The translations under genes and the position numbers were made by a program. Below the pieces are notes generated by a model that was not told the DNA's origin, searched no databases, and saw nothing but the letters and a program-made list of their open reading frames with translations. Below, one piece after another: positions 1 through 64,000 of a stretch of DNA of 64,000 nt; position 1 is the first letter of the stretch; each line of letters opens with the position of its first letter. Source of the stretch: Candidatus Melainabacteria bacterium (GTDB lineage: Bacteria > Cyanobacteriota > Vampirovibrionia > Obscuribacterales > Obscuribacteraceae); the NCBI GenBank assembly GCA_027451745.1, contig DAIDIP010000002.1:62001-126000 (forward strand), in the 5' to 3' direction.

Positions 1-849
1 CTTGAATGGCTTAATTTAGCTCTAGAAATACAAGAACGCTTTGGAATTGAATTGAGTGAAGAAGCAATTGCCCACGTTGACACTGTTCGCGATCTTATTA
101 AGGAAATTGTGGATACTTCAAAATTAGGGACGAGTCTCATTTCACCATTTGAAGAACCTGATCGTTTTATTGATGAAGATCAAAAAAAATGGCTACAACC
201 TTTAGAACCAGGAATGCTTGCTATCGCGAGATTTGTTTATTTGGCCATAGTATTTATTATGCGTACATTTTTCCAGATAACTGCAGATGGTATCGAAAAT
301 ATTCCCAGCGGACAGGTAGTATTTATACCTAATCATGCCAGTTATTTGGATCCATTTGCCCTAGTTGCTGTTTTGGATTTTGAGAGATTACGTAAAACTC
401 AGTGGGCCGGATGGGCAGGTATAGCATTGGCAAATCCTTTTAACGCTTTTATTTATAGACTAGGACAATCGATACCAATTGAATCAAAGCATTCGCTTAT
501 TTCTAGTTTGGCTCTAGCAGCTGCTGTTCTGAAGAAAAAAAGAAATCTTGTATGGTTCCCAGAGGGAGAGCGTACTTTAACAGGCAAGTTATTATCATTC
601 AAATCGGGAATAGGAATGTTACTAGAAAGATTTGCCGTCAAAGTTGTTCCTGTTCACATTGTTGGGACAAGACAAGCATTACCCCCTGGGGCATTCTTTC
701 CGCGTTTTAAAAAGATTACTATAGTTTTTGGCGAGGCAGTGCTTGGTGAAGAGTTACTGAGGGAAGGAAAGGGTAATACCAATCCAGAGCGTATCGCTAA
801 TGCATTACATGACAGAGTAAATGCGTTGAAGCCAAAGAATAAGAAATGA
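1..849 (+). CDS. ACP-PlsC fusion acyltransferase, C-terminal part (5' truncated)
   Basis: The reading frame is open from the first base, so the gene starts before the window. The first ~35 codons read like the C-terminal half of an acyl carrier protein (ERFGIEL, then HVDTVRDLIKEI). The remaining ~230 residues are a PlsC/LPLAT domain with the acyl-transfer motif NHASYLD (NH-x4-D), the substrate motif FPEGERT and a late VPVHIVGT strand. A hydrophobic segment (about AIARFVYLAIVFIM) precedes the acyltransferase. ACP followed by PlsC is the tail of AMP-binding synthetase/ACP/acyltransferase proteins such as Aas-type enzymes, which activate a fatty acid and pass it to a lysophospholipid at the inner membrane. 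The synthetase domain lies outside the window and is inferred. A TTG at 52 could be called as a start, but it would cut the ACP in half. Confidence 0.85.
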   Translation, partial: LEWLNLALEIQERFGIELSEEAIAHVDTVRDLIKEIVDTSKLGTSLISPFEEPDRFIDEDQKKWLQPLEPGMLAIARFVYLAIVFIMRTFFQITADGIENIPSGQVVFIPNHASYLDPFALVAVLDFERLRKTQWAGWAGIALANPFNAFIYRLGQSIPIESKHSLISSLALAAAVLKKKRNLVWFPEGERTLTGKLLSFKSGIGMLLERFAVKVVPVHIVGTRQALPPGAFFPRFKKITIVFGEAVLGEELLREGKGNTNPERIANALHDRVNALKPKNKK

Positions 850-855
850 ATTGAA

Positions 856-1872
856 TTAGTGAGAAGTGGTTTGAGAAAACTTACTATTTAATAGTTCTCT
901 TATGCGAGGCAAGGCTTTTGTAGCAGCTTCTTCGCCATATTTGATAGTGCGTCTTATGATCTCAGGATCTCTAGTCATTGCTGGTGTGTCAGCTACTTTT
1001 GGATTCACGACAAGATCAGCTTCTTCCCAGCGATGTTTGTCGATCTCAGCTTCCATAATATCTGTTACTCGATAAGCTAGAGCCTTCATTGAGCGAAATT
1101 TTTGCTTGTTCTCATGAGCTACTGGAGCGTCAGCTGGTACGGCAATTATAATATCGGCACCTGTGAGCTGGGCACAATTTGTTGGTAAATTGGCTTTTAA
1201 ACCACCATCTATGAAGATTGAATTGTGAATAGCTACTGGTCGCACCAGTAAGGGTACAGCACTACTGGCGACAACTGCTTTGCGAAGATCTCCGCTTGTA
1301 ATCATGCACGTATTTCCAGTTTCAATGTCGGTTGCTACTGCAGCAAAGGGTATTTTTAACTGAGAGAAATCTGCAGGTAATCTTTTTCGTAAAAAGCGTT
1401 CCAGGCGAGAACCATTAATTACGCCAGCATAGGGTCTTGGACGTCCTAAATGAGCGAGTGTAGATAATGGCAAACCAAGTATATGTAAAGTGAGATGAGG
1501 TGTCATTGTTCGTTGTAGGGACCCGTCATAAACCATTTTTTCAATATCTTCTAGTGGTACATTTGCTGCGTAAAGCGAACCTATGATCGCACCGGCACTT
1601 GTGCCAACGACGTAATGAATTGGAATTTGATTTTTAGCTAAGACTCTTAGAACGCCAATTTGAGTTAAGGCTTTACATCCACCACCGCCTAAGACAAGAG
1701 TTACTTTTGGCAAGTACTTATTAGTATCGTCTGAAACAATAGTAGCAGCAGGAGGATCGGTAATCTCTATTTTGTCTACAGGAGCGTGCTCTGCATTTGC
1801 GGCAGTAGAACTACTGAGCATTGCAATAATGATACTTAAAATATAGATGATTGATTTGATATTTAAGTTCAA
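856..1872 (-). CDS. patatin-like phospholipase, secreted
   Basis: Patatin-family serine hydrolase expected to release fatty acids from lipids. It shows the oxyanion-hole glycine run GGGGCKAL, the nucleophile elbow GTSAG and the dyad aspartate in IDGGLKANLP, in the order and spacing of RssA-like proteins. The N-terminus IKSIIYILSIIIAMLSSS..ANA is a good Sec signal peptide, so the protein is probably periplasmic or outer-membrane associated. The start is uncertain. The frame is open back to a TTG at 1950, but the TTG at 1872 puts the signal peptide at the N-terminus and has AAAGG about 12 bases upstream. It converges on the ACP-PlsC gene with a 6-base gap. A paralogue lies at 9.1-10.2 kb and a broken third copy near 48.1 kb. 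Confidence 0.88.
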   Translation of the reverse strand: MNLNIKSIIYILSIIIAMLSSSTAANAEHAPVDKIEITDPPAATIVSDDTNKYLPKVTLVLGGGGCKALTQIGVLRVLAKNQIPIHYVVGTSAGAIIGSLYAANVPLEDIEKMVYDGSLQRTMTPHLTLHILGLPLSTLAHLGRPRPYAGVINGSRLERFLRKRLPADFSQLKIPFAAVATDIETGNTCMITSGDLRKAVVASSAVPLLVRPVAIHNSIFIDGGLKANLPTNCAQLTGADIIIAVPADAPVAHENKQKFRSMKALAYRVTDIMEAEIDKHRWEEADLVVNPKVADTPAMTRDPEIIRRTIKYGEEAATKALPRIRELLNSKFSQTTSH

Positions 1873-2112
1873 GAGGTATTCAGACCTTTTTAGTTGCTGA
1901 TTATACACGTAATTATTTTTATGATTAATGTCCGGCGAATCGGAAGTCAATATCTAACGTATACGCAAGAATTCTTGATAATTGAAATATTCGCTTGCGC
2001 TTCTGCCCAAAACCCATCAAATCTTAAATCGGATATACAAAAACAGCTAAATTGCGAAGAGCAATTATGCGCACCAATAAAATTCAAAGCATACATTGAA
2101 TAAGGAGGACTT

Positions 2113-2371
2113 ATGTCAGAATTAGGATTTATATTATTCTTAATTGTTGCTGCTGTGTGTGCTGGTCCTGGAGAAATATTGGTATCGGATGTGGTGCCGG
2201 CGGATTTTTACATTAGCTGTGGTCGGCATACCTGGCACATGGATTAGTGGTAGCCTCATTGGACACATTGGTCCAGATTTAGCGGGTATTTTTATTCTTC
2301 CGGCAATCTTAGGCTTTGCTATTCTTGTACTTATTCTTTCGATTGTTTTTCTCGGAAGGGCCGCAACATAA
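2113..2371 (+). pseudogene. GlsB/YeaQ/YmgE-type small membrane protein, frameshifted
   Basis: A strong ribosome site (AAGGAGGA) precedes ATG 2113, which opens MSELGFILFLIVAAV, the typical first helix of GlsB/YeaQ/YmgE (transglycosylase-associated) proteins. The frame then runs into TAG near 2246. The rest of the family pattern (LAVVGIPGTWISG, then IGHIGPDLAGIFILPAI and a last helix) continues in another frame to 2371. The change falls between about 2190 and 2215 and needs either one extra base or two single-base losses. Intact members are about 80-85 residues with three helices and are linked to envelope stress. Either the gene is inactivated or the sequence carries an indel error; the intact ribosome site suggests the break is recent. 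Confidence 0.7.
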
Positions 2372-2407
2372 TATCGAAGCACACCTGAATTATTTGATCA
2401 TTTGCCG

Positions 2408-2438
2408 AAAATGTGCCTACATACAGTAGGCACATTTT
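2408..2438. terminator. bidirectional hairpin terminator
   Basis: A perfect 13-bp stem (AAAATGTGCCTAC, loop ATACA, then its complement) ends in A/T runs on both sides, so it can stop transcription from either direction. It lies between the converging GlsB-like gene and the SDR gene. Confidence 0.85.
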
Positions 2439-2479
2439 ATGTGGCATAGATGGCCGCTATTAGTTAAGTACTTAAAAGT

Positions 2480-3229
2480 TTAACGGAAGCCACCGGTGAT
2501 TGATAATGTTTCACCAGTTATCCAAGCCGAATCATTCGAAGCAAAAAATACTGCTGCAGGTGCAATATCTTCCGGTTGTCCTATTCGTCCAAGCGGTGTT
2601 TGTTGTTCTATCTCTTGACGCAGGCTGCTTTCGGCAAAGCCGGCTGCGTGCACACCTTCTGTCTCAACCATGCCTGGATTAATGGAATTTACCCGTATTT
2701 TACGTGGTCCTAATTCTTTTGCTAATGATTTAGTGATGGTGTCAACGGCGCCTTTTGTAGCGCTGTAAACCGAACCTGTTGCTGGCGCAGAAGTACTGGC
2801 AATCGAGCTTATGTTTATGATACTGCCACCCTCAGATCCGAAATACTTAACTGATTCTTTAGAGGCGAGCATCAGTCCGCGAACGTTTAAATCGAACATT
2901 TTATCAAAATGTTCTTCGGTCACTTGTTCAAGCGGCATGAATTCATAAACTCCGGCATTATTGACTAGAATATCAACCTTGCCAAATGCTCTTTTGGCTT
3001 CAGAAAACAGACGTTCGATCTCACTTTTGTTGGACACGTTTGCCTGTATCGCAACGGCTTTGCCACCACTTTTTGTTATTTCATTTACCACTTTGTCTGC
3101 ACCCTGTTTGCTCGAGGAATAATTGACCACTACTAAAGCTCCTTCTTTGCCAAATTGCTTTGCAATGGCAGCCCCAATTCCCTTTGAAGCGCCGGTAATT
3201 ACTGCTACTTTTCCACTTAATTTACTCAT
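2480..3229 (-). CDS. short-chain dehydrogenase/reductase (3-oxoacyl reductase-like)
   Basis: Classical SDR of 249 residues. It has the Rossmann motif TGASKGIG near residue 13, NNAG at the fourth strand, the catalytic serine in NISSIAS, the YSATK catalytic pair, and the C-terminal GETLSITGG. It should carry out NAD(P)H-dependent reduction of a carbonyl, or the reverse; family similarity alone cannot give the substrate (FabG-like or glucose-dehydrogenase-like). The ATG at 3229 has AGGAGAT just upstream. The gene stands alone with its own promoter, a TetR-type operator over the -10 box, and a hairpin terminator downstream. This suggests induction by a small molecule through an unlinked TetR regulator. 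Confidence 0.93.
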   Translation of the reverse strand: MSKLSGKVAVITGASKGIGAAIAKQFGKEGALVVVNYSSSKQGADKVVNEITKSGGKAVAIQANVSNKSEIERLFSEAKRAFGKVDILVNNAGVYEFMPLEQVTEEHFDKMFDLNVRGLMLASKESVKYFGSEGGSIINISSIASTSAPATGSVYSATKGAVDTITKSLAKELGPRKIRVNSINPGMVETEGVHAAGFAESSLRQEIEQQTPLGRIGQPEDIAPAAVFFASNDSAWITGETLSITGGFR

Positions 3230-3262
3230 GACTAATCTCCTGGTTAATGCCTGAATGTTTTA

Positions 3263-3291
3263 ATAATAGACCGGTCGGTCTATTATGTCAA
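3263..3291 (-). promoter_or_regulatory. sigma70-type promoter of the SDR gene
   Basis: Read on the minus strand, TTGACA (3286-3291) is followed after exactly 17 bases by TATTAT (3263-3268). The boxes sit about 35 bases upstream of the SDR start codon and its AGGAGAT ribosome site. It is the clearest promoter seen in the window. Confidence 0.8.
3265..3284. promoter_or_regulatory. TetR-family operator palindrome
   Basis: A perfect 9-bp inverted repeat, half-site AATAGACCG with a 2-base centre. The TAGACCG/CGGTCTA arms match the style of operators bound by TetR/AcrR-family repressors such as LmrA/YxaF. It fills the spacer and overlaps the -10 box of the SDR promoter, so a bound dimer would block RNA polymerase. 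No TetR gene is present in the window. Confidence 0.78.
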
Positions 3292-3347
3292 CTATTGACA
3301 GGTTCAGGCACGTGCTGGTTAATAAATACGGTTGCTTTTGCTTTGTT

Positions 3348-3392
3348 AATAACTCATACTAATAATGCTAAGCATTGTTTGTATGAGTTATT
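3348..3392 (+). promoter_or_regulatory. long inverted repeat upstream of the pseudouridine synthase
   Basis: A perfect 12-bp inverted repeat (AATAACTCATAC and its complement) encloses 21 bases that contain a second palindrome, AATGCT-A-AGCATT. It lies 45 bases before the ATG of the pseudouridine synthase. It could be an RNA hairpin in the leader or a protein-binding site; there is no T-run to make it a terminator. Confidence 0.55.
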
Positions 3393-3436
3393 GTTGGTGT
3401 CGCTATCTAAGTCTTTCATAATCAATTTCTATTTGA

Positions 3437-4045
3437 ATGTCTTTAGAAAAATTTCGTATTAATCCTCAAAAAAAATATATCGCATTTAATAAGCCTTATG
3501 CGGTTTTATGTCAATTTAGTCAACCGGAAAATAGTAATAAAAAAACGCTGGCAGATTTCGGCTTTCCGAAAGACGTATATTCAGTGGGGCGGCTTGATTT
3601 CGATAGTGAAGGTCTTTTGATACTCTCTGATGATGGTCGATTGAATAGCAGGTTACTTTTACCAAGAAGCGGACATGAACGCAGTTATTATGCATGTGTT
3701 GAAAATATCCCCTCGGCAATTCAGTTGCAGAAACTGAAGGCAGGCATAGTAATAGAAGGTAAAAAAACATTGCCTGCCAAAGCAAAGCTACTGACTGAAG
3801 AACCCCAGTTGCCACCAAGGCCGGTGCCGATTCGGGAGCGAAAAAATATACCAACTGCATGGATTGAATTGAAGTTAATCGAGGGACGTAACCGCCAAGT
3901 ACGCAAAATTACGGCTGCGGTGGGGTGTCCTACTTTGCGATTGGTAAGAATAGCGATAGGAAATCTTGGCTTATTTAGCCTAAACTTGGCGCCGGGAGAA
4001 TGGAAATTCTTGGATGAGCAGCAGACGCTTTCTATTTTTGAGTAA
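3437..4045 (+). CDS. 23S/16S rRNA pseudouridine synthase, RsuA/RluE family
   Basis: The 202-residue protein matches the catalytic domain of the RsuA/RluB/E/F branch: KPYAVLCQF near the N-terminus, the catalytic motif GRLDFDSEGLL with the nucleophilic aspartate at about residue 54, and the RNA-contacting EGRNRQVRKITAAVG followed by LVRIAIG. It isomerises a specific uridine in rRNA. There is no N-terminal S4 domain, and the length fits RluE (about 200-220 residues) better than RsuA or RluB. The target site cannot be read from sequence. It follows the inverted repeat at 3348-3392 and appears monocistronic. Confidence 0.9.
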   Translation: MSLEKFRINPQKKYIAFNKPYAVLCQFSQPENSNKKTLADFGFPKDVYSVGRLDFDSEGLLILSDDGRLNSRLLLPRSGHERSYYACVENIPSAIQLQKLKAGIVIEGKKTLPAKAKLLTEEPQLPPRPVPIRERKNIPTAWIELKLIEGRNRQVRKITAAVGCPTLRLVRIAIGNLGLFSLNLAPGEWKFLDEQQTLSIFE

Positions 4046-4104
4046 AGATAATCTTCCAGTAAAAGGATGAGGATGGCTATGACAGCTGTAAGATAAATCC
4101 TGAT

Positions 4105-4143
4105 AAAAAAGACCCGAACCGCTGAGCTTGGTTCGAGTCTTTC
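4105..4143 (-). terminator. intrinsic terminator of the SWIB gene
   Basis: On the minus strand a stem of about 13 bp with one mismatch (AAAGACTCGAACC paired with GGTTCGGGTCTTT) is followed by a run of T. It starts about 17 bases past the SWIB stop codon. The GGTTCGA in it resembles a tRNA T-loop, but no tRNA fold surrounds it. Confidence 0.85.
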
Positions 4144-4159
4144 CTAATCGTACAGTTAG

Positions 4160-4549
4160 TTAGTTCAAGTGCGAAGCAACCAATTTCGTCATCTCAAACA
4201 TAGAGACTTGCTTCTTGCCACCGAAAATTACTTTCAGCTTTTCGTCTGCATTGATGTTGCGCTTGTTGGCGCTGTCTTGCAGTTTGTGCTTCTTGATGTA
4301 GTCCCAAATTTTCTTGGTGACCTCGGTACGTGGCATTGGGTTAGAACCAATTACTGCTGCAAGAGCTGATGACGGGGTCATCGGCTTCATAAATGCCGCA
4401 TTTGGTTTACGTTTTGTCTTAGCCTTAGCTACAGTCTTTTTGACTGGTGCCTTCTTGACTGGTTTCTTTGCAACTTTTTTAGCCGCAGGCTTTTTTACAC
4501 TGGATTTTTTAACTGCTTTTTTAACTGCAGATTTTTTAGCTTTTGCCAT
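4160..4549 (-). CDS. SWIB/MDM2 domain protein with histone-like Lys/Ala-rich tail
   Basis: The first ~50 residues are almost entirely Lys, Ala, Val and Pro (KKAVKKSSVKKPAAKK style), like H1-type or HU-tail nucleoid proteins. The C-terminal ~80 residues form a SWIB/MDM2 fold: PMPRTEVTKKIWDYIKKHKL, then INADEKLKVIFGGKKQVSMFEMTKLVASHL. The basic tail probably binds DNA, and the SWIB domain may mediate protein contacts; such fusions occur in chlamydiae and other bacteria and are thought to act in chromosome compaction. ATG 4549 is preferred over the upstream ATG at 4567 because AAGGAG lies 8 bases before it. Single gene with its own terminator. Confidence 0.88.
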   Translation of the reverse strand: MAKAKKSAVKKAVKKSSVKKPAAKKVAKKPVKKAPVKKTVAKAKTKRKPNAAFMKPMTPSSALAAVIGSNPMPRTEVTKKIWDYIKKHKLQDSANKRNINADEKLKVIFGGKKQVSMFEMTKLVASHLN

Positions 4550-4773
4550 CCCAAAACTCCTTGACATTGTACTAGTAAATCACGTAGATTTTACACCATA
4601 TATAGTGACTTTGTTTTACCTGTAATGCAAGTGGTTTTTTGCAATATGACTATAGCTTTTTACGAGTATATTTATCGAATAGGCTAAAATATCCTCCCCG
4701 TACTGATGTAGAGGGTAACGTAAGACTCTAAAGTGTAGATAAATGAAGATTTGAGGGTCGTTTACGGTTGGAA

Positions 4774-5973
4774 CTATGAGGTTGGACCGGATATAGTATT
4801 TGCTCTGGACTGTAGCTGTTCCATTTCAGCTTTACGTCCTAGATAATAAAGCGTATAAGCGTACCGGCGTAAATAAGGGACTACATTGATTGAATCAGGG
4901 CCATTAAACTTCTCAGCGAGTGCTAGGGACTCCTGTAGATAGGGTAAAGCAGCCTCATATTTATGCTCTTGAGTGTAAAGAGAGCCTATAGCAAAAGCGA
5001 CACGTGCCTCATCTCCATATTTCGAAGGCTCGGTTTTCCAAAAATTTCTGGCACGCAGATAGAGTGCTTCTGCTTGAGAATACTTCTCTTCTTTAATAAG
5101 ACATCTTGCCAGCTTATCAAGGCGGATAAAAACTTCATGGCTTTGGGAGCCAAGGGTTTTCTCAGTTATTTCTAGAGCGTCAGCAAAATATGCCTCAGCC
5201 TCATGGAAATCATTTTTTTCTAAATAAAGACTACCCAGACTGTCATAGCTATTTGCTAAAGATAGGTGGTTATTGCCAAGAACAGTTGTTTTAATGTCTA
5301 AAGCTGTTTTGAAAAGTCTATTAGCAAGCTCAAAATTACCATCTGCTCTATAACAATTACCTACAGCATCGCAGGCTATTGCCCACTCGACTATTGGGTC
5401 GCGCATGATAGGAGCCGCGACCCCTAACCAGCCCTGTAGTGGTTGTCCTTTTTGGAACTTGACTTTGTATTTCCCGGATCTCGCTTGTTCAAGTCTTCCT
5501 TCTACAAGGGCAAGCATTTCTTCGGTGAGTGGTTCGGCTTTATTTTTAGTACCGTATGTAAGATAAAAGCGAATCAAAGAGGACATGGTAGGAATACATT
5601 GATATCTGTCGCCGTCTGGAGTATGTTCGCGGATATCGAGCTCTTCTTCCAAACAAGTCTGTGCTTCGTCAAAACGTCCACGAATGGTGTAAAGGCGTCC
5701 TAATTCACCCATACTTTTTGCCAAGCGTATATCTTTAGGACCGAAACGTTCGGCTTGTCCAATTGCTTTCATCAAAGTTGGTTCGGCTATCCAATATTCA
5801 TTAGCATCCAGTGCTGTCGTACCACGCTGCTGAAGTTCTGCCCAACTATTTTCATGTTGAGAGGACCCGAATGCTGGCAGGGATGATTCGTTAGCGAGAA
5901 TAGTTAAAACTAAAGTCGCGTTGATTAAAATGTGGATGACAAAACAGTAAAAGCTGACATTATGCTTTGGCAT
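4774..5973 (-). CDS. secreted TPR (kinesin light chain-like) protein
   Basis: A hydrophobic N-terminus (FVIHILINATLVLTIL) looks like a signal peptide or anchor. About ten helical TPR units follow, including SLANSYDSLGSLYLEKNDFHEA and EARVAFAIGSLYTQEHKYEA, with the 42-residue spacing of kinesin-light-chain TPRs. TPR arrays are protein-binding scaffolds; no enzymatic domain is visible, and the partner is unknown. A close paralogue lies at 14.2-15.3 kb with the same opening (ALDANEYWIAE versus ALDANDYGIAE). This copy carries an insert of about 25-30 residues around KYKVKFQKGQPLQGWLG. No operon partner is adjacent. Confidence 0.85.
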   Translation of the reverse strand: MPKHNVSFYCFVIHILINATLVLTILANESSLPAFGSSQHENSWAELQQRGTTALDANEYWIAEPTLMKAIGQAERFGPKDIRLAKSMGELGRLYTIRGRFDEAQTCLEEELDIREHTPDGDRYQCIPTMSSLIRFYLTYGTKNKAEPLTEEMLALVEGRLEQARSGKYKVKFQKGQPLQGWLGVAAPIMRDPIVEWAIACDAVGNCYRADGNFELANRLFKTALDIKTTVLGNNHLSLANSYDSLGSLYLEKNDFHEAEAYFADALEITEKTLGSQSHEVFIRLDKLARCLIKEEKYSQAEALYLRARNFWKTEPSKYGDEARVAFAIGSLYTQEHKYEAALPYLQESLALAEKFNGPDSINVVPYLRRYAYTLYYLGRKAEMEQLQSRANTISGPTS

Positions 5974-7300
5974 TTTAGATATCTAGATGGTGAGGTGTTT
6001 GGAGTTATATATAATTGTAGCCTAATCAGAATGCAATCTGCTATGTATTTTCATTTTTGTTTTGACATGTCAGAACTGTTTAAACAAGTCTGAATGTAAT
6101 TATGGCTGGGTATTATACTTTGGATAACCAGTAAGGTTGGCCGAGATAGCTGCCTCCTCCAGCAGCATCCTGAATTGTTGTGTGGTACCGCCTAGCCATA
6201 TAGTGTAATCAGCGAATTTATTAGATTGGTTGAGTGTGTGATTATGATGAGGACAGTTGTCCAAAGTTTATTATTGATTTGAATAGTGATGATTTGAATT
6301 TTCCTGGAGATGAAGAATATAAGCTTGGAGCTATTGTTTGTTGAAGATGATAGGTTATTCAGAAGGCGCTGGGACATGGTGAATAGAAAAGCTTTCCGAT
6401 GGTCACAGGGATGGGTGCCTATGTGTTTGGAAAACCAGGAATATGCCACCAAATAATTTATAAGCTTCAATATCTCGTCTAGAATTTTGCTCTGCTATGC
6501 AGTAAATTTTTATAGTAGATATATTCACTTTGGCAAACTTTCTAGTTTGCAAGTGATCGAAATGCGGAGTCTGTGTATATTGATTCTGTATATTCTGAAA
6601 TTATTGCAGAGAAAGAGCCTGTCTTCGCTGGCATGGTACTCATCTTGCAAAAACCGGAGAAAATTGGTGTTATCGTCTTTCAATTCTGCTCTCTTTGAAG
6701 TTTCACACATTCTCATGCGAGCTGAGCGGAAGAGGAATAATTGTGTTATCGGATGTCTATGGCGACTGATGCCGATAGTGCCGGTTTATGGAAATGAAGC
6801 TACTGCAGTCATTCACCAATCTTATTAAAGGACTGGTTCTCAAAAAACAGGATACAGAGGAGCTTTTAGCAAAAATTACACGTAAGCGACTCAACCGGCT
6901 CGCCTGCTAATACTACAAATCAATCTCCAACAAATGCCGAACCCGGTCGGCTATATTTCATCCTGCCTCATCAACTCCAAGTTGCTGGGACAGCTCCATT
7001 TAAACCGCGATTTTCCTGCCTGTTTATTTGCCTAAGTCCAGTTACTTATAGCGCCGATAAACAAGCTTATGGATATGCGGCTTCACTTGGACTGACAGAA
7101 GACTGTGAAGAGAAAGTGGTTATGCAATTAGTTGAGTTGAAAGAAATGGAAGGCAGCTATGTTTGACGCTATTATTCATTTTCAAGATACTCTAGCTGTG
7201 GAGCCGCTTGAGCGAACAGCTACATGGATCTCTGGGGAAGACACAATTGATTAGGCTGACTTAACTATTACTGCCCAGCAGTATGGTTTTGTGAATGAAG
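5974..7300. other. 1.3-kb decayed region without an intact gene
   Basis: No frame carries a start, ribosome site and a convincing protein together. Coding-like stretches appear in different plus frames separated by stops: about 6546-6697 (DRNAESVYIDSVYSEII then FAGMVLILQKPEKIGV), 6794-6910 (MKLLQSFTNLIKGLVLKK), 6870-7163, and 7160-7255 (MFDAIIHFQDTLAVEPL, ended by TAG). Such patchy frames are typical of one or two old genes broken by indels. I could not assign a family. The stretch 5974-6480 shows nothing I can name. Confidence 0.5.
6870..7163 (+). pseudogene. unidentified gene remnant, open frame without start
   Basis: This frame is open for about 97 codons between a TAG and TGA 7161-7163 but contains no ATG near its beginning. 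It reads as a polar S/T/N/P linker (SDSTGSPANTTNQSPTNAEP), a segment RLYFILPHQLQVAGTAPF, and an ordinary-looking amphipathic end (LGLTEDCEEKVVMQLVEL). The composition looks like protein rather than chance, so it is probably the 3' part of a gene whose beginning is broken. Family unknown. Confidence 0.4.
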
Positions 7301-7534
7301 TTAATTCAATTCATCTTCTAATTGGAACCTTGCGAGGAGCCAGTCTTCTCGATCGTTGCCATGGCTACAACCACGTTCTTGCCATATGTAAAATGCTCTT
7401 TCGGCAATCCACTCGGTGGGAATTTCTGGCTGCAGAAAGATTGTGTTGTTGCCGAATGATTCAGTGACTTTTTCTTTTTCAACTATGGGTCTGTATACGA
7501 ATAGATTTCTTAGTTTGGTTATTGTTTGCTTCAT
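7301..7534 (-). CDS. DUF2934 domain protein
   Basis: The 77-residue protein ends in the DUF2934 signature: WIAERAFYIWQERGCSHGNDREDWLLARFQ, matching the family pattern of AY-IWE-RG-PHG-D--DWL-AE. DUF2934 proteins are small soluble proteins of unknown function. The first ~40 residues are polar and not conserved. The start at 7534 is plausible but has no strong ribosome site. A second, frameshifted copy lies at 21.4 kb; both copies sit in decayed, accessory-looking DNA. Confidence 0.72.
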   Translation of the reverse strand: MKQTITKLRNLFVYRPIVEKEKVTESFGNNTIFLQPEIPTEWIAERAFYIWQERGCSHGNDREDWLLARFQLEDELN

Positions 7535-7804
7535 GTCGAGAATTAGACTGGGTCCTTAGGGATACTAATGAGTGAATACCTTTACCAATGAATAAAATAA
7601 TTCTATCGCTCAAAATATATTTGATATGCCCATGCAAAATAACGCTTAACGAAAATTTGCTGAACAGAAATAAGCTCAGCCTCAAGGAGGGTGTGTCTAT
7701 GAAAATTAGTACAAATGTATGGAAGCTACTATGATAGGCTTGTATTCGGTTGTATATTCAAATGTGATAGAGCATATAAAACTGGTGCTGGTCGATAGGA
7801 ATAA

Positions 7805-8206
7805 CTAATGCCCTTGCATTGCAATGTCCATATCTACGTTGAGCTGGAACTTTGCTTTACCGAAGGACGCTGGTCCAAAGAGTCCATGGGCGTTATTTGA
7901 AAAGCCATACTCCACTTTCGGTATGCCAAAAGCATTGGTGAGAAAACGTCCACTATTATCTTCATCGTGGAAGAGCTTAATGGCATATTCTCCATAAGGG
8001 ACATTTTGTAAGGTTGCAGTTGGCTGACCGTCCTTTTCGATGAATTTGCCTGTGTCAGTTATTTGACCTGTATAGAAAGAAAATCTATGCAGTATTGCAA
8101 ATCCATCAAACCAATGGTTAAGTACTGAATCTAGTACAGAGATATCCACAATAATCTGAATTGTAGATGACATTAATAATTTTATAAATGATTTTTTGTC
8201 AGGCAT
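7805..8206 (-). CDS. DUF2141 domain protein, possibly damaged N-terminus
   Basis: The C-terminal ~80 residues match DUF2141: NVPYGEYAIKLFHDEDNSGRF, then GIPKVEYGFSNNAHG and FGPASFGKAKFQL. Members are normally exported and about 140-150 residues long, opening with a signal peptide and a strand such as LTVEVEGL...GQVRVALFN. Here that part is replaced by IQIIVDISVLDSVLNHWF.. and there is no signal peptide. Indels that shifted the N-terminal frame would explain this. The frame is open to a TTG at 8224; ATG 8206 is used here. Function of the domain is unknown. May be a pseudogene. Confidence 0.6.
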   Translation of the reverse strand: MPDKKSFIKLLMSSTIQIIVDISVLDSVLNHWFDGFAILHRFSFYTGQITDTGKFIEKDGQPTATLQNVPYGEYAIKLFHDEDNSGRFLTNAFGIPKVEYGFSNNAHGLFGPASFGKAKFQLNVDMDIAMQGH

Positions 8207-8312
8207 ATTAGTCTTGTTTGACAACTGACTGAGCGAGCGTGTTTAATTATAGAAGGCGAAAAACACCTCAGGTGGTACAGCCGTAATTTTTTCGGGTTAA
8301 ATCACAGCAAAA

Positions 8313-9137
8313 ATGAAACTCCCCATAATTGACAAGCCAAGCAAGAGATATTCTTTGTCTTGGTTTCCACGCAGGCGCTGGAATATTCTTGACCTTGTTC
8401 AGGTAGTTGAACGTGGTTCGGTACCTACCTATTTATTTGCGGAAATCAATATGGACTTTGCCCAGAAACTTTGCGCAAATAATTTGTCCAGTCGTGGAGT
8501 TAAAATTACTCCTACGGCATTACTTCTCAAAGCAATAGGTATTGCTCAACGTGGGCATCCAGAAAGTCGTTCTGCTTTATTGCCCTGGGGACAAACTCTA
8601 ACTTTTGAAAGAATTGTGGCTGGGTTTACGGTAGAAAAAATAGTTGGTGGCGAGGCTGCAGTTTATTTAGGGGCTATAGAAGATCCTGATACTAAATCAT
8701 TGGAGGAAATTGCAGCTGAGTTGCGAGCATATGGGCAAGAAGAAATTGCTGATATTCCTCAATTAGCTATAGAAGAACGTTTCAATTTTATGCCCTGGCT
8801 GGTGCGCCGTATTATTCTTTTGATCAGTTTGGTTATACCAGAGCTACGTCTTCGCTATATGTCTGCATCTTTTGGTCTTACCTCAATTGGTAAGTATGGA
8901 ATACATGCGCTTGTTCCGCCAAGCGTTTCTGCTTCTACTTTTGGAGTTGGCACTATTGAGCCAAAGCCAGTCGTTGTTGATAACGAAATAAAAATTTGCC
9001 CAATGATGATTCTAACGCTCAACTTTGATCATCGTTTGATTGATGGTGCTCCTGCTTCACGTTTTCTGAGCGAAATAAAGAAACTTATGGAAGGGGAATT
9101 AGTGAGTCACATCGGAAGTAACTGCAGCTATACCTAA
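8313..9137 (+). CDS. stand-alone 2-oxoacid dehydrogenase E2 catalytic (acyltransferase) domain
   Basis: The 274 residues match the CAT-like catalytic core of lipoamide acyltransferases, including the active-site FDHRLIDGAPASRFL with His-240 and Asp-244, and SFGLTSIGKYGIHALVPP before it. The lipoyl and peripheral-subunit-binding domains of true E2 subunits are absent, and no E1 or E3 gene is nearby. It may therefore move an acyl group between small carriers rather than serve a dehydrogenase complex. The segment WLVRRIILLISLVIPEL is hydrophobic enough for a membrane-associated helix. Its 3' end overlaps the converging patatin gene by 39 bases. Confidence 0.85.
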   Translation: MKLPIIDKPSKRYSLSWFPRRRWNILDLVQVVERGSVPTYLFAEINMDFAQKLCANNLSSRGVKITPTALLLKAIGIAQRGHPESRSALLPWGQTLTFERIVAGFTVEKIVGGEAAVYLGAIEDPDTKSLEEIAAELRAYGQEEIADIPQLAIEERFNFMPWLVRRIILLISLVIPELRLRYMSASFGLTSIGKYGIHALVPPSVSASTFGVGTIEPKPVVVDNEIKICPMMILTLNFDHRLIDGAPASRFLSEIKKLMEGELVSHIGSNCSYT

Positions 9138-10184
9138 AGTCTTTAGTTTTTGTCTAATGGCAGGTAAAGCAGTTTCAGCGGCCGCTTCACCTGCTGCAAC
9201 GGCCCGTTTTGCGTCTGAAGTTTTTGTCGAGATCAAGCCAACGCCATCTAAGTAAGGATGAATAACAATATCAGCCTTTCTTCCATGAACAGCATCAAAA
9301 GCTGAAAGTTGAAGGTCGAACATACGTTTTGCTACACTACCAGGTTTACGAAAATCGTCAGGAGTTTTTTTGTTAAAGCTTTCATCTATCTGAACTGCAA
9401 TAACCAAGTCGCCGCCTAATTCACGTGCTTGAGGCACTGGTAAATTAGCTAAAACTCCACCATCGACAAAAAGTTTATCAGCTATCCTAATTGGTTTGCG
9501 CAGACCAGGAACAGCAGAACTAGCCTGCATGGCCGCTATCAGGTCACCTTTTCTGATTGCATACGGATGCCCATCGCAGAGGTCTATAGCGATAGCATAA
9601 TAGGGAATCTTAAGACTTTCAATTGTTCTTTTATCAGCAGGTAGGGCGTGTTCGAGATAATTATGAAATGGAAAGCCATAATAAATGCCATCATAAGGTT
9701 CAATTCCGATGAGCCGTGGTGATGAAATAATTGGGGCAAGAATAAGGCGGAGTCCTAGAGGAATAGGTGTAAATGATTTCATCAATGATCCATTTACGAA
9801 GCGCCTTTCTATCTCTGAAATAGGCATACCTGCAGCGTAGAGACCGCCCACTACTGAACCCATTGAAGTGCCAGCGATACCATCTATAGGTATTCCCGCC
9901 TTCAGTAATATCTTGAGGACGCCGACGTGAGCTGCACCACGCATGCCTCCCCCACCTAGAGCAAGGACAACCCGTGGAGAATGTTTTTGTGACCCAGTAG
10001 TATTATTTATTTTCTGATTTTCTAAGAGTGGAACATATAAGAATTGGTCCGTGGATACAGGAGCCGGAAACCCATTGAGGTTTGTATTGTCATCAGCTAT
10101 TGCGGCTGGATATCTTAATAAGCATAATGCTAGACTGATCCATACTAATCCGGTCAGTACATATTTAAACGCTTGTTTCATCAT
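9099..10184 (-). CDS. patatin-like phospholipase, secreted (paralogue 2)
   Basis: Patatin serine hydrolase with GGGGMRGAAHVGVL, nucleophile elbow GTSMG and dyad motif VDGGVLANLP. It is clearly related to the protein at 0.9-1.9 kb: the same order continues through the EIERRFVNGSLMKSFTPIPLG and DLVIAVQIDES regions. The signal peptide (YVLTGLVWISLALCLLRYPAAIA) indicates export. ATG 10184 is chosen because AGGAG lies just before it; the frame also opens at 10205. Catalytic residues are all present, so an active lipid acyl hydrolase is expected; substrate unknown. Confidence 0.9.
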   Translation of the reverse strand: MMKQAFKYVLTGLVWISLALCLLRYPAAIADDNTNLNGFPAPVSTDQFLYVPLLENQKINNTTGSQKHSPRVVLALGGGGMRGAAHVGVLKILLKAGIPIDGIAGTSMGSVVGGLYAAGMPISEIERRFVNGSLMKSFTPIPLGLRLILAPIISSPRLIGIEPYDGIYYGFPFHNYLEHALPADKRTIESLKIPYYAIAIDLCDGHPYAIRKGDLIAAMQASSAVPGLRKPIRIADKLFVDGGVLANLPVPQARELGGDLVIAVQIDESFNKKTPDDFRKPGSVAKRMFDLQLSAFDAVHGRKADIVIHPYLDGVGLISTKTSDAKRAVAAGEAAAETALPAIRQKLKTLGIAAVTSDVTH

Positions 10185-10267
10185 GCTTCTCCTGAGTACT
10201 CGCATGGCAAATGTAGCGTATATTTCTAATCAGTTCCTGAGCGGATTATTAAGAGGCTCTGAAATTT

Positions 10268-12985
10268 CTACAGAGCCTGTGGTTCTTTGGGCCACTGAGA
10301 TATGAAGATGGATAGTAGATAAGTTATGATGGCAGCGCATATTGTTACCAAGATGTGTATTAGATTCAAAGGGCTTGTATGCAAAACCTGCTGCAATGGT
10401 GACAAATAAATCGCTGCGCCTAGTAAGGCTAGATTGATGACTGTGCACAATAACATCGCCTTATTATTGTGCCAACGTATCTTAACACCTTGGTTTTGAG
10501 CAGAGAGCCAAGACCATGATTGAAGTACCATAGACAATGATAGTGTTGCTAGGGCTACCGTATTGTCGCTTGAAGTGCCTAGATAATGTTGGTCAACTGT
10601 GATGGCTGCTAGGCTTATCGCGCCAATCAATACACTGCGAGCGAAAATCTGAATCTGTTCATATCTATTTAGTAATTTTTCTGTCTGTTTTCTGGGTGGA
10701 CGATTCATAACATTCTCTGTTCCCTGTTGCAGAACCATCCCCAGACTTGGAAAGACATGCATAATCAGATTTAAATAAAGCAGCTGTAAAGGCTCTAAAA
10801 AAAGCCCTGCATTTATCAAAAGTCCAAGAGTAATTGCTATAACCGATGACAAGCTAGCTGTGAGCAAGTAGCCGATAGCATGGCTAATGTTTGCATAAGT
10901 AATTCTTCCTTGTTGTACGGCCATAACTATTGTGGCAAAGTTGTCATCAGTAATAACTAGATCGGAAGCTTCGCAAGCTAGATTTGTTCCTGACCGTCCC
11001 ATAGCAATTCCAATGTTGGACTGACGCAATGCTGGTGCATCATTAACGCCGTCTCCTGTCATAGCAACTATATGACCAGCTGCCTGCAAGCGTTTGACGA
11101 TATCAAGTTTCATTTGTGGTGTCACACGAGCCAGTACAGTTAAATTGTTGAGCCTGGCATTGAGCTCGTTGTTTGCAAGTCGTTGCAAATCGCTGCCAGA
11201 TAGGATTTCCTTTTCATCGGCGGCGGATGAAATAATACCTAGTTCACTTGCTACGGCTCTAGCCGTTTCTGGTTGATCACCGGTGAGCATAATAATTCTA
11301 ATGCCAGCATCCTGACAGGTTCGAATAGCAGACTCAACATTTTCTTTAGGGCGGTCAGACATCCCAACCAGTCCTAACAGGGTCAATTCGGTTTCTAGAG
11401 ATACTGTGTTTTGGCTGTCTGGAATATTTTCGATATTGCGTGTGGCAACACATAGCACTCGAAGTCCGCGCTTGGCCAGTTCGTGATTTTGGCTAAGGAA
11501 CCAATTTCGGAGATCTTCCTTTAGATTGAAATCTCCGTCTTTAGAGTATACGCGAGTGCAAATTGGTAATACCGTTTCTGGGGAGCCTTTTAAAAAGAGA
11601 ACGTACCCTGTTCCTTCAGGTTTAGTGTGCAGAGTCGACATGCGTTTTCGATTTAGATCAAAAGGAATCTCAGCTATTCGTGGAAAGTCATTATGCAATT
11701 GTTTGTCATTCAAACCAAGCTTTACTGCGGCTGTGATTAGAGATCCTTCCGTTGGATCACCGTGAATATGCCAACCATCATCGCCTTCGTGATGTTCGAG
11801 CCTAGCGTCGTTACATAAAGAGATTGCTATCAAGAAGTTGTGCAGTCTTGGATCGTCAATTAGTGATGTTGTATCTCTCTTGCTGAGTTTGCCGCTTGGC
11901 TCATAGCCATGTCCGGATACTTGAAGATGATTGCCATCAAGAACGATATCTGTCACCAACATCTTGTTTTCGGTTAGGGTGCCGGTCTTGTCTGTACAGA
12001 TTACAGTTGTGCAGCCCAATGTTTCAACTGCTGTTAATCGGCGCACTAGTGCTTTTGCTTTTACCATTTTTCTAATGCCGGCTGCTAGAGCAAATGTTGC
12101 TATTACAGGCAGTCCATCTGGAATGGCCGCCACTGCAAGAGCGATGCTGGTTTCTAGCATTCTTTCTAGAGGTGTATGCCGCAAAATACCGAGTCCAGCA
12201 AAGAATGTGCACAGCAAAATCACCAGAATTGTCAACTGATGGCCAAGAATATCTAGTGACTTGGTTAATGGTGTTTCGCTAGATGCTATTTCTTGTAGCA
12301 TTTTTCCCAATTGGCCAGCCTTGGTTTTAGAACCAGCAGCAATTACCACACATATTGCTCTGCCGCTTAAAATGCTTGTGCCCTGATACACTACTCTATT
12401 TTCTAAAGGCTCTGCATCCGGAGCTTTCCAAACGGGCATACTCTCTCCAGTTAACATTGACTCATCAACTGAAAACGCAGCACTTTCTATAATACGCAGA
12501 TCGGCTGGTACTCGTGTGCCAGTCTCTAGCAATACTATGTCCCCGCAGACAAGGTTTACTACAGGTAAATCAATCTCACATCCACCACGCCTGACGCGAA
12601 TCACCGCACCAGCTAATCTCGCTAATTCCTTAATAGATACTTTGGCTCGATATTCAGTTAAAAAGCCTACTGCAGTATTGATGAACAGGACTACAATGAT
12701 CCCAGCAGCTTGCAGATATTCGTTCATCAGCAAAGATATGATCGTTGCAATTAATAATAAGATAACGACGCTAGATTTAAACTGATCAGTTAAAACAGTC
12801 CAGGTATTGACTGATTCTTCTTTACCGAAATCGTTGGGACCATCATTTCTGAGCCTAGTAGCTGCTATATCTTGCGATAAACCAGTTGCTTTATCTGTTC
12901 TTAATGATTCCATTAAAGATTCAATAGATTGTTGAATCTGCTCAGCTCCTACCACAATAGTTTCAGCTGGTGCGAATTCAGGCAC
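10268..12985 (-). CDS. cation-transporting P-type ATPase (Ca2+/SERCA-PMCA-like, type II)
   Basis: Full-length P2-type ATPase of about 905 residues. It has an N-terminal cation-ATPase domain, actuator motif LTGES, the phosphorylation site DKTGTLT with the aspartate at about residue 332, nucleotide-binding KGSPETVLP, hinge MTGDGVNDAPAL, and about eight to ten membrane helices with a PxxLP-like IPDGLPV in helix 4. It uses ATP to move a cation, most likely Ca2+, across the inner membrane. A GTG at 13006 overlaps the preceding stop, but GTG 12985 has AGGGAGGA at ideal distance and is preferred. It follows the AI-2E family permease on the same strand and is probably cotranscribed. Confidence 0.93.
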   Translation of the reverse strand: MPEFAPAETIVVGAEQIQQSIESLMESLRTDKATGLSQDIAATRLRNDGPNDFGKEESVNTWTVLTDQFKSSVVILLLIATIISLLMNEYLQAAGIIVVLFINTAVGFLTEYRAKVSIKELARLAGAVIRVRRGGCEIDLPVVNLVCGDIVLLETGTRVPADLRIIESAAFSVDESMLTGESMPVWKAPDAEPLENRVVYQGTSILSGRAICVVIAAGSKTKAGQLGKMLQEIASSETPLTKSLDILGHQLTILVILLCTFFAGLGILRHTPLERMLETSIALAVAAIPDGLPVIATFALAAGIRKMVKAKALVRRLTAVETLGCTTVICTDKTGTLTENKMLVTDIVLDGNHLQVSGHGYEPSGKLSKRDTTSLIDDPRLHNFLIAISLCNDARLEHHEGDDGWHIHGDPTEGSLITAAVKLGLNDKQLHNDFPRIAEIPFDLNRKRMSTLHTKPEGTGYVLFLKGSPETVLPICTRVYSKDGDFNLKEDLRNWFLSQNHELAKRGLRVLCVATRNIENIPDSQNTVSLETELTLLGLVGMSDRPKENVESAIRTCQDAGIRIIMLTGDQPETARAVASELGIISSAADEKEILSGSDLQRLANNELNARLNNLTVLARVTPQMKLDIVKRLQAAGHIVAMTGDGVNDAPALRQSNIGIAMGRSGTNLACEASDLVITDDNFATIVMAVQQGRITYANISHAIGYLLTASLSSVIAITLGLLINAGLFLEPLQLLYLNLIMHVFPSLGMVLQQGTENVMNRPPRKQTEKLLNRYEQIQIFARSVLIGAISLAAITVDQHYLGTSSDNTVALATLSLSMVLQSWSWLSAQNQGVKIRWHNNKAMLLCTVINLALLGAAIYLSPLQQVLHTSPLNLIHILVTICAAIITYLLSIFISQWPKEPQAL

Positions 12986-13002
12986 TGCAATCCTCCCTTT
13001 GT

Positions 13003-14091
13003 TCACTCACTCTTTGCAGTCTGTTTCGAGATCTCACTTGTTGCTGAGTGAGCGTTGGCGTTGTCTTTTGCTTTTACATAAAATTCTTCGGCGAGAAATA
13101 TGGCAGCAGAAGTCACAGGTACACTGATTAGAACTCCAGGTATTCCCATGACGGTAGCACCGCACAATATTGCAAAAAGAATAATCAAGGGATGCAGGGC
13201 TACCTGTTTGCCCAAAAGAATAGGAATTATGAAACTGCTTTCGGACCATTGTTCAAAACTATAAAAAAGAAGAACCGCACCAGCCAGTAATGGTGTTTGG
13301 TTGAAGGCCACAATAACAGCACAGACTGTGGCTGTTATTGAGCCAATGTATGGTACAAGATTGAGAATTCCACCAAGCACAGCTAATAACAGCGCATACT
13401 TTACACCCAAAATAGTAAAGCCAACAGCAAGGAATAATCCAACTGCAAGCATTGCGAGTAATTGCCCCCGGACATAGCCACCCATTCTTATTGTCAAAGG
13501 GACTATAAGTGGCGCAATTCTTATTGCTGCCTTTTGTGGCAACCATTTTAAAATTGTCGCCCAAATCTTATCCGCTTCGACTACAAAATAAGCTGCAAGG
13601 AATAAAATCAATATGCTATTCAATATAAGACCAAAGACGCCTGCACTCATGTCGAGTGTTTGACGAAGCAGTTTAAGCACTAATGTTCGCATATCTTCTA
13701 CGCTGAACACTAATGCGTCAGCTTTGTTTCCGGCTAAATTTAGTGCATGTTGATACCACTGATCAATTCCAAAAACATACGCTGGAAGATTTTCATTGAA
13801 CTTCTGCCATTGTTCATGGATAGCTGGTATAAGTAAAGAGCCAATAAAGCTATAGCTGATTGCTGCGATTAGATAAAGCGCTAAAATAGTAACAATTCTA
13901 GGGATCTTCTTTTTTTGAGCCAACTCGGCTACTGGCGCAATCGCTGAGGACAAAGTTGCAGCAAGGATAAGACAGGCAATCAATGCTTTGAGTTGGTAGA
14001 TTAATAGCAGAGCTAATATTGCTAGAAGTGAAAATCCAACTAACTTTAAAGCCAGGTCTGTATTATTAGAATACCCAGGCTGCTTATCCAT
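13003..14091 (-). CDS. AI-2E family (PerM/YhhT-like) membrane permease
   Basis: About eight hydrophobic helices in the PerM arrangement: two near the N-terminus (ALLLIYQLKALIACLILAA), a soluble middle region (NENLPAYVFGIDQWYQ), then MGGYVRGQLLAMLAVGL, LAVLGGILNLVPYIGS and a C-terminal GVLISVPVTSAAIF. Relatives include autoinducer-2 exporters and Na+/H+ antiporters, so the substrate is open. The frame is open to a TTG at 14172; ATG 14091 with GGGGTGAT before it gives a family-like N-terminus. It lies directly upstream of the P-type ATPase and downstream of a secreted TPR gene on the same strand. Confidence 0.88.
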   Translation of the reverse strand: MDKQPGYSNNTDLALKLVGFSLLAILALLLIYQLKALIACLILAATLSSAIAPVAELAQKKKIPRIVTILALYLIAAISYSFIGSLLIPAIHEQWQKFNENLPAYVFGIDQWYQHALNLAGNKADALVFSVEDMRTLVLKLLRQTLDMSAGVFGLILNSILILFLAAYFVVEADKIWATILKWLPQKAAIRIAPLIVPLTIRMGGYVRGQLLAMLAVGLFLAVGFTILGVKYALLLAVLGGILNLVPYIGSITATVCAVIVAFNQTPLLAGAVLLFYSFEQWSESSFIIPILLGKQVALHPLIILFAILCGATVMGIPGVLISVPVTSAAIFLAEEFYVKAKDNANAHSATSEISKQTAKSE

Positions 14092-14181
14092 ATCACCCCG
14101 CTCTTCAATAGATTCTTTCATTGATTTGTAAGCTTCGCCATATCTTTCATCTTTACATATCTTACTTTTCAATGCACTTTG

Positions 14182-15321
14182 TCACAAATTTTTTTGTGTA
14201 ACTAGTACGAAAGTTACGTCAGTTTTGTCTGATTTCTGCGACGCTGCTGTTGATTCTTTGTTTATGGCGGTCTGGTGTTGAGCGGACGTGACTAAAGCCA
14301 TTTTTTCTCTATAGGATGTAAGTGTGCTTGAATTGGCACCATAGTATAGCTTTGCTAGTTCCAGAGTTTGTTGGAAATAGGTCTGTGCAAGCTTATACTT
14401 ATGTTCATCTGTATAGAGGCAACCTAGAGCAAATAAAGTATTTGTCCTTTCATCCGACTTTAAGTCCTGAGTAACATTTTTTTCTTGCAGATATAGTTTT
14501 TCTGCTTGATCAAACTTTTTTTGCAAAATGAGGCATTTTGCTAATTTGTCTAAGCGCATATAAACTTCATGACTTTCTGGAGGTAAGATTTTTTCCGTTA
14601 TCCTAAGAGCGCTAAAAAAGTACCGCTCTGCTTCATTTGGATCATTCTTCTTTAAGTTTAGGTTTCCTAAGCGCTCATAGCTATTTGCCAAGGATAGGTG
14701 ATTTCTGGATAGCAAAGTTGTTTTGATATTTAGAGCTGTTCTGAAAAGTTTATCGGCAAGGGTAAAATTATTAGCAGAATAATAACAGTCTCCGACAGCA
14801 TCACAGCTAATTGCCCATTCAATTACTGGCACTTGGTTTTTCTTTGATCTATTATCGATTAGCGCGAGCATCTTCTCGGTCAGAGGATCTGATTTATGCT
14901 GCATACCATGATTAAAATAAAACTGGATTAGCGATGCAATTGTTGGAATACATTCATATTGCTTTTTGGACAATAACTGTTCTTTTACTTTAAGCTCGGC
15001 TTCAAAATAAAGTGCAGCTTTAGAGAATTGTCCGCGAATAGTATACAAACGTCCAAGTTCAGCAAAGCTTTTTGCTAAACGCATGTCTGAAGGTCTAAAA
15101 TCTTTGGACTGAGCCAGGGCTTTTCGCAGCAATTGCTCGGCTATTCCATAATCGTTAGCATCAAGTGCGGCTATGCCGCTCTTTTCGAGATCGTCCCAGT
15201 TTTTATCAGCGGACGATAAAGCTAGCAGAGGGTTTGTGAATACGGCAAAGGTAATCGCAAACATTGCCGCAAGAAGACCAAATTGATTGTCAAGTGTTTT
15301 AAAAGTTTTGCTCTGTCTCAT
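14182..15321 (-). CDS. secreted TPR protein (paralogue of the 4.8-6.0 kb gene)
   Basis: The N-terminus FGLLAAMFAITFAVFTNPLLALS is a signal peptide. A TPR array follows, with units such as SLANSYERLGNLNLKKNDPNEA and ERTNTLFALGCLYTDEHKYKLA. It aligns along its length with the earlier TPR protein but lacks that protein's middle insert and has a polar Ser/Thr-rich C-terminal tail. Role: protein-interaction scaffold in the envelope; partner unknown. It may be the first gene of a run with the AI-2E family permease and the ATPase. The two paralogues are 8 kb apart on the same strand, suggesting duplication followed by insertion or rearrangement. Confidence 0.85.
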   Translation of the reverse strand: MRQSKTFKTLDNQFGLLAAMFAITFAVFTNPLLALSSADKNWDDLEKSGIAALDANDYGIAEQLLRKALAQSKDFRPSDMRLAKSFAELGRLYTIRGQFSKAALYFEAELKVKEQLLSKKQYECIPTIASLIQFYFNHGMQHKSDPLTEKMLALIDNRSKKNQVPVIEWAISCDAVGDCYYSANNFTLADKLFRTALNIKTTLLSRNHLSLANSYERLGNLNLKKNDPNEAERYFFSALRITEKILPPESHEVYMRLDKLAKCLILQKKFDQAEKLYLQEKNVTQDLKSDERTNTLFALGCLYTDEHKYKLAQTYFQQTLELAKLYYGANSSTLTSYREKMALVTSAQHQTAINKESTAASQKSDKTDVTFVLVTQKNL

Positions 15322-15864
15322 TTTGTCCGATTTTTCATTTTTTAAAAGTTGAAGTGACCTAAAACGGCATGTAACTAGCTATTGTAAACCTTTTTCAATT
15401 ACAAGTAATCATGTCATCATTTTGTCATGCTCAGAAGAGCATGATTTCAAGCAAGCTGACATTGCTAAGATAATTGGACACGAATCGCATATCTCAGCAT
15501 TTTTGCTGGCAGACGAAATTTGAGCAAAGCAGAAGCAATAAAGCTAGGAAATTATTTTGCTGTTGATCCGTTGGCATTTTTGCCATCGATATTGAAAAAG
15601 GTGAGCTAAAAATTTGAAATTGTCAGATTAAGTACTTTCTAGAATAGTTCAGTTCAGCAGAAAATTTTTTAGTGCTTCTTGATAAAGAACTAACAGATTA
15701 ATTCTGCGATTTAACAATGCTTTTGATGTTGACCGGACGGGATACAAGGGAATGTGCTTAGTGCGCGGTGGCGAGAACTAGAGGCGAGAGAAGAGGTGTA
15801 TGAATTCATGTTATCATCATTGGAAAGAGCTTAGCGAGTCTTTCTATTACGCCAATTGATAGGT
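15322..15864. other. intergenic region with an antitoxin relic
   Basis: Apart from the HTH relic listed separately, this stretch contains a perfect 8-bp hairpin (TCATGCTC, loop AGAA) at 15425-15444 that overlaps the relic's first codons. From 15640 to 15860 no frame looks coding. Confidence 0.5.
15434..15609 (+). pseudogene. HigA/XRE-type antitoxin remnant, truncated and frameshifted
   Basis: The first frame reads EEHDFKQADIAKIIGHESHISAFL, helices 1-3 of an XRE helix-turn-helix. One base further on, the match continues in another frame as AGRRNLSKAEAIKLGNYFAVDPLAFLPSI and ends at TAA 15607-15609. This is the standard HigA antitoxin pattern (KQ-DLA-LIG---HVSEIL-GKR-LS---A-KLG--F-VSP--FL). The N-terminus and any toxin partner are missing, and the T-run at the junction suggests a one-base loss. 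A dead toxin-antitoxin remnant. Confidence 0.72.
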
Positions 15865-16953
15865 ATGTATAACGTTGTGAAGGCAGAGGGTGGTAACGTT
15901 AAGACACGATCACCAGCCCTTATTGCACTTGGCGCAGCGTTTCTGTTTGGAGCAAGTACGCCAGCTATAAAACTCTTAGTTGGACAAGTACATCCTCAAT
16001 TGCTTGCCGGACTTTTGTATTTAGGCTCGGGAATGGGACTTTTACTTATAGGTTTGTTTACTAAAGCTTTTACTGCTGGATCTAAACACAAAGTCAAATT
16101 GCAATCATCAGATTTACTATGGTTGACCAGTGCTATTGTATTTGGTGGCATAGTTGGACCGATTTTGCTGATGCTGGGCTTGTGTAATACACGTGGAGGA
16201 GAAGCCTCACTTTTACTAAATATGGAGTCGGTTTTTACAGCAGTACTAGCCTGGTTTATATTTAAGGAAAATTTTGACAGGCGCATTTTTATTGGCATGC
16301 TTGCGATTGTTGTTGGCAGCATATTTTTAACTTGGCAGCCAAGCGCAATGTTCAAAATATCTGTAGGATCTTTGGCAATAATGGGTGCTTGTCTGGGGTG
16401 GGCATTGGATAATAATTTTACACGAAATATATCATCCATAGATCCTATGCGAATTGCTGCTATAAAAGGTTTGGTGGCTGGATTAATAAACTGTCTAATT
16501 GCACTTGCCTATGGAAATCATTTACCAAGCGTTGCAATTCTTGCTTTGGTCGCTGCGATAGGTTTGTTAGGGTATGGAGTGAGTCTAGTTTTGTTTATAA
16601 AAGCATTACGCTATTTAGGTGCATCACGCACAAGTGCTTATTTTTCCACGGCGCCTTTTGTTGGTGCGATCCTATCAATATTATTTTTACATGAGCCAGT
16701 AACCACCAATTTATCAATCGCTTCTTGTTTTATGATATTTGGGGTGTGGTTGCATCTAACAGAAGTACATGAACATGAGCACGTGCATACTGAAGAGGAG
16801 CATGAGCATTTACATTGGCACGACGAGCATCATGGTCATGAGCATGCTCCGGGTATTATATTGGATGAACCACATTCTCATTGGCACAAGCACATGACTA
16901 TTAAACATTCACATCCACATTATCCCGATCAAGAGCATAGGCATGTCCATTAG
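15865..16953 (+). CDS. EamA/DMT-family permease with His-rich C-terminal tail
   Basis: Ten hydrophobic helices in two repeated halves of the EamA (drug/metabolite transporter) type: AAFLFGASTPAIKLLVG opens the first, the glycine-rich LGWALDNNFTRNISSI opens the second, and GASRTSAYFSTAPFVGAIL carries the usual late motif. The last ~60 residues are exceptional: about 22 histidines in HEHEHVH, HDEHHGHEH and HSHWHKH clusters. Such tails bind Ni2+, Zn2+ or Co2+ in other transporters, so a metal or metal-chelate exporter or a metal-sensing tail is likely. The frame also opens at TTG 15856; ATG 15865 is used. No clear operon partner. Confidence 0.88.
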   Translation: MYNVVKAEGGNVKTRSPALIALGAAFLFGASTPAIKLLVGQVHPQLLAGLLYLGSGMGLLLIGLFTKAFTAGSKHKVKLQSSDLLWLTSAIVFGGIVGPILLMLGLCNTRGGEASLLLNMESVFTAVLAWFIFKENFDRRIFIGMLAIVVGSIFLTWQPSAMFKISVGSLAIMGACLGWALDNNFTRNISSIDPMRIAAIKGLVAGLINCLIALAYGNHLPSVAILALVAAIGLLGYGVSLVLFIKALRYLGASRTSAYFSTAPFVGAILSILFLHEPVTTNLSIASCFMIFGVWLHLTEVHEHEHVHTEEEHEHLHWHDEHHGHEHAPGIILDEPHSHWHKHMTIKHSHPHYPDQEHRHVH

Positions 16954-17100
16954 TGGGTACCGGTAATCGAAAAACTGGACACTTGGTTCGCACGAAAAGA
17001 TATTCTGGTTCTTCGCTCGTGCATTCTTTGAGAAAAATTAGCTCCTTCTCCATCGCCATCCAGCGATGCAAAAGTTGCCACTGTTGGAAAATATTTTTGC

Positions 17101-18339
17101 CTAATTCGTATTTGGTACGATCACGATATCCACTGAACTTTTAGTGCCATAATTTGTTTGCAATAAATCTTTTTGAAAAATAATAGCGATTTTATCTTTC
17201 AGAATTACCGCGTCGGGGAAAATACTATTACCCTTAAACAAGTTTATGACAGCAGAAAAGTTTTTTCCGCTGTCATCGGAAATTTTTGCGTATAGACCCG
17301 GCGCGTCTTTTATACTGTGAGTCCTTGACCACGCTATTATTATGTGGCTGTTTCTATCAGCAGCAGCGGTGGGTTGACTATAAAAGTCCGCTGTATCAGA
17401 AATATTAATTGGTTCAGAAAAATCAGTTGCATTACTATTAATAGCGCACCGAATATTTGTCTTGTTTTCAGTTGTAAAATTATCTGTGTCAGACCAAACA
17501 ATATAAATAGTGTCTTTTTGCCCCACAGTAATTCTTGGAAAATTTACAAGGCTCAAAGACTTATTTATTTTGACTGGCTTAGTCCAAATGTTTGATCGTT
17601 TTGCATAGTAGATGCTCAAGTTAGTTTGATTTGACACACCACCTAACCAGACTAAATGTACAGATCCTTTTGAATCAATGATGATTTGTGGAGAAGCTGA
17701 AAAGGACTGACTGTCACTAACATTTTCAATTTGAAATGACTGATCTTTGCCCCATGTTTTACCGCCGTCAGTAGAATAAGAATAATAAATATCAGCGTTT
17801 CTTGATCCTTCAATTGTTTCCTGCCATGCTACATGAATCTCGCTATTTGATCCAGTTGCTAAGGCCGGTGTGATAGAATTACCTTTAGTTCTTGAAATAT
17901 TGGCAGGTTCGCTCCACGTTCTACCATTATCGTTTGAACGAGTAAAAAATATATCGCTTTGTCCAAAGACGACATCTGACCAAACAATATCTATAGCACC
18001 GCTAGTTTCTGTAGCTATACGCGCGCCGGGCGTTAACATACCTAAGCTACGAGCAGGAATTCTTGGTATTACAATTGGTGGTGTCCAAGTTTTACCTCCA
18101 TCAATGCTGCCTGAATAACATATGTCTGGCGGTTTTGGATCTCTTCTAAGGTCGCAATTTTTGTTCTCTCTGATAAATGCCGCGTGTAGATATCCTTTAT
18201 TGTCTACAGCGATACTCGGTCTGAATCCTTCTGCTATCTCATGTGCTTCAATTGATATCGGCGATTCTTTGCTAAAGGCACTAGGAGGAAAACACATTAG
18301 CACAGTTAGGCAATACATCATAGCAATTAAGTTCTGCAT
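17101..18339 (-). CDS. secreted Asp-box (BNR) beta-propeller protein, sialidase-like
   Basis: A Sec signal peptide (LIAMMYCLTVLMCFPPSAFS) precedes a sialidase-fold propeller with at least three Asp boxes: SGSIDGGKTWTPP, TRSNDNGRTWSEP and SYSTDGGKTWGK, plus a fourth degenerate one (KISDDSGKNFSA). Each blade carries an IH(V/L)VW or similar strand. I see no FRIP motif or clear catalytic triad, so sialidase activity should not be assumed; it may be a sugar-binding propeller. Its ATG abuts the TAA of the upstream gene (TAAATG), so it is the third gene of a tight operon with the two paralogous secreted proteins. Confidence 0.82.
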   Translation of the reverse strand: MQNLIAMMYCLTVLMCFPPSAFSKESPISIEAHEIAEGFRPSIAVDNKGYLHAAFIRENKNCDLRRDPKPPDICYSGSIDGGKTWTPPIVIPRIPARSLGMLTPGARIATETSGAIDIVWSDVVFGQSDIFFTRSNDNGRTWSEPANISRTKGNSITPALATGSNSEIHVAWQETIEGSRNADIYYSYSTDGGKTWGKDQSFQIENVSDSQSFSASPQIIIDSKGSVHLVWLGGVSNQTNLSIYYAKRSNIWTKPVKINKSLSLVNFPRITVGQKDTIYIVWSDTDNFTTENKTNIRCAINSNATDFSEPINISDTADFYSQPTAAADRNSHIIIAWSRTHSIKDAPGLYAKISDDSGKNFSAVINLFKGNSIFPDAVILKDKIAIIFQKDLLQTNYGTKSSVDIVIVPNTN

Positions 18340-19584
18340 TTATTTCTTTTGCTCCTTATTAGTAAACGTTCCAATAAAGGTGACAGATTCAAAATCAGGC
18401 AAATTTGGAACACCCATGTAGTGTCTTTGTTTATCGATTGCTAAATTACGTTCATCCACTGACAATTTAGGCGGAAATATGTTTGGGAAAATTATAGCGG
18501 GATGCCTATCTAGTTTGTTTATAGAATCTGCCAAGATTTTTGCTACTGAATTATCAGGAAATTCCCAATCAATGATTTCTGACTTTACTTTACCATTGTT
18601 ATTTATCGTAATTGATATATTTACTTTACCTGGAGACCAGTTATTAGCAGGGGTCTCATCATGTATGCTATTAGTCTTTTGCCAATTCATGTGATTAGCC
18701 GTAGTACCAGAGGTGATGATATAGTTTGTTCCTAAAGTCACTACCTTGCCTGGAGCAGGTTGTGTACGTTGAAGCTTCCACACATCATACAAGGCATCTA
18801 GTACACCACTTACCCAGCAACACCAGTTTGGATAAGGAAATTTTTGCATGGCATATTTATTGTCTCCCCACATACTCCAGCCATTATAGAAAGGATGTTC
18901 TCTTGTAATTTCCTCTACTAGCTCCGTGGAAAAATTATGCAAATAAACTTCTGAATTGACATCGCCCTTATTGATACCATACGTTGAAGGAGATGATGAA
19001 ACCGGTAGATTACCAGGGAAATGAAAAGCGCCTGATAAAAATTGTTTGCCATTTGGAAGCTGCGTTTCTATTGCATTTCCTGCTGCTATGATCAAGAACC
19101 AAGGTGCACTACTGCCCCGCTCTGGACTCTTATATAATTCAATGTATTCTACAGATGGATCATCAACTTGGCAAAGATTATTATGTACTCGCTCTATAGT
19201 CCACAAGGTTTTATTATCAATTGTTTTTCCTTGAGGACCAGCTTGTTGTACTAGCTTGATTTTTAAATAAGGCATGTTTTTTTCATTGGTAGGTACAGTA
19301 TTTTGTTGCTCGCCACGCCCGATATAAATAGTGTCACTGCCAGGTGCTACATAAATATTTTTGAAGAGCTGCAATTTGTAACCAACCATTTCATCTAAAT
19401 AAGATGGTTCTTTAATATCTAGTTTCACAGTTTGTGCAGTATTTGATGCATTCTTATTACTAGGGATTGATTGGGCTATAGTAGGTATGCTCATAACTGT
19501 GCATGAAATGAATACTAAAGAAAGTATGTTGGTCGGAGCTTTCAAATACGAAATATGCCTAACACATTGCAATTTATGAGACAT
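18340..19584 (-). CDS. secreted protein of unknown family (tandem paralogue B)
   Basis: I do not recognise the family. A signal-peptide-like N-terminus (ILSLVFISCTVMSIPTIAQS) is followed by a conserved block shared with the next gene upstream: MVGYKLQLFKNIYV, then TIDNKTLWTIERVHNNLC and VDDPSVEYIELY. The last ~120 residues (VNISITINNNGKVKSEIIDWEFP, then INKLDRHPAIIFP) resemble the beta-strand layout of TonB/TolA C-terminal domains, where an NG-V turn is typical; this is a weak inference. ATG 19584 follows TTG 19587 in the same frame. Spacing to its neighbours is 0-4 bases, so the three genes are translated from one message. Confidence 0.75.
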   Translation of the reverse strand: MSHKLQCVRHISYLKAPTNILSLVFISCTVMSIPTIAQSIPSNKNASNTAQTVKLDIKEPSYLDEMVGYKLQLFKNIYVAPGSDTIYIGRGEQQNTVPTNEKNMPYLKIKLVQQAGPQGKTIDNKTLWTIERVHNNLCQVDDPSVEYIELYKSPERGSSAPWFLIIAAGNAIETQLPNGKQFLSGAFHFPGNLPVSSSPSTYGINKGDVNSEVYLHNFSTELVEEITREHPFYNGWSMWGDNKYAMQKFPYPNWCCWVSGVLDALYDVWKLQRTQPAPGKVVTLGTNYIITSGTTANHMNWQKTNSIHDETPANNWSPGKVNISITINNNGKVKSEIIDWEFPDNSVAKILADSINKLDRHPAIIFPNIFPPKLSVDERNLAIDKQRHYMGVPNLPDFESVTFIGTFTNKEQKK

Positions 19585-19588
19585 CAAA

Positions 19589-20854
19589 TTATTTCCTCGT
19601 CGAGTTGTTATGGAAGGTACAAATAAAAGATACGGATTCCAAATTGGGAAGACTTGTTACCCCCATGTAATGATGTTGCTTATCGATGGCTAAGTTATAT
19701 TCATCTGCTGATAAATCACTCGGAAATATGGTAGGAAAAATTATTGCGGGATGTCGATTTAACTTGTTTATCGAAGCAACTAAAGTCTTACCGACATCTT
19801 TTGGGAATTGGCAATCAACGAGCTTTGCTTTTACTTTCCCATCTTTGTTTATCGTGACTGCAATATCTATGGTTCTCGATGGATAATTAGTGATAATGGC
19901 TATGCTATTGTATATGGTGTCACTATGCCAGCGTATGTGGCTTTTATCTTTCGGGGTAACAATAAAATTTCTTCCTAATGTAATGACTTTTCCTGGTGGA
20001 AAGGCACTTTGAAGTAGCCAAATATCTGTTAATGCTTCGGCAACGCCGTGTGTCCAGTAATACCAATTAGGATAGGGAAATTTTCTCATGTCATATTTGT
20101 TGTCTTCCCCTATGGTATAGCCGTTACTAAATGGTTTTTCCCTGCTAATTTCTTCAGAAAGTGCAATCGAAAAATCATGCAAATCTACTTGATCTGTGCT
20201 TACAGCAGTAATGGGCATGCTTTGAGAAGGACAAAAGGTGTTGAGAAGATTCATACCAGTATAAGTTAGGGGCTTTCCGTTTGGGTGTTGCACATCAATG
20301 GCGTTGCCAGCCGCCAAAATAAAGAACCAAGGTTGAGTGCTATCTTGCTGCAAATTTCTATGTAGCTCAATATAGTCTATAGAAGGATCGTCTACTATAC
20401 AAAGATTGTTATGCGCACGTTTGATTGTCCATATGGTTTTATTATCGATTAACTTGTTCTGCGAGTTTACCGGCTGGGCAAGTTGAATTTTAAGAAAAGG
20501 CATGCCCTTTCGTGCTGATTCCGGTATGGCGAGATATTGCTCTCCGAATGCTATATAGACAGCGCTATTTCCAGAAGGAATATGAATATTCTTAAATATC
20601 TGGAGCCTATAGCCAACCATATCTTCTAAACAGTTTGGCTCGTTATTATTTTTTTGAGCATCTGAACTGGATGTTGAAGAGGTGGTTGAATTTGTTGTAT
20701 TAATGCCAGAACTTTGCTTAGTGTCATTCTGTGCTTGTACAAATTTGTACGGAAACAACATTGTTGCACTGAGAGTCAATATAAAAGAGCAAATACGAAC
20801 GTGTTGCACACAATGTGCAATTCGTAACTTGTCCTTAGCCTTTGCCGTGTCCAC
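19589..20854 (-). CDS. secreted protein of unknown family (tandem paralogue A)
   Basis: First gene of the three-gene operon and a full-length paralogue of the next one: MVGYRLQIFKNIHI, NKTIWTIKRAHNNLC, VDDPSIDYIELH, FPYPNWYYW and the ending DEYNLAIDKQHHYMGV are shared. The signal sequence (ICSFILTLSATMLFPYKFVQAQ) follows a short basic N-terminus, and a Ser/Thr/Asn-rich linker comes next. The start appears to be GTG 20854. Shared residues (Trp, Tyr and Cys in WC-W/WYYW and NNLC) point to a folded extracellular domain. Function unknown; coexpression with the propeller suggests surface or carbohydrate-related work. Confidence 0.75.
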   Translation of the reverse strand: MDTAKAKDKLRIAHCVQHVRICSFILTLSATMLFPYKFVQAQNDTKQSSGINTTNSTTSSTSSSDAQKNNNEPNCLEDMVGYRLQIFKNIHIPSGNSAVYIAFGEQYLAIPESARKGMPFLKIQLAQPVNSQNKLIDNKTIWTIKRAHNNLCIVDDPSIDYIELHRNLQQDSTQPWFFILAAGNAIDVQHPNGKPLTYTGMNLLNTFCPSQSMPITAVSTDQVDLHDFSIALSEEISREKPFSNGYTIGEDNKYDMRKFPYPNWYYWTHGVAEALTDIWLLQSAFPPGKVITLGRNFIVTPKDKSHIRWHSDTIYNSIAIITNYPSRTIDIAVTINKDGKVKAKLVDCQFPKDVGKTLVASINKLNRHPAIIFPTIFPSDLSADEYNLAIDKQHHYMGVTSLPNLESVSFICTFHNNSTRK

Positions 20855-21089
20855 TGTTGTTTCTGGCTTTCCATACTAAGTGTTCTGCCTAGCAATACCC
20901 GCATCTTTTATTTTACTTGTTCAGATCGTTCAGAAGTTAGCAAACATTGAATAATCCACTAAAATTTGCCGTTAAACCGCTAAAGTTTTACTGATTTCTT
21001 ACACTAAACAACCCTGGCGTGATTTACCTTGCGATTTTTTATCATTGTTAGGCACAGTAGGTCCAGCTGTCAAGCAAAAGGAGCTTATT

Positions 21090-21221
21090 ATGATACTCTT
21101 GATAATGTCCATCGTTCTGTTGGGTGTTAGCCAAACAAATGTTGATGTTGCTTGCAGTGTAAGTAAGTTGCCTATGCGCAGTTTCGGTAGTTTTGGACGG
21201 TCAGAACCGTTGCATGAATAG
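21090..21221 (+). CDS. possible 43-residue small hydrophobic peptide
   Basis: AAGGAG followed by ATG 21090 opens MILLIMSIVLLGVSQTNVDV and ends at TAG 21219-21221. The N-terminus is hydrophobic like DUF3309-type mini-proteins, but the second half does not match. The ribosome site is good; the location inside a run of gene relics makes a decayed fragment equally likely. Confidence 0.3.
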   Translation: MILLIMSIVLLGVSQTNVDVACSVSKLPMRSFGSFGRSEPLHE

Positions 21222-21402
21222 CCAAAATCTAATTATTGAGATGGAAAAGCATCAAATTTGTTGTCTACCTGTGGTTAATAACTTAAATAAAGTAGTGGGT
21301 ATTATATCCGAAGCGGATATTGCAACACGGCTAATGCAGCCTAACAAAGTTGCTGCGATGGTGGAGGCGGTTAGTAAACCCAGGGCGTCTGTTGTTAAAT
21401 AG
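21214..21402 (+). pseudogene. half CBS-domain fragment
   Basis: The peptide MEKHQICCLPVVNNLNKVVGIISEADIATRL is the second half of a CBS motif (M--H-I--LPVVD--GK-VGIIS--DI). The DVMT-type first half and a second CBS motif are missing, so the fragment is too short (about 62 residues) to fold as a CBS pair. CBS domains sense adenosyl nucleotides. It sits beside a frameshifted DUF2934 gene and is best read as a relic. Confidence 0.65.
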
Positions 21403-21438
21403 CTGCTAGATAATGGAATTATCAAGGAGACAAGTAGC

Positions 21439-21621
21439 ATGAAAACCGTTATTAAAGAACCAAAAGACATTTTGCAAGAAAAAGATAAATTAGTACAAGA
21501 GATAAAAAGGCCAGTTATTGCTGAAAAAATAATTGCCGAAAGAGCATATAAAATTTGGCAAGAAATGGTAGCATACACAGCAATGATCAAGCGGATTGGC
21601 TTTTGGCTGAATAAGAGATAG
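21439..21621 (+). pseudogene. DUF2934 gene, frameshifted
   Basis: AAGGAG lies 15 bases before ATG 21439 and the frame reads to IIAERAYKIWQE, the start of the DUF2934 domain. The rest of the domain (GSIHSNDQADWLLAE) continues one base out of frame and is then cut by TAA 21612-21614, after which EIERE still resembles the family's end. At least two lesions are therefore present. It is a damaged relative of the gene at 7.3-7.5 kb. Confidence 0.7.
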
Positions 21622-21659
21622 AGCGTGAGTGTGCTAGTTAACTGTAGAGGTCGAGAGAA

Positions 21660-22286
21660 ATGAATTTTTTGCAGAAACTGGAAAACGCTCAAAATCTTAT
21701 CAAAGACTCAATTAAAAAGTATCCCAAGATTGCTTTAGGTTGTTCTTTTGGTAAGGATTCAATGGTTCTGCTCCACCTTACTCTTAGCATAAAGCCTGAT
21801 ATTCTGGTGTTTACTCTCCTTTCAAATACCGAGTTTCCGGAAACTTATGCTTTTATAAAAGACATGGTAATAAAATACCACCTCAATTACACCGAATACT
21901 CATTCAACCAAAGGGAAGGTGAAAAATGTTGTGGGAAGCCAAAAGTTGAAATGGCTAAACTGGCACTTAAAGATTATGATGCATGGATTTCTGGAGTAAG
22001 AAAGACAGAAGGAATTACGCGTGCTAACTTTGAGCTAGTTGAAAAAAAAGATGGTTTGGTTAAAATCAACCCGATCCTTGATTTTGCCGAAGTTGATATT
22101 TGGAGATATTTGGCACTGCATCTAATACCAGTTAATCCGATGTACACCAAAGGTTATCGAAGTCTAGGGTGCTCACGTTGTTCATTTCCCGAAGAAAATG
22201 AATGCGAAACGGAGCGTGCCGGTAGATGGAAAGGAACTCCTGATGCTTGCGGTGAATGCGGGATACATACGCATTCGCTTCGCTAG
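21660..22286 (+). CDS. cysH: adenylyl-sulfate (APS) reductase, [4Fe-4S] type
   Basis: The PP-loop SFGKDSMVLLHL, the NTEFPETYAF nucleotide segment and SGVRKTEG-RANFE identify the CysH family. Cys-90/91 (EKCCGKP) and Cys-171/174 (GCSRCSFP) give the CC-x80-CxxC pattern that binds the iron-sulfur cluster of APS reductases, and Cys-200 in ECGIH is the catalytic thiol. The enzyme reduces APS to sulfite with thioredoxin during sulfate assimilation. At 208 residues it is shorter than most (about 230-260), mainly at the N-terminus, but all motifs are present. No other sulfur gene is nearby; it lies between relics, which suggests acquisition or a shrinking locus. Confidence 0.88.
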   Translation: MNFLQKLENAQNLIKDSIKKYPKIALGCSFGKDSMVLLHLTLSIKPDILVFTLLSNTEFPETYAFIKDMVIKYHLNYTEYSFNQREGEKCCGKPKVEMAKLALKDYDAWISGVRKTEGITRANFELVEKKDGLVKINPILDFAEVDIWRYLALHLIPVNPMYTKGYRSLGCSRCSFPEENECETERAGRWKGTPDACGECGIHTHSLR

Positions 22287-22472
22287 CCCGTCGTTTGGAT
22301 TATAAGGATAAATTGCCAGCGAGTCTTAGTCCCAACAATGAAAAATTACACAATTTAAAATGCAAACGATCGCTTGATGAACTAGAGTAAACGTTCCACC
22401 AAGTACAGCTTCTCCTCAATAATTATTTGCTGTAGAAATTAATGGTAGTGGGTGGGGACGTATGGCATGGCA
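22287..22472. other. short intergenic stretch with a coding-like fragment
   Basis: One plus frame reads LDYKDKLPASLSPNNEKLHNL and continues to a TAG-free end at TAA about 22390. It has no start and matches nothing I know, and may be another relic between cysH and the IS66 fragments. Confidence 0.25.
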
Positions 22473-22663
22473 ATGAGCAATAGAGATTTAGCAAAAGAGA
22501 AGTACTGGCAAGGAATAATTGAACGGCAAAGACAGGGTGGAAAGAATCAATCTCAATTCTGTAGGGATGAAGGTTTAGCTTAGTTCGAAAATCGATGACG
22601 CTTGACCCTCTGTTTGGTCATCTTTTCGTTTTCCGAAATCAATGCGGCGACCGGGTGCATTGA
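22473..22663 (+). mobile_element. IS66-family transposon remnant (TnpA and TnpB fragments)
   Basis: Codons 22473-22583 read DLAKEKYWQGIIERQRQGG then QSQFCRDEGLA and stop; this is the helix-turn-helix opening of IS66 accessory protein TnpA (W---I--Q--SG-SQ-EFCR-EGL). Codons 22595-22663 read MTLDPLFGHLFVFRN then CGDRVH and stop, the core of IS66 TnpB (GHLFVFRNRRGDR). The order TnpA-TnpB is preserved, but both are tiny and the large TnpC transposase is absent. A vestige of a past insertion. Confidence 0.78.
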
Positions 22664-22745
22664 TAGATGCTTTCTTGAAAATAAGCGATAATGAGTGTCT
22701 GAGATTTATGATCTATCCATTATATAATCAATCGAGCTGTTTCAA

Positions 22746-23396
22746 ATGAATTATTCAACTATATTTTTTGACTTCGATGGTACACTGACTCCTTCCTTGG
22801 GGCTTTGGTTGCAGGCTTTTCATTACGCGTTTTCTAAATTCGAGTTGAAATTATCTGATGAAACTGTTGTGCAGCGTTGCTTCTATCGCTCTTTTGAAGA
22901 CATAGTAATTGAGTTTAATCTTCCCGTTGCTCCTGAATTTGGACAATTAGTCTATGAAGGGTTGCATAGGTGTTTTGACGAAGCAAAATTATTTACCGGA
23001 GTGAAAGAAATTCTATTAGATTGTGCCAATAAGAATGTCAAGCTGGCTGTAGTCACCTCATGTCCTAGAGTAATTGTTGAGAAGACTTTAACTAGATTAG
23101 ATATCGCTTCCTTCTTTAGCATATTGATTACAGCTGATGAGACCGAGAACTTTAAACCTCATCCAGAACCTGTGTTGCTTGCTTTGAAACACTTAAATAG
23201 CAAAGCCCAAGAGAGTCTACTAATAGGAGATTCTTCTGGAGATATATTAGCTGGAAGAGCAGCAGGCATTAGTGTTGGCTTGTTTTTTCCAGAGCCTCAT
23301 CATAAATTCTATGACTTTCAAAAACTGAAAAAAACAGAACCTCATTTTGTTTTTCATCATTATGATCAACTTTATGATCATCTATTTCAAAAATAA
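22746..23396 (+). CDS. HAD-superfamily phosphatase (phosphoglycolate phosphatase/beta-PGM-like)
   Basis: All four HAD motifs are visible in 216 residues: motif I FDFDGTLTPS with the nucleophilic aspartate, motif II VTSCPR, motif III lysine in FKPHPEP, and motif IV IGDSSGDILAG. The helical cap between motifs I and II places it in the Gph/PGMB subfamily, which dephosphorylates small phosphorylated metabolites or isomerises sugar phosphates. Substrate cannot be told from sequence. Its 3' end runs into an SDR relic on the opposite strand. Confidence 0.88.
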   Translation: MNYSTIFFDFDGTLTPSLGLWLQAFHYAFSKFELKLSDETVVQRCFYRSFEDIVIEFNLPVAPEFGQLVYEGLHRCFDEAKLFTGVKEILLDCANKNVKLAVVTSCPRVIVEKTLTRLDIASFFSILITADETENFKPHPEPVLLALKHLNSKAQESLLIGDSSGDILAGRAAGISVGLFFPEPHHKFYDFQKLKKTEPHFVFHHYDQLYDHLFQK

Positions 23397-23450
23397 GCCT
23401 AAGCATAGCGGAGAGCTTTTTGGACAATAAAAACTAATTTCACTTACCTG

Positions 23451-23618
23451 CTGAGCACCCTCGTCTATGCGTATGTTCTCGCCGGTAATAAAGGTGGCGG
23501 AGGTCAGAAATAGAATGGCATCGACTATTTTGGAAGTTTCAGCTAGACGCTTGAGTGGGGCAAGTTGTTTTAAAGTCTCGTGATTTTCACTGGCATGCAT
23601 GGGAGTATTAACGACTTA
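23451..23618 (-). pseudogene. C-terminal fragment of a short-chain dehydrogenase
   Basis: Downstream of a TAA, the minus strand reads VVNTPMHASENHETLKQLAP, LKRLAETSKIVDAILFL and TGENIRIDEGAQ. This matches the last ~55 residues of SDRs (NTPMH, PLGR, IVDAVLFL, FVTGEILHVDGG), with the usual DGG changed to DEG. The Rossmann and catalytic parts are missing. It is not the tail of the intact SDR at 2.5-3.2 kb, whose sequence differs. Confidence 0.72.
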
Positions 23619-23749
23619 TAGAAGAATTTTCTAAGTCCGGTGGGAACTTGCCTGATAATTGGAAAAAATTGGCCAAATTTTTGGACTTATTATCAGCCCC
23701 GAAAAAAAATTGCTTGAAAACCGCCAACAAGTTTATAAAAGCTATAAAA

Positions 23750-25066
23750 CTATGGTTTGCTACTTATATTATGTGCCAGCACAGTACAAAAGTGCTTACC
23801 GCCAGTGGCATTTAAATGTACATAGTCAATAAATTCGTCTTGTGGAAAATCTTTGCTATCAATCAAATCTACCAATGATGCATTATTATTGTTGCAGGTA
23901 TTCTTGAGCATCAATTGGTAATTAGTCCAGAATGTTTGCGGTAGCAGATCTTTCACAGGTTGCAGCATTGGCATATTTACAACAACTACCTTTATGCCAA
24001 GACTATTTAAATATTCTAGAGTGGCATTAAAGTACTTTGATTGCGCGCTCAGAGTATCAGTATTTAGTTTAGAAAAACGTCGTTCATATTCAGGCTTATT
24101 GCCTTTAAAAGGAATGCGTGCATTAGGACCAACCATATTCGTACTAATTGGTATAAAGCCGCTGCCAGAATATATAGATGGTAAAGGTTGCTGACCAGCC
24201 TGCGTACCCAGAGCATCGCTATGCGTTTGCCCTGTGCCAAAATAACGTGTCACTAGTTTGTTAACAGCCAAAAACAAGTCTTGCTGATAAGCAAACAAAG
24301 TAAGTCTGTTTCTAACAATCCAAAAATATTTTTCTATAGGATTAGTAAAGGCTAAATCAATAAGCTTGCCCATATCTGTTGTTGGGGCAAGATATTGAAA
24401 TGTTTCTGTGGCGCTTGCTGAAGTGAGCGTAGCATCTAAAAAACAACGTGGGCTTACACCAACAACTACTGTTTGAGGATGATATTTTTTAGTAAAAAAT
24501 GCTTTGCTCATTGTGTAATAGTCAGATGGCATAGCTCCGCCAAGGGCAAGATTTACTGCACGAATGTTTTTAGGAGCACCATTTGTTTGCAGCTCTTTTC
24601 TTAAGGCTATACAACTTCGATCAACTGTGCAGTCCAAATGAGTATTCATTGTCATTGCATCGGCTTGAATAAAAGCAGCATTCATTTGTGAATCACCCAT
24701 TACCACAATATTTGGATGATCTGTTCTAAAGTATGCCCTTGCCACCCACCAAGGCCATGGTCCTGATTTGTCTATTTCATAAGGACTATGCAAAACCAGT
24801 TGGCGCAATTTATCTAATTGAATATCGGCAGCTTCAGAAGCAGGTGCATGGTTAAATAAAGCACTCAAACTAAAAGGTAAGGCGTTAACTAAAACAAATA
24901 AAAAGAAGGACAGAACCGCAGCAGATGACGCCCAACTCATTTTGGAAGCTGAAAGAGTCTGGTCGGTTTTATTTAAATATAGACTGTCCAGACAGCTAGT
25001 AGTGTTCTTGTCGGCACAATTTTTATCAGCCACGCTAACATTTGTATTGTTGGCCAAGTTTTTCAT
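23750..25066 (-). CDS. SGNH-hydrolase-like membrane-anchored O-acetylation partner (copy 2)
   Basis: One N-terminal membrane helix (SSAAVLSFFLFVLVNALPFSL) anchors a large soluble domain. The domain starts with an SGNH block I (VVMGDSQMNAAF) and ends with a D-x-x-H block (IDYVHLNATGG), the layout of the AlgJ/AlgX/DltD type proteins that pass acetyl groups from an MBOAT partner onto a polysaccharide. Middle motif VVVGVSPRCFLDATL is shared with the preceding gene. It overlaps that gene by four bases (ATGA), so the two are translationally coupled in the MBOAT operon. The polymer modified is unknown. Confidence 0.8.
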   Translation of the reverse strand: MKNLANNTNVSVADKNCADKNTTSCLDSLYLNKTDQTLSASKMSWASSAAVLSFFLFVLVNALPFSLSALFNHAPASEAADIQLDKLRQLVLHSPYEIDKSGPWPWWVARAYFRTDHPNIVVMGDSQMNAAFIQADAMTMNTHLDCTVDRSCIALRKELQTNGAPKNIRAVNLALGGAMPSDYYTMSKAFFTKKYHPQTVVVGVSPRCFLDATLTSASATETFQYLAPTTDMGKLIDLAFTNPIEKYFWIVRNRLTLFAYQQDLFLAVNKLVTRYFGTGQTHSDALGTQAGQQPLPSIYSGSGFIPISTNMVGPNARIPFKGNKPEYERRFSKLNTDTLSAQSKYFNATLEYLNSLGIKVVVVNMPMLQPVKDLLPQTFWTNYQLMLKNTCNNNNASLVDLIDSKDFPQDEFIDYVHLNATGGKHFCTVLAHNISSKP

Positions 25067-26283
25067 AGCTTGACACCCACATTAGCCAACTGATTTGACT
25101 CTTTATTAGACAGATCCAGCAAATTATATTGCTCAATACAATCAGCGATAGCCTCAATTAATTTAATACTACCTGTGGTGCTTAAATGCACGGTGTCACC
25201 AAAGTCTTCGTCATTAAAGCGTCCACTATTATCTAGATCAACAAAAGTGGCGCCATAGGTTTTGCTTAGGACCCTAAGATTATTCTTGTAAGCAGAAAAA
25301 ACATGCTCAGGTAATAGCTGTCTATTTGTCGAGGTAATTGGCATGGCAATAATCAATACTTTGTCATCATTGTTGCGAGCTAGTTTTAAGAAGTCTACAA
25401 AAAACTTCGTTTGACAAGTAAAAGTATCCCAATTTGCTTTTCCGTAACGCGAGCGATATTCGTTCAAGTCTTTAGCAAAACGGTTAGGGTCAATTTGCGG
25501 ATTAGGAAAAAATATGGCTTGCTTTATACCGATAGACATTGGCTCATAATTAGGCAAAAGATTATGAACATCAGCTACAGTAAAACTATTGATTGCAGCA
25601 TTGTCATGCTTCACTAATGCCACAAGCTGACTAGCGCATAATTGGCATTTGTCCCCCATTGCTTCAAGGATCTTTTCCTTCTCACCATAGAAAGGAATAT
25701 AGCGTCCAATTAAATAGTCTAATTTAGACTGCCAGTTTAAACCAATAAAAGACTCTATGGTTCGTTTATCTTCTTTTGGCAAAAGTTTGGCTAAACTGCG
25801 GTAAGGATCTGTACTAGCTGGACTGGCCAATAGATTGTCCAGAAAATCACGTGGACCAATACCATATATTATGAGTCTGCCTCTTTCTGCCCTAGGCAAT
25901 AAAAGCTTAGTGATCAAAAAAGCATCTGAGGGCATCAGACCAGGAATAGCAAAATTGAAATTAGTTGCTTTGTCCTTACCTTGGGCAACAAGCAAATTAT
26001 TTAGCATGTCGCTTTTATGATGAATAGCTCCATTAACAGTGTGATTGAAAAATTTAGCATCAGCTAAATTAACCGGAGTAAGGACCAGAGAAGATCCCAA
26101 AATAACTACTGGTGCAGTTTTGCCTTTTTCTTTTTCAAAGTCAGCCAATGCCCATTCGGTCCAAGTTTGTTCTTCAGGCTCATTCTTCTGACCATGATCG
26201 TATTGTCCTAGATTTACTACTGCTTTTGCTGCCAGCAAGTTGATTGCTAAGAAGAGCAAAAGAGATAACATAAACCTGGACAT
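25063..26283 (-). CDS. SGNH-hydrolase-like O-acetylation partner (copy 1)
   Basis: A signal peptide or anchor (FMLSLLLFLAINLLAAKAVV) is followed by block I VILGSSLVLTPVN, a shared IYGIGPRDFLDNLL motif, and a C-terminal EDFGDTVHLSTTG in which Asp and His have SGNH spacing. It resembles its downstream neighbour over its length, so the pair probably arose by duplication. Together with the MBOAT protein it should carry out extracellular O-acetylation. Two SGNH proteins per MBOAT is like the AlgJ/AlgX arrangement in alginate acetylation. Confidence 0.8.
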   Translation of the reverse strand: MSRFMLSLLLFLAINLLAAKAVVNLGQYDHGQKNEPEEQTWTEWALADFEKEKGKTAPVVILGSSLVLTPVNLADAKFFNHTVNGAIHHKSDMLNNLLVAQGKDKATNFNFAIPGLMPSDAFLITKLLLPRAERGRLIIYGIGPRDFLDNLLASPASTDPYRSLAKLLPKEDKRTIESFIGLNWQSKLDYLIGRYIPFYGEKEKILEAMGDKCQLCASQLVALVKHDNAAINSFTVADVHNLLPNYEPMSIGIKQAIFFPNPQIDPNRFAKDLNEYRSRYGKANWDTFTCQTKFFVDFLKLARNNDDKVLIIAMPITSTNRQLLPEHVFSAYKNNLRVLSKTYGATFVDLDNSGRFNDEDFGDTVHLSTTGSIKLIEAIADCIEQYNLLDLSNKESNQLANVGVKL

Positions 26284-26361
26284 TGCTGATACCTGCTTAG
26301 TTTTTATCTTCAGTATTACTCCAGCGCAAGATATCTTACGACATCTATTCCAGTTTTTAGC

Positions 26362-27813
26362 CTAGAACTGGAAATAAATAAAGCGCGGAGAACTATCTGG
26401 ACTAAATATAGTCAACACACACATTAATAAGACCATCACAGCCACTTGCATTGCCCAAGGTGGACTTTGATAAATAGGCTTATCATTGAGCCAGTTTACG
26501 ACTATTTGCGAAATAATCAGCGCTGGCAATAACAATAATAGGGCTGGGAAAATTATAGGATCACGTATTTGCAAAACAGTTAGTTGACTGGTGCTGAAAT
26601 GCAAAATTTCATTTGGCACTTGGAACATTTTTTTGATAATTTGCCAGGCAATTTTTTCACTGTCGGCTCTAAATAATACCCAACCAAAACATACTAGTTG
26701 GAAAGTAAAAACTACAGAAATAACATGGTAGAGCTTAGATTGGAGGAATACTTTGGACACATTTAGCTTTTCAAGTAAATTGGTGTACTCTTTGTGCAAA
26801 ATCAAAAGCACGCCTTGATATGCTCCCCACAACAGGAAGTGCGAAGCAGCACCATGCCACAATCCACCCAATGTCATGGTAATGAATAAATTACGATAAT
26901 TCATCCACTTAGAACAACGTGAGCCACCTAGTGGAATATATAGATAGTCACGCAACCAAGTAGAAAGACTTATATGCCAACGATGCCAAAAATCAGCAAC
27001 GCTGCCAGCTAAATAAGGTAGATTAAAGTTGATTGGCACTTTGTAGCCAAATAATTTGGCTGAGCCACGAGCAATGTCTGTGTATCCAGAAAAGTCAAAG
27101 AAAATTTGAAAAGCAAAAGCATAAACAATCATCCACATATCTAATGAAGAAAATTGTTCAGGATGACTAAAGCCTGCTTGTACAACTAGTGAAAGATTGT
27201 CAGCTAATAATACTTTTTTAGCCAAACCCATAAGTATCAACTGCATGCCTTCATCCACATATTCCCATTTGAATATTTCAGGAATACTCAATTGCGGAAT
27301 GAAATCCTGGTATCTCTTAATTGGACCGGCAATTTGGGTTGGGAAGAATGAAGCAAATAAAGCAAATTGCTGGAAAGACTTTACTACTGGTTTGCCTTTA
27401 TAAACTTCAGCCACATAGTGAATGAATTCGAAAACAAAGAACGAAATGCCTAAAGGCAAAATGATATGCAAATGTGGTTCGCGCCAATTGATATCAAATA
27501 GACCAAGAAAATCTTTTACACTCAGTAAAGCAAAACTTGCATATTTAAAAATGCCTAGAGTAATTATATTTGCTGCTACTGTGGCAATTAACCAGCCTTT
27601 TTTATGCTTTTCACTTTTAGCCATGTAGTTAACAAAAACAAAGTTAACTGCAGTTAGCCCAAGGATGAGTAAACCATATACTGGTCTCCAAGACATGTAA
27701 AATACATAGCTCGCCACCAATAGTAGTGGCACGCGGAATTTATGGGGTAAAAGCCAAAACAATAGAAAAACAGTTGGCAAAAAGACCAGATATTGAAGAC
27801 TATTGAATAACAA
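26362..27813 (-). CDS. MBOAT O-acyltransferase, AlgI-like
   Basis: The 483-residue multi-helix protein has the MBOAT signature: FFPTQIAGPIKRY, FQIFFDFSGYTDIARG, WHISLSTWLRDYLYIPLGG and the catalytic histidine His-320 in LGGLWHGAASHFL. It takes acetyl groups from the cytoplasm and hands them across the inner membrane to SGNH partners for polysaccharide O-acetylation. The start is TTG 27813, supported by GAGGAG six bases upstream, and gives the family N-terminus LFNSLQYLVFLP. It leads an operon with two SGNH-type genes. Confidence 0.92.
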   Translation of the reverse strand: MLFNSLQYLVFLPTVFLLFWLLPHKFRVPLLLVASYVFYMSWRPVYGLLILGLTAVNFVFVNYMAKSEKHKKGWLIATVAANIITLGIFKYASFALLSVKDFLGLFDINWREPHLHIILPLGISFFVFEFIHYVAEVYKGKPVVKSFQQFALFASFFPTQIAGPIKRYQDFIPQLSIPEIFKWEYVDEGMQLILMGLAKKVLLADNLSLVVQAGFSHPEQFSSLDMWMIVYAFAFQIFFDFSGYTDIARGSAKLFGYKVPINFNLPYLAGSVADFWHRWHISLSTWLRDYLYIPLGGSRCSKWMNYRNLFITMTLGGLWHGAASHFLLWGAYQGVLLILHKEYTNLLEKLNVSKVFLQSKLYHVISVVFTFQLVCFGWVLFRADSEKIAWQIIKKMFQVPNEILHFSTSQLTVLQIRDPIIFPALLLLLPALIISQIVVNWLNDKPIYQSPPWAMQVAVMVLLMCVLTIFSPDSSPRFIYFQF

Positions 27814-27842
27814 TTTGTACTCCTCATAAACTAAGCAGATTT

Positions 27843-27929
27843 CTATTGCTGCAAGCTGGCATAGCCCTTGCTTTTATCAGCAATAGCATAGCAAGTATTT
27901 TAGCCGGATTCCAAGTATATCCAGCTAAA
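27843..27929 (-). promoter_or_regulatory. structured leader ahead of the MBOAT operon
   Basis: Two inverted repeats fill the gap between the response-regulator stop and the MBOAT start. One has 9-bp arms (CTATTGCTG/CAGCAATAG, 27843-27886) with nested 5-bp arms GCAAG/CTTGC. The other has 11-bp arms with one G-U pair (27899-27929). Neither has a U-tract, so they are not ordinary terminators; a structured 5' leader or binding site is possible. Confidence 0.4.
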
Positions 27930-27939
27930 GAAAAGTCTA

Positions 27940-28698
27940 TTAAGCTAAATTGTCTTTATGTTGAACTTCTTCATGGTGCTCAGGTTCGTCATGGGCTTTG
28001 GTAAAGCCAGCTGGCACCAATTGATAACCGCCACCATAAACAGTTTTAATATATTTACGATCAGCAGTTTCTAAACGTGTTCTTAGATGACGTATGTGTA
28101 CACGAATTGTGTCTACGTCATCATCTGGAGAATAGCCCCAAACTTCTTCAAGCAATTTGCCTGTTGAAACTGTTTGTCCGTGATGTTGCATTAAGCAATG
28201 CAATATTTCAAATTCAGTCGGTGTTAGCTTTACAACTCTGTCTTTTACTTTGGCTTGCAAATTTTCAGGTATGAGAATTATTTCACCAGCTGTCAAGATT
28301 TCTGGCAAAGTAGCTGAATCAGGAACTGAACCGGCGCGTCTAAGTAATGCCCTTACCCGTACTTGTAATTCCGGGTCTTCAAAAGGTTTGACTAAATAAT
28401 CATCAGCCCCAGCATCAAAACCAGACACTTTGTCTTTGATCATACCAAGAGCGGTTAGCATCAGTACCGGAATTGTATTGGTGTTTGGATTTTGTCTAAG
28501 CCTTTGGCAAACAGTAAATCCATCTAAGTCGGGCATCATGACATCCAGGATGATTAAGTCAGGCTTATTTTGCTGAGCAAGAGCCAATCCTTTAATGCCA
28601 TCATTAGCGGTGGTAACGTGGTGGCCAACTAGCTCAAGATTTACTTTCACCAATTCAGCTATGGCCTGGTCGTCGTCGATTACTAAAATTCTGGCCAA
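27940..28698 (-). CDS. OmpR/PhoB-family response regulator (RpaB-like)
   Basis: The receiver domain has acidic pair DDD at 8-10, phospho-acceptor Asp-52 ([11 protein letters not shown]), and LVKPFE. The C-terminal winged helix reads [19 protein letters not shown] then [16 protein letters not shown] and [12 protein letters not shown]. It binds DNA when phosphorylated by a sensor kinase, none of which is in the window. The clean canonical sequence resembles cyanobacterial RpaA/RpaB. The tail is His/Glu-rich ([12 protein letters not shown]). It lies just upstream of the MBOAT operon, which may be a target. Confidence 0.9.
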
Positions 28699-28737
28699 CT
28701 TTTTTTCTCCTATGAGATTGTTTTTCCGCTGATCATG

Positions 28738-29844
28738 TCAGATTGCGTTAGCAGTAGTCAATTTTACGCCAATTTTGAGCTTCCGGTCGCCACGCAGAAC
28801 CGTAAGTGTAACAACTTGACCTGGCTTTTTCAGTTCCAGATATGACAAGAGGTCATCTGCAGAGTGTATTGGTCTGTTATCAATGTCCGTAATAATATCC
28901 GCCGCTGTTACATCCAGGCTCTGGATAGTAAACGGACCTTGTTTATAGACCGATAATTTTGGTCCACAAATGCCAGCAGCTGCTGCTGGACCATTTTCGT
29001 CCAATCTTGTTACACGCAGACCTTTATCTACTACTTGTACAGCCTGGATACCAAGATCAGATCGTATAACTTGATGGTTTGTAATTAATTGCGGCACAAT
29101 TTCTTTAGCAATATTTATAGGAATAGCTAAGCCAATACCTGCTGATTGCCCCGAACGACTCAAAATAGCTGTTGTTATACCAATCAATTTGCCTTGTGAA
29201 TCTAATAAAGGGCCACCTGAATTGCCTGGATTAATAGCAGCATCAGTTTGAATGATTCCTTTTATCAGTCTGCCATTCTCTAATCTTAGTGTGCGTCCTA
29301 AGCTAGAGATTATTCCTTGTGTCATTGTGCGATCCAAACCAAATGGATTACCTATAGCAAAAACTTTTGCTCCTACTTCTAATTTAGAAGAATCCCCATA
29401 AGGTATAGTTTGCAACTTAATTGCAGCAGGTACTTCTATTTTTAAAATAGCTAGATCATTAGGCGGATCTACACCTATTGTTTTAGCTGGCAGCACTGTT
29501 CCATCATAAATTGTGGCGCGCAATGTATTAGCATTCTGAATAACATGATAATTGGTCAATATATAACCATCTGTGCTTATTACAGTGCCTGAACCATAAC
29601 CTTCGTGAGGCACAACATTGAAAAATGGATCAACAGCCGCTGAAACACTAGAAATATTTACCACTGCTTTATTGGTGTTTTTGTAGATGCGAATATTATT
29701 TGCTTCTTCTTCACTTATATGTGAATTTGCAGGCTTATCTTGAGCAGCGGAAGCCAGGGCTGAATTAGCGAATAAATTGATTGGTGCGAAAAATGCATAC
29801 AGAGCGCAAGATAAACTGAAGGCTATGCGATAACCTAATTTCAT
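28738..29844 (-). CDS. S1C trypsin-like serine protease with PDZ domain (HtrA/Deg)
   Basis: A signal peptide (IAFSLSCALYAFFAPINLFANSALA) is followed by a trypsin fold with triad His-100 (TNYHVI), Asp-130 (NDLAIL) and Ser-209 (GNSGGPL), then one PDZ domain (about residues 260-365; GPAAAAGI and ADIITDIDNRPI). This is a periplasmic quality-control protease/chaperone. One PDZ domain makes it DegS/HhoA-like rather than DegP-like. Its start overlaps the plsY stop by four bases (29841-29844), indicating coupled translation. Confidence 0.93.
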   Translation of the reverse strand: MKLGYRIAFSLSCALYAFFAPINLFANSALASAAQDKPANSHISEEEANNIRIYKNTNKAVVNISSVSAAVDPFFNVVPHEGYGSGTVISTDGYILTNYHVIQNANTLRATIYDGTVLPAKTIGVDPPNDLAILKIEVPAAIKLQTIPYGDSSKLEVGAKVFAIGNPFGLDRTMTQGIISSLGRTLRLENGRLIKGIIQTDAAINPGNSGGPLLDSQGKLIGITTAILSRSGQSAGIGLAIPINIAKEIVPQLITNHQVIRSDLGIQAVQVVDKGLRVTRLDENGPAAAAGICGPKLSVYKQGPFTIQSLDVTAADIITDIDNRPIHSADDLLSYLELKKPGQVVTLTVLRGDRKLKIGVKLTTANAI

Positions 29845-30497
29845 TTAGACTTACCCCCAATTTTTGGTTCTGTCCCAGATATTATTCTACCAATATTAGC
29901 TTTATGCCTTATGGTGACATAAATAAATCCTAGTACGCAATAACCAATATAACTTGGTATTGGCTTGAAGAATATCATCAATGGAATACAAATAGCCGTA
30001 GCTAATATTGAAGCAATCGAAACTATTTTGCCAATATAAAGTATTAGCATCCAAGCAATAAAAGTGAAAAGACCCACTCTAAAATCTAAGGCAAACAAAG
30101 TTCCCAAACCAGTAGCTGCACTTTTGCCGCCTTGAAATTTTAAAAATATAGACCGACTATGTCCAATTAAAGCAGCCAATGCAATTAGCACCGGAAATAT
30201 AGAATTAGAGTCAACCGCTTTGCCGCTCAGATAACCAATATGCGGAAAATTGGAGCAATTGCGAAGTACTTCTATAACTACAACAACTGGCGCATATCCT
30301 TTTAGAAAGTCAAGAAAGAATACGGTAATACCAGCTCTCTTGCCTATATTTCTATAAACATTGGTGGCTCCAGTAGAACCGCTGCCAACTGTTCTTAAAT
30401 CGATTCCTTTTAGCCATTTACCAGCCAAATAACCAGTTGGTATCGAACCAACTAAATAAGTGACAAGCAGACTTAGAACAACAAAAGCAATTATCAT
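29841..30497 (-). CDS. plsY: acyl-phosphate:glycerol-3-phosphate acyltransferase
   Basis: PlsY makes lysophosphatidic acid at the inner membrane from acyl-phosphate and glycerol-3-phosphate. The three conserved cytoplasmic loops are visible: GSIPTGYLAGKW then GSGSTGATNVYRN, KFQGGKSAATGLGTL (family GGKGVAT), and late IRHKANIGRIISGTEPKIG. About five to seven membrane helices fit the 218-residue length. It lies 56 bases after der and is coupled to the HtrA gene. Other acyltransferases in the window (0-0.8 kb, 42-43.8 kb) would act on its product. Confidence 0.95.
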   Translation of the reverse strand: MIIAFVVLSLLVTYLVGSIPTGYLAGKWLKGIDLRTVGSGSTGATNVYRNIGKRAGITVFFLDFLKGYAPVVVVIEVLRNCSNFPHIGYLSGKAVDSNSIFPVLIALAALIGHSRSIFLKFQGGKSAATGLGTLFALDFRVGLFTFIAWMLILYIGKIVSIASILATAICIPLMIFFKPIPSYIGYCVLGFIYVTIRHKANIGRIISGTEPKIGGKSK

Positions 30498-30553
30498 TTA
30501 TTCTTACCCCAGCAGTCATATTATCATCTGATTTGACTGGCCGTAGTAGTTTA

Positions 30554-31921
30554 CTATTTATTGCGCTCTTTAGCCCGCATTCTTATTTTTATAGGCGTAC
30601 CAGAAAATTCAAAAGCTTCTCTTATTTTTCTTTCTATATAATGTTCATAGTTATCAGTCATCAATTCTGGATCGTTCACAAATAATAGAAAAGTTGGTGG
30701 ACGAACATCAACTTGAGTGCAGTAATAAATTTTTAGTCTTCTGGCTCGTTTTCCTGATGGTGGCGGCGTAAGCGCCACTGCTTCATTCATTACTTGATTG
30801 AGTATGGCTGTAGGTACTCTGCGGCTTGATTGTTCATAAGCTTTCTTAGCCGCAGTGAGTAAATTATGAGTTCTCAGTTTATTCTTTGCGCTCGTAAAAA
30901 TAACTTCGGCAAAAGATAATTGTTTTAATTCTCGTCTTACATGTTCAGTGTATTCATTCATAGCACCTGAACTTCTATCTTCTACAAGATCCCATTTATT
31001 CAAAACAATTACTGCTGCTTTACCCGCCTCATCAATTTTAGTAGCTATTTTTTGTTCTTGATTTGAAATTTCTTCATTTACATCAACAACCAAGGCTACT
31101 ACATCAGCTCTATCAATAGCTTTAAGCGCACGTACTACAGCAAATGCTTCTACACCATAATCCACTTTTGATTTGCGTCTTACACCAGCTGTATCGATTA
31201 CAACAAATTCTTGTCCTTCATGCTTAATTTTTACATCAATAGCATCGCGCGTTGTACCAGGTTCTGGAGAAACAATTGTGCGCTCATGTCCACTTAAAAC
31301 ATTTAAGAAAGATGATTTACCAACATTCGGTTTGCCCACAATAGCTAAAGCGATTGTTTCTTTTTTCTCTTCTTCTGCTTCTATTTCATCATCTTCTTCA
31401 GAATCTTTTTTCTTTTTTTCTATACTATATGGAAATGCTTGTGTTACTCGATCTAATAAGTCGCCTACTCCGCCGGTCCCACGCAAAGCAGAAAGCGAAA
31501 TTGGTTCGCCTAAACCAAGCTTAAAGAAATCAAAAATATTGTTTTCTTCTTTAGGTGTATCAATTTTGTTCACAGCTAAAATAACTGGCTTAGATGTTTG
31601 TCTCAGCATATTAGCTACGTCTTCATCATATGGATTAAGACCATTTTTTCCATCAACTAAAAACACAACTACATCGGCTTCATGCATAGCAAGATCAACT
31701 TGCTGTAATACTTGTTTAGACAATGTTTCTTTACTGTTGAGGATGATGCCGCCAGTATCAATGACCAAAAAGTCTTTGCCAGCCCAATGTACTTCGTGAT
31801 ACAAACGATCACGGGTAACTCCAGGATTGTCATCTACAATGGCTGTTCTATGACCAACCATCCGATTGAATAACGTAGACTTACCCACATTAGGACGTCC
31901 TACAATAGCTACGCTATACAT
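30554..31921 (-). CDS. der: ribosome-biogenesis GTPase Der (EngA)
   Basis: Two tandem Era-like GTPase domains, each with P-loops (GRPNVGKST and GKPNVGKSS), DTGG/DTAG switch motifs and NKID/NKWD specificity motifs, followed by the KH-like domain ending in FSGTPIKIRMRAKER. It acts in 50S subunit assembly. The linker between the domains is long and acidic-basic (KKKKDSEEDDEIEAEEEKKE), which is more extended than usual. The 455-residue length is normal. It begins a run continuing into plsY and htrA. Confidence 0.97.
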   Translation of the reverse strand: MYSVAIVGRPNVGKSTLFNRMVGHRTAIVDDNPGVTRDRLYHEVHWAGKDFLVIDTGGIILNSKETLSKQVLQQVDLAMHEADVVVFLVDGKNGLNPYDEDVANMLRQTSKPVILAVNKIDTPKEENNIFDFFKLGLGEPISLSALRGTGGVGDLLDRVTQAFPYSIEKKKKDSEEDDEIEAEEEKKETIALAIVGKPNVGKSSFLNVLSGHERTIVSPEPGTTRDAIDVKIKHEGQEFVVIDTAGVRRKSKVDYGVEAFAVVRALKAIDRADVVALVVDVNEEISNQEQKIATKIDEAGKAAVIVLNKWDLVEDRSSGAMNEYTEHVRRELKQLSFAEVIFTSAKNKLRTHNLLTAAKKAYEQSSRRVPTAILNQVMNEAVALTPPPSGKRARRLKIYYCTQVDVRPPTFLLFVNDPELMTDNYEHYIERKIREAFEFSGTPIKIRMRAKERNK

Positions 31922-32064
31922 TATATGAGCGCTGCCTCAGCTCTATCCCTTCGTCTCGTACGCGCATATCCTTCCTCATTTCATGAACTAAGCCTCCTCG
32001 GCATCGTTCACCCCACTTATTCATTTTATTTTGTGTACGCATGAATTATTGCTGATCCTTCTTC

Positions 32065-34182
32065 TTATCCTTGCTTTGGCTGGGCATCTTTTTCTTTTTT
32101 AAATTGTCCAAATTTTTTGCCCAGCTTAGGCGCTTGTGCATCAAGCCATCTCATCAAAACATCTTTGGCAGTATTTAAATAAACTGCTAATTCAGTGTCT
32201 CCTCCTTGGTCAGGATGGACCCCAGGAGCAGCTATTGCCTTTTTCCAGGCATCTTGCACAACTTCATAAGTAATATTATCCATCCTCACGCCTAAAATCA
32301 AGCATGACTTCCTAACTTCAGGCGGGACTACTTTGGGTTTGAAGGTGCCGGCATTACTAGTATTTGTATTTTCTTCATTATTTGAATTAGCTTCTTGATT
32401 CTTAGTAGATCCGATAAATTTACTGCGAGATGGATTATTGAGCCAGACTTCAAATTCTTTGCCAGTACCAATTGAATGCGCATCTGCCATTTGTTCAGCT
32501 GCATTTTTTATGTGACTTTGAATAAGATTGCGCAATTCATCACCAGACACTAAAGATTTTTCTTGGCTTTCTTTTTTGTCGGCTTCTTTCTTATCGGACT
32601 GTTTCTTTTCGCTTTCTGTCGCAACCGCACCTTCCACAGGAGCAATGTCGCCCGTATCTACTTCATTAGATAAACTAGATGCAGCAAGTATAATTTGATC
32701 CCCTGTCACTAAATCTGAAGATTGTCCCATTGCTGCTTCTTCTTTATCGTGAAGTAAAGGTAAAAGCTTTGGCTCTGCGACAGGACTTATGGGCACAACA
32801 ATTTCACTAACAGATGTAACAACTGGTGGCACAGTTTCAGCCTGATCTATGATTTCAGCTTTATCTTCCTTAGCTCTAACCTGAATCTCTAATTCAATTT
32901 GCGAATGTGTTTCACTTTGATTGCTTTCTTCAATTTTCCAATCAGGCTGAAGGTCAGATTTAAGAGGCATGCCAAAAGCTTGCCGCCACTTGCTCTCTAT
33001 TTCTGACAATGCGTTTTTCTCAGATTCATCTGGCACTCCCCAATCAACAGGTATTGAGCTTGAAGTAATTTCGTCCGCACCTGTTTTTACTTCTTGGGAC
33101 AATATTTTATTTTCTTTAGCAAGACCAACTTCTGACGTCAATTTAGCTCTTATCTGTGAAGCAAGCTGCATTGGTATTTCGGTCATTTTCTTTATGAGTG
33201 ACTGTTGTTCTAGGTCCGGCTTTGCTTTAGGATCAATTTCTTTGTCTTTTATTTCTGGTTCAACAAAAATTTGTGGTTCGGCGACGACTGGTGGTCCAGC
33301 GACGACTGGTGGTTCGGCGACGACTGGTGGCCCAGTGAGGCTTGAAGGTTCAATAAAGGTTTGTGGCTTAGCAAAAGCTTGCCGCTCAGCCAACGTTTGA
33401 AAAAATGGAGCCGCTTGTATTGGAACACTTTCTTCAATTTTTGCTAGTTCTTCTTTGATTTCCTTTTTCGCCTCAGTCTTATATATTGGCTCCAGCAATG
33501 ATTCTTGCGGCAACTGTCCTAAATTTGTTTTGCTTGTTTTGAGGCGAGCAAAAGGAGAAACAAAAGCTGGTCTATCTGCTTTGCCTAAATTACCCAACGA
33601 GCCATAGGTGACTGATTGTGTAGCAATCGATTCAGATTGCGATGATAGGCTTTCTTCGCCATTGGTACCAACTGATTTATTGCCATTACTGAATAGATTT
33701 TTGGCATGGTCTTTAAGAGAGGACACTTTAAAGTAGTAGATTGTCTCAATGTCTTTCCAGGATAAATCTTTGATTTGGCTATAATAATCAGCCAGGTAGG
33801 GATCGCTGCCGGCATAATTCACTATTAATTCGTCTGCATTAGCCCAAGGGGGAACAGCGCTTTCTTGCTTTAATGGCATCTGCCCTGCATTTACTGGTTG
33901 CCCTTCATTGCCAGCCAGTTTTTGCATTAATTCGTTTTTTTCTTGCTCTAATTTTCTTAAGTGCGCGGTTAGATCCAAAGAAGTTTGTACATCCATACCA
34001 AAGCTACCGCCTCGAGCAGCAATGATTTGTTGCATTGCATCCTGATGCCTATAAATTACCGCCCGCGATACTTTTAACTCGTCAGCCACAGTGAAAGGGT
34101 TAACATCCCAAGATTTACCTTTAACTGTCTCTATAGCTTTTTGAACCGCTTCCGTACTTAAATTGATATCTTCATCTGGCAT
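32065..34182 (-). CDS. large protein with N-terminal HTH, low-complexity middle and C-terminal J-domain
   Basis: The N-terminal ~60 residues contain a helix-turn-helix-like stretch (NPFTVADELKVSRAVIYRHQDAM), as in TetR-type DNA-binding heads. About 500 residues of charged, Pro/Glu/Lys-rich sequence follow, with a VVA-x-PP repeat around residues 280-305. The C-terminal ~75 residues look like a J-domain (LGVRMDNITYEVVQDAWKKA, HPD at 656-658 in HPDQGGD, then AVYLNTAKDVLMRW). J-domains stimulate DnaK ATPase. No signal peptide, so cytoplasmic. The combination could tether DnaK to DNA or a complex, but the HTH role is inference. It stands between der and acyP with its own flanking gaps. Confidence 0.8.
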   Translation of the reverse strand: MPDEDINLSTEAVQKAIETVKGKSWDVNPFTVADELKVSRAVIYRHQDAMQQIIAARGGSFGMDVQTSLDLTAHLRKLEQEKNELMQKLAGNEGQPVNAGQMPLKQESAVPPWANADELIVNYAGSDPYLADYYSQIKDLSWKDIETIYYFKVSSLKDHAKNLFSNGNKSVGTNGEESLSSQSESIATQSVTYGSLGNLGKADRPAFVSPFARLKTSKTNLGQLPQESLLEPIYKTEAKKEIKEELAKIEESVPIQAAPFFQTLAERQAFAKPQTFIEPSSLTGPPVVAEPPVVAGPPVVAEPQIFVEPEIKDKEIDPKAKPDLEQQSLIKKMTEIPMQLASQIRAKLTSEVGLAKENKILSQEVKTGADEITSSSIPVDWGVPDESEKNALSEIESKWRQAFGMPLKSDLQPDWKIEESNQSETHSQIELEIQVRAKEDKAEIIDQAETVPPVVTSVSEIVVPISPVAEPKLLPLLHDKEEAAMGQSSDLVTGDQIILAASSLSNEVDTGDIAPVEGAVATESEKKQSDKKEADKKESQEKSLVSGDELRNLIQSHIKNAAEQMADAHSIGTGKEFEVWLNNPSRSKFIGSTKNQEANSNNEENTNTSNAGTFKPKVVPPEVRKSCLILGVRMDNITYEVVQDAWKKAIAAPGVHPDQGGDTELAVYLNTAKDVLMRWLDAQAPKLGKKFGQFKKEKDAQPKQG
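33273..33344. repeat. 18-bp tandem repeat, about 3.5 copies
   Basis: The unit is GTGGTTCGGCGACGACTG or a close variant, with the copies starting at 33273, 33291, 33309 and a diverged partial at 33327. It lies inside the HTH/J-domain gene, where it encodes the alternating PPVVA-G/E repeat, and keeps the frame, so copy number can vary without breaking the gene. Confidence 0.85.
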
Positions 34183-34381
34183 GGAGCTTTACTCAAACGG
34201 ACACTTACGAATGTTCAAACTGGCTGATTGTTTCATATATTTTAGCCTTTATTCCGCCCCAGCGACATAAAGGCTATAACGAAAATCCATAACTGGATAT
34301 AAAATTTCGATATCAGATGTTATTAATCCCGCATAATCACTGATAATAACGGTTTAAAGCTACATTAATAGGACTGATACC

Positions 34382-34663
34382 ATGGCAAAAGCCCGTATTC
34401 ATATAATTGGCAAAGTGCAAGGGGTCTTTTTCCGCCACAGCGCCAAAGAACAAGCCAAGGGATTAAAAATTAGCGGCTGGGTGAAAAATTTACCAGACGG
34501 AAGTGTTTTATGCGAGGTTTCTGGGGAGGAAATATCAGTCAAAGAGTTCATTAATTGGTGCAAAAAGGGTCCACCGCGAGCACAAGTAATTGATACTCAA
34601 ATTGACTTTCTGAAAGAACAAAACGGCAATATAGAGCCAAAAGACTTTGAAATTATCCGCTAG
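34382..34663 (+). CDS. acyP: acylphosphatase
   Basis: The 93-residue protein matches acylphosphatase throughout: GKVQGVFFRHSAKEQAKGL holds the catalytic arginine, GWVKNLPDGSV the catalytic asparagine, and CKKGPPRAQV the late motif. It hydrolyses acyl-phosphates. Physiologically it could limit the acyl-phosphate pool used by PlsY nearby, but that link is speculative. It converges on dnaX with an 11-base overlap of the coding ends. Confidence 0.95.
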   Translation: MAKARIHIIGKVQGVFFRHSAKEQAKGLKISGWVKNLPDGSVLCEVSGEEISVKEFINWCKKGPPRAQVIDTQIDFLKEQNGNIEPKDFEIIR

Positions 34664-36545
34664 GTGCAATATAGCGCGAACCGGGTCCTTCAAATAATCG
34701 ATAGGCTTCTTTTACGGCTGTTTGTCCTGTCCTGCTCTCTTTTTCAGGTATTGTGGCAAGCTTAGGACTGCTATTTTGCGCCTGATTATTAACCGGTAAA
34801 GTTAAATTTGTCGGGCTATTTCCTATTCCTTGGGCTTGTTCAGCGTTTTTTTTTACTGCAGCCGGTCGCTGTCCATTCTCTTCTACTCTTACTCGAACAT
34901 TTACTTCTTTGCTTAAATTGCAGGCAATTGCCGCTGCTTTAATATGCTCAATTTTGCTTTCTATCATTTTTTGGAAACTATCTACGAATACACCAATATT
35001 TAGTGTATTACCACTTAAATCTATGGGAAAAGCATGGGTGGATACCAAAGAAAATGTAGGCAAATGACGGCGCTGTAATTCAGTCAAAATATTTTGCCAA
35101 ACAATGTCTATACTATTATCTTTTTTGACTGTTTCAGGCGCAGCAAATTCAACTTCTTCTTCTGTATTGTCAGAACTTTCTTCAATTATTTCTTTTGCTG
35201 CTTGAGTCCCAATTTTGCCTTCTTCAGCTGTGCTTTGAGGCAATTCTGGTGTTACTAATTCCAAGACTTTACTTTCAGCTGACTTAGTTTGGTTGTTTAA
35301 CTTAGGTTCATGAGCCACCTCATTTTCAATAACCGGCTTAGTTTCATGAGCCACCTTCGGTTCAGATTGCTTAATAGGTTGAGCTTTTGTCAAGGCACTC
35401 TCTAATTTTTGCAATCTTGATTGAATAGAGTGCAACTCTGCAATATCTATACGCTGACACAAAGATAATAAGCCTATTTCTAGATTCATTATTGGTTGGG
35501 CTGACCGCCTGCAAGAAACTTCCAGTCTGTCCATCTCTTCAATCATTTGAATCAATTCACTTTGATCAATGAGCTTTGCCTGAACAGCTAATGCTTGTTT
35601 GTATTTTTCTGAACCAGCAATATAATCATTGTCTCCATTACTATGAGCAGCTTTAGCAATATTGAGCATGTGCTTTGCTAATTCAGAAGCAATTAAATGC
35701 GCTTCTCGCCCTGAAATAAAAAGCTCTTGCAATAAAGCTAGTACTTGTTGCGCTTCACGTCTAAAAATATGACTACTAATAGCAATAAGAATGTCTTCTG
35801 ACAGTGCTCCTGTCAGTAAAAGCATGTCGTCAGCCGAAATAGCTTGTCCGCCCATGCCTAATAAGCTAATTTGATCTAGCAAACTCAAAGCATCTCTAAG
35901 CCCACCATTGGCTCGCCTAGCTAAGGCTGTAATTGCCTCAGGTTCTATAGAAATATTTTCTTTTTTGGCAATATCAGCTAAATGAGCTGTCATGGACTGC
36001 TCATTAATCAAGCGAAAAATGAGCTTTTGACAGCGGCTGACAATAGTTGGTAAAACTTTGTGCTCTTCAGTGGTAGCTAAAATAAATATGACATTAGGCG
36101 GTGGCTCTTCAATTGTTTTGAGCAAAGCATTGAAAGCTTCTTTTGTCAGCATATGACATTCGTCAATTATATAAAGTTTGAATCTGCCTCCAGCAGCCGA
36201 CAAAGGCGCCCGCTCAATAAGCAACCGTGCATCATCAACACTATTATTGGACGCCGCATCTATTTCAAATACCGAAGGTGATATTCCTTGCTTGATTTCT
36301 ATGCAACTAGTGCATCTTTGGCAAGGTTCAATATTTGGACCCAGTTCACAATTGAGTGATTTAGCAAAAATACGAGCCGTAGAAGTTTTACCGGTGCCTC
36401 TTGGACCAGTAAATAAATACGCATGTGAAATTCTTTGATATTTAATAGCATTGGCAAGGGTTGAACTAACCGAACTTTGCCCTACCAGTTCAGATATGGC
36501 TTGCGGTCTATATTTAAGAAATAACGGTTGATATTGTTCTAACAT
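34653..36545 (-). CDS. dnaX: DNA polymerase III subunit gamma/tau
   Basis: AAA+ clamp-loader ATPase: Walker A GPRGTGKTSTAR at about residues 45-56, the four-cysteine zinc motif (C-ELGPNIEPCQRCTSC), Walker B IIDECHM, sensor 1 ATTEEHKVLPTIVSRCQ and sensor 2 GGLRDALSLLDQ. The region from about 380 to 480 is charged and low-complexity, followed by a C-terminal domain as in tau that should bind DnaE. The 630-residue length suits tau. A run of nine A sits in the coding strand near codon 565 (plus-strand T-run 34846-34854). Confidence 0.96.
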   Translation of the reverse strand: MLEQYQPLFLKYRPQAISELVGQSSVSSTLANAIKYQRISHAYLFTGPRGTGKTSTARIFAKSLNCELGPNIEPCQRCTSCIEIKQGISPSVFEIDAASNNSVDDARLLIERAPLSAAGGRFKLYIIDECHMLTKEAFNALLKTIEEPPPNVIFILATTEEHKVLPTIVSRCQKLIFRLINEQSMTAHLADIAKKENISIEPEAITALARRANGGLRDALSLLDQISLLGMGGQAISADDMLLLTGALSEDILIAISSHIFRREAQQVLALLQELFISGREAHLIASELAKHMLNIAKAAHSNGDNDYIAGSEKYKQALAVQAKLIDQSELIQMIEEMDRLEVSCRRSAQPIMNLEIGLLSLCQRIDIAELHSIQSRLQKLESALTKAQPIKQSEPKVAHETKPVIENEVAHEPKLNNQTKSAESKVLELVTPELPQSTAEEGKIGTQAAKEIIEESSDNTEEEVEFAAPETVKKDNSIDIVWQNILTELQRRHLPTFSLVSTHAFPIDLSGNTLNIGVFVDSFQKMIESKIEHIKAAAIACNLSKEVNVRVRVEENGQRPAAVKKNAEQAQGIGNSPTNLTLPVNNQAQNSSPKLATIPEKESRTGQTAVKEAYRLFEGPGSRYIAPSG

Positions 36546-36784
36546 TTACTAATAGCTGGGGCTTGGGCTAACAAAATTACATAACCAATTTTTAATTTAG
36601 CTGCCAAATTGTCAGTATTGAACATATATTTGGCATTTTGGTCTTTGCTTTGTCCATATAATTTTATAACTAGATTCACGAATCGCTTATTTAGCGACCT
36701 AATGTATTAAGCTGAACAAGAAATACTATTATGATGGCTTTTTGCTTACTCTACAGTAAATTTTCTCCGAATCAGTAAAAAACA
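36546..36784. other. divergent intergenic region between dnaX and dxs
   Basis: This gap separates two divergent housekeeping genes and must contain promoters for both. It is very AT-rich; I see no confident -35/-10 pair, repeat or small gene. Confidence 0.4.
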
Positions 36785-38800
36785 ATGTTCGCTACCGCCA
36801 ACCAAGTTAATTCAGTACTAATTGATTCATTAATAGATAGAGCTATTTCTCCAGCCGAGGTTAAAAAGCTCTCCTATTCGGAACTTACAGGTTTGGCCAA
36901 AGAAATAAGAGAAGAAATTGTCCGCAACTTAAATAAAACTGGCGGACATCTCGCCTCCAATTTAGGCATAGTAGAAATTACTTTAGCTTTGCATTATGTT
37001 TTTGACTCTCCAGCAGATAAAATTTTATTTGATGTCGGACATCAATGTTATGTCCACAAAATGCTTACTGGTCGCCGGGACAAATTTAATACGCTTAGAC
37101 AGTATCAAGGGCTGAGTGGGTTTATTAGCCCTTTAGAAAGCGAACATGATGCTTTTTTGGCTGGACATAGTTCAACTTCTGTTTCGCTTGCTGTAGGCAT
37201 GGCCATTGCTCGTGACCTACTAAATCAAAAGCATAAGGTGATTGCTTTAATTGGCGATGGTGGGCTTACCGGTGGTATGGCTTTAGAAGCGATCAATCAT
37301 TTAGGACATTTGGGTAAAGATGTTCTTATTATTCTCAATGATAATGAAATGTCCATTAGCGAAAATGTCGGCGGTTTCTCGCAATACATGAAGCGCATAA
37401 AAGAAACATATTTTTATCGCGACATAAAAGAAAAAATACATCTTATAGAAGATAAGCTTGAACATACAGCTCTTGATGCTGATGTTAGAACAATGATTGA
37501 ATTGGTTAAAAAAGAAGCCAAGGCAAAAATTGAAACACCAGGAATTGTCTTTGAAAAACTGGGCGTCGATTACAGCGGTCCAATTGATGGACATGATGTA
37601 GAAGCAGTAATTAAAGCGCTAAATAATATAAAAGACAAAAATACTCCTCAATTGGTACATATCATTACTCAAAAAGGTAAAGGGTATGCCCCTGCTGAGC
37701 AAGATTCCATAAAATATCATGGTGTAAGCGCCCATAGTCTGGAACCTATTCTCACTGAACCAGCAAAAACTAGTGAGGCAGTTCCTTACAAAGCTCAGCC
37801 AGCGAAAGCAACAGGCAAAACATATTCAGAAGTATTTTCACAAGCTTTAATTGAATTAGCTGAAGTCGAACCCAATATGGTCGTTATTACACCTGCCACA
37901 GCTGAAGGCAGCGGTGTAGTTAAATTTGGCAAAGCTTATCCTGATCGCTTTTTTGATGTAGCTATTTGCGAACAACATGCTGTGACAATGGCTGCCGGTA
38001 TGGCAAAAGCAGGTCTAAAACCTGTAGTTTCTATTTATTCAACATTTTTGCAGCGGGCTATGGATCAAGTAATCCATGATGTTGCCATACTTAAATTACC
38101 GGTGATTTTCGGTATTGATAGAGCTGGTTTAGTTGAAGATGGTGAAACCCATCAAGGTGTTTTTGATATAGCTTATTTGCGCAGTATCCCAAACTTTACC
38201 GTTTTAGCGCCTAAAGATGCTAACGAATTACGTAATATGCTTTTTAGCGCACTTAAAAATGCTGATGGTCCAGTAGCCATTCGTTTCCCCCGTTCTCAGG
38301 CAATTTCTGCTGAATTTATTGAATCAAATAAATTCACTGAATTGGATTATCAAAGCTGGGAAATTATTGGTCCAAATTATCTTACTGAGAATAATACCCC
38401 GCATAAAATCATTCTTGCTTATGGCTCAATGGTAGACTTAGCAAAACAAGCCCGCGAAATAATTGCTAACAATGCTCAAGTAAACAATGCAAACATTTCA
38501 CTTATTAATGCACGCAGCACTAAATCACTCGACGAAAAACTCCTTGCTCAGATCTTTAATTTAGCTAACGCCAAAATAATTACTTTAGAAGAAGGTTGCT
38601 TAACTGGTGGCTTTGGCACAGCAATTCTTGAATGGGCATCTAGCCAAAAAATATCCAAACCAAGCAAAAAACAACCAGAAATATTCTGCTTAGGTGTTAA
38701 GGATCAATTTATTGAACATGGCGCCAGAAATATTTTGCTGCAAAATCAGGGTTTGGATGCTAAATCCATAGCTAACTTTGTTCAAGGATTATCAGTTTAA
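36785..38800 (+). CDS. dxs: 1-deoxy-D-xylulose-5-phosphate synthase
   Basis: Thiamine-diphosphate transketolase-like enzyme that condenses pyruvate and glyceraldehyde-3-phosphate, the first step of the MEP isoprenoid pathway. Visible are the SNLGIVEITLALHYVFD start, GDGGLTGGMALEAIN (ThDP/Mg motif), ILNDNEMSIS, ITQKGKGYAPAE, the C-terminal pyrimidine domain with DVAICEQHAVTMAAGMA, and EDGETHQGVFDIAYLR. 671 residues is slightly longer than usual. It diverges from dnaX across a 240-base gap that must hold both promoters. Confidence 0.97.
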   Translation: MFATANQVNSVLIDSLIDRAISPAEVKKLSYSELTGLAKEIREEIVRNLNKTGGHLASNLGIVEITLALHYVFDSPADKILFDVGHQCYVHKMLTGRRDKFNTLRQYQGLSGFISPLESEHDAFLAGHSSTSVSLAVGMAIARDLLNQKHKVIALIGDGGLTGGMALEAINHLGHLGKDVLIILNDNEMSISENVGGFSQYMKRIKETYFYRDIKEKIHLIEDKLEHTALDADVRTMIELVKKEAKAKIETPGIVFEKLGVDYSGPIDGHDVEAVIKALNNIKDKNTPQLVHIITQKGKGYAPAEQDSIKYHGVSAHSLEPILTEPAKTSEAVPYKAQPAKATGKTYSEVFSQALIELAEVEPNMVVITPATAEGSGVVKFGKAYPDRFFDVAICEQHAVTMAAGMAKAGLKPVVSIYSTFLQRAMDQVIHDVAILKLPVIFGIDRAGLVEDGETHQGVFDIAYLRSIPNFTVLAPKDANELRNMLFSALKNADGPVAIRFPRSQAISAEFIESNKFTELDYQSWEIIGPNYLTENNTPHKIILAYGSMVDLAKQAREIIANNAQVNNANISLINARSTKSLDEKLLAQIFNLANAKIITLEEGCLTGGFGTAILEWASSQKISKPSKKQPEIFCLGVKDQFIEHGARNILLQNQGLDAKSIANFVQGLSV

Positions 38801-38814
38801 AACGAACTTTATTA

Positions 38815-39177
38815 CTAGTTCTTATTCGTAGTTGATACGTCTGTGTTCTTTGAGGTGGTCTTCACTGTCAATTTGTTTCTTACATTGACACAACCACATT
38901 TAGCTGCAATATTGCCGATCTCTTCTCTATCACGATCACTAGCTACACTACCAGTAATTATCACTGCACCGTTTTTATTTACTATATTGATATTCTTTGA
39001 ATCGACAGAAATGTCTTTTGATTGTTGAACAGCAAGCACAAATTGTCCAATACTTTCATCAGCCCCTGTGATACTGCTAGCTGGTGGTGAAAGTGGATCA
39101 AAATCCGTTGCCAGGCAAGGTGCGCCAACAACTAAAAGAGAAGCCATTATTGATAGTAAATGAATTTTATTTTTCAT
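38815..39177 (-). CDS. secreted BON-domain protein
   Basis: The signal peptide (LLSIMASLLVVGAPCLA) is followed by a single BON domain: VQQSKDISVDSKNINIVNKNG then VIITGSVASDRDREEIGNIA and a final VNVRNKLTV strand. BON domains bind phospholipid or surface ligands and occur in OsmY-type periplasmic proteins. The total is only 120 residues, so it is a minimal one-domain member. It converges with dxs across a 14-base gap that includes part of a weak GAACT/AGTTC hairpin. Confidence 0.82.
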   Translation of the reverse strand: MKNKIHLLSIMASLLVVGAPCLATDFDPLSPPASSITGADESIGQFVLAVQQSKDISVDSKNINIVNKNGAVIITGSVASDRDREEIGNIAAKCGCVNVRNKLTVKTTSKNTDVSTTNKN

Positions 39178-39233
39178 TGCTAAAAACCTTTATTTTTTTG
39201 ACCCAATTACTCTACATTCGCATCAATTTAATG

Positions 39234-40715
39234 TCAATGCGACTTTGCTTGTACAAAAACTTTATTTCTATTTTTAAGTACTGTCAAAGCCGCATAATAG
39301 CCTGGCATACCATGTACCCCGCTACCAGGTGGTGTTGCTGACGAACAGATATATAGCTTTTCATTAGGAGTAGTATAAGGATTATCCCTTACAACTGGGC
39401 GAGTTAATAATTGCCCAAACCTCAAAGAACCGCCATTTATATCTCCACCAATATAATTAGGATTATAAGCTTGCAAAGCAAGAGCCGGCATTTGATGGCG
39501 AGCAATAATTTTATCTTTAAAGCCAAAAGCGAATCTTTCAATTTGATTTTCAATTGCATTAGCCATATCCTTACTTGAACCATTGGGTACATGACAATAA
39601 GCCCATGCTGTATGCATATTGCCTGGAGCACGACTAGAATCAAATAAACTATTCTGAGCTAAAAGCACAAATGGCTTTTTGGGATGAACATTATGATTAG
39701 CAGCATATTCTGACTCTGCTATCTCTTCAAAGCTACAACCTAAATGTACTGTTGGCGCAGCTTGAGTATTAGGATTATTCCAAGGTATAGGTCCATCCAA
39801 TGCCCAATCCATTTTGAAACAACCAGCTCCATATTGATAGCGAGCCAATGCTTCTTTGTAATAACCTGGGAGAAATTCTCTAGCTATTTTTATAATTTCT
39901 TTTGGCATAAGATCAAATAATATGGCATCGCTTGCTGGTAATTCGTGAATTGAATGAACATATTCTCCAGTTATAATTTCTCCACCAATATCAACAAAAT
40001 ATGCCGCTAAGGCATCAGAAATTTTCTGCGCCCCTCCTTCAGGAATTGGCCAACCTACTATATGTGCAGCCATATTTAACACTAGTCCTATAGAAGCTGA
40101 ACCTAGACTATTAAGAGGCAACGTCGAATGCGCACATACTCCAGCAAATAATCCACGTGCTAAATCACCTCTGAAGCTTTTAGCTAAATGTTCTGCTGAG
40201 CCTAACGCTTTAAAGGAAAAATTACTAAGTGGAAAAATATGTTTGATTATTTTATTCAGATTATTCAAAGCCAAAGGATGCAAAAGTATTTCGCATAAAT
40301 AATCCCAATTAACTTGCAGAGAATTCATAAGCTTAGAATAGGCTTCCGCGTCTTCACCCAATTGCGCTGCTGTTTCTTCTATTGATTTATAAACTACAAC
40401 TGCTCTCTCGTTGTCAAACGGATGAGCATATGAAGCTTCTGGATTTATCCATTTAAGTCCAAATTGTTCTAAAGGCAATGTGCGAAAAAACGGTGAGCCA
40501 TATCCTGAAGGATAAACAGAAGAACATACATCATGCACAAAATTAGGCAATGTCAATTCTGCTGAGCGACAACCACCGCCTACAGTATCATGTGCTTCAA
40601 CAAGTAAAACTTTTAGTCCTTCTTTAGCTAAAGCAATACTTGCAGCTAAACCATTTGGTCCAGCGCCAATTACTATGGCATCATATTTTTGGGCGCTAGC
40701 TTTCTTTCTAATCAA
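39234..40715 (-). CDS. FAD-dependent phytoene desaturase-like oxidoreductase
   Basis: The N-terminal Rossmann motif DAIVIGAGPNGLAASIALAK followed by VEAHDTVGGG and the C-terminal FAD contact YICSSATPPGSGVHGMPGY are those of the CrtI/carotenoid isomerase/NAD(P)-FAD amine-oxidase superfamily. This subgroup (493 residues, PNFVHDVCSSVYPSG near the start) is common and only loosely linked to carotenoids. No other carotenoid gene is in the window, though dxs lies nearby and supplies isoprenoid precursors. Likely cytoplasmic; substrate unproven. Confidence 0.88.
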   Translation of the reverse strand: MIRKKASAQKYDAIVIGAGPNGLAASIALAKEGLKVLLVEAHDTVGGGCRSAELTLPNFVHDVCSSVYPSGYGSPFFRTLPLEQFGLKWINPEASYAHPFDNERAVVVYKSIEETAAQLGEDAEAYSKLMNSLQVNWDYLCEILLHPLALNNLNKIIKHIFPLSNFSFKALGSAEHLAKSFRGDLARGLFAGVCAHSTLPLNSLGSASIGLVLNMAAHIVGWPIPEGGAQKISDALAAYFVDIGGEIITGEYVHSIHELPASDAILFDLMPKEIIKIAREFLPGYYKEALARYQYGAGCFKMDWALDGPIPWNNPNTQAAPTVHLGCSFEEIAESEYAANHNVHPKKPFVLLAQNSLFDSSRAPGNMHTAWAYCHVPNGSSKDMANAIENQIERFAFGFKDKIIARHQMPALALQAYNPNYIGGDINGGSLRFGQLLTRPVVRDNPYTTPNEKLYICSSATPPGSGVHGMPGYYAALTVLKNRNKVFVQAKSH

Positions 40716-40768
40716 TTGTCCAACTCAATAAATAACTAGTTTAAGCATTGGTTATATCAAAATTTCGC

Positions 40769-41365
40769 CTAGAGTTCTCGCCTGCCTTCTAATGCTTTAC
40801 TCAAAGTAGAATCATCGGCATATTCAAGATCTGATCCTACAGGCAGACCAAAAGCAATGCGAGTGATTTTTAAAGAAAGAGGTTTAAGCAATTTACTCAA
40901 GTACAAAACTGTTGTGTCACCTTCAATAGTTGGATTAATGGCCAAAATTATTTCTTTTATTTCTCCGCCTTGCACACGCCCAAGCAAATCTCTTATGCTC
41001 AGTTCGTCTGGTCCTCTACCTTCCATTGGAGAAATAAGTCCGTTGAGCACGTGATAAAGCCCTCTGAATTCACCCGTGCGTTCAAGAGCTATTACATCAC
41101 GCGATTCTGCTACTACGCAGATAGTTTGCTTCTCTCGTTTTTGATTGCTACAAATTTCGCAAGGATCAAAAGCAGATAAATGAAAGCAGTGGCTGCAGTT
41201 GCGAATTTTATCCTTTGCTTCAACAAGGGCTGCTGCGAAGCCTTTAACTGAATCATGATTCATACCCAAAACAAAAAAGGCCATTCGTTGAGCCGATTTT
41301 GGTCCAACGCCAGGAAACTTTTGAAATTGCTCTATTAGTTTGGCTAATGGCGGAGTGTAGTACAT
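40769..41365 (-). CDS. recR: recombination mediator protein RecR
   Basis: All RecR domains are present in 198 residues: the helix-hairpin-helix [15 protein letters not shown], the four-cysteine zinc finger ([16 protein letters not shown]), a Toprim domain ([14 protein letters not shown]) with the ending [15 protein letters not shown]. It helps load RecA at gaps with RecO/RecF. It follows ybaB on the same strand with a 41-base gap, the usual ybaB-recR order. Confidence 0.97.
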
Positions 41366-41406
41366 ATATTGTATTGATCAACATTTTTACCAGGTATTCT
41401 GTCCGG

Positions 41407-41733
41407 CTAAAACCCGAAACCTGGCGGCAATTGAATCCCGCTGCTATTAATGGACCGTCCCATTTTGTCACGGCCTAAATTCTTAGCCTTTTCGCAAGCG
41501 TCTTTAATAGCAGTCAAAATGAGGTCTTCTAATGTTTCAATATCACTTACGTCTACAGTATCTGCCTGGACTTTAACGCTTTGAAACTCCAATTCACCTG
41601 TGCAAGAGATTTTGACTGCTCCACCACCAGCTGAACCCTCTACTACAGTTGCTGCCAATTCACCTTGGAGCTTTTCCATGGCTTGCTGCATTTTTTGTAC
41701 ATTGCGCATCATCTCATTAAGATCTGGCTGCAT
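41407..41733 (-). CDS. YbaB/EbfC nucleoid-associated protein
   Basis: The 108-residue protein opens with MRNVQKMQQAMEKLQGELAAT, continues with GGGAVKISCTGELEFQSVKV and ends in a YbaB-like tail. It binds DNA as a dimer. ATG 41733 has AAGGAGAGAG just upstream. Paired with recR, as in most bacteria. Confidence 0.95.
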   Translation of the reverse strand: MQPDLNEMMRNVQKMQQAMEKLQGELAATVVEGSAGGGAVKISCTGELEFQSVKVQADTVDVSDIETLEDLILTAIKDACEKAKNLGRDKMGRSINSSGIQLPPGFGF

Positions 41734-41943
41734 ACTCTCTCCTTAAAATAGCAACTTGGATTTTCGCCAATTGCCCAAATCATCGCTAATGCCAATATTA
41801 TAGGCTCTAATACCGCCAGCCGACTAGAATCAGAGCACTTGTTAACCTTTCCTAATTTTTTCAATCTTATTTCTATACTTAACTAGCTATCAGTGTTTAT
41901 ACTGTTAGGATATATTGTTCACTTGAGTATCACAGAGAATGCT

Positions 41944-42135
41944 ATGGAAGAATGTAAATCAACCCAAAATACAAGTTCTCAAAATGCACAACAAGAAATT
42001 TGTGACAGCACCAAATTTCTTTCTAGCTGCAGTCAATCGCTGCAGGAAATATTAAAGAAAGTGTTCACCTTTATTTGTTATGGACCAGGAGTGCTTGGAT
42101 TTCTGTGGTTAATTGGACGCATCTTAAAACGTTAG
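41944..42135 (+). CDS. small protein with C-terminal membrane helix
   Basis: Starting at ATG 41944 this gives 63 residues: a polar Cys/Ser/Gln-rich N-terminus and a C-terminal helix FTFICYGPGVLGFLWLIGRIL ending in KR. The frame extends further upstream, but this ATG avoids a hydrophobic false start. Its 3' end overlaps the following acyltransferase by about 60 bases in another frame, so translation may be coupled. Family unknown; a tail-anchored helper is possible. Confidence 0.45.
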   Translation: MEECKSTQNTSSQNAQQEICDSTKFLSSCSQSLQEILKKVFTFICYGPGVLGFLWLIGRILKR

Positions 42136-42983
42136 TTAGCGAAAATCCGCTGCAATCGTTGCAACGGCGCAGTCCTGATTTTTACGAGCTCTATGCCGGA
42201 AAAACAGATGACTATGGATTTAAGCTGGAAACCTGGGCCAAATGGGAACCAGTATTTCGTTTTTTCTTTGAAGATTATTTCAAAGTCGAAGTGCGTGGCA
42301 TAGAAAATATTCCCGAAAAGGGCAAAGCAATAATTATAGGTAATCATTCAGGACTTATACCCATCGATGCCGGAATGATGTCAATGGTCATGTGTCATTC
42401 TCACCGCAATCCTCGTCGGGTTCGCTATTTAATTACTGACTGGTTTTTGACTCTTCCTTTTCTTGGCGACTGGATGAAAGAAACCGGTCAAGTGCGTGCT
42501 TCGCTAGAAACAGCAGAAAAATTATTAGCTGACGGAGAAATAATTGGTCTTTATCCAGAAGGAGTTCGTGGAGTCGGCAAATCGTTTCGCGATCGTTATC
42601 GAGTCTTAGATTTTCATCCAGGCTTTGTAAAACTGGCAATTGCTTCACAAACACCAATAATTCCTGTTGCCACCATTGGTGGTGATGAAATATTTCCCAA
42701 CCTCACTAACCTTACATCTATTGCTCGAATAATGCGATTACCATTTTTCCCTGTCACTCCAGCTTTCCCATGGCTGCCATTCCCTCTGTGGATAACTCCC
42801 TTACCTATTAGATGGTTTATTAATATCCGTAAGCCAATTTATTTAAATTATCCGCCTGAAAAAGCCAATGATAAAAAATTGGTACGCGACATTGCTAAAG
42901 ATATCCAATATGAAATTCAACGTGATCTGAATGACTTGCTTGAAAAACGTCATACACTTTTTACGGGGGGCAGCAATGGCTGA
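42075..42983 (+). CDS. PlsC-type lysophospholipid acyltransferase (LPLAT)
   Basis: The protein contains the acyltransferase block NHSGLIPIDAG with His-91 and Asp-98 (longer spacing than classical NH-x4-D, as in the MGAT-like LPLAT branch), then LYPEGVRGVGKSFRDRYRV and VPVATIGGDE. Two hydrophobic segments suggest membrane association. It should esterify a lysolipid or a diacylglycerol-like acceptor. The start is uncertain: TTG 42075 is the earliest, GTG 42105 and TTG further on are alternatives, and no good ribosome site is visible. It overlaps the following related gene by eight bases. Confidence 0.88.
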   Translation: MLWTRSAWISVVNWTHLKTLVSENPLQSLQRRSPDFYELYAGKTDDYGFKLETWAKWEPVFRFFFEDYFKVEVRGIENIPEKGKAIIIGNHSGLIPIDAGMMSMVMCHSHRNPRRVRYLITDWFLTLPFLGDWMKETGQVRASLETAEKLLADGEIIGLYPEGVRGVGKSFRDRYRVLDFHPGFVKLAIASQTPIIPVATIGGDEIFPNLTNLTSIARIMRLPFFPVTPAFPWLPFPLWITPLPIRWFINIRKPIYLNYPPEKANDKKLVRDIAKDIQYEIQRDLNDLLEKRHTLFTGGSNG

Positions 42984-43761
42984 CACTGCTCCAGGTATTA
43001 ATAGCAGCATTGATACTAATAAAGAGTCAGCCACATGCGCTGAGCTCATTCTCAAATTCTTATATGAAACATGGTGGCGCGTTGAATTTTCTTGTTTGGA
43101 TAAAATTCCAGACAACGGTTCTGCTTTTATTGTCGGTAACACAAGCGGCTATATTCCTTGGCCCGCCTTGATGCTTTCTTATGCCCTAATGAAAGACAAA
43201 AACAAGAAAAGAAAAGTATATACTCTGACCAATTTCGATCATATCGAGAATGAAAAAATTCTTTCGTTTTTGCATAGCTTAAATTTTAGACCTTGGTCCT
43301 ATGATAATGCTAAAGAGCTTATAGAAAATGGTGAGATTGTTTTGGCTTTTCCCGAAGACAACAGTGTGATTGGCAAAACAATGAGTTCGCGTAATCGACT
43401 AAAGCGCTTTGACTGGACTAAATTTTTACCAGCAATAGAATCTAAAATTCCTGTCTTTCCTCTTGTCACGCTAGGTGTAGATGAGTCAAATTTTGTACTG
43501 CACAATAGTACATTTTTATCCAAGCTTTTAGAAACCAGTGCTTTTCCTATTTCACCCTTTTTCCCCTGGCTGCCTTTTCCTTTCAACTTAAGTACTTTGC
43601 CAGTAGCTTGGCATATGAAATTGTTACCAGCCCTAAATTACACTGTTCTAAATGAACGTGAATCGGTGCAAGATGAAGCCAAAAGGCTTGCCTTGCGAGC
43701 TGAAGGCGACATCCAAGCCGAAATTAATCGTTTGCTTAGAACTAGACCACGCCTGTTTTAA
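42976..43761 (+). CDS. PlsC-like protein lacking the catalytic His/Asp (possible pseudoenzyme)
   Basis: It aligns with the preceding acyltransferase over its length: RVEFSCLDKIPDNGSAFIVGN, FPEDNSVIG, FPLVTLGVDE and SPFFPWLPFPF. At the catalytic block the neighbour has NHSGLIPID, whereas this protein has NTSGYIPWP, so His becomes Thr-56 and Asp becomes Pro-63. Acyl transfer by the family mechanism should be impossible. The frame is intact, and ATG 42976 with GGGGGG before it gives strong coupling to the upstream gene. It could act as a regulatory or binding partner of the active copy. Confidence 0.8.
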   Translation: MADTAPGINSSIDTNKESATCAELILKFLYETWWRVEFSCLDKIPDNGSAFIVGNTSGYIPWPALMLSYALMKDKNKKRKVYTLTNFDHIENEKILSFLHSLNFRPWSYDNAKELIENGEIVLAFPEDNSVIGKTMSSRNRLKRFDWTKFLPAIESKIPVFPLVTLGVDESNFVLHNSTFLSKLLETSAFPISPFFPWLPFPFNLSTLPVAWHMKLLPALNYTVLNERESVQDEAKRLALRAEGDIQAEINRLLRTRPRLF

Positions 43762-44273
43762 CAACAACCTACCGACAATGCCACATTAAAAGGTTGACTT
43801 AACCTGCTTAATGTTTTTCTTGCCCGATTTTGCACATAAGGATTATCATCCTCTGCCAAAATTTGCAAAATTGCTATGGGCAAAAAATAGCCTTCCGCCA
43901 ATCTTAACCTTACATCGGGATGCATATCATGGGTTAAACGCCACATTGTTTTTTTGTCTATATGCGGATTTTCAGCTACTGCTGCTCTAACTCGTGGATT
44001 ATCATGCGTAGCTAATCGGGCTAATGTTGCTTGGCGAATGCGGGGATGTTCGGCCAAACGCTCCAGCAATGAAACAACGTCTTCGCTAGCTAAACGATCC
44101 AAAATGGGTGCTGGAGTATTAGGGTTAGTAGCCAAAAGCCAGCGTATATAGTCTGTTTCTTCTTCGCAAACCTTTTCGCAAAAACGACGTGGGTATAACT
44201 TAGAGAAGAAAGCATAGCTGTCCATTTCTACCTGCTTAATAGCTGGATCTGCTAGATTTCCTTGTAAACTCAC
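43758..44273 (-). CDS. LRV/HEAT-type repeat protein
   Basis: The 171-residue protein consists of ~24-residue leucine-rich-variant-like repeats: NPNTPAPILDRLA, HPRIRQATLARLATHDNPRV, NPHIDKKTMWRLTHDMHPDV, then a HEAT-like end. An N-terminal region with FCEKVCEEETDYIRW adds Cys residues, recalling the 4Fe-4S cluster next to LRV repeats in nitrogen-fixation-associated proteins, but too few cysteines are seen to claim that. Probably a cytoplasmic interaction module. It converges with the upstream acyltransferase and shares its TTAA stop. Confidence 0.75.
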   Translation of the reverse strand: MSLQGNLADPAIKQVEMDSYAFFSKLYPRRFCEKVCEEETDYIRWLLATNPNTPAPILDRLASEDVVSLLERLAEHPRIRQATLARLATHDNPRVRAAVAENPHIDKKTMWRLTHDMHPDVRLRLAEGYFLPIAILQILAEDDNPYVQNRARKTLSRLSQPFNVALSVGCC

Positions 44274-44533
44274 TTTTTAATACCTCTTAAAATAACCAAT
44301 AACCATGTGATGTCTTGGTTTCCGGAGATTCGGGTGAATGTGATTTTCACCGGGGACTAGAGGGCTGATGATATCCCTATTCCGATTATTCACTAAATAG
44401 GAACTTTTGTTTGATAAGATTGCCTATAAACCTATATAGCCTCCCTTGCGAAGCGACCAAATTAAGTGACTTAACGGCTCAAAATGGCTCTGAGCATGGC
44501 TTTTCAGCTCACCCAATTAGGCTTCAGACCCAA
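44274..44533. other. intergenic gap
   Basis: Between the LRV gene and the amidohydrolase I see a 6-bp hairpin (GGTGAA/TTCACC near 44330) and no coding frame or clear promoter. Confidence 0.4.
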
Positions 44534-46150
44534 TTAACCTGGCAATCTATGTTGTCCTGGACCATTCACCATTTGGCCTGGAAATGCCCCGGTATGCTCG
44601 GCATCTTTAATAACCTGCACACCATTAACTAGCACATGCTTCACGCCGGTCGAATATTGATGCGGGCTTTCGAAAGTAGAATGATCAATTATTTTATCTG
44701 GATCAAATATGACAATATCAGAAAAATATCCAGGTTTAAGAAAACCACGTCGATCAATTTTCATATTTGTAGCAGGCAGAGAGGTTAATCGTCTAATTGC
44801 TTCAGGTAGACTAATAATTTTTTCTTCTCGTACATATTTGCCTAAAAATCTGGCCACATTGCCATAAGCCCGGGGATGCTTACTGGACTTAAGAAAAACA
44901 CCTTCAGCCGCCAATGAAGACGCATCTGAGCACAGGCTAATCCAAGGTAAAGCAATTTGCTTTTTTAAATTTTCTTCGCACATCCAAAAATAAATTACGC
45001 CAACCTGACTGCTATCCTCTATAACTAGGTCAATGATTGTGTCTTCAGGTGATGTACCTCGTTCTGTTGCCACTGCTGCCAAAGTTTTGCCAGTCAAAGG
45101 TTTTAATTTTTCGCTTTTAAATTCGGTAAGCAAAATTCCTTCTGCTCCAGCATGCATAAAACCATTTTCCCAATCTTTGCTATTGTGGGTCATTTCGCGT
45201 TTTACTTTCGCTCTAATTTTTTCGTCTTTGAGTCGTTCTATCCAAGCTTTCTCCCCACCCTCTTGTACCCAGGGGGGCATGCTTGCATCTAAACCAGTAG
45301 CAGCAGCTGTATACATATACATAGAAGCGGTAATTGGAAGACCCAAGCTTCTAGCTTGTTCAATTTTTTTTATAGCGTCATTCATTTTGCGCCAATTTGG
45401 TTTACCGGCAGCCTTTAGATGATAGATTTCGGCTCTAATTTTTGTTTGTTCCGCTATATGCAAAAACTCATCTAGTGCTTCTAAAAAAGTACTACCTTCG
45501 CTACGCAAATGTGAAGCATACATACCATTATGCTCCGCAGCAATTTTAGCTAAAGCTATAAGTTCATCAGTTTTTGCATAAAATGCTGGCGCATATATAA
45601 GCGCAGAAGAAATCCCAATAGCACCTTCTCGCATAGCTTCTTTTACCAGATCTTGCATACGATTTAGTTCTGCTTTATTTGGCGCTCGATTTTCATCCCC
45701 CATAACATTTCGGCGAATGGTTGTAGCACCAACAAAAGAAGCAACATTAGTAGATATGCCTTTCTTGACTAAAAAGCGCAAATAATCAGAAAGTTTTGAC
45801 CAAGTAATGTCATATTTGATATCACCTTGTCTAGCAATTCGGTCGGCTTTTAGTGCATCGTTCCATGGCCCCATTGAATTACCTTCGCCCATGACTTCAA
45901 GGGTAACACCTTGGCGAATATCACTTTGCGAACGGCCATCTTCTATTAAAGACTCGTTAGCCCAGCTAAGCATATTTATAAACCCAGGCGCAACAGCTAG
46001 CCCATTAGCATCAATTTCTACTGTTGCGGCTTCTCGAATCGTCCCAGCAATTTTGGCAATGCTCTGACTCTTTATTGCTATATCGGCTGTATAGGGCGCC
46101 TTGCCGCTGCCATCGTAGATAGTACCGTTACGGATGACAACGTCGTGCAT
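44534..46150 (-). CDS. N-acyl-D-amino-acid deacylase (D-aminoacylase), amidohydrolase superfamily
   Basis: Starting MHDVVIRNGTIYDGSGKAPY, it shows the amidohydrolase opening (DIAIKSQSIAKIA, then VAPGFINML), the DAN-type motif AEHNGMYASHLRSEG, and the closing GYFSDIVIFDPDKIID. Members hydrolyse N-acyl-D-amino acids and D-peptides, e.g. from peptidoglycan turnover. In place of the usual HxH-containing VAPGFIDxHTH the sequence reads FINMLSWANES, so the first metal ligands look absent. ATG 46150 with AAGGAAAA is preferred over 46303. It diverges from the Ada-like gene. Confidence 0.85.
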   Translation of the reverse strand: MHDVVIRNGTIYDGSGKAPYTADIAIKSQSIAKIAGTIREAATVEIDANGLAVAPGFINMLSWANESLIEDGRSQSDIRQGVTLEVMGEGNSMGPWNDALKADRIARQGDIKYDITWSKLSDYLRFLVKKGISTNVASFVGATTIRRNVMGDENRAPNKAELNRMQDLVKEAMREGAIGISSALIYAPAFYAKTDELIALAKIAAEHNGMYASHLRSEGSTFLEALDEFLHIAEQTKIRAEIYHLKAAGKPNWRKMNDAIKKIEQARSLGLPITASMYMYTAAATGLDASMPPWVQEGGEKAWIERLKDEKIRAKVKREMTHNSKDWENGFMHAGAEGILLTEFKSEKLKPLTGKTLAAVATERGTSPEDTIIDLVIEDSSQVGVIYFWMCEENLKKQIALPWISLCSDASSLAAEGVFLKSSKHPRAYGNVARFLGKYVREEKIISLPEAIRRLTSLPATNMKIDRRGFLKPGYFSDIVIFDPDKIIDHSTFESPHQYSTGVKHVLVNGVQVIKDAEHTGAFPGQMVNGPGQHRLPG

Positions 46151-46286
46151 GAGTTTTTCCTTTTTTCGTAAACCTAGTTTTAACCGCATGACAAGGCTCT
46201 TTTTTGAGCTCAAGTCAGTATAATATTCTTTAAAGATAGCTTCAAGCGCAAGATTTTGATAGCCAAATTTATAAAGGCCAAATACG

Positions 46287-47168
46287 ATGGCTCCTATAAA
46301 CACAGGTAAATGTATGTCCTCAAAAACTAAAGCACCTCAAAATCATATAAAGTTAGTCGAAAGTATTTGCAAATACATTTCTAGTCAACCTTCGCCGCCT
46401 CCTCTTGCCGAATTGAGTGACCAATATAATTTGAGCCATTTTCATTTGCAACGTATTTTTAAACGTGTGCTTGGAGTTACCCCCAAACAATATGCTGAGC
46501 AGCAAAGACATGAACGTCTAAAAAAAGAATTGAAGTCTAATAAATCAGTAACCAATGCCTTATATCAATCCGGTTACGGTTCAAGCGCCGCTCTGTATAC
46601 AAAAGCTGTTTCTAAGCTTGGCATGACACCAAATAATTATAAAACTGGTGCTCAAGATCTAATAATTTATTATTCAATTTCAAATTCACCATTAGGAAAA
46701 TTGCTTGTCGCATCCACAAACAAAGGTATTTGCATGGTGAGTTTGTCCGATGAGGAACAATTGCTTATTGATGCCCTTAACCAAGAATTCCCTAAAGCAA
46801 TTATTTCAAAAGACAACAAATACTTATATGAGCAGGTAAAGATCATTTTGCAATACATAAAAGGGCAAGAACCGCATTGTGAATTACCGCTAGACGTACG
46901 AGGAACTGCTTTCCAAAAACGTGTTTGGAATGAGTTGAAAAAAATTGACTACGGCACCACATGTTCTTATGAACAAATTGCTAAGCGTATTGGCAAACCT
47001 AAAGCTATACGAGCCGTCGCTAATGCCTGCGCCAACAACCCGACTTCTCTAGTTGTTCCATGCCATCGTGTAGTAAGAAAAGATGGCAGTTTAGGCGGCT
47101 ATCGCTGGAATTTAAAACGTAAAAAAGCGTTGATAAAAATGGAAAAAGACAATAACCTAAACCCATAA
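46287..47168 (+). CDS. Ada-like AraC-HTH/O6-methylguanine-DNA methyltransferase
   Basis: An AraC-type DNA-binding domain (residues ~20-115: LAELSDQYNLSHFHLQRIFKRVLGVTPKQY, then SGYGSSAALYTKAV) is joined to a methyltransferase domain whose active-site motif is VPCHRVVRKDG with Cys-259, preceded by TTCSYEQIAKRIGKPKAIRAVA. It repairs O6-alkylguanine in a suicide reaction and, like Ada, may activate transcription. The N-terminal Ada zinc domain that accepts methyl groups from phosphotriesters is missing, so control by that route is lost. ATG 46287 is used; ATG 46314 is an alternative. Confidence 0.9.
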   Translation: MAPINTGKCMSSKTKAPQNHIKLVESICKYISSQPSPPPLAELSDQYNLSHFHLQRIFKRVLGVTPKQYAEQQRHERLKKELKSNKSVTNALYQSGYGSSAALYTKAVSKLGMTPNNYKTGAQDLIIYYSISNSPLGKLLVASTNKGICMVSLSDEEQLLIDALNQEFPKAIISKDNKYLYEQVKIILQYIKGQEPHCELPLDVRGTAFQKRVWNELKKIDYGTTCSYEQIAKRIGKPKAIRAVANACANNPTSLVVPCHRVVRKDGSLGGYRWNLKRKKALIKMEKDNNLNP

Positions 47169-47172
47169 CTAA

Positions 47173-47413
47173 TTAGATCCTGCCGTTTTCAAAACCCTCA
47201 TTTATCCAAATAGGTTTATGTTGCTCAAACTCAATTTGTTCAGATATTGCCTTGGTTTTTTCTTTGCCATTGAGACGCTTGATTAAATACAGATCCAAGT
47301 CAAGACTAGAAATAATACCACCGGCAGTGATGATGTTTCCATAATGGCTCATAAACGCCAAATACATCTAATTCATCAAAACCATTATAGAAGACTAGTG
47401 TGTGAATTTTCAT
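47173..47413 (-). pseudogene. DJ-1/PfpI-family gene with internal deletion
   Basis: From ATG 47413 the frame reads MKIHTLVFYNGFDELDVFG then VYEPLW, the start of DJ-1/PfpI proteins (LLYDGFDELD--GPYEVL). It then becomes misaligned; in another frame the match resumes at NIITAGGIISSLDLDLYLIK and runs to the natural end with KPIWINEGF. About 100 residues, including the catalytic cysteine, are gone. A one-step internal deletion explains it. Intact members of this sub-branch include isonitrile hydratases and AraC-linked amidase folds. Confidence 0.72.
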
Positions 47414-47422
47414 CAACTCTAA

Positions 47423-48031
47423 TTAATTAGCACCAGTTTTTTGACGAATTTTTTCTATGTCTTGTTTATTCTGCAATATCTCAGGTCTTTGTTGCCCCAG
47501 CTTGTTCAACATTTCTTTCTCGTATTGTTGCTGCTGTTGTTCTTGTACTTGTTGCATAGCTTGATCATATTGTCTAAGCTGCCGCTTTTCTTGCGCCTTC
47601 ATCTGTCGGCGTAATTTTGCTGGATCTTGCGCACCGTCTGGACCTTGTGACCATTTAGGCCCTAATGCCTGACCGGATACAGGCATCTTTTTCCCTGAGC
47701 CTATAGCAGTTTCTATATTATTAAAATTTTGATTCAAGTCATTGTTTAGTTTAGTCGTTTCGATTGAACTGAGTGTGCCGCGACTTTGACCACGATAAGT
47801 TTCAGCTTCATTGGCAATACTTTTAAGATTAGCTTTCAATTTTTCTGCTTCTTTAGGTTGAAGCGTGCTATCTTCTACTGCTTTATTAATTTTATGCGTT
47901 TGTCTTTTAATCCTGACATCAATATTGCCATTATCTTCACTTTGAGCCAAAGAAGGCATAATGGACAAATTATTACTTGTCAAAAGACATAACAACAACG
48001 TTAATGGAGAAATTTTCTTTTTATAAGACAT
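47423..48031 (-). CDS. secreted Gln-rich helical protein
   Basis: ATG 48031 (MSYKKKISPLTLLLCLLTSNN, then LAQSED) gives a clean signal peptide and is preferred over the open ATG 48106 further upstream. The mature part of about 180 residues is hydrophilic, with a coiled-coil or helical C-terminus made of Gln/Glu/Lys: RQMKAQEKRQLRQYDQAM then VQEQQQQQYEKEML. No known domain. It may be a periplasmic binding or structural protein. A GGGGG run near position -10 could act as its ribosome site. Confidence 0.65.
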   Translation of the reverse strand: MSYKKKISPLTLLLCLLTSNNLSIMPSLAQSEDNGNIDVRIKRQTHKINKAVEDSTLQPKEAEKLKANLKSIANEAETYRGQSRGTLSSIETTKLNNDLNQNFNNIETAIGSGKKMPVSGQALGPKWSQGPDGAQDPAKLRRQMKAQEKRQLRQYDQAMQQVQEQQQQQYEKEMLNKLGQQRPEILQNKQDIEKIRQKTGAN

Positions 48032-48053
48032 ATAATTACAACCCCCAAAGCCT

Positions 48054-48253
48054 TTCTTTAGCTTAGCAAAAATTGGTGTACTGAGAGTATTAAAGAAAGA
48101 AGGCATACCTGTTGATTACATAGCTGGCTGTAGTATGGGATCAATAGTCGGTGGGTTTTATTGTGCTGAAGTACCTCTTGATGAAATAGAACGCGTCTTA
48201 TTGGTGCCGATTTTGTCATTGCTGTTAGCGCAGATGCCTATCCCCCAAGCTTA
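48054..48253 (+). pseudogene. patatin-like phospholipase remnant with internal deletion
   Basis: The frame reads LAKIGVLRVLKKEGIPVDYI then AGCSMGSIVGGFYCAEVPLD and EIERV, which matches the nucleophile region of the two intact patatins (GTSxG changed to GCSMG). The match then jumps frame to IGADFVIAVSADAY, which in the intact copies lies about 130 residues later (TGADIIIAVPADAP). The oxyanion-hole start and the DGG dyad are gone. A relic of a third copy, lying head-to-head with the gene at 47.4-48.0 kb. Confidence 0.75.
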
Positions 48254-48327
48254 TTAGTCATTATTAATGAGTTAGTAAACTACGATATGTTTTGGGCTCT
48301 TCCATGTAAACTAAAAAAGATTGAGCA

Positions 48328-49050
48328 ATGCCTGCGAAAACAATGCATATAGGAACTTTTATTGGACATATAACAGTAGCCTTTCTCCTTGGTACCGCCA
48401 TTGGTATCGAAAGACAATGGCATCAACCTAGAGCTGGTCTACGCACTAATGCACTAGTGGCGGTCGGTTCGGCTCTTTTTGCATCTCTCGCCTTCTTGAT
48501 GATTGGTGAATCAAGCCCTACTAGAATGGCTGCTCAAATTGTCTCTGGTATAGGCTTTCTTGGCGCCGGTATTATTTTAAGAGAAGGAAATCATGTACGT
48601 GGTTTAAATACTGCTGCTACAGTTTGGTGTTCTGCAGCTATTGGTACTTTATGTGGGTCTGGTTTTCCTGTTCAAGCAACATGTGGAACAATAGCTGTAC
48701 TTTTGGTCCATTTAATTCTACGTCCACTATCACTAAAAATATCCGCAAAAACAACAAATGACTTATCGGAGCTTGAAACCAACTATTCATTGAAAATCAT
48801 TTGCTCTAAAAATGCCGGCGAGCATGTAAGAGCTTTATTGATGAACTCAATATTGCGAACTTCTTGTACTCTCAAATCGTTGAGCAGCAAAGACCTGCCA
48901 GATAGTGAACAATTACAGATTTTGTCCGAAATATTCGCACCTGGCAGACAAGACCGCTTGCTGGAGACAATAGTAAGTGAATTAGGCATTGACAGCACTG
49001 TAGACACTATCGGCTGGACTATCGATCAAACAAGTTCTGCCGGAGAATAG
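48328..49050 (+). CDS. MgtC/SapB family membrane protein
   Basis: The N-terminal domain has the MgtC pattern: TAIGIERQWHQPRAGLRTNALVAVG then GFLGAGIILREGNHVRGLNTAA, with four to five helices and the conserved acidic/arginine residues between them. The C-terminal ~95 residues form an ACT-like soluble domain (YSLKIICSKNAGEHVRALLM). MgtC proteins help survive low Mg2+ and, in pathogens, inhibit the ATP synthase. ATG 48328 is taken; it lies within the tail of a patatin relic. Confidence 0.9.
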   Translation: MPAKTMHIGTFIGHITVAFLLGTAIGIERQWHQPRAGLRTNALVAVGSALFASLAFLMIGESSPTRMAAQIVSGIGFLGAGIILREGNHVRGLNTAATVWCSAAIGTLCGSGFPVQATCGTIAVLLVHLILRPLSLKISAKTTNDLSELETNYSLKIICSKNAGEHVRALLMNSILRTSCTLKSLSSKDLPDSEQLQILSEIFAPGRQDRLLETIVSELGIDSTVDTIGWTIDQTSSAGE

Positions 49051-49224
49051 CTTTGTATATATATAAAATCATTTTTCGCAACTAGAATCAGCAAATCCTG
49101 GTCCATTTGCATATTGCTTTTTTAAGAACATTATAGATGTGTCGAGATCTGGTAACACACTGCTATCATATGCGTTAAACTTTGCGCCTGTTTAATTTTT
49201 AGAGGATTTTATGGAGACCAAAAA

Positions 49225-49479
49225 ATGCAATATGTTGGTTATGTACTTGGGGCTATTGGCGCCCTTGTAGCTATTCTAATGATTGCCATCCCCGAACGCT
49301 TCTTCAAACCCGAATCAGAGCAGAAAAAAGTCGTCGGGCCAAGCTATTGGGGAAATTACTCAAATACTGCCACCGAGCCAGAAGAGTATAAGTGCATAGA
49401 AAGTATTATTTATCCTGCGAAAGACCCTATCCTTGCTGGCAGCACTACTTATGCTCAAGGTAGAGGAGTTAAAGAATAA
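49225..49479 (+). CDS. small one-helix membrane protein, unknown
   Basis: 84 residues: an N-terminal helix YVLGAIGALVAILMIAI, then a polar tail ending in DPILAGSTTYAQGRGVKE. ATG 49225 is 25 bases past an AGAGG and 16 past a GGAG. No family recognised. It lies 60 bases before ruvA on the same strand and might be cotranscribed with it. Confidence 0.5.
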   Translation: MQYVGYVLGAIGALVAILMIAIPERFFKPESEQKKVVGPSYWGNYSNTATEPEEYKCIESIIYPAKDPILAGSTTYAQGRGVKE

Positions 49480-49539
49480 TCGAGACTAGTCTTATATACT
49501 TCTTCCAGACAATACACAAACGCATATACACAAATACAA

Positions 49540-50211
49540 ATGTTCGCCTATATAAAAGGAATTATCCAAGAAAAGGACGCAATGAGCGGTGTACTTACTC
49601 GCTTAGTCCTGGATTGCCATGGTTTTGGCATGGATATTCAGATATCTCAACATACAGCAGCGATGCTACCTGAAATTGGCCAAGAAGCTCAAATATATAC
49701 TGTTTTTACTATTAAAGAAACTGAATGTCTTATATTCGGCTTTGCTTCCCCAGATGAAAAAGAGCTATTTATATTACTCACTTCAGTTTCAGGTATTGGA
49801 CCTAAACTTGCCCTTGGACTTTTGGGCACACTTTCTTCTAATCAACTAAGCGAAGCCATTTTAGAAGAAAACGACAAGCTTATTACTCAAGCTCCAGGTG
49901 TGGGAGCAAAAGTAGCTAGACGAATTATTCTCGAACTAAAAAACAAAATAGAAGATTGGCAAAACAAAAATGCAGTAGAAATGAAATACTCAATTAGCCC
50001 TGCGGCCAAAAAAGAATTTACTATTGATAATGAGGCTAGAGGTGTGCTGGAAAGCCTGGGTTATTCTCCTAGTGAAATAAACCATGCTTTATCTACTATC
50101 AAAAAACAGAACAAAGAAATTGATACTGAAAGCCTGGTAAGGGAAAGTTTGAGATTGCTCGGCTCAAGCAATATGGCACCGGTAAAACCAAATAATGAAC
50201 GAATTGTTTAG
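49540..50211 (+). CDS. ruvA: Holliday junction branch-migration protein RuvA
   Basis: RuvA opens with MFAYIKGIIQEKDAMSGVLTRLVLD, has paired helix-hairpin-helix motifs SVSGIGPKLALGLLGTL and APGVGAKVARRIILELK, and a C-terminal UBA-like helix bundle (EARGVLESLGYSPSEINHAL) that contacts RuvB. 223 residues is slightly long because of a KIEDWQNKNAVEMKYS insertion between the domains. It overlaps the next gene by 17 bases, so the two are likely coupled. Confidence 0.96.
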   Translation: MFAYIKGIIQEKDAMSGVLTRLVLDCHGFGMDIQISQHTAAMLPEIGQEAQIYTVFTIKETECLIFGFASPDEKELFILLTSVSGIGPKLALGLLGTLSSNQLSEAILEENDKLITQAPGVGAKVARRIILELKNKIEDWQNKNAVEMKYSISPAAKKEFTIDNEARGVLESLGYSPSEINHALSTIKKQNKEIDTESLVRESLRLLGSSNMAPVKPNNERIV

Positions 50212-50785
50212 AACAATAGTAAAAAGTATTTGTTCTTTTGCCACAGGACTTCTGTCAGCCGCCTCAATAACTGTTTTTCCTCTGTCCCTAATTCATCATC
50301 GCCACATATATGAATATTTTGGCAATCTCAACTTTATCCTCATAGCCTTTTTTGTCATATGCATTTTTACTAGCCTCTGTGTCTGTTTACGACTGCGCCA
50401 AATTACCAAAAAGCGTTACTTAGTACTGGGTATTTCTTATCTTTTTTGCTACGTAGCCTGTGCCGCTTTGTGTCAAAAAATCGGTTTTACTATGCTTTAT
50501 GCTGCTTCATGCGGCCAGATAAATAGCAATTTATCATCCCCTCCAGAACTTATTGCTGTTCCTGGTTTGGTTCTTATTCTTTTGGCCTCTATATTACAAA
50601 TTAGGGCTGTTATGGCGGTACCTACAAGCATTTCATCTGATTCTTCGAGCCTCAGCAAAATGGGCAAACATCCCTTTTACCAAAGCTGGCTTATGTTCAT
50701 GTGTGGCGTGCCTCTAATTTTTGGCGTATGGCTGCCTTTTGTCGCTTTGCCTGGGGCTTGGATTTTTTTGAATTGGCTTAATTAA
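50195..50785 (+). CDS. membrane protein of unknown function
   Basis: About five hydrophobic helices in 196 residues, including FILIAFFVICIFTSLCVCL and LGISYLFCYVACAALC, and an ending LPFVALPGAWIFLNWLN. It has many cysteines in or near the helices. No family recognised. It starts 17 bases inside ruvA and so is probably translated by termination-reinitiation. Confidence 0.7.
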   Translation: MNELFRTIVKSICSFATGLLSAASITVFPLSLIHHRHIYEYFGNLNFILIAFFVICIFTSLCVCLRLRQITKKRYLVLGISYLFCYVACAALCQKIGFTMLYAASCGQINSNLSSPPELIAVPGLVLILLASILQIRAVMAVPTSISSDSSSLSKMGKHPFYQSWLMFMCGVPLIFGVWLPFVALPGAWIFLNWLN

Positions 50786-50985
50786 GTAAAAGAAAGCTTT
50801 ACATATAAAAAAGAAAGCTTTCCCTTATTGAAATCCACCCTTAAAATCGGAAAAGCGTTTCCGGAAAGTCCGGTATAGCGTCAATTGACTATAAGCAAAT
50901 TTTTGCTGTCAATCACGATATTTCTACAGGATATGCTCAGCCAGAGATTGGCAAAGCAAAAGCACCTAGGTGCAAGGGAGTTTTA

Positions 50986-51198
50986 ATGACAGAAAACACA
51001 GGATTGACTGCAGAAGAAAGAAACAGTCTGCGCTTATGGTTTAGACAAGCCATTGCCCAGGTGGAAATTGAGACCGCCACAGCTAGCATGCTCAAATTCT
51101 ATGCCCCTGAAAAACAGGGCACTCACCGCGTTTCAACCACTCGCAAACGCCCATCGCGCAAATTACAAGATACGCATACTCGCGAATTAGCCTACTAA
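50986..51198 (+). CDS. small basic protein, unknown
   Basis: AAGGGAG precedes ATG 50986, which gives 70 residues: an acidic/helical start (GLTAEERNSLRLWFRQAIAQ) and a very basic C-terminus (STTRKRPSRKLQDTHTRELAY). It could bind nucleic acid or protein, but no family is recognised. A hairpin terminator lies about 30 bases after the stop, supporting it as a transcribed gene. Confidence 0.6.
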   Translation: MTENTGLTAEERNSLRLWFRQAIAQVEIETATASMLKFYAPEKQGTHRVSTTRKRPSRKLQDTHTRELAY

Positions 51199-51227
51199 TT
51201 TTTAGTTATTCAATATATAAAGATATA

Positions 51228-51266
51228 AAGCCCAGCAGTTATACTTAATTAGCTGGGTTTTTCTTT
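51228..51266 (+). terminator. intrinsic terminator
   Basis: CCCAGC (51231-51236) pairs with GCTGGG (51252-51257) and is followed by TTTTTC-TTTT on the plus strand. It ends the small basic-protein gene before dnaE. Confidence 0.75.
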
Positions 51267-51395
51267 TGCTTTCGGTATTTTCCGCTGGCTTTTGGTTAAA
51301 TCATATACAAATCCAAAATTGAACTTAATTAATGACTTTGTCGTTATAAATTAAAGCTCTGCTCATATTTTTCTATTTTTAGGAAAAATCAAAAA

Positions 51396-54300
51396 ATGCC
51401 CCCTCGTCCATACGTACCGCTCCATCTGCATACTGAATACAGCCTGCTTGACGGCGCCACTATGATCAAAGATTTAGTCAAAAAGGCTAAGGCTTGCAAT
51501 ATGCCTGCTGTAGCCATAACTGATCACGGTGTAATGTCCGGCGCTATTGAATTGAGCAAAACTTGTCATGAAATTGGTGGGCTAAAACCAATTATTGGCT
51601 GCGAAGGTTACATCATTAATGGAGACATTACTGATAAATCCACCAAACAGCCCCTTTATCATTTAACTATGCTGGCTCACAATCGCGAGGGCTACAAAAA
51701 TCTTGTTTGGCTAAATTCACATGCTCATTTAGACGGCTATTATTACAAACCACGCATCAACAAAGAAATGCTTGCCGCTCACAAAGAAGGACTAATTGTT
51801 CTATCTGGTTGTCTTGGTTCTGAACTAGGACAACATTTACTGAAAGGCAATTATCAAAATGCTAAAGAAACGGCTGGCTGGTTCAAAGAAACTTTTGCCG
51901 ACAATTACTATTTGGAAATCCAAGACCATGGCTATTCCGAAGATCGCAAAGTTAATGCTCAATTACTACAATTAGCTTCAGAATTAAAAGTCAAATTAGT
52001 TGCCACAAACGATAGTCACTTTACCAATAAAGATGATGCTGTCGCTCATGATTGTTTATTATGCATTCAAATGGGGAAACTCGTCACCGACGAAAATCGC
52101 ATGAAATTCAGCGGTTGGGAATATGTAAAAGATGGCGACGAAATGTATTCGCTTTTTCGCGACCATTTAGACATTGAATATATTGAAGAAGCATTAAAAA
52201 GCACACTCGAAATCGCCGACAAAATCGAACCCATTAAATTAGCAGGAGAAGCTCGTTTGCCTGTATTTCCTGTGCCGCCTGGACATACAGCTGAAACTTA
52301 TTTGGATGAACTGGTATTTTCCGGTCTTAAAAAACGATTTGGTGAATTAAATCCGACTGTAGTTGAACGTGCTCGCACAGAACTGAAAGTTATAAATGAT
52401 ATGAATTACGCTTCCTACTTTCTTATTGTAGGAGATTTTATTCAATATGCTCGTCAACAAGGTATTCCTGTAGGACCTGGACGAGGTTCAGCAGCCGGCA
52501 GTTTAGTAGCTTTTGCTCTAGGCATTACAAATATAGATCCTTTACGCTACAACTTACTTTTTGAGCGATTTTTAAATCCAGAAAGACGATCAATGCCAGA
52601 TATTGATACCGATTTTTGCATTGAACGTCGCGAAGAAATTATTCGCTATGTAGCTGACAAATATGGTCAAGATAAAGTAGCTCAGATTATTACTTTCAAC
52701 CGTATGACCAGCAAAGCCGTTTTGAAAGACGTAGCCAGGGTTTTAGAATTTCCTTTTTCCGAATCAAACAAATTAGCCAAACTTGTCCCTGTAGTAAGAG
52801 GTAAGCCCACCCCCCTAGAAGAAATGGTATCCGACCACCCAGACTTCAAAAGAGTTTACTCCACTAATGATGAAGCTAGGCAAGTTGTAGATTTGGCTTG
52901 CAAATTAGAAGGTGTCAACAAAACTTTCGGCATCCATGCTGCTGGTGTAGTTATTTCAGATGTACCTTTAGAAGAAATTGTTCCTCTACAAAAAAATAAT
53001 GACGGTACTGTTATCACCCAATATTATATGGAAGACTTAGCCCATATTGGGCTAGTTAAAATGGACTTCCTGGGTCTGCGCAACTTAACTATGATCGATA
53101 AAGCCGTCAAAATTATTGAAGAAATTCACGGCAAACATATTGATATCGACAATATTCCCCTAGACGATGAGCAAGTCTTTCAAACCATAATGAATGGCGA
53201 CTTGGCTGGCATATTTCAATTAGAAACATCATCTGGCATGAAGCAAGTAGCACGTGACATGAAACCAGGAAGCATGGAAGATATTTCTGCTCTAATTGCT
53301 CTGTACCGTCCAGGACCGCTAGATACAGGCATGATTGATAAATTCATTGACTGTAAAAATGGCAAAACACAAATAACTTATTTGACCCCACTTTTAGAGC
53401 CAATTCTAAAAGACACCTATGGACAGATAGTCTATCAAGAGCAAGTCATGCAAATTGCTCAAAACTTGGCCGGCTATAGCCTCGGACAGGCCGATTTATT
53501 ACGCCGCGCTATGGGCAAGAAAAAACCCGAAGAAATGGAAAAGCAACGTGAGCTTTTCACATCTGGTTGTATAAAAAATAGTGTAAGCCAAAACGTTGCT
53601 TCTCAACTTTTTACAATGATGGTGCAATTTGCTGAATATTGTTTCAACAAATCACACAGCCAAGCTTATGCAATGGTTACTTACCAAACTGCTTATTTGA
53701 AAACCCATTATCCAGTTGAATATATGACCGCTCTTCTGTCCAGTGTGGCAGCTGACAAAGACAAAGTACAAAGCTATATAGCAGAATGTCAAACAATAAA
53801 CATAGATATTTTACCGCCAGACGTAAATGTTTCTGGTAATGATTTTACTGCCGATGGAAAAGCCATACGCTTTGGTCTATCAGCCATTAAAAATGTCGGC
53901 GAAGCAGCCATTAATAATATTGTTAGTGAAAGAGAAAAATCAGGGACTTATAAATCGATGCAAGATTTTCTTTCGCGTATAGATTTACGCGTAGTAAATA
54001 AGCGGGCTCTTGAATCTCTCATTAAATGCGGCGCGTGTCTAAGTCTAACCATAACTCGCAAACAAGCTTTAGAAAATATCGAAAGACTAGTAGAAACATA
54101 CAGCCGACGCCAATTAGAACAATCATCAGGACAAATAAGCTTGTTTAGTTTAGGAAACAGCAAAGGCATTGCCTTAGAACAACCCCTAAGTGGAGACGGG
54201 GGTGAATATCAAGAAAGCGAATTACAAACTATGGAGCATGAACTTCTTGGTTTTTATATCACTAGCCATCCATTAAAACGTGTAGCAAATAGATTAAGGT

Positions 54301-54842
54301 GGCTCACTACTCATACACTAACTGATTTAAAAGATTGCAACGATGGTGCAAATGTAATTGTTGGCGGCTTAATTACAGCCAGCGAAAAGAAACTAACAAA
54401 ATCGAATAAAATAATTGGCATTTTTCGCTTAGAAGATTTAGGCGGACAAATGGAAGCTGTAGCTTACAGCGAATTGCTTGAATCATTAACTCCAGACATT
54501 TTATCCACACAGACTTTAGTCCTTGTAAAAGGCAAAATAAAGAAAACTGATGAAGATATTTCTATATTAGCTTCTTCCATTCGCAAACTTTCTGACGCAT
54601 CAATAGTTAGCATTTATTTTAAGCAAGAACAATCTTTTTCTGAATTGCAACAATTGAAAAGCATTCTATCTAGCTGGCGAGGTGACGACCCGGTTATGCT
54701 TAATTTCCCAAGCGGCAAACAAAATCAAACAATAATTGTTGGCAGTCAATTCTGGGTTAAAGCATCAGAAGAACTAAGCAAAAATATTGGCAATGTTTTT
54801 GTTGACCGCGCAAAAGTTATGGTCAGTAAAGTTCGAGTCTAA
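51396..54842 (+). CDS. dnaE: DNA polymerase III subunit alpha
   Basis: The 1148-residue protein has the PHP domain first (HLHTEYSLLDGA), then the Pol III core with GPGRGSAAGSLVAF and the catalytic PDIDTDF (Asp-402 and Asp-404), FNKSHSQAYAMVTYQTAYLK, a tandem HhH region (LSAIKNVGEAAINNI), and a C-terminal OB fold (ANVIVGGLITASEKKL). It is the replicative polymerase of DnaE1 type, the partner of the tau subunit at 34.7-36.5 kb. Isolated on its strand after a terminator. Confidence 0.97.
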   Translation: MPPRPYVPLHLHTEYSLLDGATMIKDLVKKAKACNMPAVAITDHGVMSGAIELSKTCHEIGGLKPIIGCEGYIINGDITDKSTKQPLYHLTMLAHNREGYKNLVWLNSHAHLDGYYYKPRINKEMLAAHKEGLIVLSGCLGSELGQHLLKGNYQNAKETAGWFKETFADNYYLEIQDHGYSEDRKVNAQLLQLASELKVKLVATNDSHFTNKDDAVAHDCLLCIQMGKLVTDENRMKFSGWEYVKDGDEMYSLFRDHLDIEYIEEALKSTLEIADKIEPIKLAGEARLPVFPVPPGHTAETYLDELVFSGLKKRFGELNPTVVERARTELKVINDMNYASYFLIVGDFIQYARQQGIPVGPGRGSAAGSLVAFALGITNIDPLRYNLLFERFLNPERRSMPDIDTDFCIERREEIIRYVADKYGQDKVAQIITFNRMTSKAVLKDVARVLEFPFSESNKLAKLVPVVRGKPTPLEEMVSDHPDFKRVYSTNDEARQVVDLACKLEGVNKTFGIHAAGVVISDVPLEEIVPLQKNNDGTVITQYYMEDLAHIGLVKMDFLGLRNLTMIDKAVKIIEEIHGKHIDIDNIPLDDEQVFQTIMNGDLAGIFQLETSSGMKQVARDMKPGSMEDISALIALYRPGPLDTGMIDKFIDCKNGKTQITYLTPLLEPILKDTYGQIVYQEQVMQIAQNLAGYSLGQADLLRRAMGKKKPEEMEKQRELFTSGCIKNSVSQNVASQLFTMMVQFAEYCFNKSHSQAYAMVTYQTAYLKTHYPVEYMTALLSSVAADKDKVQSYIAECQTINIDILPPDVNVSGNDFTADGKAIRFGLSAIKNVGEAAINNIVSEREKSGTYKSMQDFLSRIDLRVVNKRALESLIKCGACLSLTITRKQALENIERLVETYSRRQLEQSSGQISLFSLGNSKGIALEQPLSGDGGEYQESELQTMEHELLGFYITSHPLKRVANRLRWLTTHTLTDLKDCNDGANVIVGGLITASEKKLTKSNKIIGIFRLEDLGGQMEAVAYSELLESLTPDILSTQTLVLVKGKIKKTDEDISILASSIRKLSDASIVSIYFKQEQSFSELQQLKSILSSWRGDDPVMLNFPSGKQNQTIIVGSQFWVKASEELSKNIGNVFVDRAKVMVSKVRV

Positions 54843-54862
54843 TATGGCTAAATCGAAACTAT

Positions 54863-55699
54863 TTATTGAGACAAACCAGCATTAGGATTGGACGCGGTCA
54901 TTTGAGCCGGCTGAGCTTTCTTATGCTTGCTAAGGAAATTGAGCTTGTTAAAAGTATGAGCAACTCGGCTTTCTTTAACCTGTCCATCACCCAATGGCTT
55001 ATCCTTACCTTCTAATTTCCTGTCTTCAGCAATTTGGTCTAACGGCTTACCTGGCAAAGCTGGATATAAGCTCTTTTTATTTTGTGCTACTTGAGATTGT
55101 TTGTGTTCTGCAGCTGGAGCAGCCTTAGCAATTGCTTTTGTTGGAATCACTTTATGGCTCAAAGATGACACACCATCACACATACTCCGTGTACCTGCGG
55201 ACACTTTTGCCCCGGCGATCTTACTACCACTTACAATTCCACTACCCGTACATTTTATACATATTAAAGAACCATGCTGGATTTCTTTAACTCCATCCAA
55301 AAATCCCGGCTTATCGGCTGAAATTTTATTATTAGGTACTGCTTGACCTTGATCAATAGGAATGTCTTTAGCAATCTTTGGAGCTTTAACTTTGACTTTG
55401 CTCGGTTTATTTACCGCTTCATTAGCAACAGTATCCGATTGAACATTATTCGAAACAGCCTGCTCTTGATTCACATTTTGTTTTTTGGCCAGTTTTTTAG
55501 AAAAGAGCGCCTTTGGCTGTACCTTTGCAGCCGTTGGTGGCTGAATGCTAGCGTAAGGATCTAATAGCGATTGCGGCCCAGCATAACTTGCTAAACCTGA
55601 AATCGTCACTCCAACGCTTAAAGATAACGCTGTGGCCGTCAGAAGATTGTCCAAAAACGAAAATCGTCGATTAAACTTGCCTGATCTCATTAACATCAT
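54863..55699 (-). CDS. exported low-complexity protein, unknown
   Basis: An N-terminal signal segment (LLTATALSLSVGVTISGLA) is followed by a Lys/Ala/Pro/Gln-rich protein with little predicted folding. The middle includes SLICIKCTGSGIVSGSKIAGA, in which a CxxC might form a disulfide. ATG 55699 is chosen because GAGGGG sits just before it (the frame also opens at 55708). No family is recognised; such lysine-rich exported proteins may stick to the cell wall or to anionic polymers. Confidence 0.55.
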   Translation of the reverse strand: MMLMRSGKFNRRFSFLDNLLTATALSLSVGVTISGLASYAGPQSLLDPYASIQPPTAAKVQPKALFSKKLAKKQNVNQEQAVSNNVQSDTVANEAVNKPSKVKVKAPKIAKDIPIDQGQAVPNNKISADKPGFLDGVKEIQHGSLICIKCTGSGIVSGSKIAGAKVSAGTRSMCDGVSSLSHKVIPTKAIAKAAPAAEHKQSQVAQNKKSLYPALPGKPLDQIAEDRKLEGKDKPLGDGQVKESRVAHTFNKLNFLSKHKKAQPAQMTASNPNAGLSQ

Positions 55700-55894
55700 A
55701 CCCCTCATTTAACTAGATTTCCGAAAGGAATTATTGGCCAAATGTCTCTAGATGTGAATTTAACCATCACTTTTATAGCATATGTGTCTCAGACTCTAGT
55801 AAAGAAAGTCTTGAATGTTTATAATCTCTCAGTATCCTTGCTTGAATGTCTTTTGTATATCTTTGATTAATACCCAACTTTAGGATTTTATTTT
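55700..55894. other. intergenic stretch
   Basis: AT-rich, with no clear hairpin or promoter pair that I trust. It lies between divergent genes and should hold their promoters. Confidence 0.4.
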
Positions 55895-56029
55895 GTGCAT
55901 AACTTTCATACCACCACTACTGTATTTATAACTATCCTTCTAGTATATCTAGGACTCACTCTAGCTCTAGGAGCAAAGCGCGTATATTTCGACCGCTTTG
56001 TAGAAAATGATGAAACAGAAAAAAAGTAA
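55895..56029 (+). CDS. candidate 44-residue single-helix membrane protein
   Basis: GTG 55895 opens a frame ending at TAA 56027-56029. It reads VHNFHTTTTVFITILLVY, then LGLTLALGAKRVYFDRFV and an acidic-basic tail ENDETEKK: one membrane helix, a basic patch, and a charged tail. TAGGA lies about 10 bases upstream. Its end overlaps the next gene's start by 23 bases, suggesting coupled translation. Being short, it could be chance; the helix-plus-tail pattern and the overlap argue for a real gene. Confidence 0.45.
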   Translation: MHNFHTTTTVFITILLVYLGLTLALGAKRVYFDRFVENDETEKK

Positions 56030-56642
56030 TTTGCTGATCCAAATCAAAAAATTATTGTCAGCATCTTTATGCTTGACGCTAATTACTTTTTGCCATAGTT
56101 CAGCTGTGGCCAATACATTCAATCAAAAATATAAACATTTAGCTGCAAATACTGATGGTCAGCCCCATAATTTAGCCACTATTCGTAATTGGTTTAATTG
56201 CTATGACCAAATTCGCAGACAAGCCCAACTTTCTCCAGCGGAACGACAAAGAGCTGATCAAATTATGAGCAAGGGACTTTCAATTTTTATGCCAGGGGCA
56301 GATAAAGCTTTGGCTCAAAATTTAATGACTGAACTGGTTAGCCGTTATGAAATTGCTGCTCAACAAATGAGCCAGTTGCAAATTGTATCTGCTACTGAAC
56401 AGCTACACCGTGCTTATTATCAATACTTTATTGATGCTAAAAATTTATTTTCAGATTATCTCAAATTGCAATCCGATTTAATGGCTGTTGATCAAAATAC
56501 CGGTCAGCCTATCGCCAGCGGATTAGTAGAGCGCAAAGAAAACCTCTCCATGCTAGATCAAAACAACAAAATGCTTGATGAAAGATTGCGCCAACAATAT
56601 GGCATACCGTCCTATCAGTATCAACCAGCATCTGCCAATTGA
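56007..56642 (+). CDS. exported helical protein, unknown
   Basis: The signal peptide (LLSASLCLTLITFCHSSAVA) gives a mature helical protein of about 175 residues: LATIRNWFNCYDQIRRQAQL, MTELVSRYEIAAQQMSQLQI, then a coiled-coil-like end and an amphipathic tail ending YGIPSYQYQPASAN. No domain is recognised. It is followed by a 101-residue soluble gene, so the small membrane gene, this one and the next may form an operon. Confidence 0.65.
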   Translation: MMKQKKSNLLIQIKKLLSASLCLTLITFCHSSAVANTFNQKYKHLAANTDGQPHNLATIRNWFNCYDQIRRQAQLSPAERQRADQIMSKGLSIFMPGADKALAQNLMTELVSRYEIAAQQMSQLQIVSATEQLHRAYYQYFIDAKNLFSDYLKLQSDLMAVDQNTGQPIASGLVERKENLSMLDQNNKMLDERLRQQYGIPSYQYQPASAN

Positions 56643-56680
56643 GTATTAAGATGGCGTGAAGCCGAGGCAGCACTTATATA

Positions 56681-56986
56681 ATGGATCTCCGATTACGCGA
56701 ATTGGCTCAAGAGAAGTACAAGCAAGAACAATTGCTCAGTACTCTATTTGAATTGACTTTAGCTGAGCAGTGGTTTGATCTGCAGCATATTGTACAACAC
56801 GATATTGCCAAAGCTGTTCTAGCTGATTATTCTTTTGAAAAAGGTGAGGATTTTTTAGACACTACAACATATTATGCCCACTGGGAAGAAGTGATTGAAA
56901 TCGGCTGGGAAATATTTTGCCAGCATACAAAAATGAATCGCGAAGATGTTCGCGCCAAGCTTAGCCAATTACACGAGAACATCTGA
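56681..56986 (+). CDS. small acidic helical protein, unknown
   Basis: 101 residues, no signal peptide: helical with aromatic-rich ends (LSTLFELTLAEQWFDLQ, AHWEEVIEIGWEIFCQH). No family identified. It starts 38 bases after the preceding gene on the same strand. The start ATG has no strong ribosome site. Confidence 0.6.
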   Translation: MDLRLRELAQEKYKQEQLLSTLFELTLAEQWFDLQHIVQHDIAKAVLADYSFEKGEDFLDTTTYYAHWEEVIEIGWEIFCQHTKMNREDVRAKLSQLHENI

Positions 56987-57351
56987 TCTTTGTAAGAGAA
57001 TAAAAACAGATGAAAAACTTCTCTTGAGTTGCGCTTGCCCTTTAATTATGCTTGATAGAGTAATAACGCTACTGCAAAACTTTATATTCCAACCAAATTG
57101 ACAATAAATAAATCCCAGCCAGCATATGGCCGCGTTCTGCGCACAGGCATATTAAGCTGTGCATACGTTTATGGGAACTATCATGCGCGATCCACACCCA
57201 GTCCAATTTTCAGTTTATTGATGAATATGCAAGAGGAGTAGAAATCCCTTTAATATAAAAGTCGAATACAAGGCAGATAAATACATTAATAAAAGTTAGT
57301 ATTTCCAAATAAGATGTTATTATCAGTGATAGACGCACTGTAGAGGTAAAT
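56987..57351. other. intergenic stretch with inverted repeat
   Basis: Contains a 6-bp inverted repeat GCACAG/CTGTGC with a 10-base loop near 57141-57162. I see no coding frame, tRNA fold or clear promoter. Confidence 0.35.
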
Positions 57352-57552
57352 ATGTCAAATAAATTGAATGAACTTATCCTCAATTTGCAAGAAGCAACCG
57401 AAAAAATGAAGGTAGTTAGTCCCTACATAGACCCGCGTGAGGAGGAAGCTCTCATCAGAGAGGCAGTTCAGCAAGCTGATCGAATCTCTCTTCAGCTAGA
57501 AGAGAAGATGAAATTGGAACCGGAAGCGCTCCGTAAACAAGTAACATTATAG
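57352..57552 (+). CDS. short coiled-coil-like ORF upstream of a broken papain-like gene
   Basis: 66 residues, helical and charged (LILNLQEATEKMKVVSPYID then EALIREAVQQADRISLQLEE), ended by TAG 57550-57552. The same frame continues after that stop without a good start into the next region (NQNGLVELFDIVPYS), so this may be the N-terminus of one larger gene interrupted by an amber codon. Alternatively it is a separate small gene of a tight operon. Confidence 0.45.
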   Translation: MSNKLNELILNLQEATEKMKVVSPYIDPREEEALIREAVQQADRISLQLEEKMKLEPEALRKQVTL

Positions 57553-59126
57553 AACCAAAATGGATTGGTTGAATTGTTTGATATAGTCCCATATTCTATC
57601 GAAAGGCTTGTAGATCTCTTAACTAATGCTTCGGGAGCCGAACATCATGCTGTACTGTGCTCCTCGGTAAGAGATTATTTCGAAGAATATTTTGGAGCAC
57701 TATCAGCACAAACAATATTGCGTGAACAAGATTATCTAGATGCTGATTTCCAAAAAGATTATTCAGGCTACTATTCTTTTTGTTTCAGCGATGTCAAAAA
57801 AACGTGTATAAGACTACACTTTTTTAATCAGGAGTTAAATAACGAGCTTTTTAATGGGCTCCTATCTGGCCACTCTTTAGTAAAGCAAGACGAATTAGCA
57901 GCATCCTATTTGGGATACATAGTAATCAAACCAATAGCCGAAAGATTTATAGGGAGAACATGTCTAAAGACATACGATAAAAGCACACGATTTTTCCTAT
58001 AATTCGCAACTATGATGTTAATCTGTTCGGCGTTCGACTTGACGTAACTACGTTAGCATTTCAAGAACAAGATGGTGCAGTTGCGGCTTGCGCCACTAGT
58101 GCTTTATGGTCAGCGTTTAACGGAACAGGAAAGCTCTTTCAACATGCTATTCCATCGCCAATAGAAATCACCAGATTCGCCACCGACGGACTTCCGTCAA
58201 GAACGCGTGCCCTACCAAATCAAGGTCTCAATCTCGAGCAAATGGCACAAGCAATCAAACGTATCGGCCTTGAACCTTATTTCGTAGACGTGTCTCGGGA
58301 GCTAGATTCTCACGTTATCAAAAGCACCATATATGGATACTTAAAAGGCAAAGTTCCTATCATCCTTATTGGTTCTCTTCATCATTTTAATTCGGGCGAA
58401 TTCCTTGGATTACATGCAATTACAATTACTGGATTTAACTTGCCATCTCAGGAGCAACGTCCCTTTGGCGAGACACGCTTTTTACTAGAAGCCTCGCAGA
58501 TAGATAAAATTTATGCGCACGACGATCAAGTGGGACCATTTTCTAGAATGCCCTTTTCTGAAAATGGCATAGAAATAGAATTGGATAACGGAAATAAAAT
58601 ATCAAGAGACTGTCTAAGAACATCTAATGGGGATACCAGTGGTAATCAAGCTGGTAGAAAGTTTGTACCTCAATATTTACTGATCCCGCTAAAAGAAACT
58701 ATTCGATTAACGATGTGGCAGGTCCATAGCATGGTGCTAGAGTTCGATAATTCGCTCGAGCAAATAAAAAACGCTTACTTCCATAAACTAGTAGCTCTGC
58801 GGTTTAGTTGGCAACTTTACCTAACAAATGTTAGAGATTACAAAACAGATCTTCTCTACAATTCTGATATATCAGCAAAACAAGATTTTCTGACACGACC
58901 ACTTCCCGAATTTATTTGGGTGGCAGCTATATTTCTAAATAATATAAAAGTGGTAGATCTTTTGTTTGACACCACGGAGATCCGTCCAAAGAAAAGCTTT
59001 TTATATTACGTCGTGCATGATGAAACTTCTTTTCATTTCATTAAAGGAATTGCAAAACAGGTTTACCCCAAATTGAGTCAACAACTTTCTTTAAGCATGC
59101 CAATCTGGGAAAAGTTAGCTGAGTAA
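57553..59126 (+). pseudogene. papain-like (C39-type) family protein, frameshifted
   Basis: The first part (to 58002) reads FDIVPYSIERLVDLLTNASGA, then YLGYIVIKPIAERFIGRTCL and stops at TAA just after STRFFL. One base out of frame the protein continues seamlessly as IIRNYDVNLFGVRLDV, AFQEQDGAVAACATSALWSA with a likely nucleophilic cysteine, GLHAITITGF with a likely histidine, and HDDQVGPFSRM with acidic residues. Cys, His and acidic blocks fit a papain-like fold of the C39-peptidase kind. Loss of one C in the run TTTTTCC at about 57991-57997 would restore one frame (STRFFPIIRNY). The late start without a ribosome site supports fusion with the preceding ORF. Confidence 0.7.
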
Positions 59127-59168
59127 ATTGCTGCTATCGGTTCCCTTTAATCATACCAGCAAACGCAT

Positions 59169-60251
59169 TTAGTCCACATAGCGCATTAAACAAATAATGC
59201 CAGCTGGAAATTGCCCGCCGCTTGTTGTTTGTTCAATTAATTCTGAGCTTAAACACCATACACCAGGATTATTAGCATTAAATTCCAAATCCAAGCGATC
59301 ACTAACACCACAAGTAATAGTATCACGGGCGGTTTGTTCGCCTACAAGATTGCCGTTAATTGAAACGAGTTCAAATTTATGACCGGTTAAATGCAAAGGA
59401 ACACTATGCTGTCCGGCATTGATTATGCGCATTCTGACGCGTGTATTGGGCTGCACTTCAATTCCCGGTATTGCAGGAGATGTTTTGCCATTGACTAAAT
59501 AAATGGTAGATGTCGACTTACCAGCACCAGCAATTGCTGCTATTAATTTACTAGATGCTCCTGCCGCAGCTTGCGTTTTTTCCACAGCGATATCGCTCAA
59601 AACTAGAATAATGTCTTGATCCATAGTTTTAACCGGTGGACCGTCAGGATCTACTATAAAAACACCATACATGCCTTTTACTTTTTGATCAGCATGAATT
59701 ACTTGCGGATGATACCAGTATGTTCCTATGTTTTTAGCCACAAATTGATAAACATAGGTCTGCTTTGGTTTGATCAATCCTGATTCGGCATTTGGAAATC
59801 CATTCACCGATTCTGGTAATGCCATTCCGTGCATATTAAAACTAGTACTGGTAGCCAGTTGATTATGAACAATAATTCTAACCAATTGCCCTTCTTTAAC
59901 TCTTAAAATTGGCCCTGGCAATAAGCCATTGTATGTGTAACATTCAATTGTTTTACCAGGCATAACTTCATGATTTGCTTGCTGACAAAACAAGTGAAAT
60001 TCTTGGAGCCCTTTTTTAAGAGGACTGGCATCAATCTTTTTAAAAGCTTCTGTTGCTTCGCTTGTTGTTGCTTTGAGTTCTTTCAACTCTTGTCGCATTT
60101 TTTCCAATTCAATTTTTTCAGAAGCTTGTTCTTCACCTAAACTTCCCAAATTATTTGAATAAGCAAAAGACTGCCTTCCATTTATCAAAAACAGGAAGAT
60201 AAATACAAACTCAATTGAAAGTTTGCAAAACGAAAGTCTATTTTTATTCAT
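59169..60251 (-). CDS. two-domain multicopper-oxidase-like protein lacking copper ligands
   Basis: A signal peptide (FVFIFLFLINGRQSFA) and a short coiled coil precede two cupredoxin domains: YNGLLPGPILRVKEGQLVRI, MHGMALPESVNGFP, GTYWYHPQVIHADQ, GMYGVFIVDPDGP, then NAGQHSVPLHLTGHKFELV. In copper oxidases these motifs carry eight or more His: HWHG, YHSH, HPFHLH and HCHI-H. Here they read NMHG, YHPQ, VPLHLT, and the last is replaced by CLSSELIEQ. Most Cu ligands are therefore missing and laccase activity is unlikely. It may be a structural or binding relative in the periplasm. It is followed on the same strand by no gene and preceded by a UspA gene. Confidence 0.8.
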   Translation of the reverse strand: MNKNRLSFCKLSIEFVFIFLFLINGRQSFAYSNNLGSLGEEQASEKIELEKMRQELKELKATTSEATEAFKKIDASPLKKGLQEFHLFCQQANHEVMPGKTIECYTYNGLLPGPILRVKEGQLVRIIVHNQLATSTSFNMHGMALPESVNGFPNAESGLIKPKQTYVYQFVAKNIGTYWYHPQVIHADQKVKGMYGVFIVDPDGPPVKTMDQDIILVLSDIAVEKTQAAAGASSKLIAAIAGAGKSTSTIYLVNGKTSPAIPGIEVQPNTRVRMRIINAGQHSVPLHLTGHKFELVSINGNLVGEQTARDTITCGVSDRLDLEFNANNPGVWCLSSELIEQTTSGGQFPAGIICLMRYVD

Positions 60252-60271
60252 GGGAGCACTCTTTTAAAAGC

Positions 60272-61156
60272 TTATTTGAAAACAAGAATTGGGGAAGATG
60301 ATTTTATTGCCAAAGCTTCCGATACACTGCCAAGTAAGAAATGTTGTACTGCTGTTTTACCTTGTGCACCCACTACGATTAAACCAGCCCCAATTTCACT
60401 AGCTAGGCGATCAAGTTCATAAGCAGGATCTCCTGAGCGTACCACCATACTATCTGGTTTTTCGTTTAACTTCCAACCGGTTTCTAACAATATAGTTTCG
60501 CCTTCTGCTAAAACAGCTTTGGCAGTCATATCTAAATTATCTTCTAGAGTGGCGATTAATTCTACTGGTGCAATATAACGCCACGGAGCAGAGATTGAAA
60601 CCACATGGGCAAGCACTATTTCTATTTTATTAGCTAGTGGTTTGTATGCCAGACAAAATTCTCGCAAAGCATGCTTTGCTGGTTCAGAACCATCCAATGC
60701 TACTAATACTTTGCTCAATGGAGCTAATACAGCTCCTGGACGCAAAATCAAAATAGAACTTGGGCTATGCTTAACAACCAAACTAACTGTGTTTCCTAAA
60801 AATGTTGATTCCAATAAACCAGCAGCTGATCCTCTAATAACAATCAAGTCAACCTGTTTTCTTTTGGCGATAGACTCAATAACACTAGCTGGTGGACCGT
60901 GCTCAAAGCATGTTTCTACACTTAAGCTTAGCGGTTGCAATTCCTGCGCAAATTTATCCAGTGAAGCTTTAGCTTTTTTCTCTAATTGCTCATACAAATA
61001 ATCAGTGTTACCGCCACTTGCTTTTTCCAGATGTGGCTCACTTTGGATTGAATAAACGAGAATTAGTTCTGCTTGATCAATAGGCAACATACGTGGAAGA
61101 TCTTGGCTCAGAGTTTCGTTGCCTTGCCATACATCAATTGGAATAAGTATTTTCAT
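60272..61156 (-). CDS. tandem universal stress protein (UspA x2)
   Basis: Two Usp domains in 294 residues. The first (MKILIPIDVWQGNETLSQDL then VIRGSAAGLLESTFLGNTV) has a degenerate nucleotide site; the second (KVLVALDGSEPAKHALREF, then VVGAQGKTAVQHFLLGSVSEAL) keeps the ATP-binding G-x2-G-x9-GS. Tandem Usps act in stress resistance and dormancy. It is probably cotranscribed with the multicopper-oxidase-like gene 20 bases downstream. Confidence 0.9.
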   Translation of the reverse strand: MKILIPIDVWQGNETLSQDLPRMLPIDQAELILVYSIQSEPHLEKASGGNTDYLYEQLEKKAKASLDKFAQELQPLSLSVETCFEHGPPASVIESIAKRKQVDLIVIRGSAAGLLESTFLGNTVSLVVKHSPSSILILRPGAVLAPLSKVLVALDGSEPAKHALREFCLAYKPLANKIEIVLAHVVSISAPWRYIAPVELIATLEDNLDMTAKAVLAEGETILLETGWKLNEKPDSMVVRSGDPAYELDRLASEIGAGLIVVGAQGKTAVQHFLLGSVSEALAIKSSSPILVFK

Positions 61157-61266
61157 GAACGATTCCTATTTTCCTTTTTCTATTGTTTATTCTTGATTTG
61201 CTTTAGCTTTAATTGCTATTTGTTTGATACTCGCTACTTGGCCTGTCTGCCAAGAGAAAAGACGCT

Positions 61267-61431
61267 TTGCTGAATTGTACTGTGTCTTTGTTCTTAACGC
61301 TGCTTACTGTAACTCTCTTTGCTTATCGCTTTTATTTCGCGCCTAAACACAATTGGATAACTATAAAAGATGAATTTTCCAGGCTGCTGTCTATCCGTGT
61401 CGATGAGTTTCAGTTAATGAACTATATCTAA
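61267..61431 (+). CDS. weak candidate 54-residue membrane peptide
   Basis: TTG 61267 opens a frame to TAA 61429-61431 that reads LNCTVSLFLTLLTVTLFAYR then FYFAPKHNWITIKDEFSRLL: one membrane helix and a polar tail. It has no convincing ribosome site, so it may be chance. Confidence 0.2.
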   Translation: MLNCTVSLFLTLLTVTLFAYRFYFAPKHNWITIKDEFSRLLSIRVDEFQLMNYI

Positions 61432-61511
61432 TAAATATGCTTTAAATAGCCCAACTGGAAGAACTTTCCAGTCCTGCTCTTGCATCTCTCATATATTTTA
61501 TAATTTGGGAA

Positions 61512-61561
61512 TTGGTTGCATGATGAAACCAATTTGAATAATTTTGGTTGCATGATGAAAC
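61512..61561. repeat. 18-bp direct repeat, two copies
   Basis: TTGGTTGCATGATGAAAC occurs at 61512-61529 and again at 61544-61561 with 14 bases between them. It does not encode protein and may be a regulator site or a local duplication. Confidence 0.7.
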
Positions 61562-61641
61562 TTGCCAAGAGCCTCCCTTTGTAAATATACAAGCGCAATC
61601 AGGCATACAAATTTGTCTGATAAATTATATAGCGCTCTAAT

Positions 61642-61663
61642 TAAATAGTTCGTAAATAGTTCG
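61642..61663. repeat. 11-bp tandem repeat, two copies
   Basis: TAAATAGTTCG occurs twice back to back in the purB upstream region. It may be slippage or a tandem protein-binding site. Confidence 0.6.
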
Positions 61664-61806
61664 CTTCAATACATGTAAGTCTCTCTAAAAGAGAATATTT
61701 ATGCTTTTTGTGCTTGAGGTTTTTTAGTACCTGACCAAAGCCCCTTACCAATAAGCTATGCTCTTATTTGCCAGGCAATGCTAGGCAATATTTAAGAGGA
61801 AATACT

Positions 61807-63108
61807 TTGATAGATCGTTATTCACGTCCGCAAATGACTTCGATATGGACAGAAGAGTCTAAAATAAAGAGCTGGCTAGAAGTAGAATTAGCCGTTTGCG
61901 AAGTGCAAAATAGCCTAGGCAAAATACCTGATTCCGATTGGCAAGCAATTAAAAGCCAAGCTAATTTTGATGCCAAAAGAATAAAAGAAATAGAAGCAGA
62001 AGTAAAACATGATGTCATTGCTTTTCTTACTAGTGTGAAAGAGTTTGTTGGTCCATCGGCACGCTTTATTCATCTGGGTCTAACCAGTTCTGATGTGCTA
62101 GATACAGGTCTTGCCCTGCAGCTTAGAAAAGCTGGTAAAATTCTTGCCAAAGATCTAGAAGAACTGGAAAAATCAATTTTGGATCTGGCCATTAAGCATA
62201 AATACACTTTGCAAATTGGACGCTCGCATGGAGTGCATGCCGAGCCTCTCACTTTTGGATTCAAGATGGCAGTATGGTTAGCTGAAATTCGTCGCCATAA
62301 AGAACATCTAAAAGAATCAATCAAGTTTATATCGGTAGGAAAAATAAGTGGAGCCGTTGGTACTTACTCCAATATTTCTCCCGATGTTGAAGAAAAAGTT
62401 TGTGCGCTCTTGAGTTTAGATGTCGAACCTGTATCTACACAAGTAGTACAACGCGACAGACATGCTCATTTCATTAATACTTTAGCATTGATTGCTTGCA
62501 CGCTCGATAAATTTGCTACTGAAATTCGTCACTTACAAAAAAGTGAGGTTTTAGAAGTCGAAGAACCTTTTACCGAAGGACAAAAAGGATCTTCAGCTAT
62601 GCCTCACAAAAGAAATCCGGTAGGTTGTGAAAATATTTCTGGTCTGGCACGTCTTTTGCGCAGCTATTCAATAGCGGCTATGGAAAATATTAGTTTGTGG
62701 CACGAAAGAGATATAAGCCACAGCTCTGTAGAAAGAGTCATTATGCCTGATTCAACAATATTGCTAGATTATATGATTGATCGATTGACCGGCATACTAA
62801 AAAACCTTGTGGTTTACCCTGAAAATATGCAGCAAAATCTCAATCGTTTTGGCGGAGTAGTATTTTCACAATCTGTGCTGCTTAAACTTGTCGAGAAAGG
62901 CATAAGTCGCGAAGAAGCTTACAAACTTGTACAAGATAGAGCTATGTCTGCTTGGAACAAGCACAACGGCGATTTCAAAAAAAGCTTATTTAACGATAGC
63001 GAAATAAATAAACTATTGTCTAAAGAAGAAATCGAACAATGCTTTCAAACCGAGTCTTACATAAAAAATGTTGACCATGTTTTTAAAAGATTGAAAATAA
63101 GCTCATGA
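61807..63108 (+). CDS. purB: adenylosuccinate lyase
   Basis: The 433-residue enzyme has the fumarase/aspartase signature GSSAMPHKRNPVGCENISGL and the second active-site block WHERDISHSSVERVIMPDS. It splits SAICAR and adenylosuccinate in purine synthesis. The start is TTG 61807, supported by AGAGGAAA seven bases upstream; the upstream frame back to 61768 lacks one. Its stop overlaps malQ by four bases (ATGA), giving translational coupling. Confidence 0.97.
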   Translation: MIDRYSRPQMTSIWTEESKIKSWLEVELAVCEVQNSLGKIPDSDWQAIKSQANFDAKRIKEIEAEVKHDVIAFLTSVKEFVGPSARFIHLGLTSSDVLDTGLALQLRKAGKILAKDLEELEKSILDLAIKHKYTLQIGRSHGVHAEPLTFGFKMAVWLAEIRRHKEHLKESIKFISVGKISGAVGTYSNISPDVEEKVCALLSLDVEPVSTQVVQRDRHAHFINTLALIACTLDKFATEIRHLQKSEVLEVEEPFTEGQKGSSAMPHKRNPVGCENISGLARLLRSYSIAAMENISLWHERDISHSSVERVIMPDSTILLDYMIDRLTGILKNLVVYPENMQQNLNRFGGVVFSQSVLLKLVEKGISREEAYKLVQDRAMSAWNKHNGDFKKSLFNDSEINKLLSKEEIEQCFQTESYIKNVDHVFKRLKISS

Positions 63109-64000
63109 CAATTAACACAAAAGACAAACTGGCGGGCATTCTTATTCCGGCCTTTGCCTTGCAAGGTAAAGGCAATCTTGGCATTGGTGATACGCAGGCA
63201 GTTAAAGAAGCTATTGATTTTTGTCATAACAATTACTTCGGTGTATTACAGTTATTGCCAATAAATGAAACTGGAAATGACAATAGTCCATACAATGCCA
63301 TTAGTGCTCTTGCCCTTGATCCAGTATATATTCATCTGTCAATTGCTGCACCGAATATAGTGCCAGGTCTTGAAGAAGAAGATCTTCCCAAAGACATTTT
63401 TTCAAATACTGTAATTGACTATAAACAAGTAAAATCCCTCAAAACTGCGATTTTAAAAAAATGTTTTGAGCGATTTGAGCTAGGCAAAACAGAAAATGAT
63501 CTTGAATTTAAAACAAAGTTTGAGAATTTCCTCGAACAGAACAAAGAATGGCTTGCTGATTATTCACTTTTTAGAACTATCGCCGCTTCTAAAGATGGAG
63601 ATGCACGATGGACGCTGTGGGGCAAACTAGATAGCATTAAAGCCGCCAAAGATTGGATTAGCAATCCTGAACAAAGTGAATATAAAAAGCAGTGTCGTTT
63701 TTACAGTTTTGTTCAATGGATAGCTCATGAACAATGGCTCGCTGTAAAAAATTATGCTGATGCTCGGAGCGTAAAATTATTCGGTGATATCCCATTTGGT
63801 GTCAGTCGTTACAGCGCTGATGTCTGGGCACGACCAGACTTATTTGACCTCCAATGGTCAGGCGGTGCACCGCCTGAACGTTTCTTCCAGGCTGATGATT
63901 TTACTGCCATTTGGGGACAAAACTGGGGTATTCCCCTTTATAAATGGGCAGTTCATGAAAAAGAAAACTACCATTGGTGGAATTGTCGAGTTCAGCAAGT
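63105..64000 (+). CDS. malQ: 4-alpha-glucanotransferase, 5' part (runs off window)
   Basis: From ATG 63105 the frame stays open to the window end, about 298 residues. It reads LAGILIPAFALQGKGNLGIGD, ILQLLPINETGN-style NSPYNA, GDIPFGVSRYSADVWARPDLF, APPERFFQADDF and WGIPLYKW, all characteristic of GH77 amylomaltases. It transfers alpha-1,4-glucan chains in glycogen or maltodextrin metabolism. The catalytic Asp/Glu region lies beyond the end. It is coupled to purB by a 4-base overlap. Confidence 0.95.
   Translation, partial: MTINTKDKLAGILIPAFALQGKGNLGIGDTQAVKEAIDFCHNNYFGVLQLLPINETGNDNSPYNAISALALDPVYIHLSIAAPNIVPGLEEEDLPKDIFSNTVIDYKQVKSLKTAILKKCFERFELGKTENDLEFKTKFENFLEQNKEWLADYSLFRTIAASKDGDARWTLWGKLDSIKAAKDWISNPEQSEYKKQCRFYSFVQWIAHEQWLAVKNYADARSVKLFGDIPFGVSRYSADVWARPDLFDLQWSGGAPPERFFQADDFTAIWGQNWGIPLYKWAVHEKENYHWWNCRVQQ

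Follow-up and report, generated by a model that had tools for sequence, protein, structure and literature searches.

Three genes lying on the minus strand at positions 20854 to 17101 of a 64,000-nucleotide stretch of DNA (the window) from an uncultured Candidatus Melainabacteria bacterium, a non-photosynthetic relative of the cyanobacteria, were found to encode two paralogous, putatively exported proteins and a likewise exported Asp-box beta-propeller. The two paralogues are best read as chimeras, in which a C-terminal part shared with a family of the surrounding lineage is joined to an N-terminal domain confined to their genus, and the operon that they form with the propeller gene is a local arrangement rather than a conserved system. 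Rather than a new machine conserved across relatives, the three-gene set looks like a modest novelty of one lineage.

All three open reading frames were confirmed, almost without gaps between them. Paralogue 1 (19589..20854, minus strand; 421 amino acids) and paralogue 2 (18340..19587, minus strand; 415 amino acids counted from a TTG codon) have the same architecture, namely a signal peptide or anchor, a linker rich in serine, threonine and asparagine, an orphan N-terminal domain (N-domain) and a TonB_2-like C-part; in paralogue 1, the low-complexity linker was read from the translation at residues 43-72 (20639..20728, minus strand). The third gene (17101..18339, minus strand) encodes the propeller, a protein of 412 amino acids with about seven repeats. 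In the longest frames, one base separates genes 1 and 2 and none separates genes 2 and 3; the ATG at 19584, with GAGGA upstream, is a likelier start for gene 2 than the TTG, and the first gap is then 4 bases. Gene 3 has its ribosome-binding site, AAGGAG, within the last part of gene 2, whose TAA is directly abutted by the ATG at 18339; for genes 2 and 3 alike, the ribosome-binding site thus overlaps the end of the gene ahead. A hydrophobic N-terminal stretch resembling a signal peptide was recognized by eye in all three proteins. The GC content of the three genes (0.37-0.39) is close to that of the window (0.39), a search of which against Rfam returned no match; the genome as a whole comprises 3.0 Mb in 76 contigs. 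On the other strand, at 15856-16953, lies a gene for an EamA-like permease, named by eye, whose very histidine-rich tail (HEHEHVHTEEEHEHLHWHDEHHGHEH...) suggests a metal-binding role.

The paralogues are 48% identical and carry the conserved blocks picked out in an earlier, sequence-only reading, whose description of three tightly packed exported proteins with junctions of 0-4 bases, two of them paralogous, is borne out by these data. A two-sequence profile run over 194 relatives recovered one copy in G001, a second genome from this genus, and two relatives of shorter length in genome G028. A scan of genome contigs with a single sequence gave no match. The G001 homologue is 40-43% identical to both paralogues, and the blocks are conserved in it, indicating that the frames are real genes and excluding chance similarity of the blocks. 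That the proteins could not be placed in a known family was also upheld, neither one matching any Pfam family at E<=10. NCBIfam and PHROG scans gave nothing usable for the paralogues, a PDB sequence search with a paralogue gave nothing credible (best 0.62) and one with the paralogue family profile gave no match, and searches of plasmids, phages and viral contigs yielded no paralogue relative.

The C-part could nevertheless be traced through the lineage. Two profiles were used to this end, one (A4) describing the C-part shared by the paralogues and the other (A7) a lineage-wide family of exported proteins. A4 found full-length relatives in G001, G028 (three copies), G015, G007 and G011, and matched in 35 of the 50 genomes of the bacterial family, mostly as short hits on the TonB-like core only; those short-core proteins that were examined are exported proteins of about 240 amino acids. 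No convincing match to A4 was obtained in 386 genomes across the phylum; the C-part family is confined to a single bacterial family of the Melainabacteria/Vampirovibrionia. Comparison of A4 with A7 by hhalign gave a probability of 95.5% over 59 columns. Among 511 open reading frames, the A7 HMM matched paralogue 1 at 9.9e-7 (residues 308-375; 19730..19933, minus strand) and other relatives at 2e-10 (best 1.8e-10) to 5e-4, while paralogue 2 was absent from its matches at E<=1 and shuffled control frames gave no match; the corresponding stretch of paralogue 2 (residues ~314-368; 18484..18648, minus strand) was delineated by alignment to the A4 domain. One lineage protein (L066) matched PF13103 TonB_2 above the cut-off, at 1.7e-5, and two others did so below it. 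The paralogues are thus tied to TonB_2/TonB_C through intermediates that match the family, and this link is transitive, as both window paralogues and seven relatives gave no direct match to Pfam TonB_2/TonB_C at E<=10. The C-part of paralogue 2 also matched, weakly, the AgmX/PglI C-terminal domain of NCBIfam (E 0.066). A low-confidence model of paralogue 2 placed strands at 321-329 and 334-341, a helix at 347-357 and a further strand at 401-409; the order of these elements in the C-part fits alpha-beta-beta-alpha-beta, but with pLDDT below 60. We conclude, by this transitive route, that the C-part is probably a TonB_2-like domain that has diverged and gained an insertion behind helix 1, in keeping with the TonB/TolA-like C-termini proposed earlier. 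The lineage protein of about 240 residues, with its conserved tryptophan-rich helix and DYIAG...W.KNDYE tail, occurs nearly once per family genome and is apparently an uncharacterised core envelope protein.

The N-domain, in contrast to this widely shared C-part, was found in this genus only: among the 50 family genomes it is present in two copies in the window and one in G001, with no credible match in the 48 others. It spans residues 73-230 of paralogue 1 (20165..20638, minus strand) and 60-222 of paralogue 2 (18922..19410, minus strand), and about 125 residues of it hold the blocks MVGY-LQ-FKNI, WTI-HNNLC and DDPS-YIEL. An alignment-based pattern scan of 84,980 species genomes returned one match, the G001 protein already known. 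No match was obtained in Pfam, NCBIfam or PHROG, nor anything credible in a PDB sequence search with the N-domain profile (best 0.11). The full-length paralogue model was poor (mean pLDDT 31.6) and too weak for a structure search, whereas an N-domain model built on three sequences had a confident block at residues 1-124 (pLDDT mostly 60-90; overall mean 66, pTM 0.65) and was mainly beta with short helices. Foldseek placed this model next to nothing in PDB and viral libraries at E<=0.001 (best query TM-score ~0.25); coming from a three-sequence model and these libraries, the result is to be taken as absence of evidence more than as proof of a new fold. It is improbable, in our estimation, that the N-domain is a new beta-rich fold arisen within one Melainabacteria genus and constitutes, by fusion to the TonB_2-like module, an envelope binding protein of a new class whose partner is a propeller of seven blades.

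Loss of the N-domain from the short G028 relatives was considered and dropped: the domain is missing from all genera but this one, making its gain within the genus the simpler course. The N-domains of the window paralogues and of the G001 protein are about equally distant from one another (46-49%), whereas for the C-parts identity is 53% between the window paralogues and 42-44% between either of them and the G001 protein. This pattern fits an origin of the pair by duplication within the genus, be it before or after the two species parted.

The propeller matched BNR_2 (8.6e-12) and BNR_4 (4.7e-11) in Pfam, and its nearest PDB sequences are solved sialidases (6e-7). It has four Asp boxes, at residues 78, 135, 189 and 354, and repeats of the form [IVL]x[IVA][VAI][WF] at 51, 116, 168, 278, 333 and 384, with VHLVW at ~226 (read by eye); the repeat spacing suggests about seven blades. 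The protein thus has the BNR/Asp-box propeller that is characteristic of GH33 membership. GH33 sialidases have six blades, and the repeat count indicates that the protein is probably no GH33 sialidase. The PDB alignment covers propeller residues 39-220 only, within which the FR-P arginine and one aspartate align; the other positions expected of a GH33 active site, which comprises an arginine triad, a Glu and a Tyr, would lie beyond the end of the alignment. A non-enzymatic binding propeller is, on these features, more likely than a sialidase.

The survey of gene neighbourhoods, which had been expected to reveal a fixed association of the paralogues with a propeller, did not bear it out. No propeller was present near paralogue relatives at any of 7 loci in 5 genomes (8-18 kb of context each, some reaching contig ends), and no paralogue relative near propeller relatives at any of 13 loci (6-14 kb of context). 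The order of the three genes is not kept in relatives, the same-genus genome included, an outcome that the sequence-only reading had itself named as refuting its proposal. In G001, the paralogue homologue lies on contig C4 and two propellers lie on C55 and C7; this genome is 71% complete, but the homologue has ample flanking sequence on its 124-kb contig, and an assembly gap does not account for the lack of a propeller beside it. Genes flanking the operon match different G001 contigs, and the region is therefore not syntenic. At one propeller locus of the same-genus genome (L026:4148-7595, plus strand), a gene for a porin-like outer-membrane protein and one for a small exported protein precede the propeller gene. 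In G028 (L061:1-5737, minus strand), a gene for a large glycine/serine-rich, filamentous-haemagglutinin-like repeat protein adjoins a paralogue relative.

The reading that we hold on balance to be probable is that the paralogues are exported envelope proteins in which a TonB_2/TolA-like C-domain serves for docking and the N-domain for binding, that they were duplicated in tandem, and that a binding propeller is co-translated with them. Each paralogue would start with a signal peptide or an anchor in the membrane, followed by a flexible linker and by the beta-rich domain, which the genus either evolved or acquired; the C-terminal domain would be of the alpha/beta type seen in TonB_2/TolA, a domain that the lineage has multiplied in many exported proteins. 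The C-domain may dock to another envelope protein and the N-domain may bind a ligand or partner. The genome encodes six proteins that score above the TonB_2 cut-off and two copies of ExbD, in keeping with this reading; against it, neither ExbB/ExbD nor any other Ton/Tol component was seen beside the operon. Within the genus, the pair would have come about through a tandem duplication or through divergence; the downstream propeller would most likely be a co-translated, non-enzymatic binding protein of the same compartment. What suggests co-function with the propeller is a single circumstance, their adjacency in one genome.

It is conceivable, though we think it rather doubtful, that the propeller gene came to lie downstream by chance rearrangement, leaving the two paralogues as the sole functional unit. 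In all other genomes, relatives of the propeller and of the paralogues are separate, and the scattering of the flanking genes' matches over G001 contigs points the same way; the zero-gap junction and a good ribosome-binding site within gene 2, on the other hand, suggest co-translation. A role of the paralogues as genuine energy transducers of the TonB/TolA type, acting with ExbB/ExbD and with the propeller as cargo or receptor partner, is unlikely. The TonB_2-like C-domain, the N-terminal hydrophobic segment, which could be an anchor, and the presence of ExbD in the genome would accord with such a role; however, ExbD is encoded on contigs other than that of the operon (C32 and C16), and the paralogues lack a proline-rich spacer, a folded domain of ~125 residues taking the place of the long TonB/TolA spacer. 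On C32 (G000:C32:10727-12194; L086, L082), ExbD and a strong TonB_2 match (E 9.2e-15) are ~0.8 kb apart, and this pair probably represents the true Ton/Tol system of the organism. Since ExbD occurs elsewhere, in one case close to such a TonB_2 gene, there is no need for the paralogues to transduce energy, and a canonical TonB system was rejected on these grounds. Least probable is the earlier suggestion that the three genes make up a new kind of conserved unit for binding or processing carbohydrates at the surface: the close packing of the operon, its internal ribosome-binding sites and the kinship of the propeller to PDB sialidases would agree with it, but the neighbourhood counts, the ~seven repeats and the PDB match that ends before the expected later catalytic residues speak against such a unit, the last two also against an active sialidase, and a sialidase operon was rejected. 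Inspection by eye of the open reading frames in the 14-24.5 kb stretch revealed no carbohydrate-active genes, and nothing points to carbohydrate processing apart from the sialidase-type homology of the propeller.

On the preferred reading, of docking and binding proteins with a co-translated propeller, the unplaced part of the paralogues narrows to one genus-limited domain of ~125 residues, the rest being a TonB_2-like family expanded in the lineage. This expansion, seen as short core matches in a majority of the 50 genomes of the family, may be of wider interest than the operon.

Compared with known systems, the propeller resembles GH33-type sialidases and BNR_2 (PF13088; e.g. PDB 4q6k) in its Asp boxes and blade repeats and in the alignment of its FR-P to the FRIP motif, and departs from them in its repeat number and unaligned later catalytic region. 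The paralogues resemble PF13103 TonB_2 and PF03544 TonB_C in being exported proteins whose core comprises a hydrophobic strand, a second strand and a helix followed by HPxxxFP, with strand-strand-helix-strand predicted, at low confidence, to follow a helix rich in tryptophan; they differ in the long insertion between the first helix and first strand, in the want of a direct Pfam match and of an ExbBD neighbour, and in the orphan N-domain that replaces the proline-rich spacer. The lineage TonB_2 protein of ~240 residues (G000:C15, L066:3796-4506) has a homologous core and comes from the same bacterial family, but is devoid of the N-domain, ends in another C-terminal tail (DYIAG..W.KNDYE) and is present at about one per genome.
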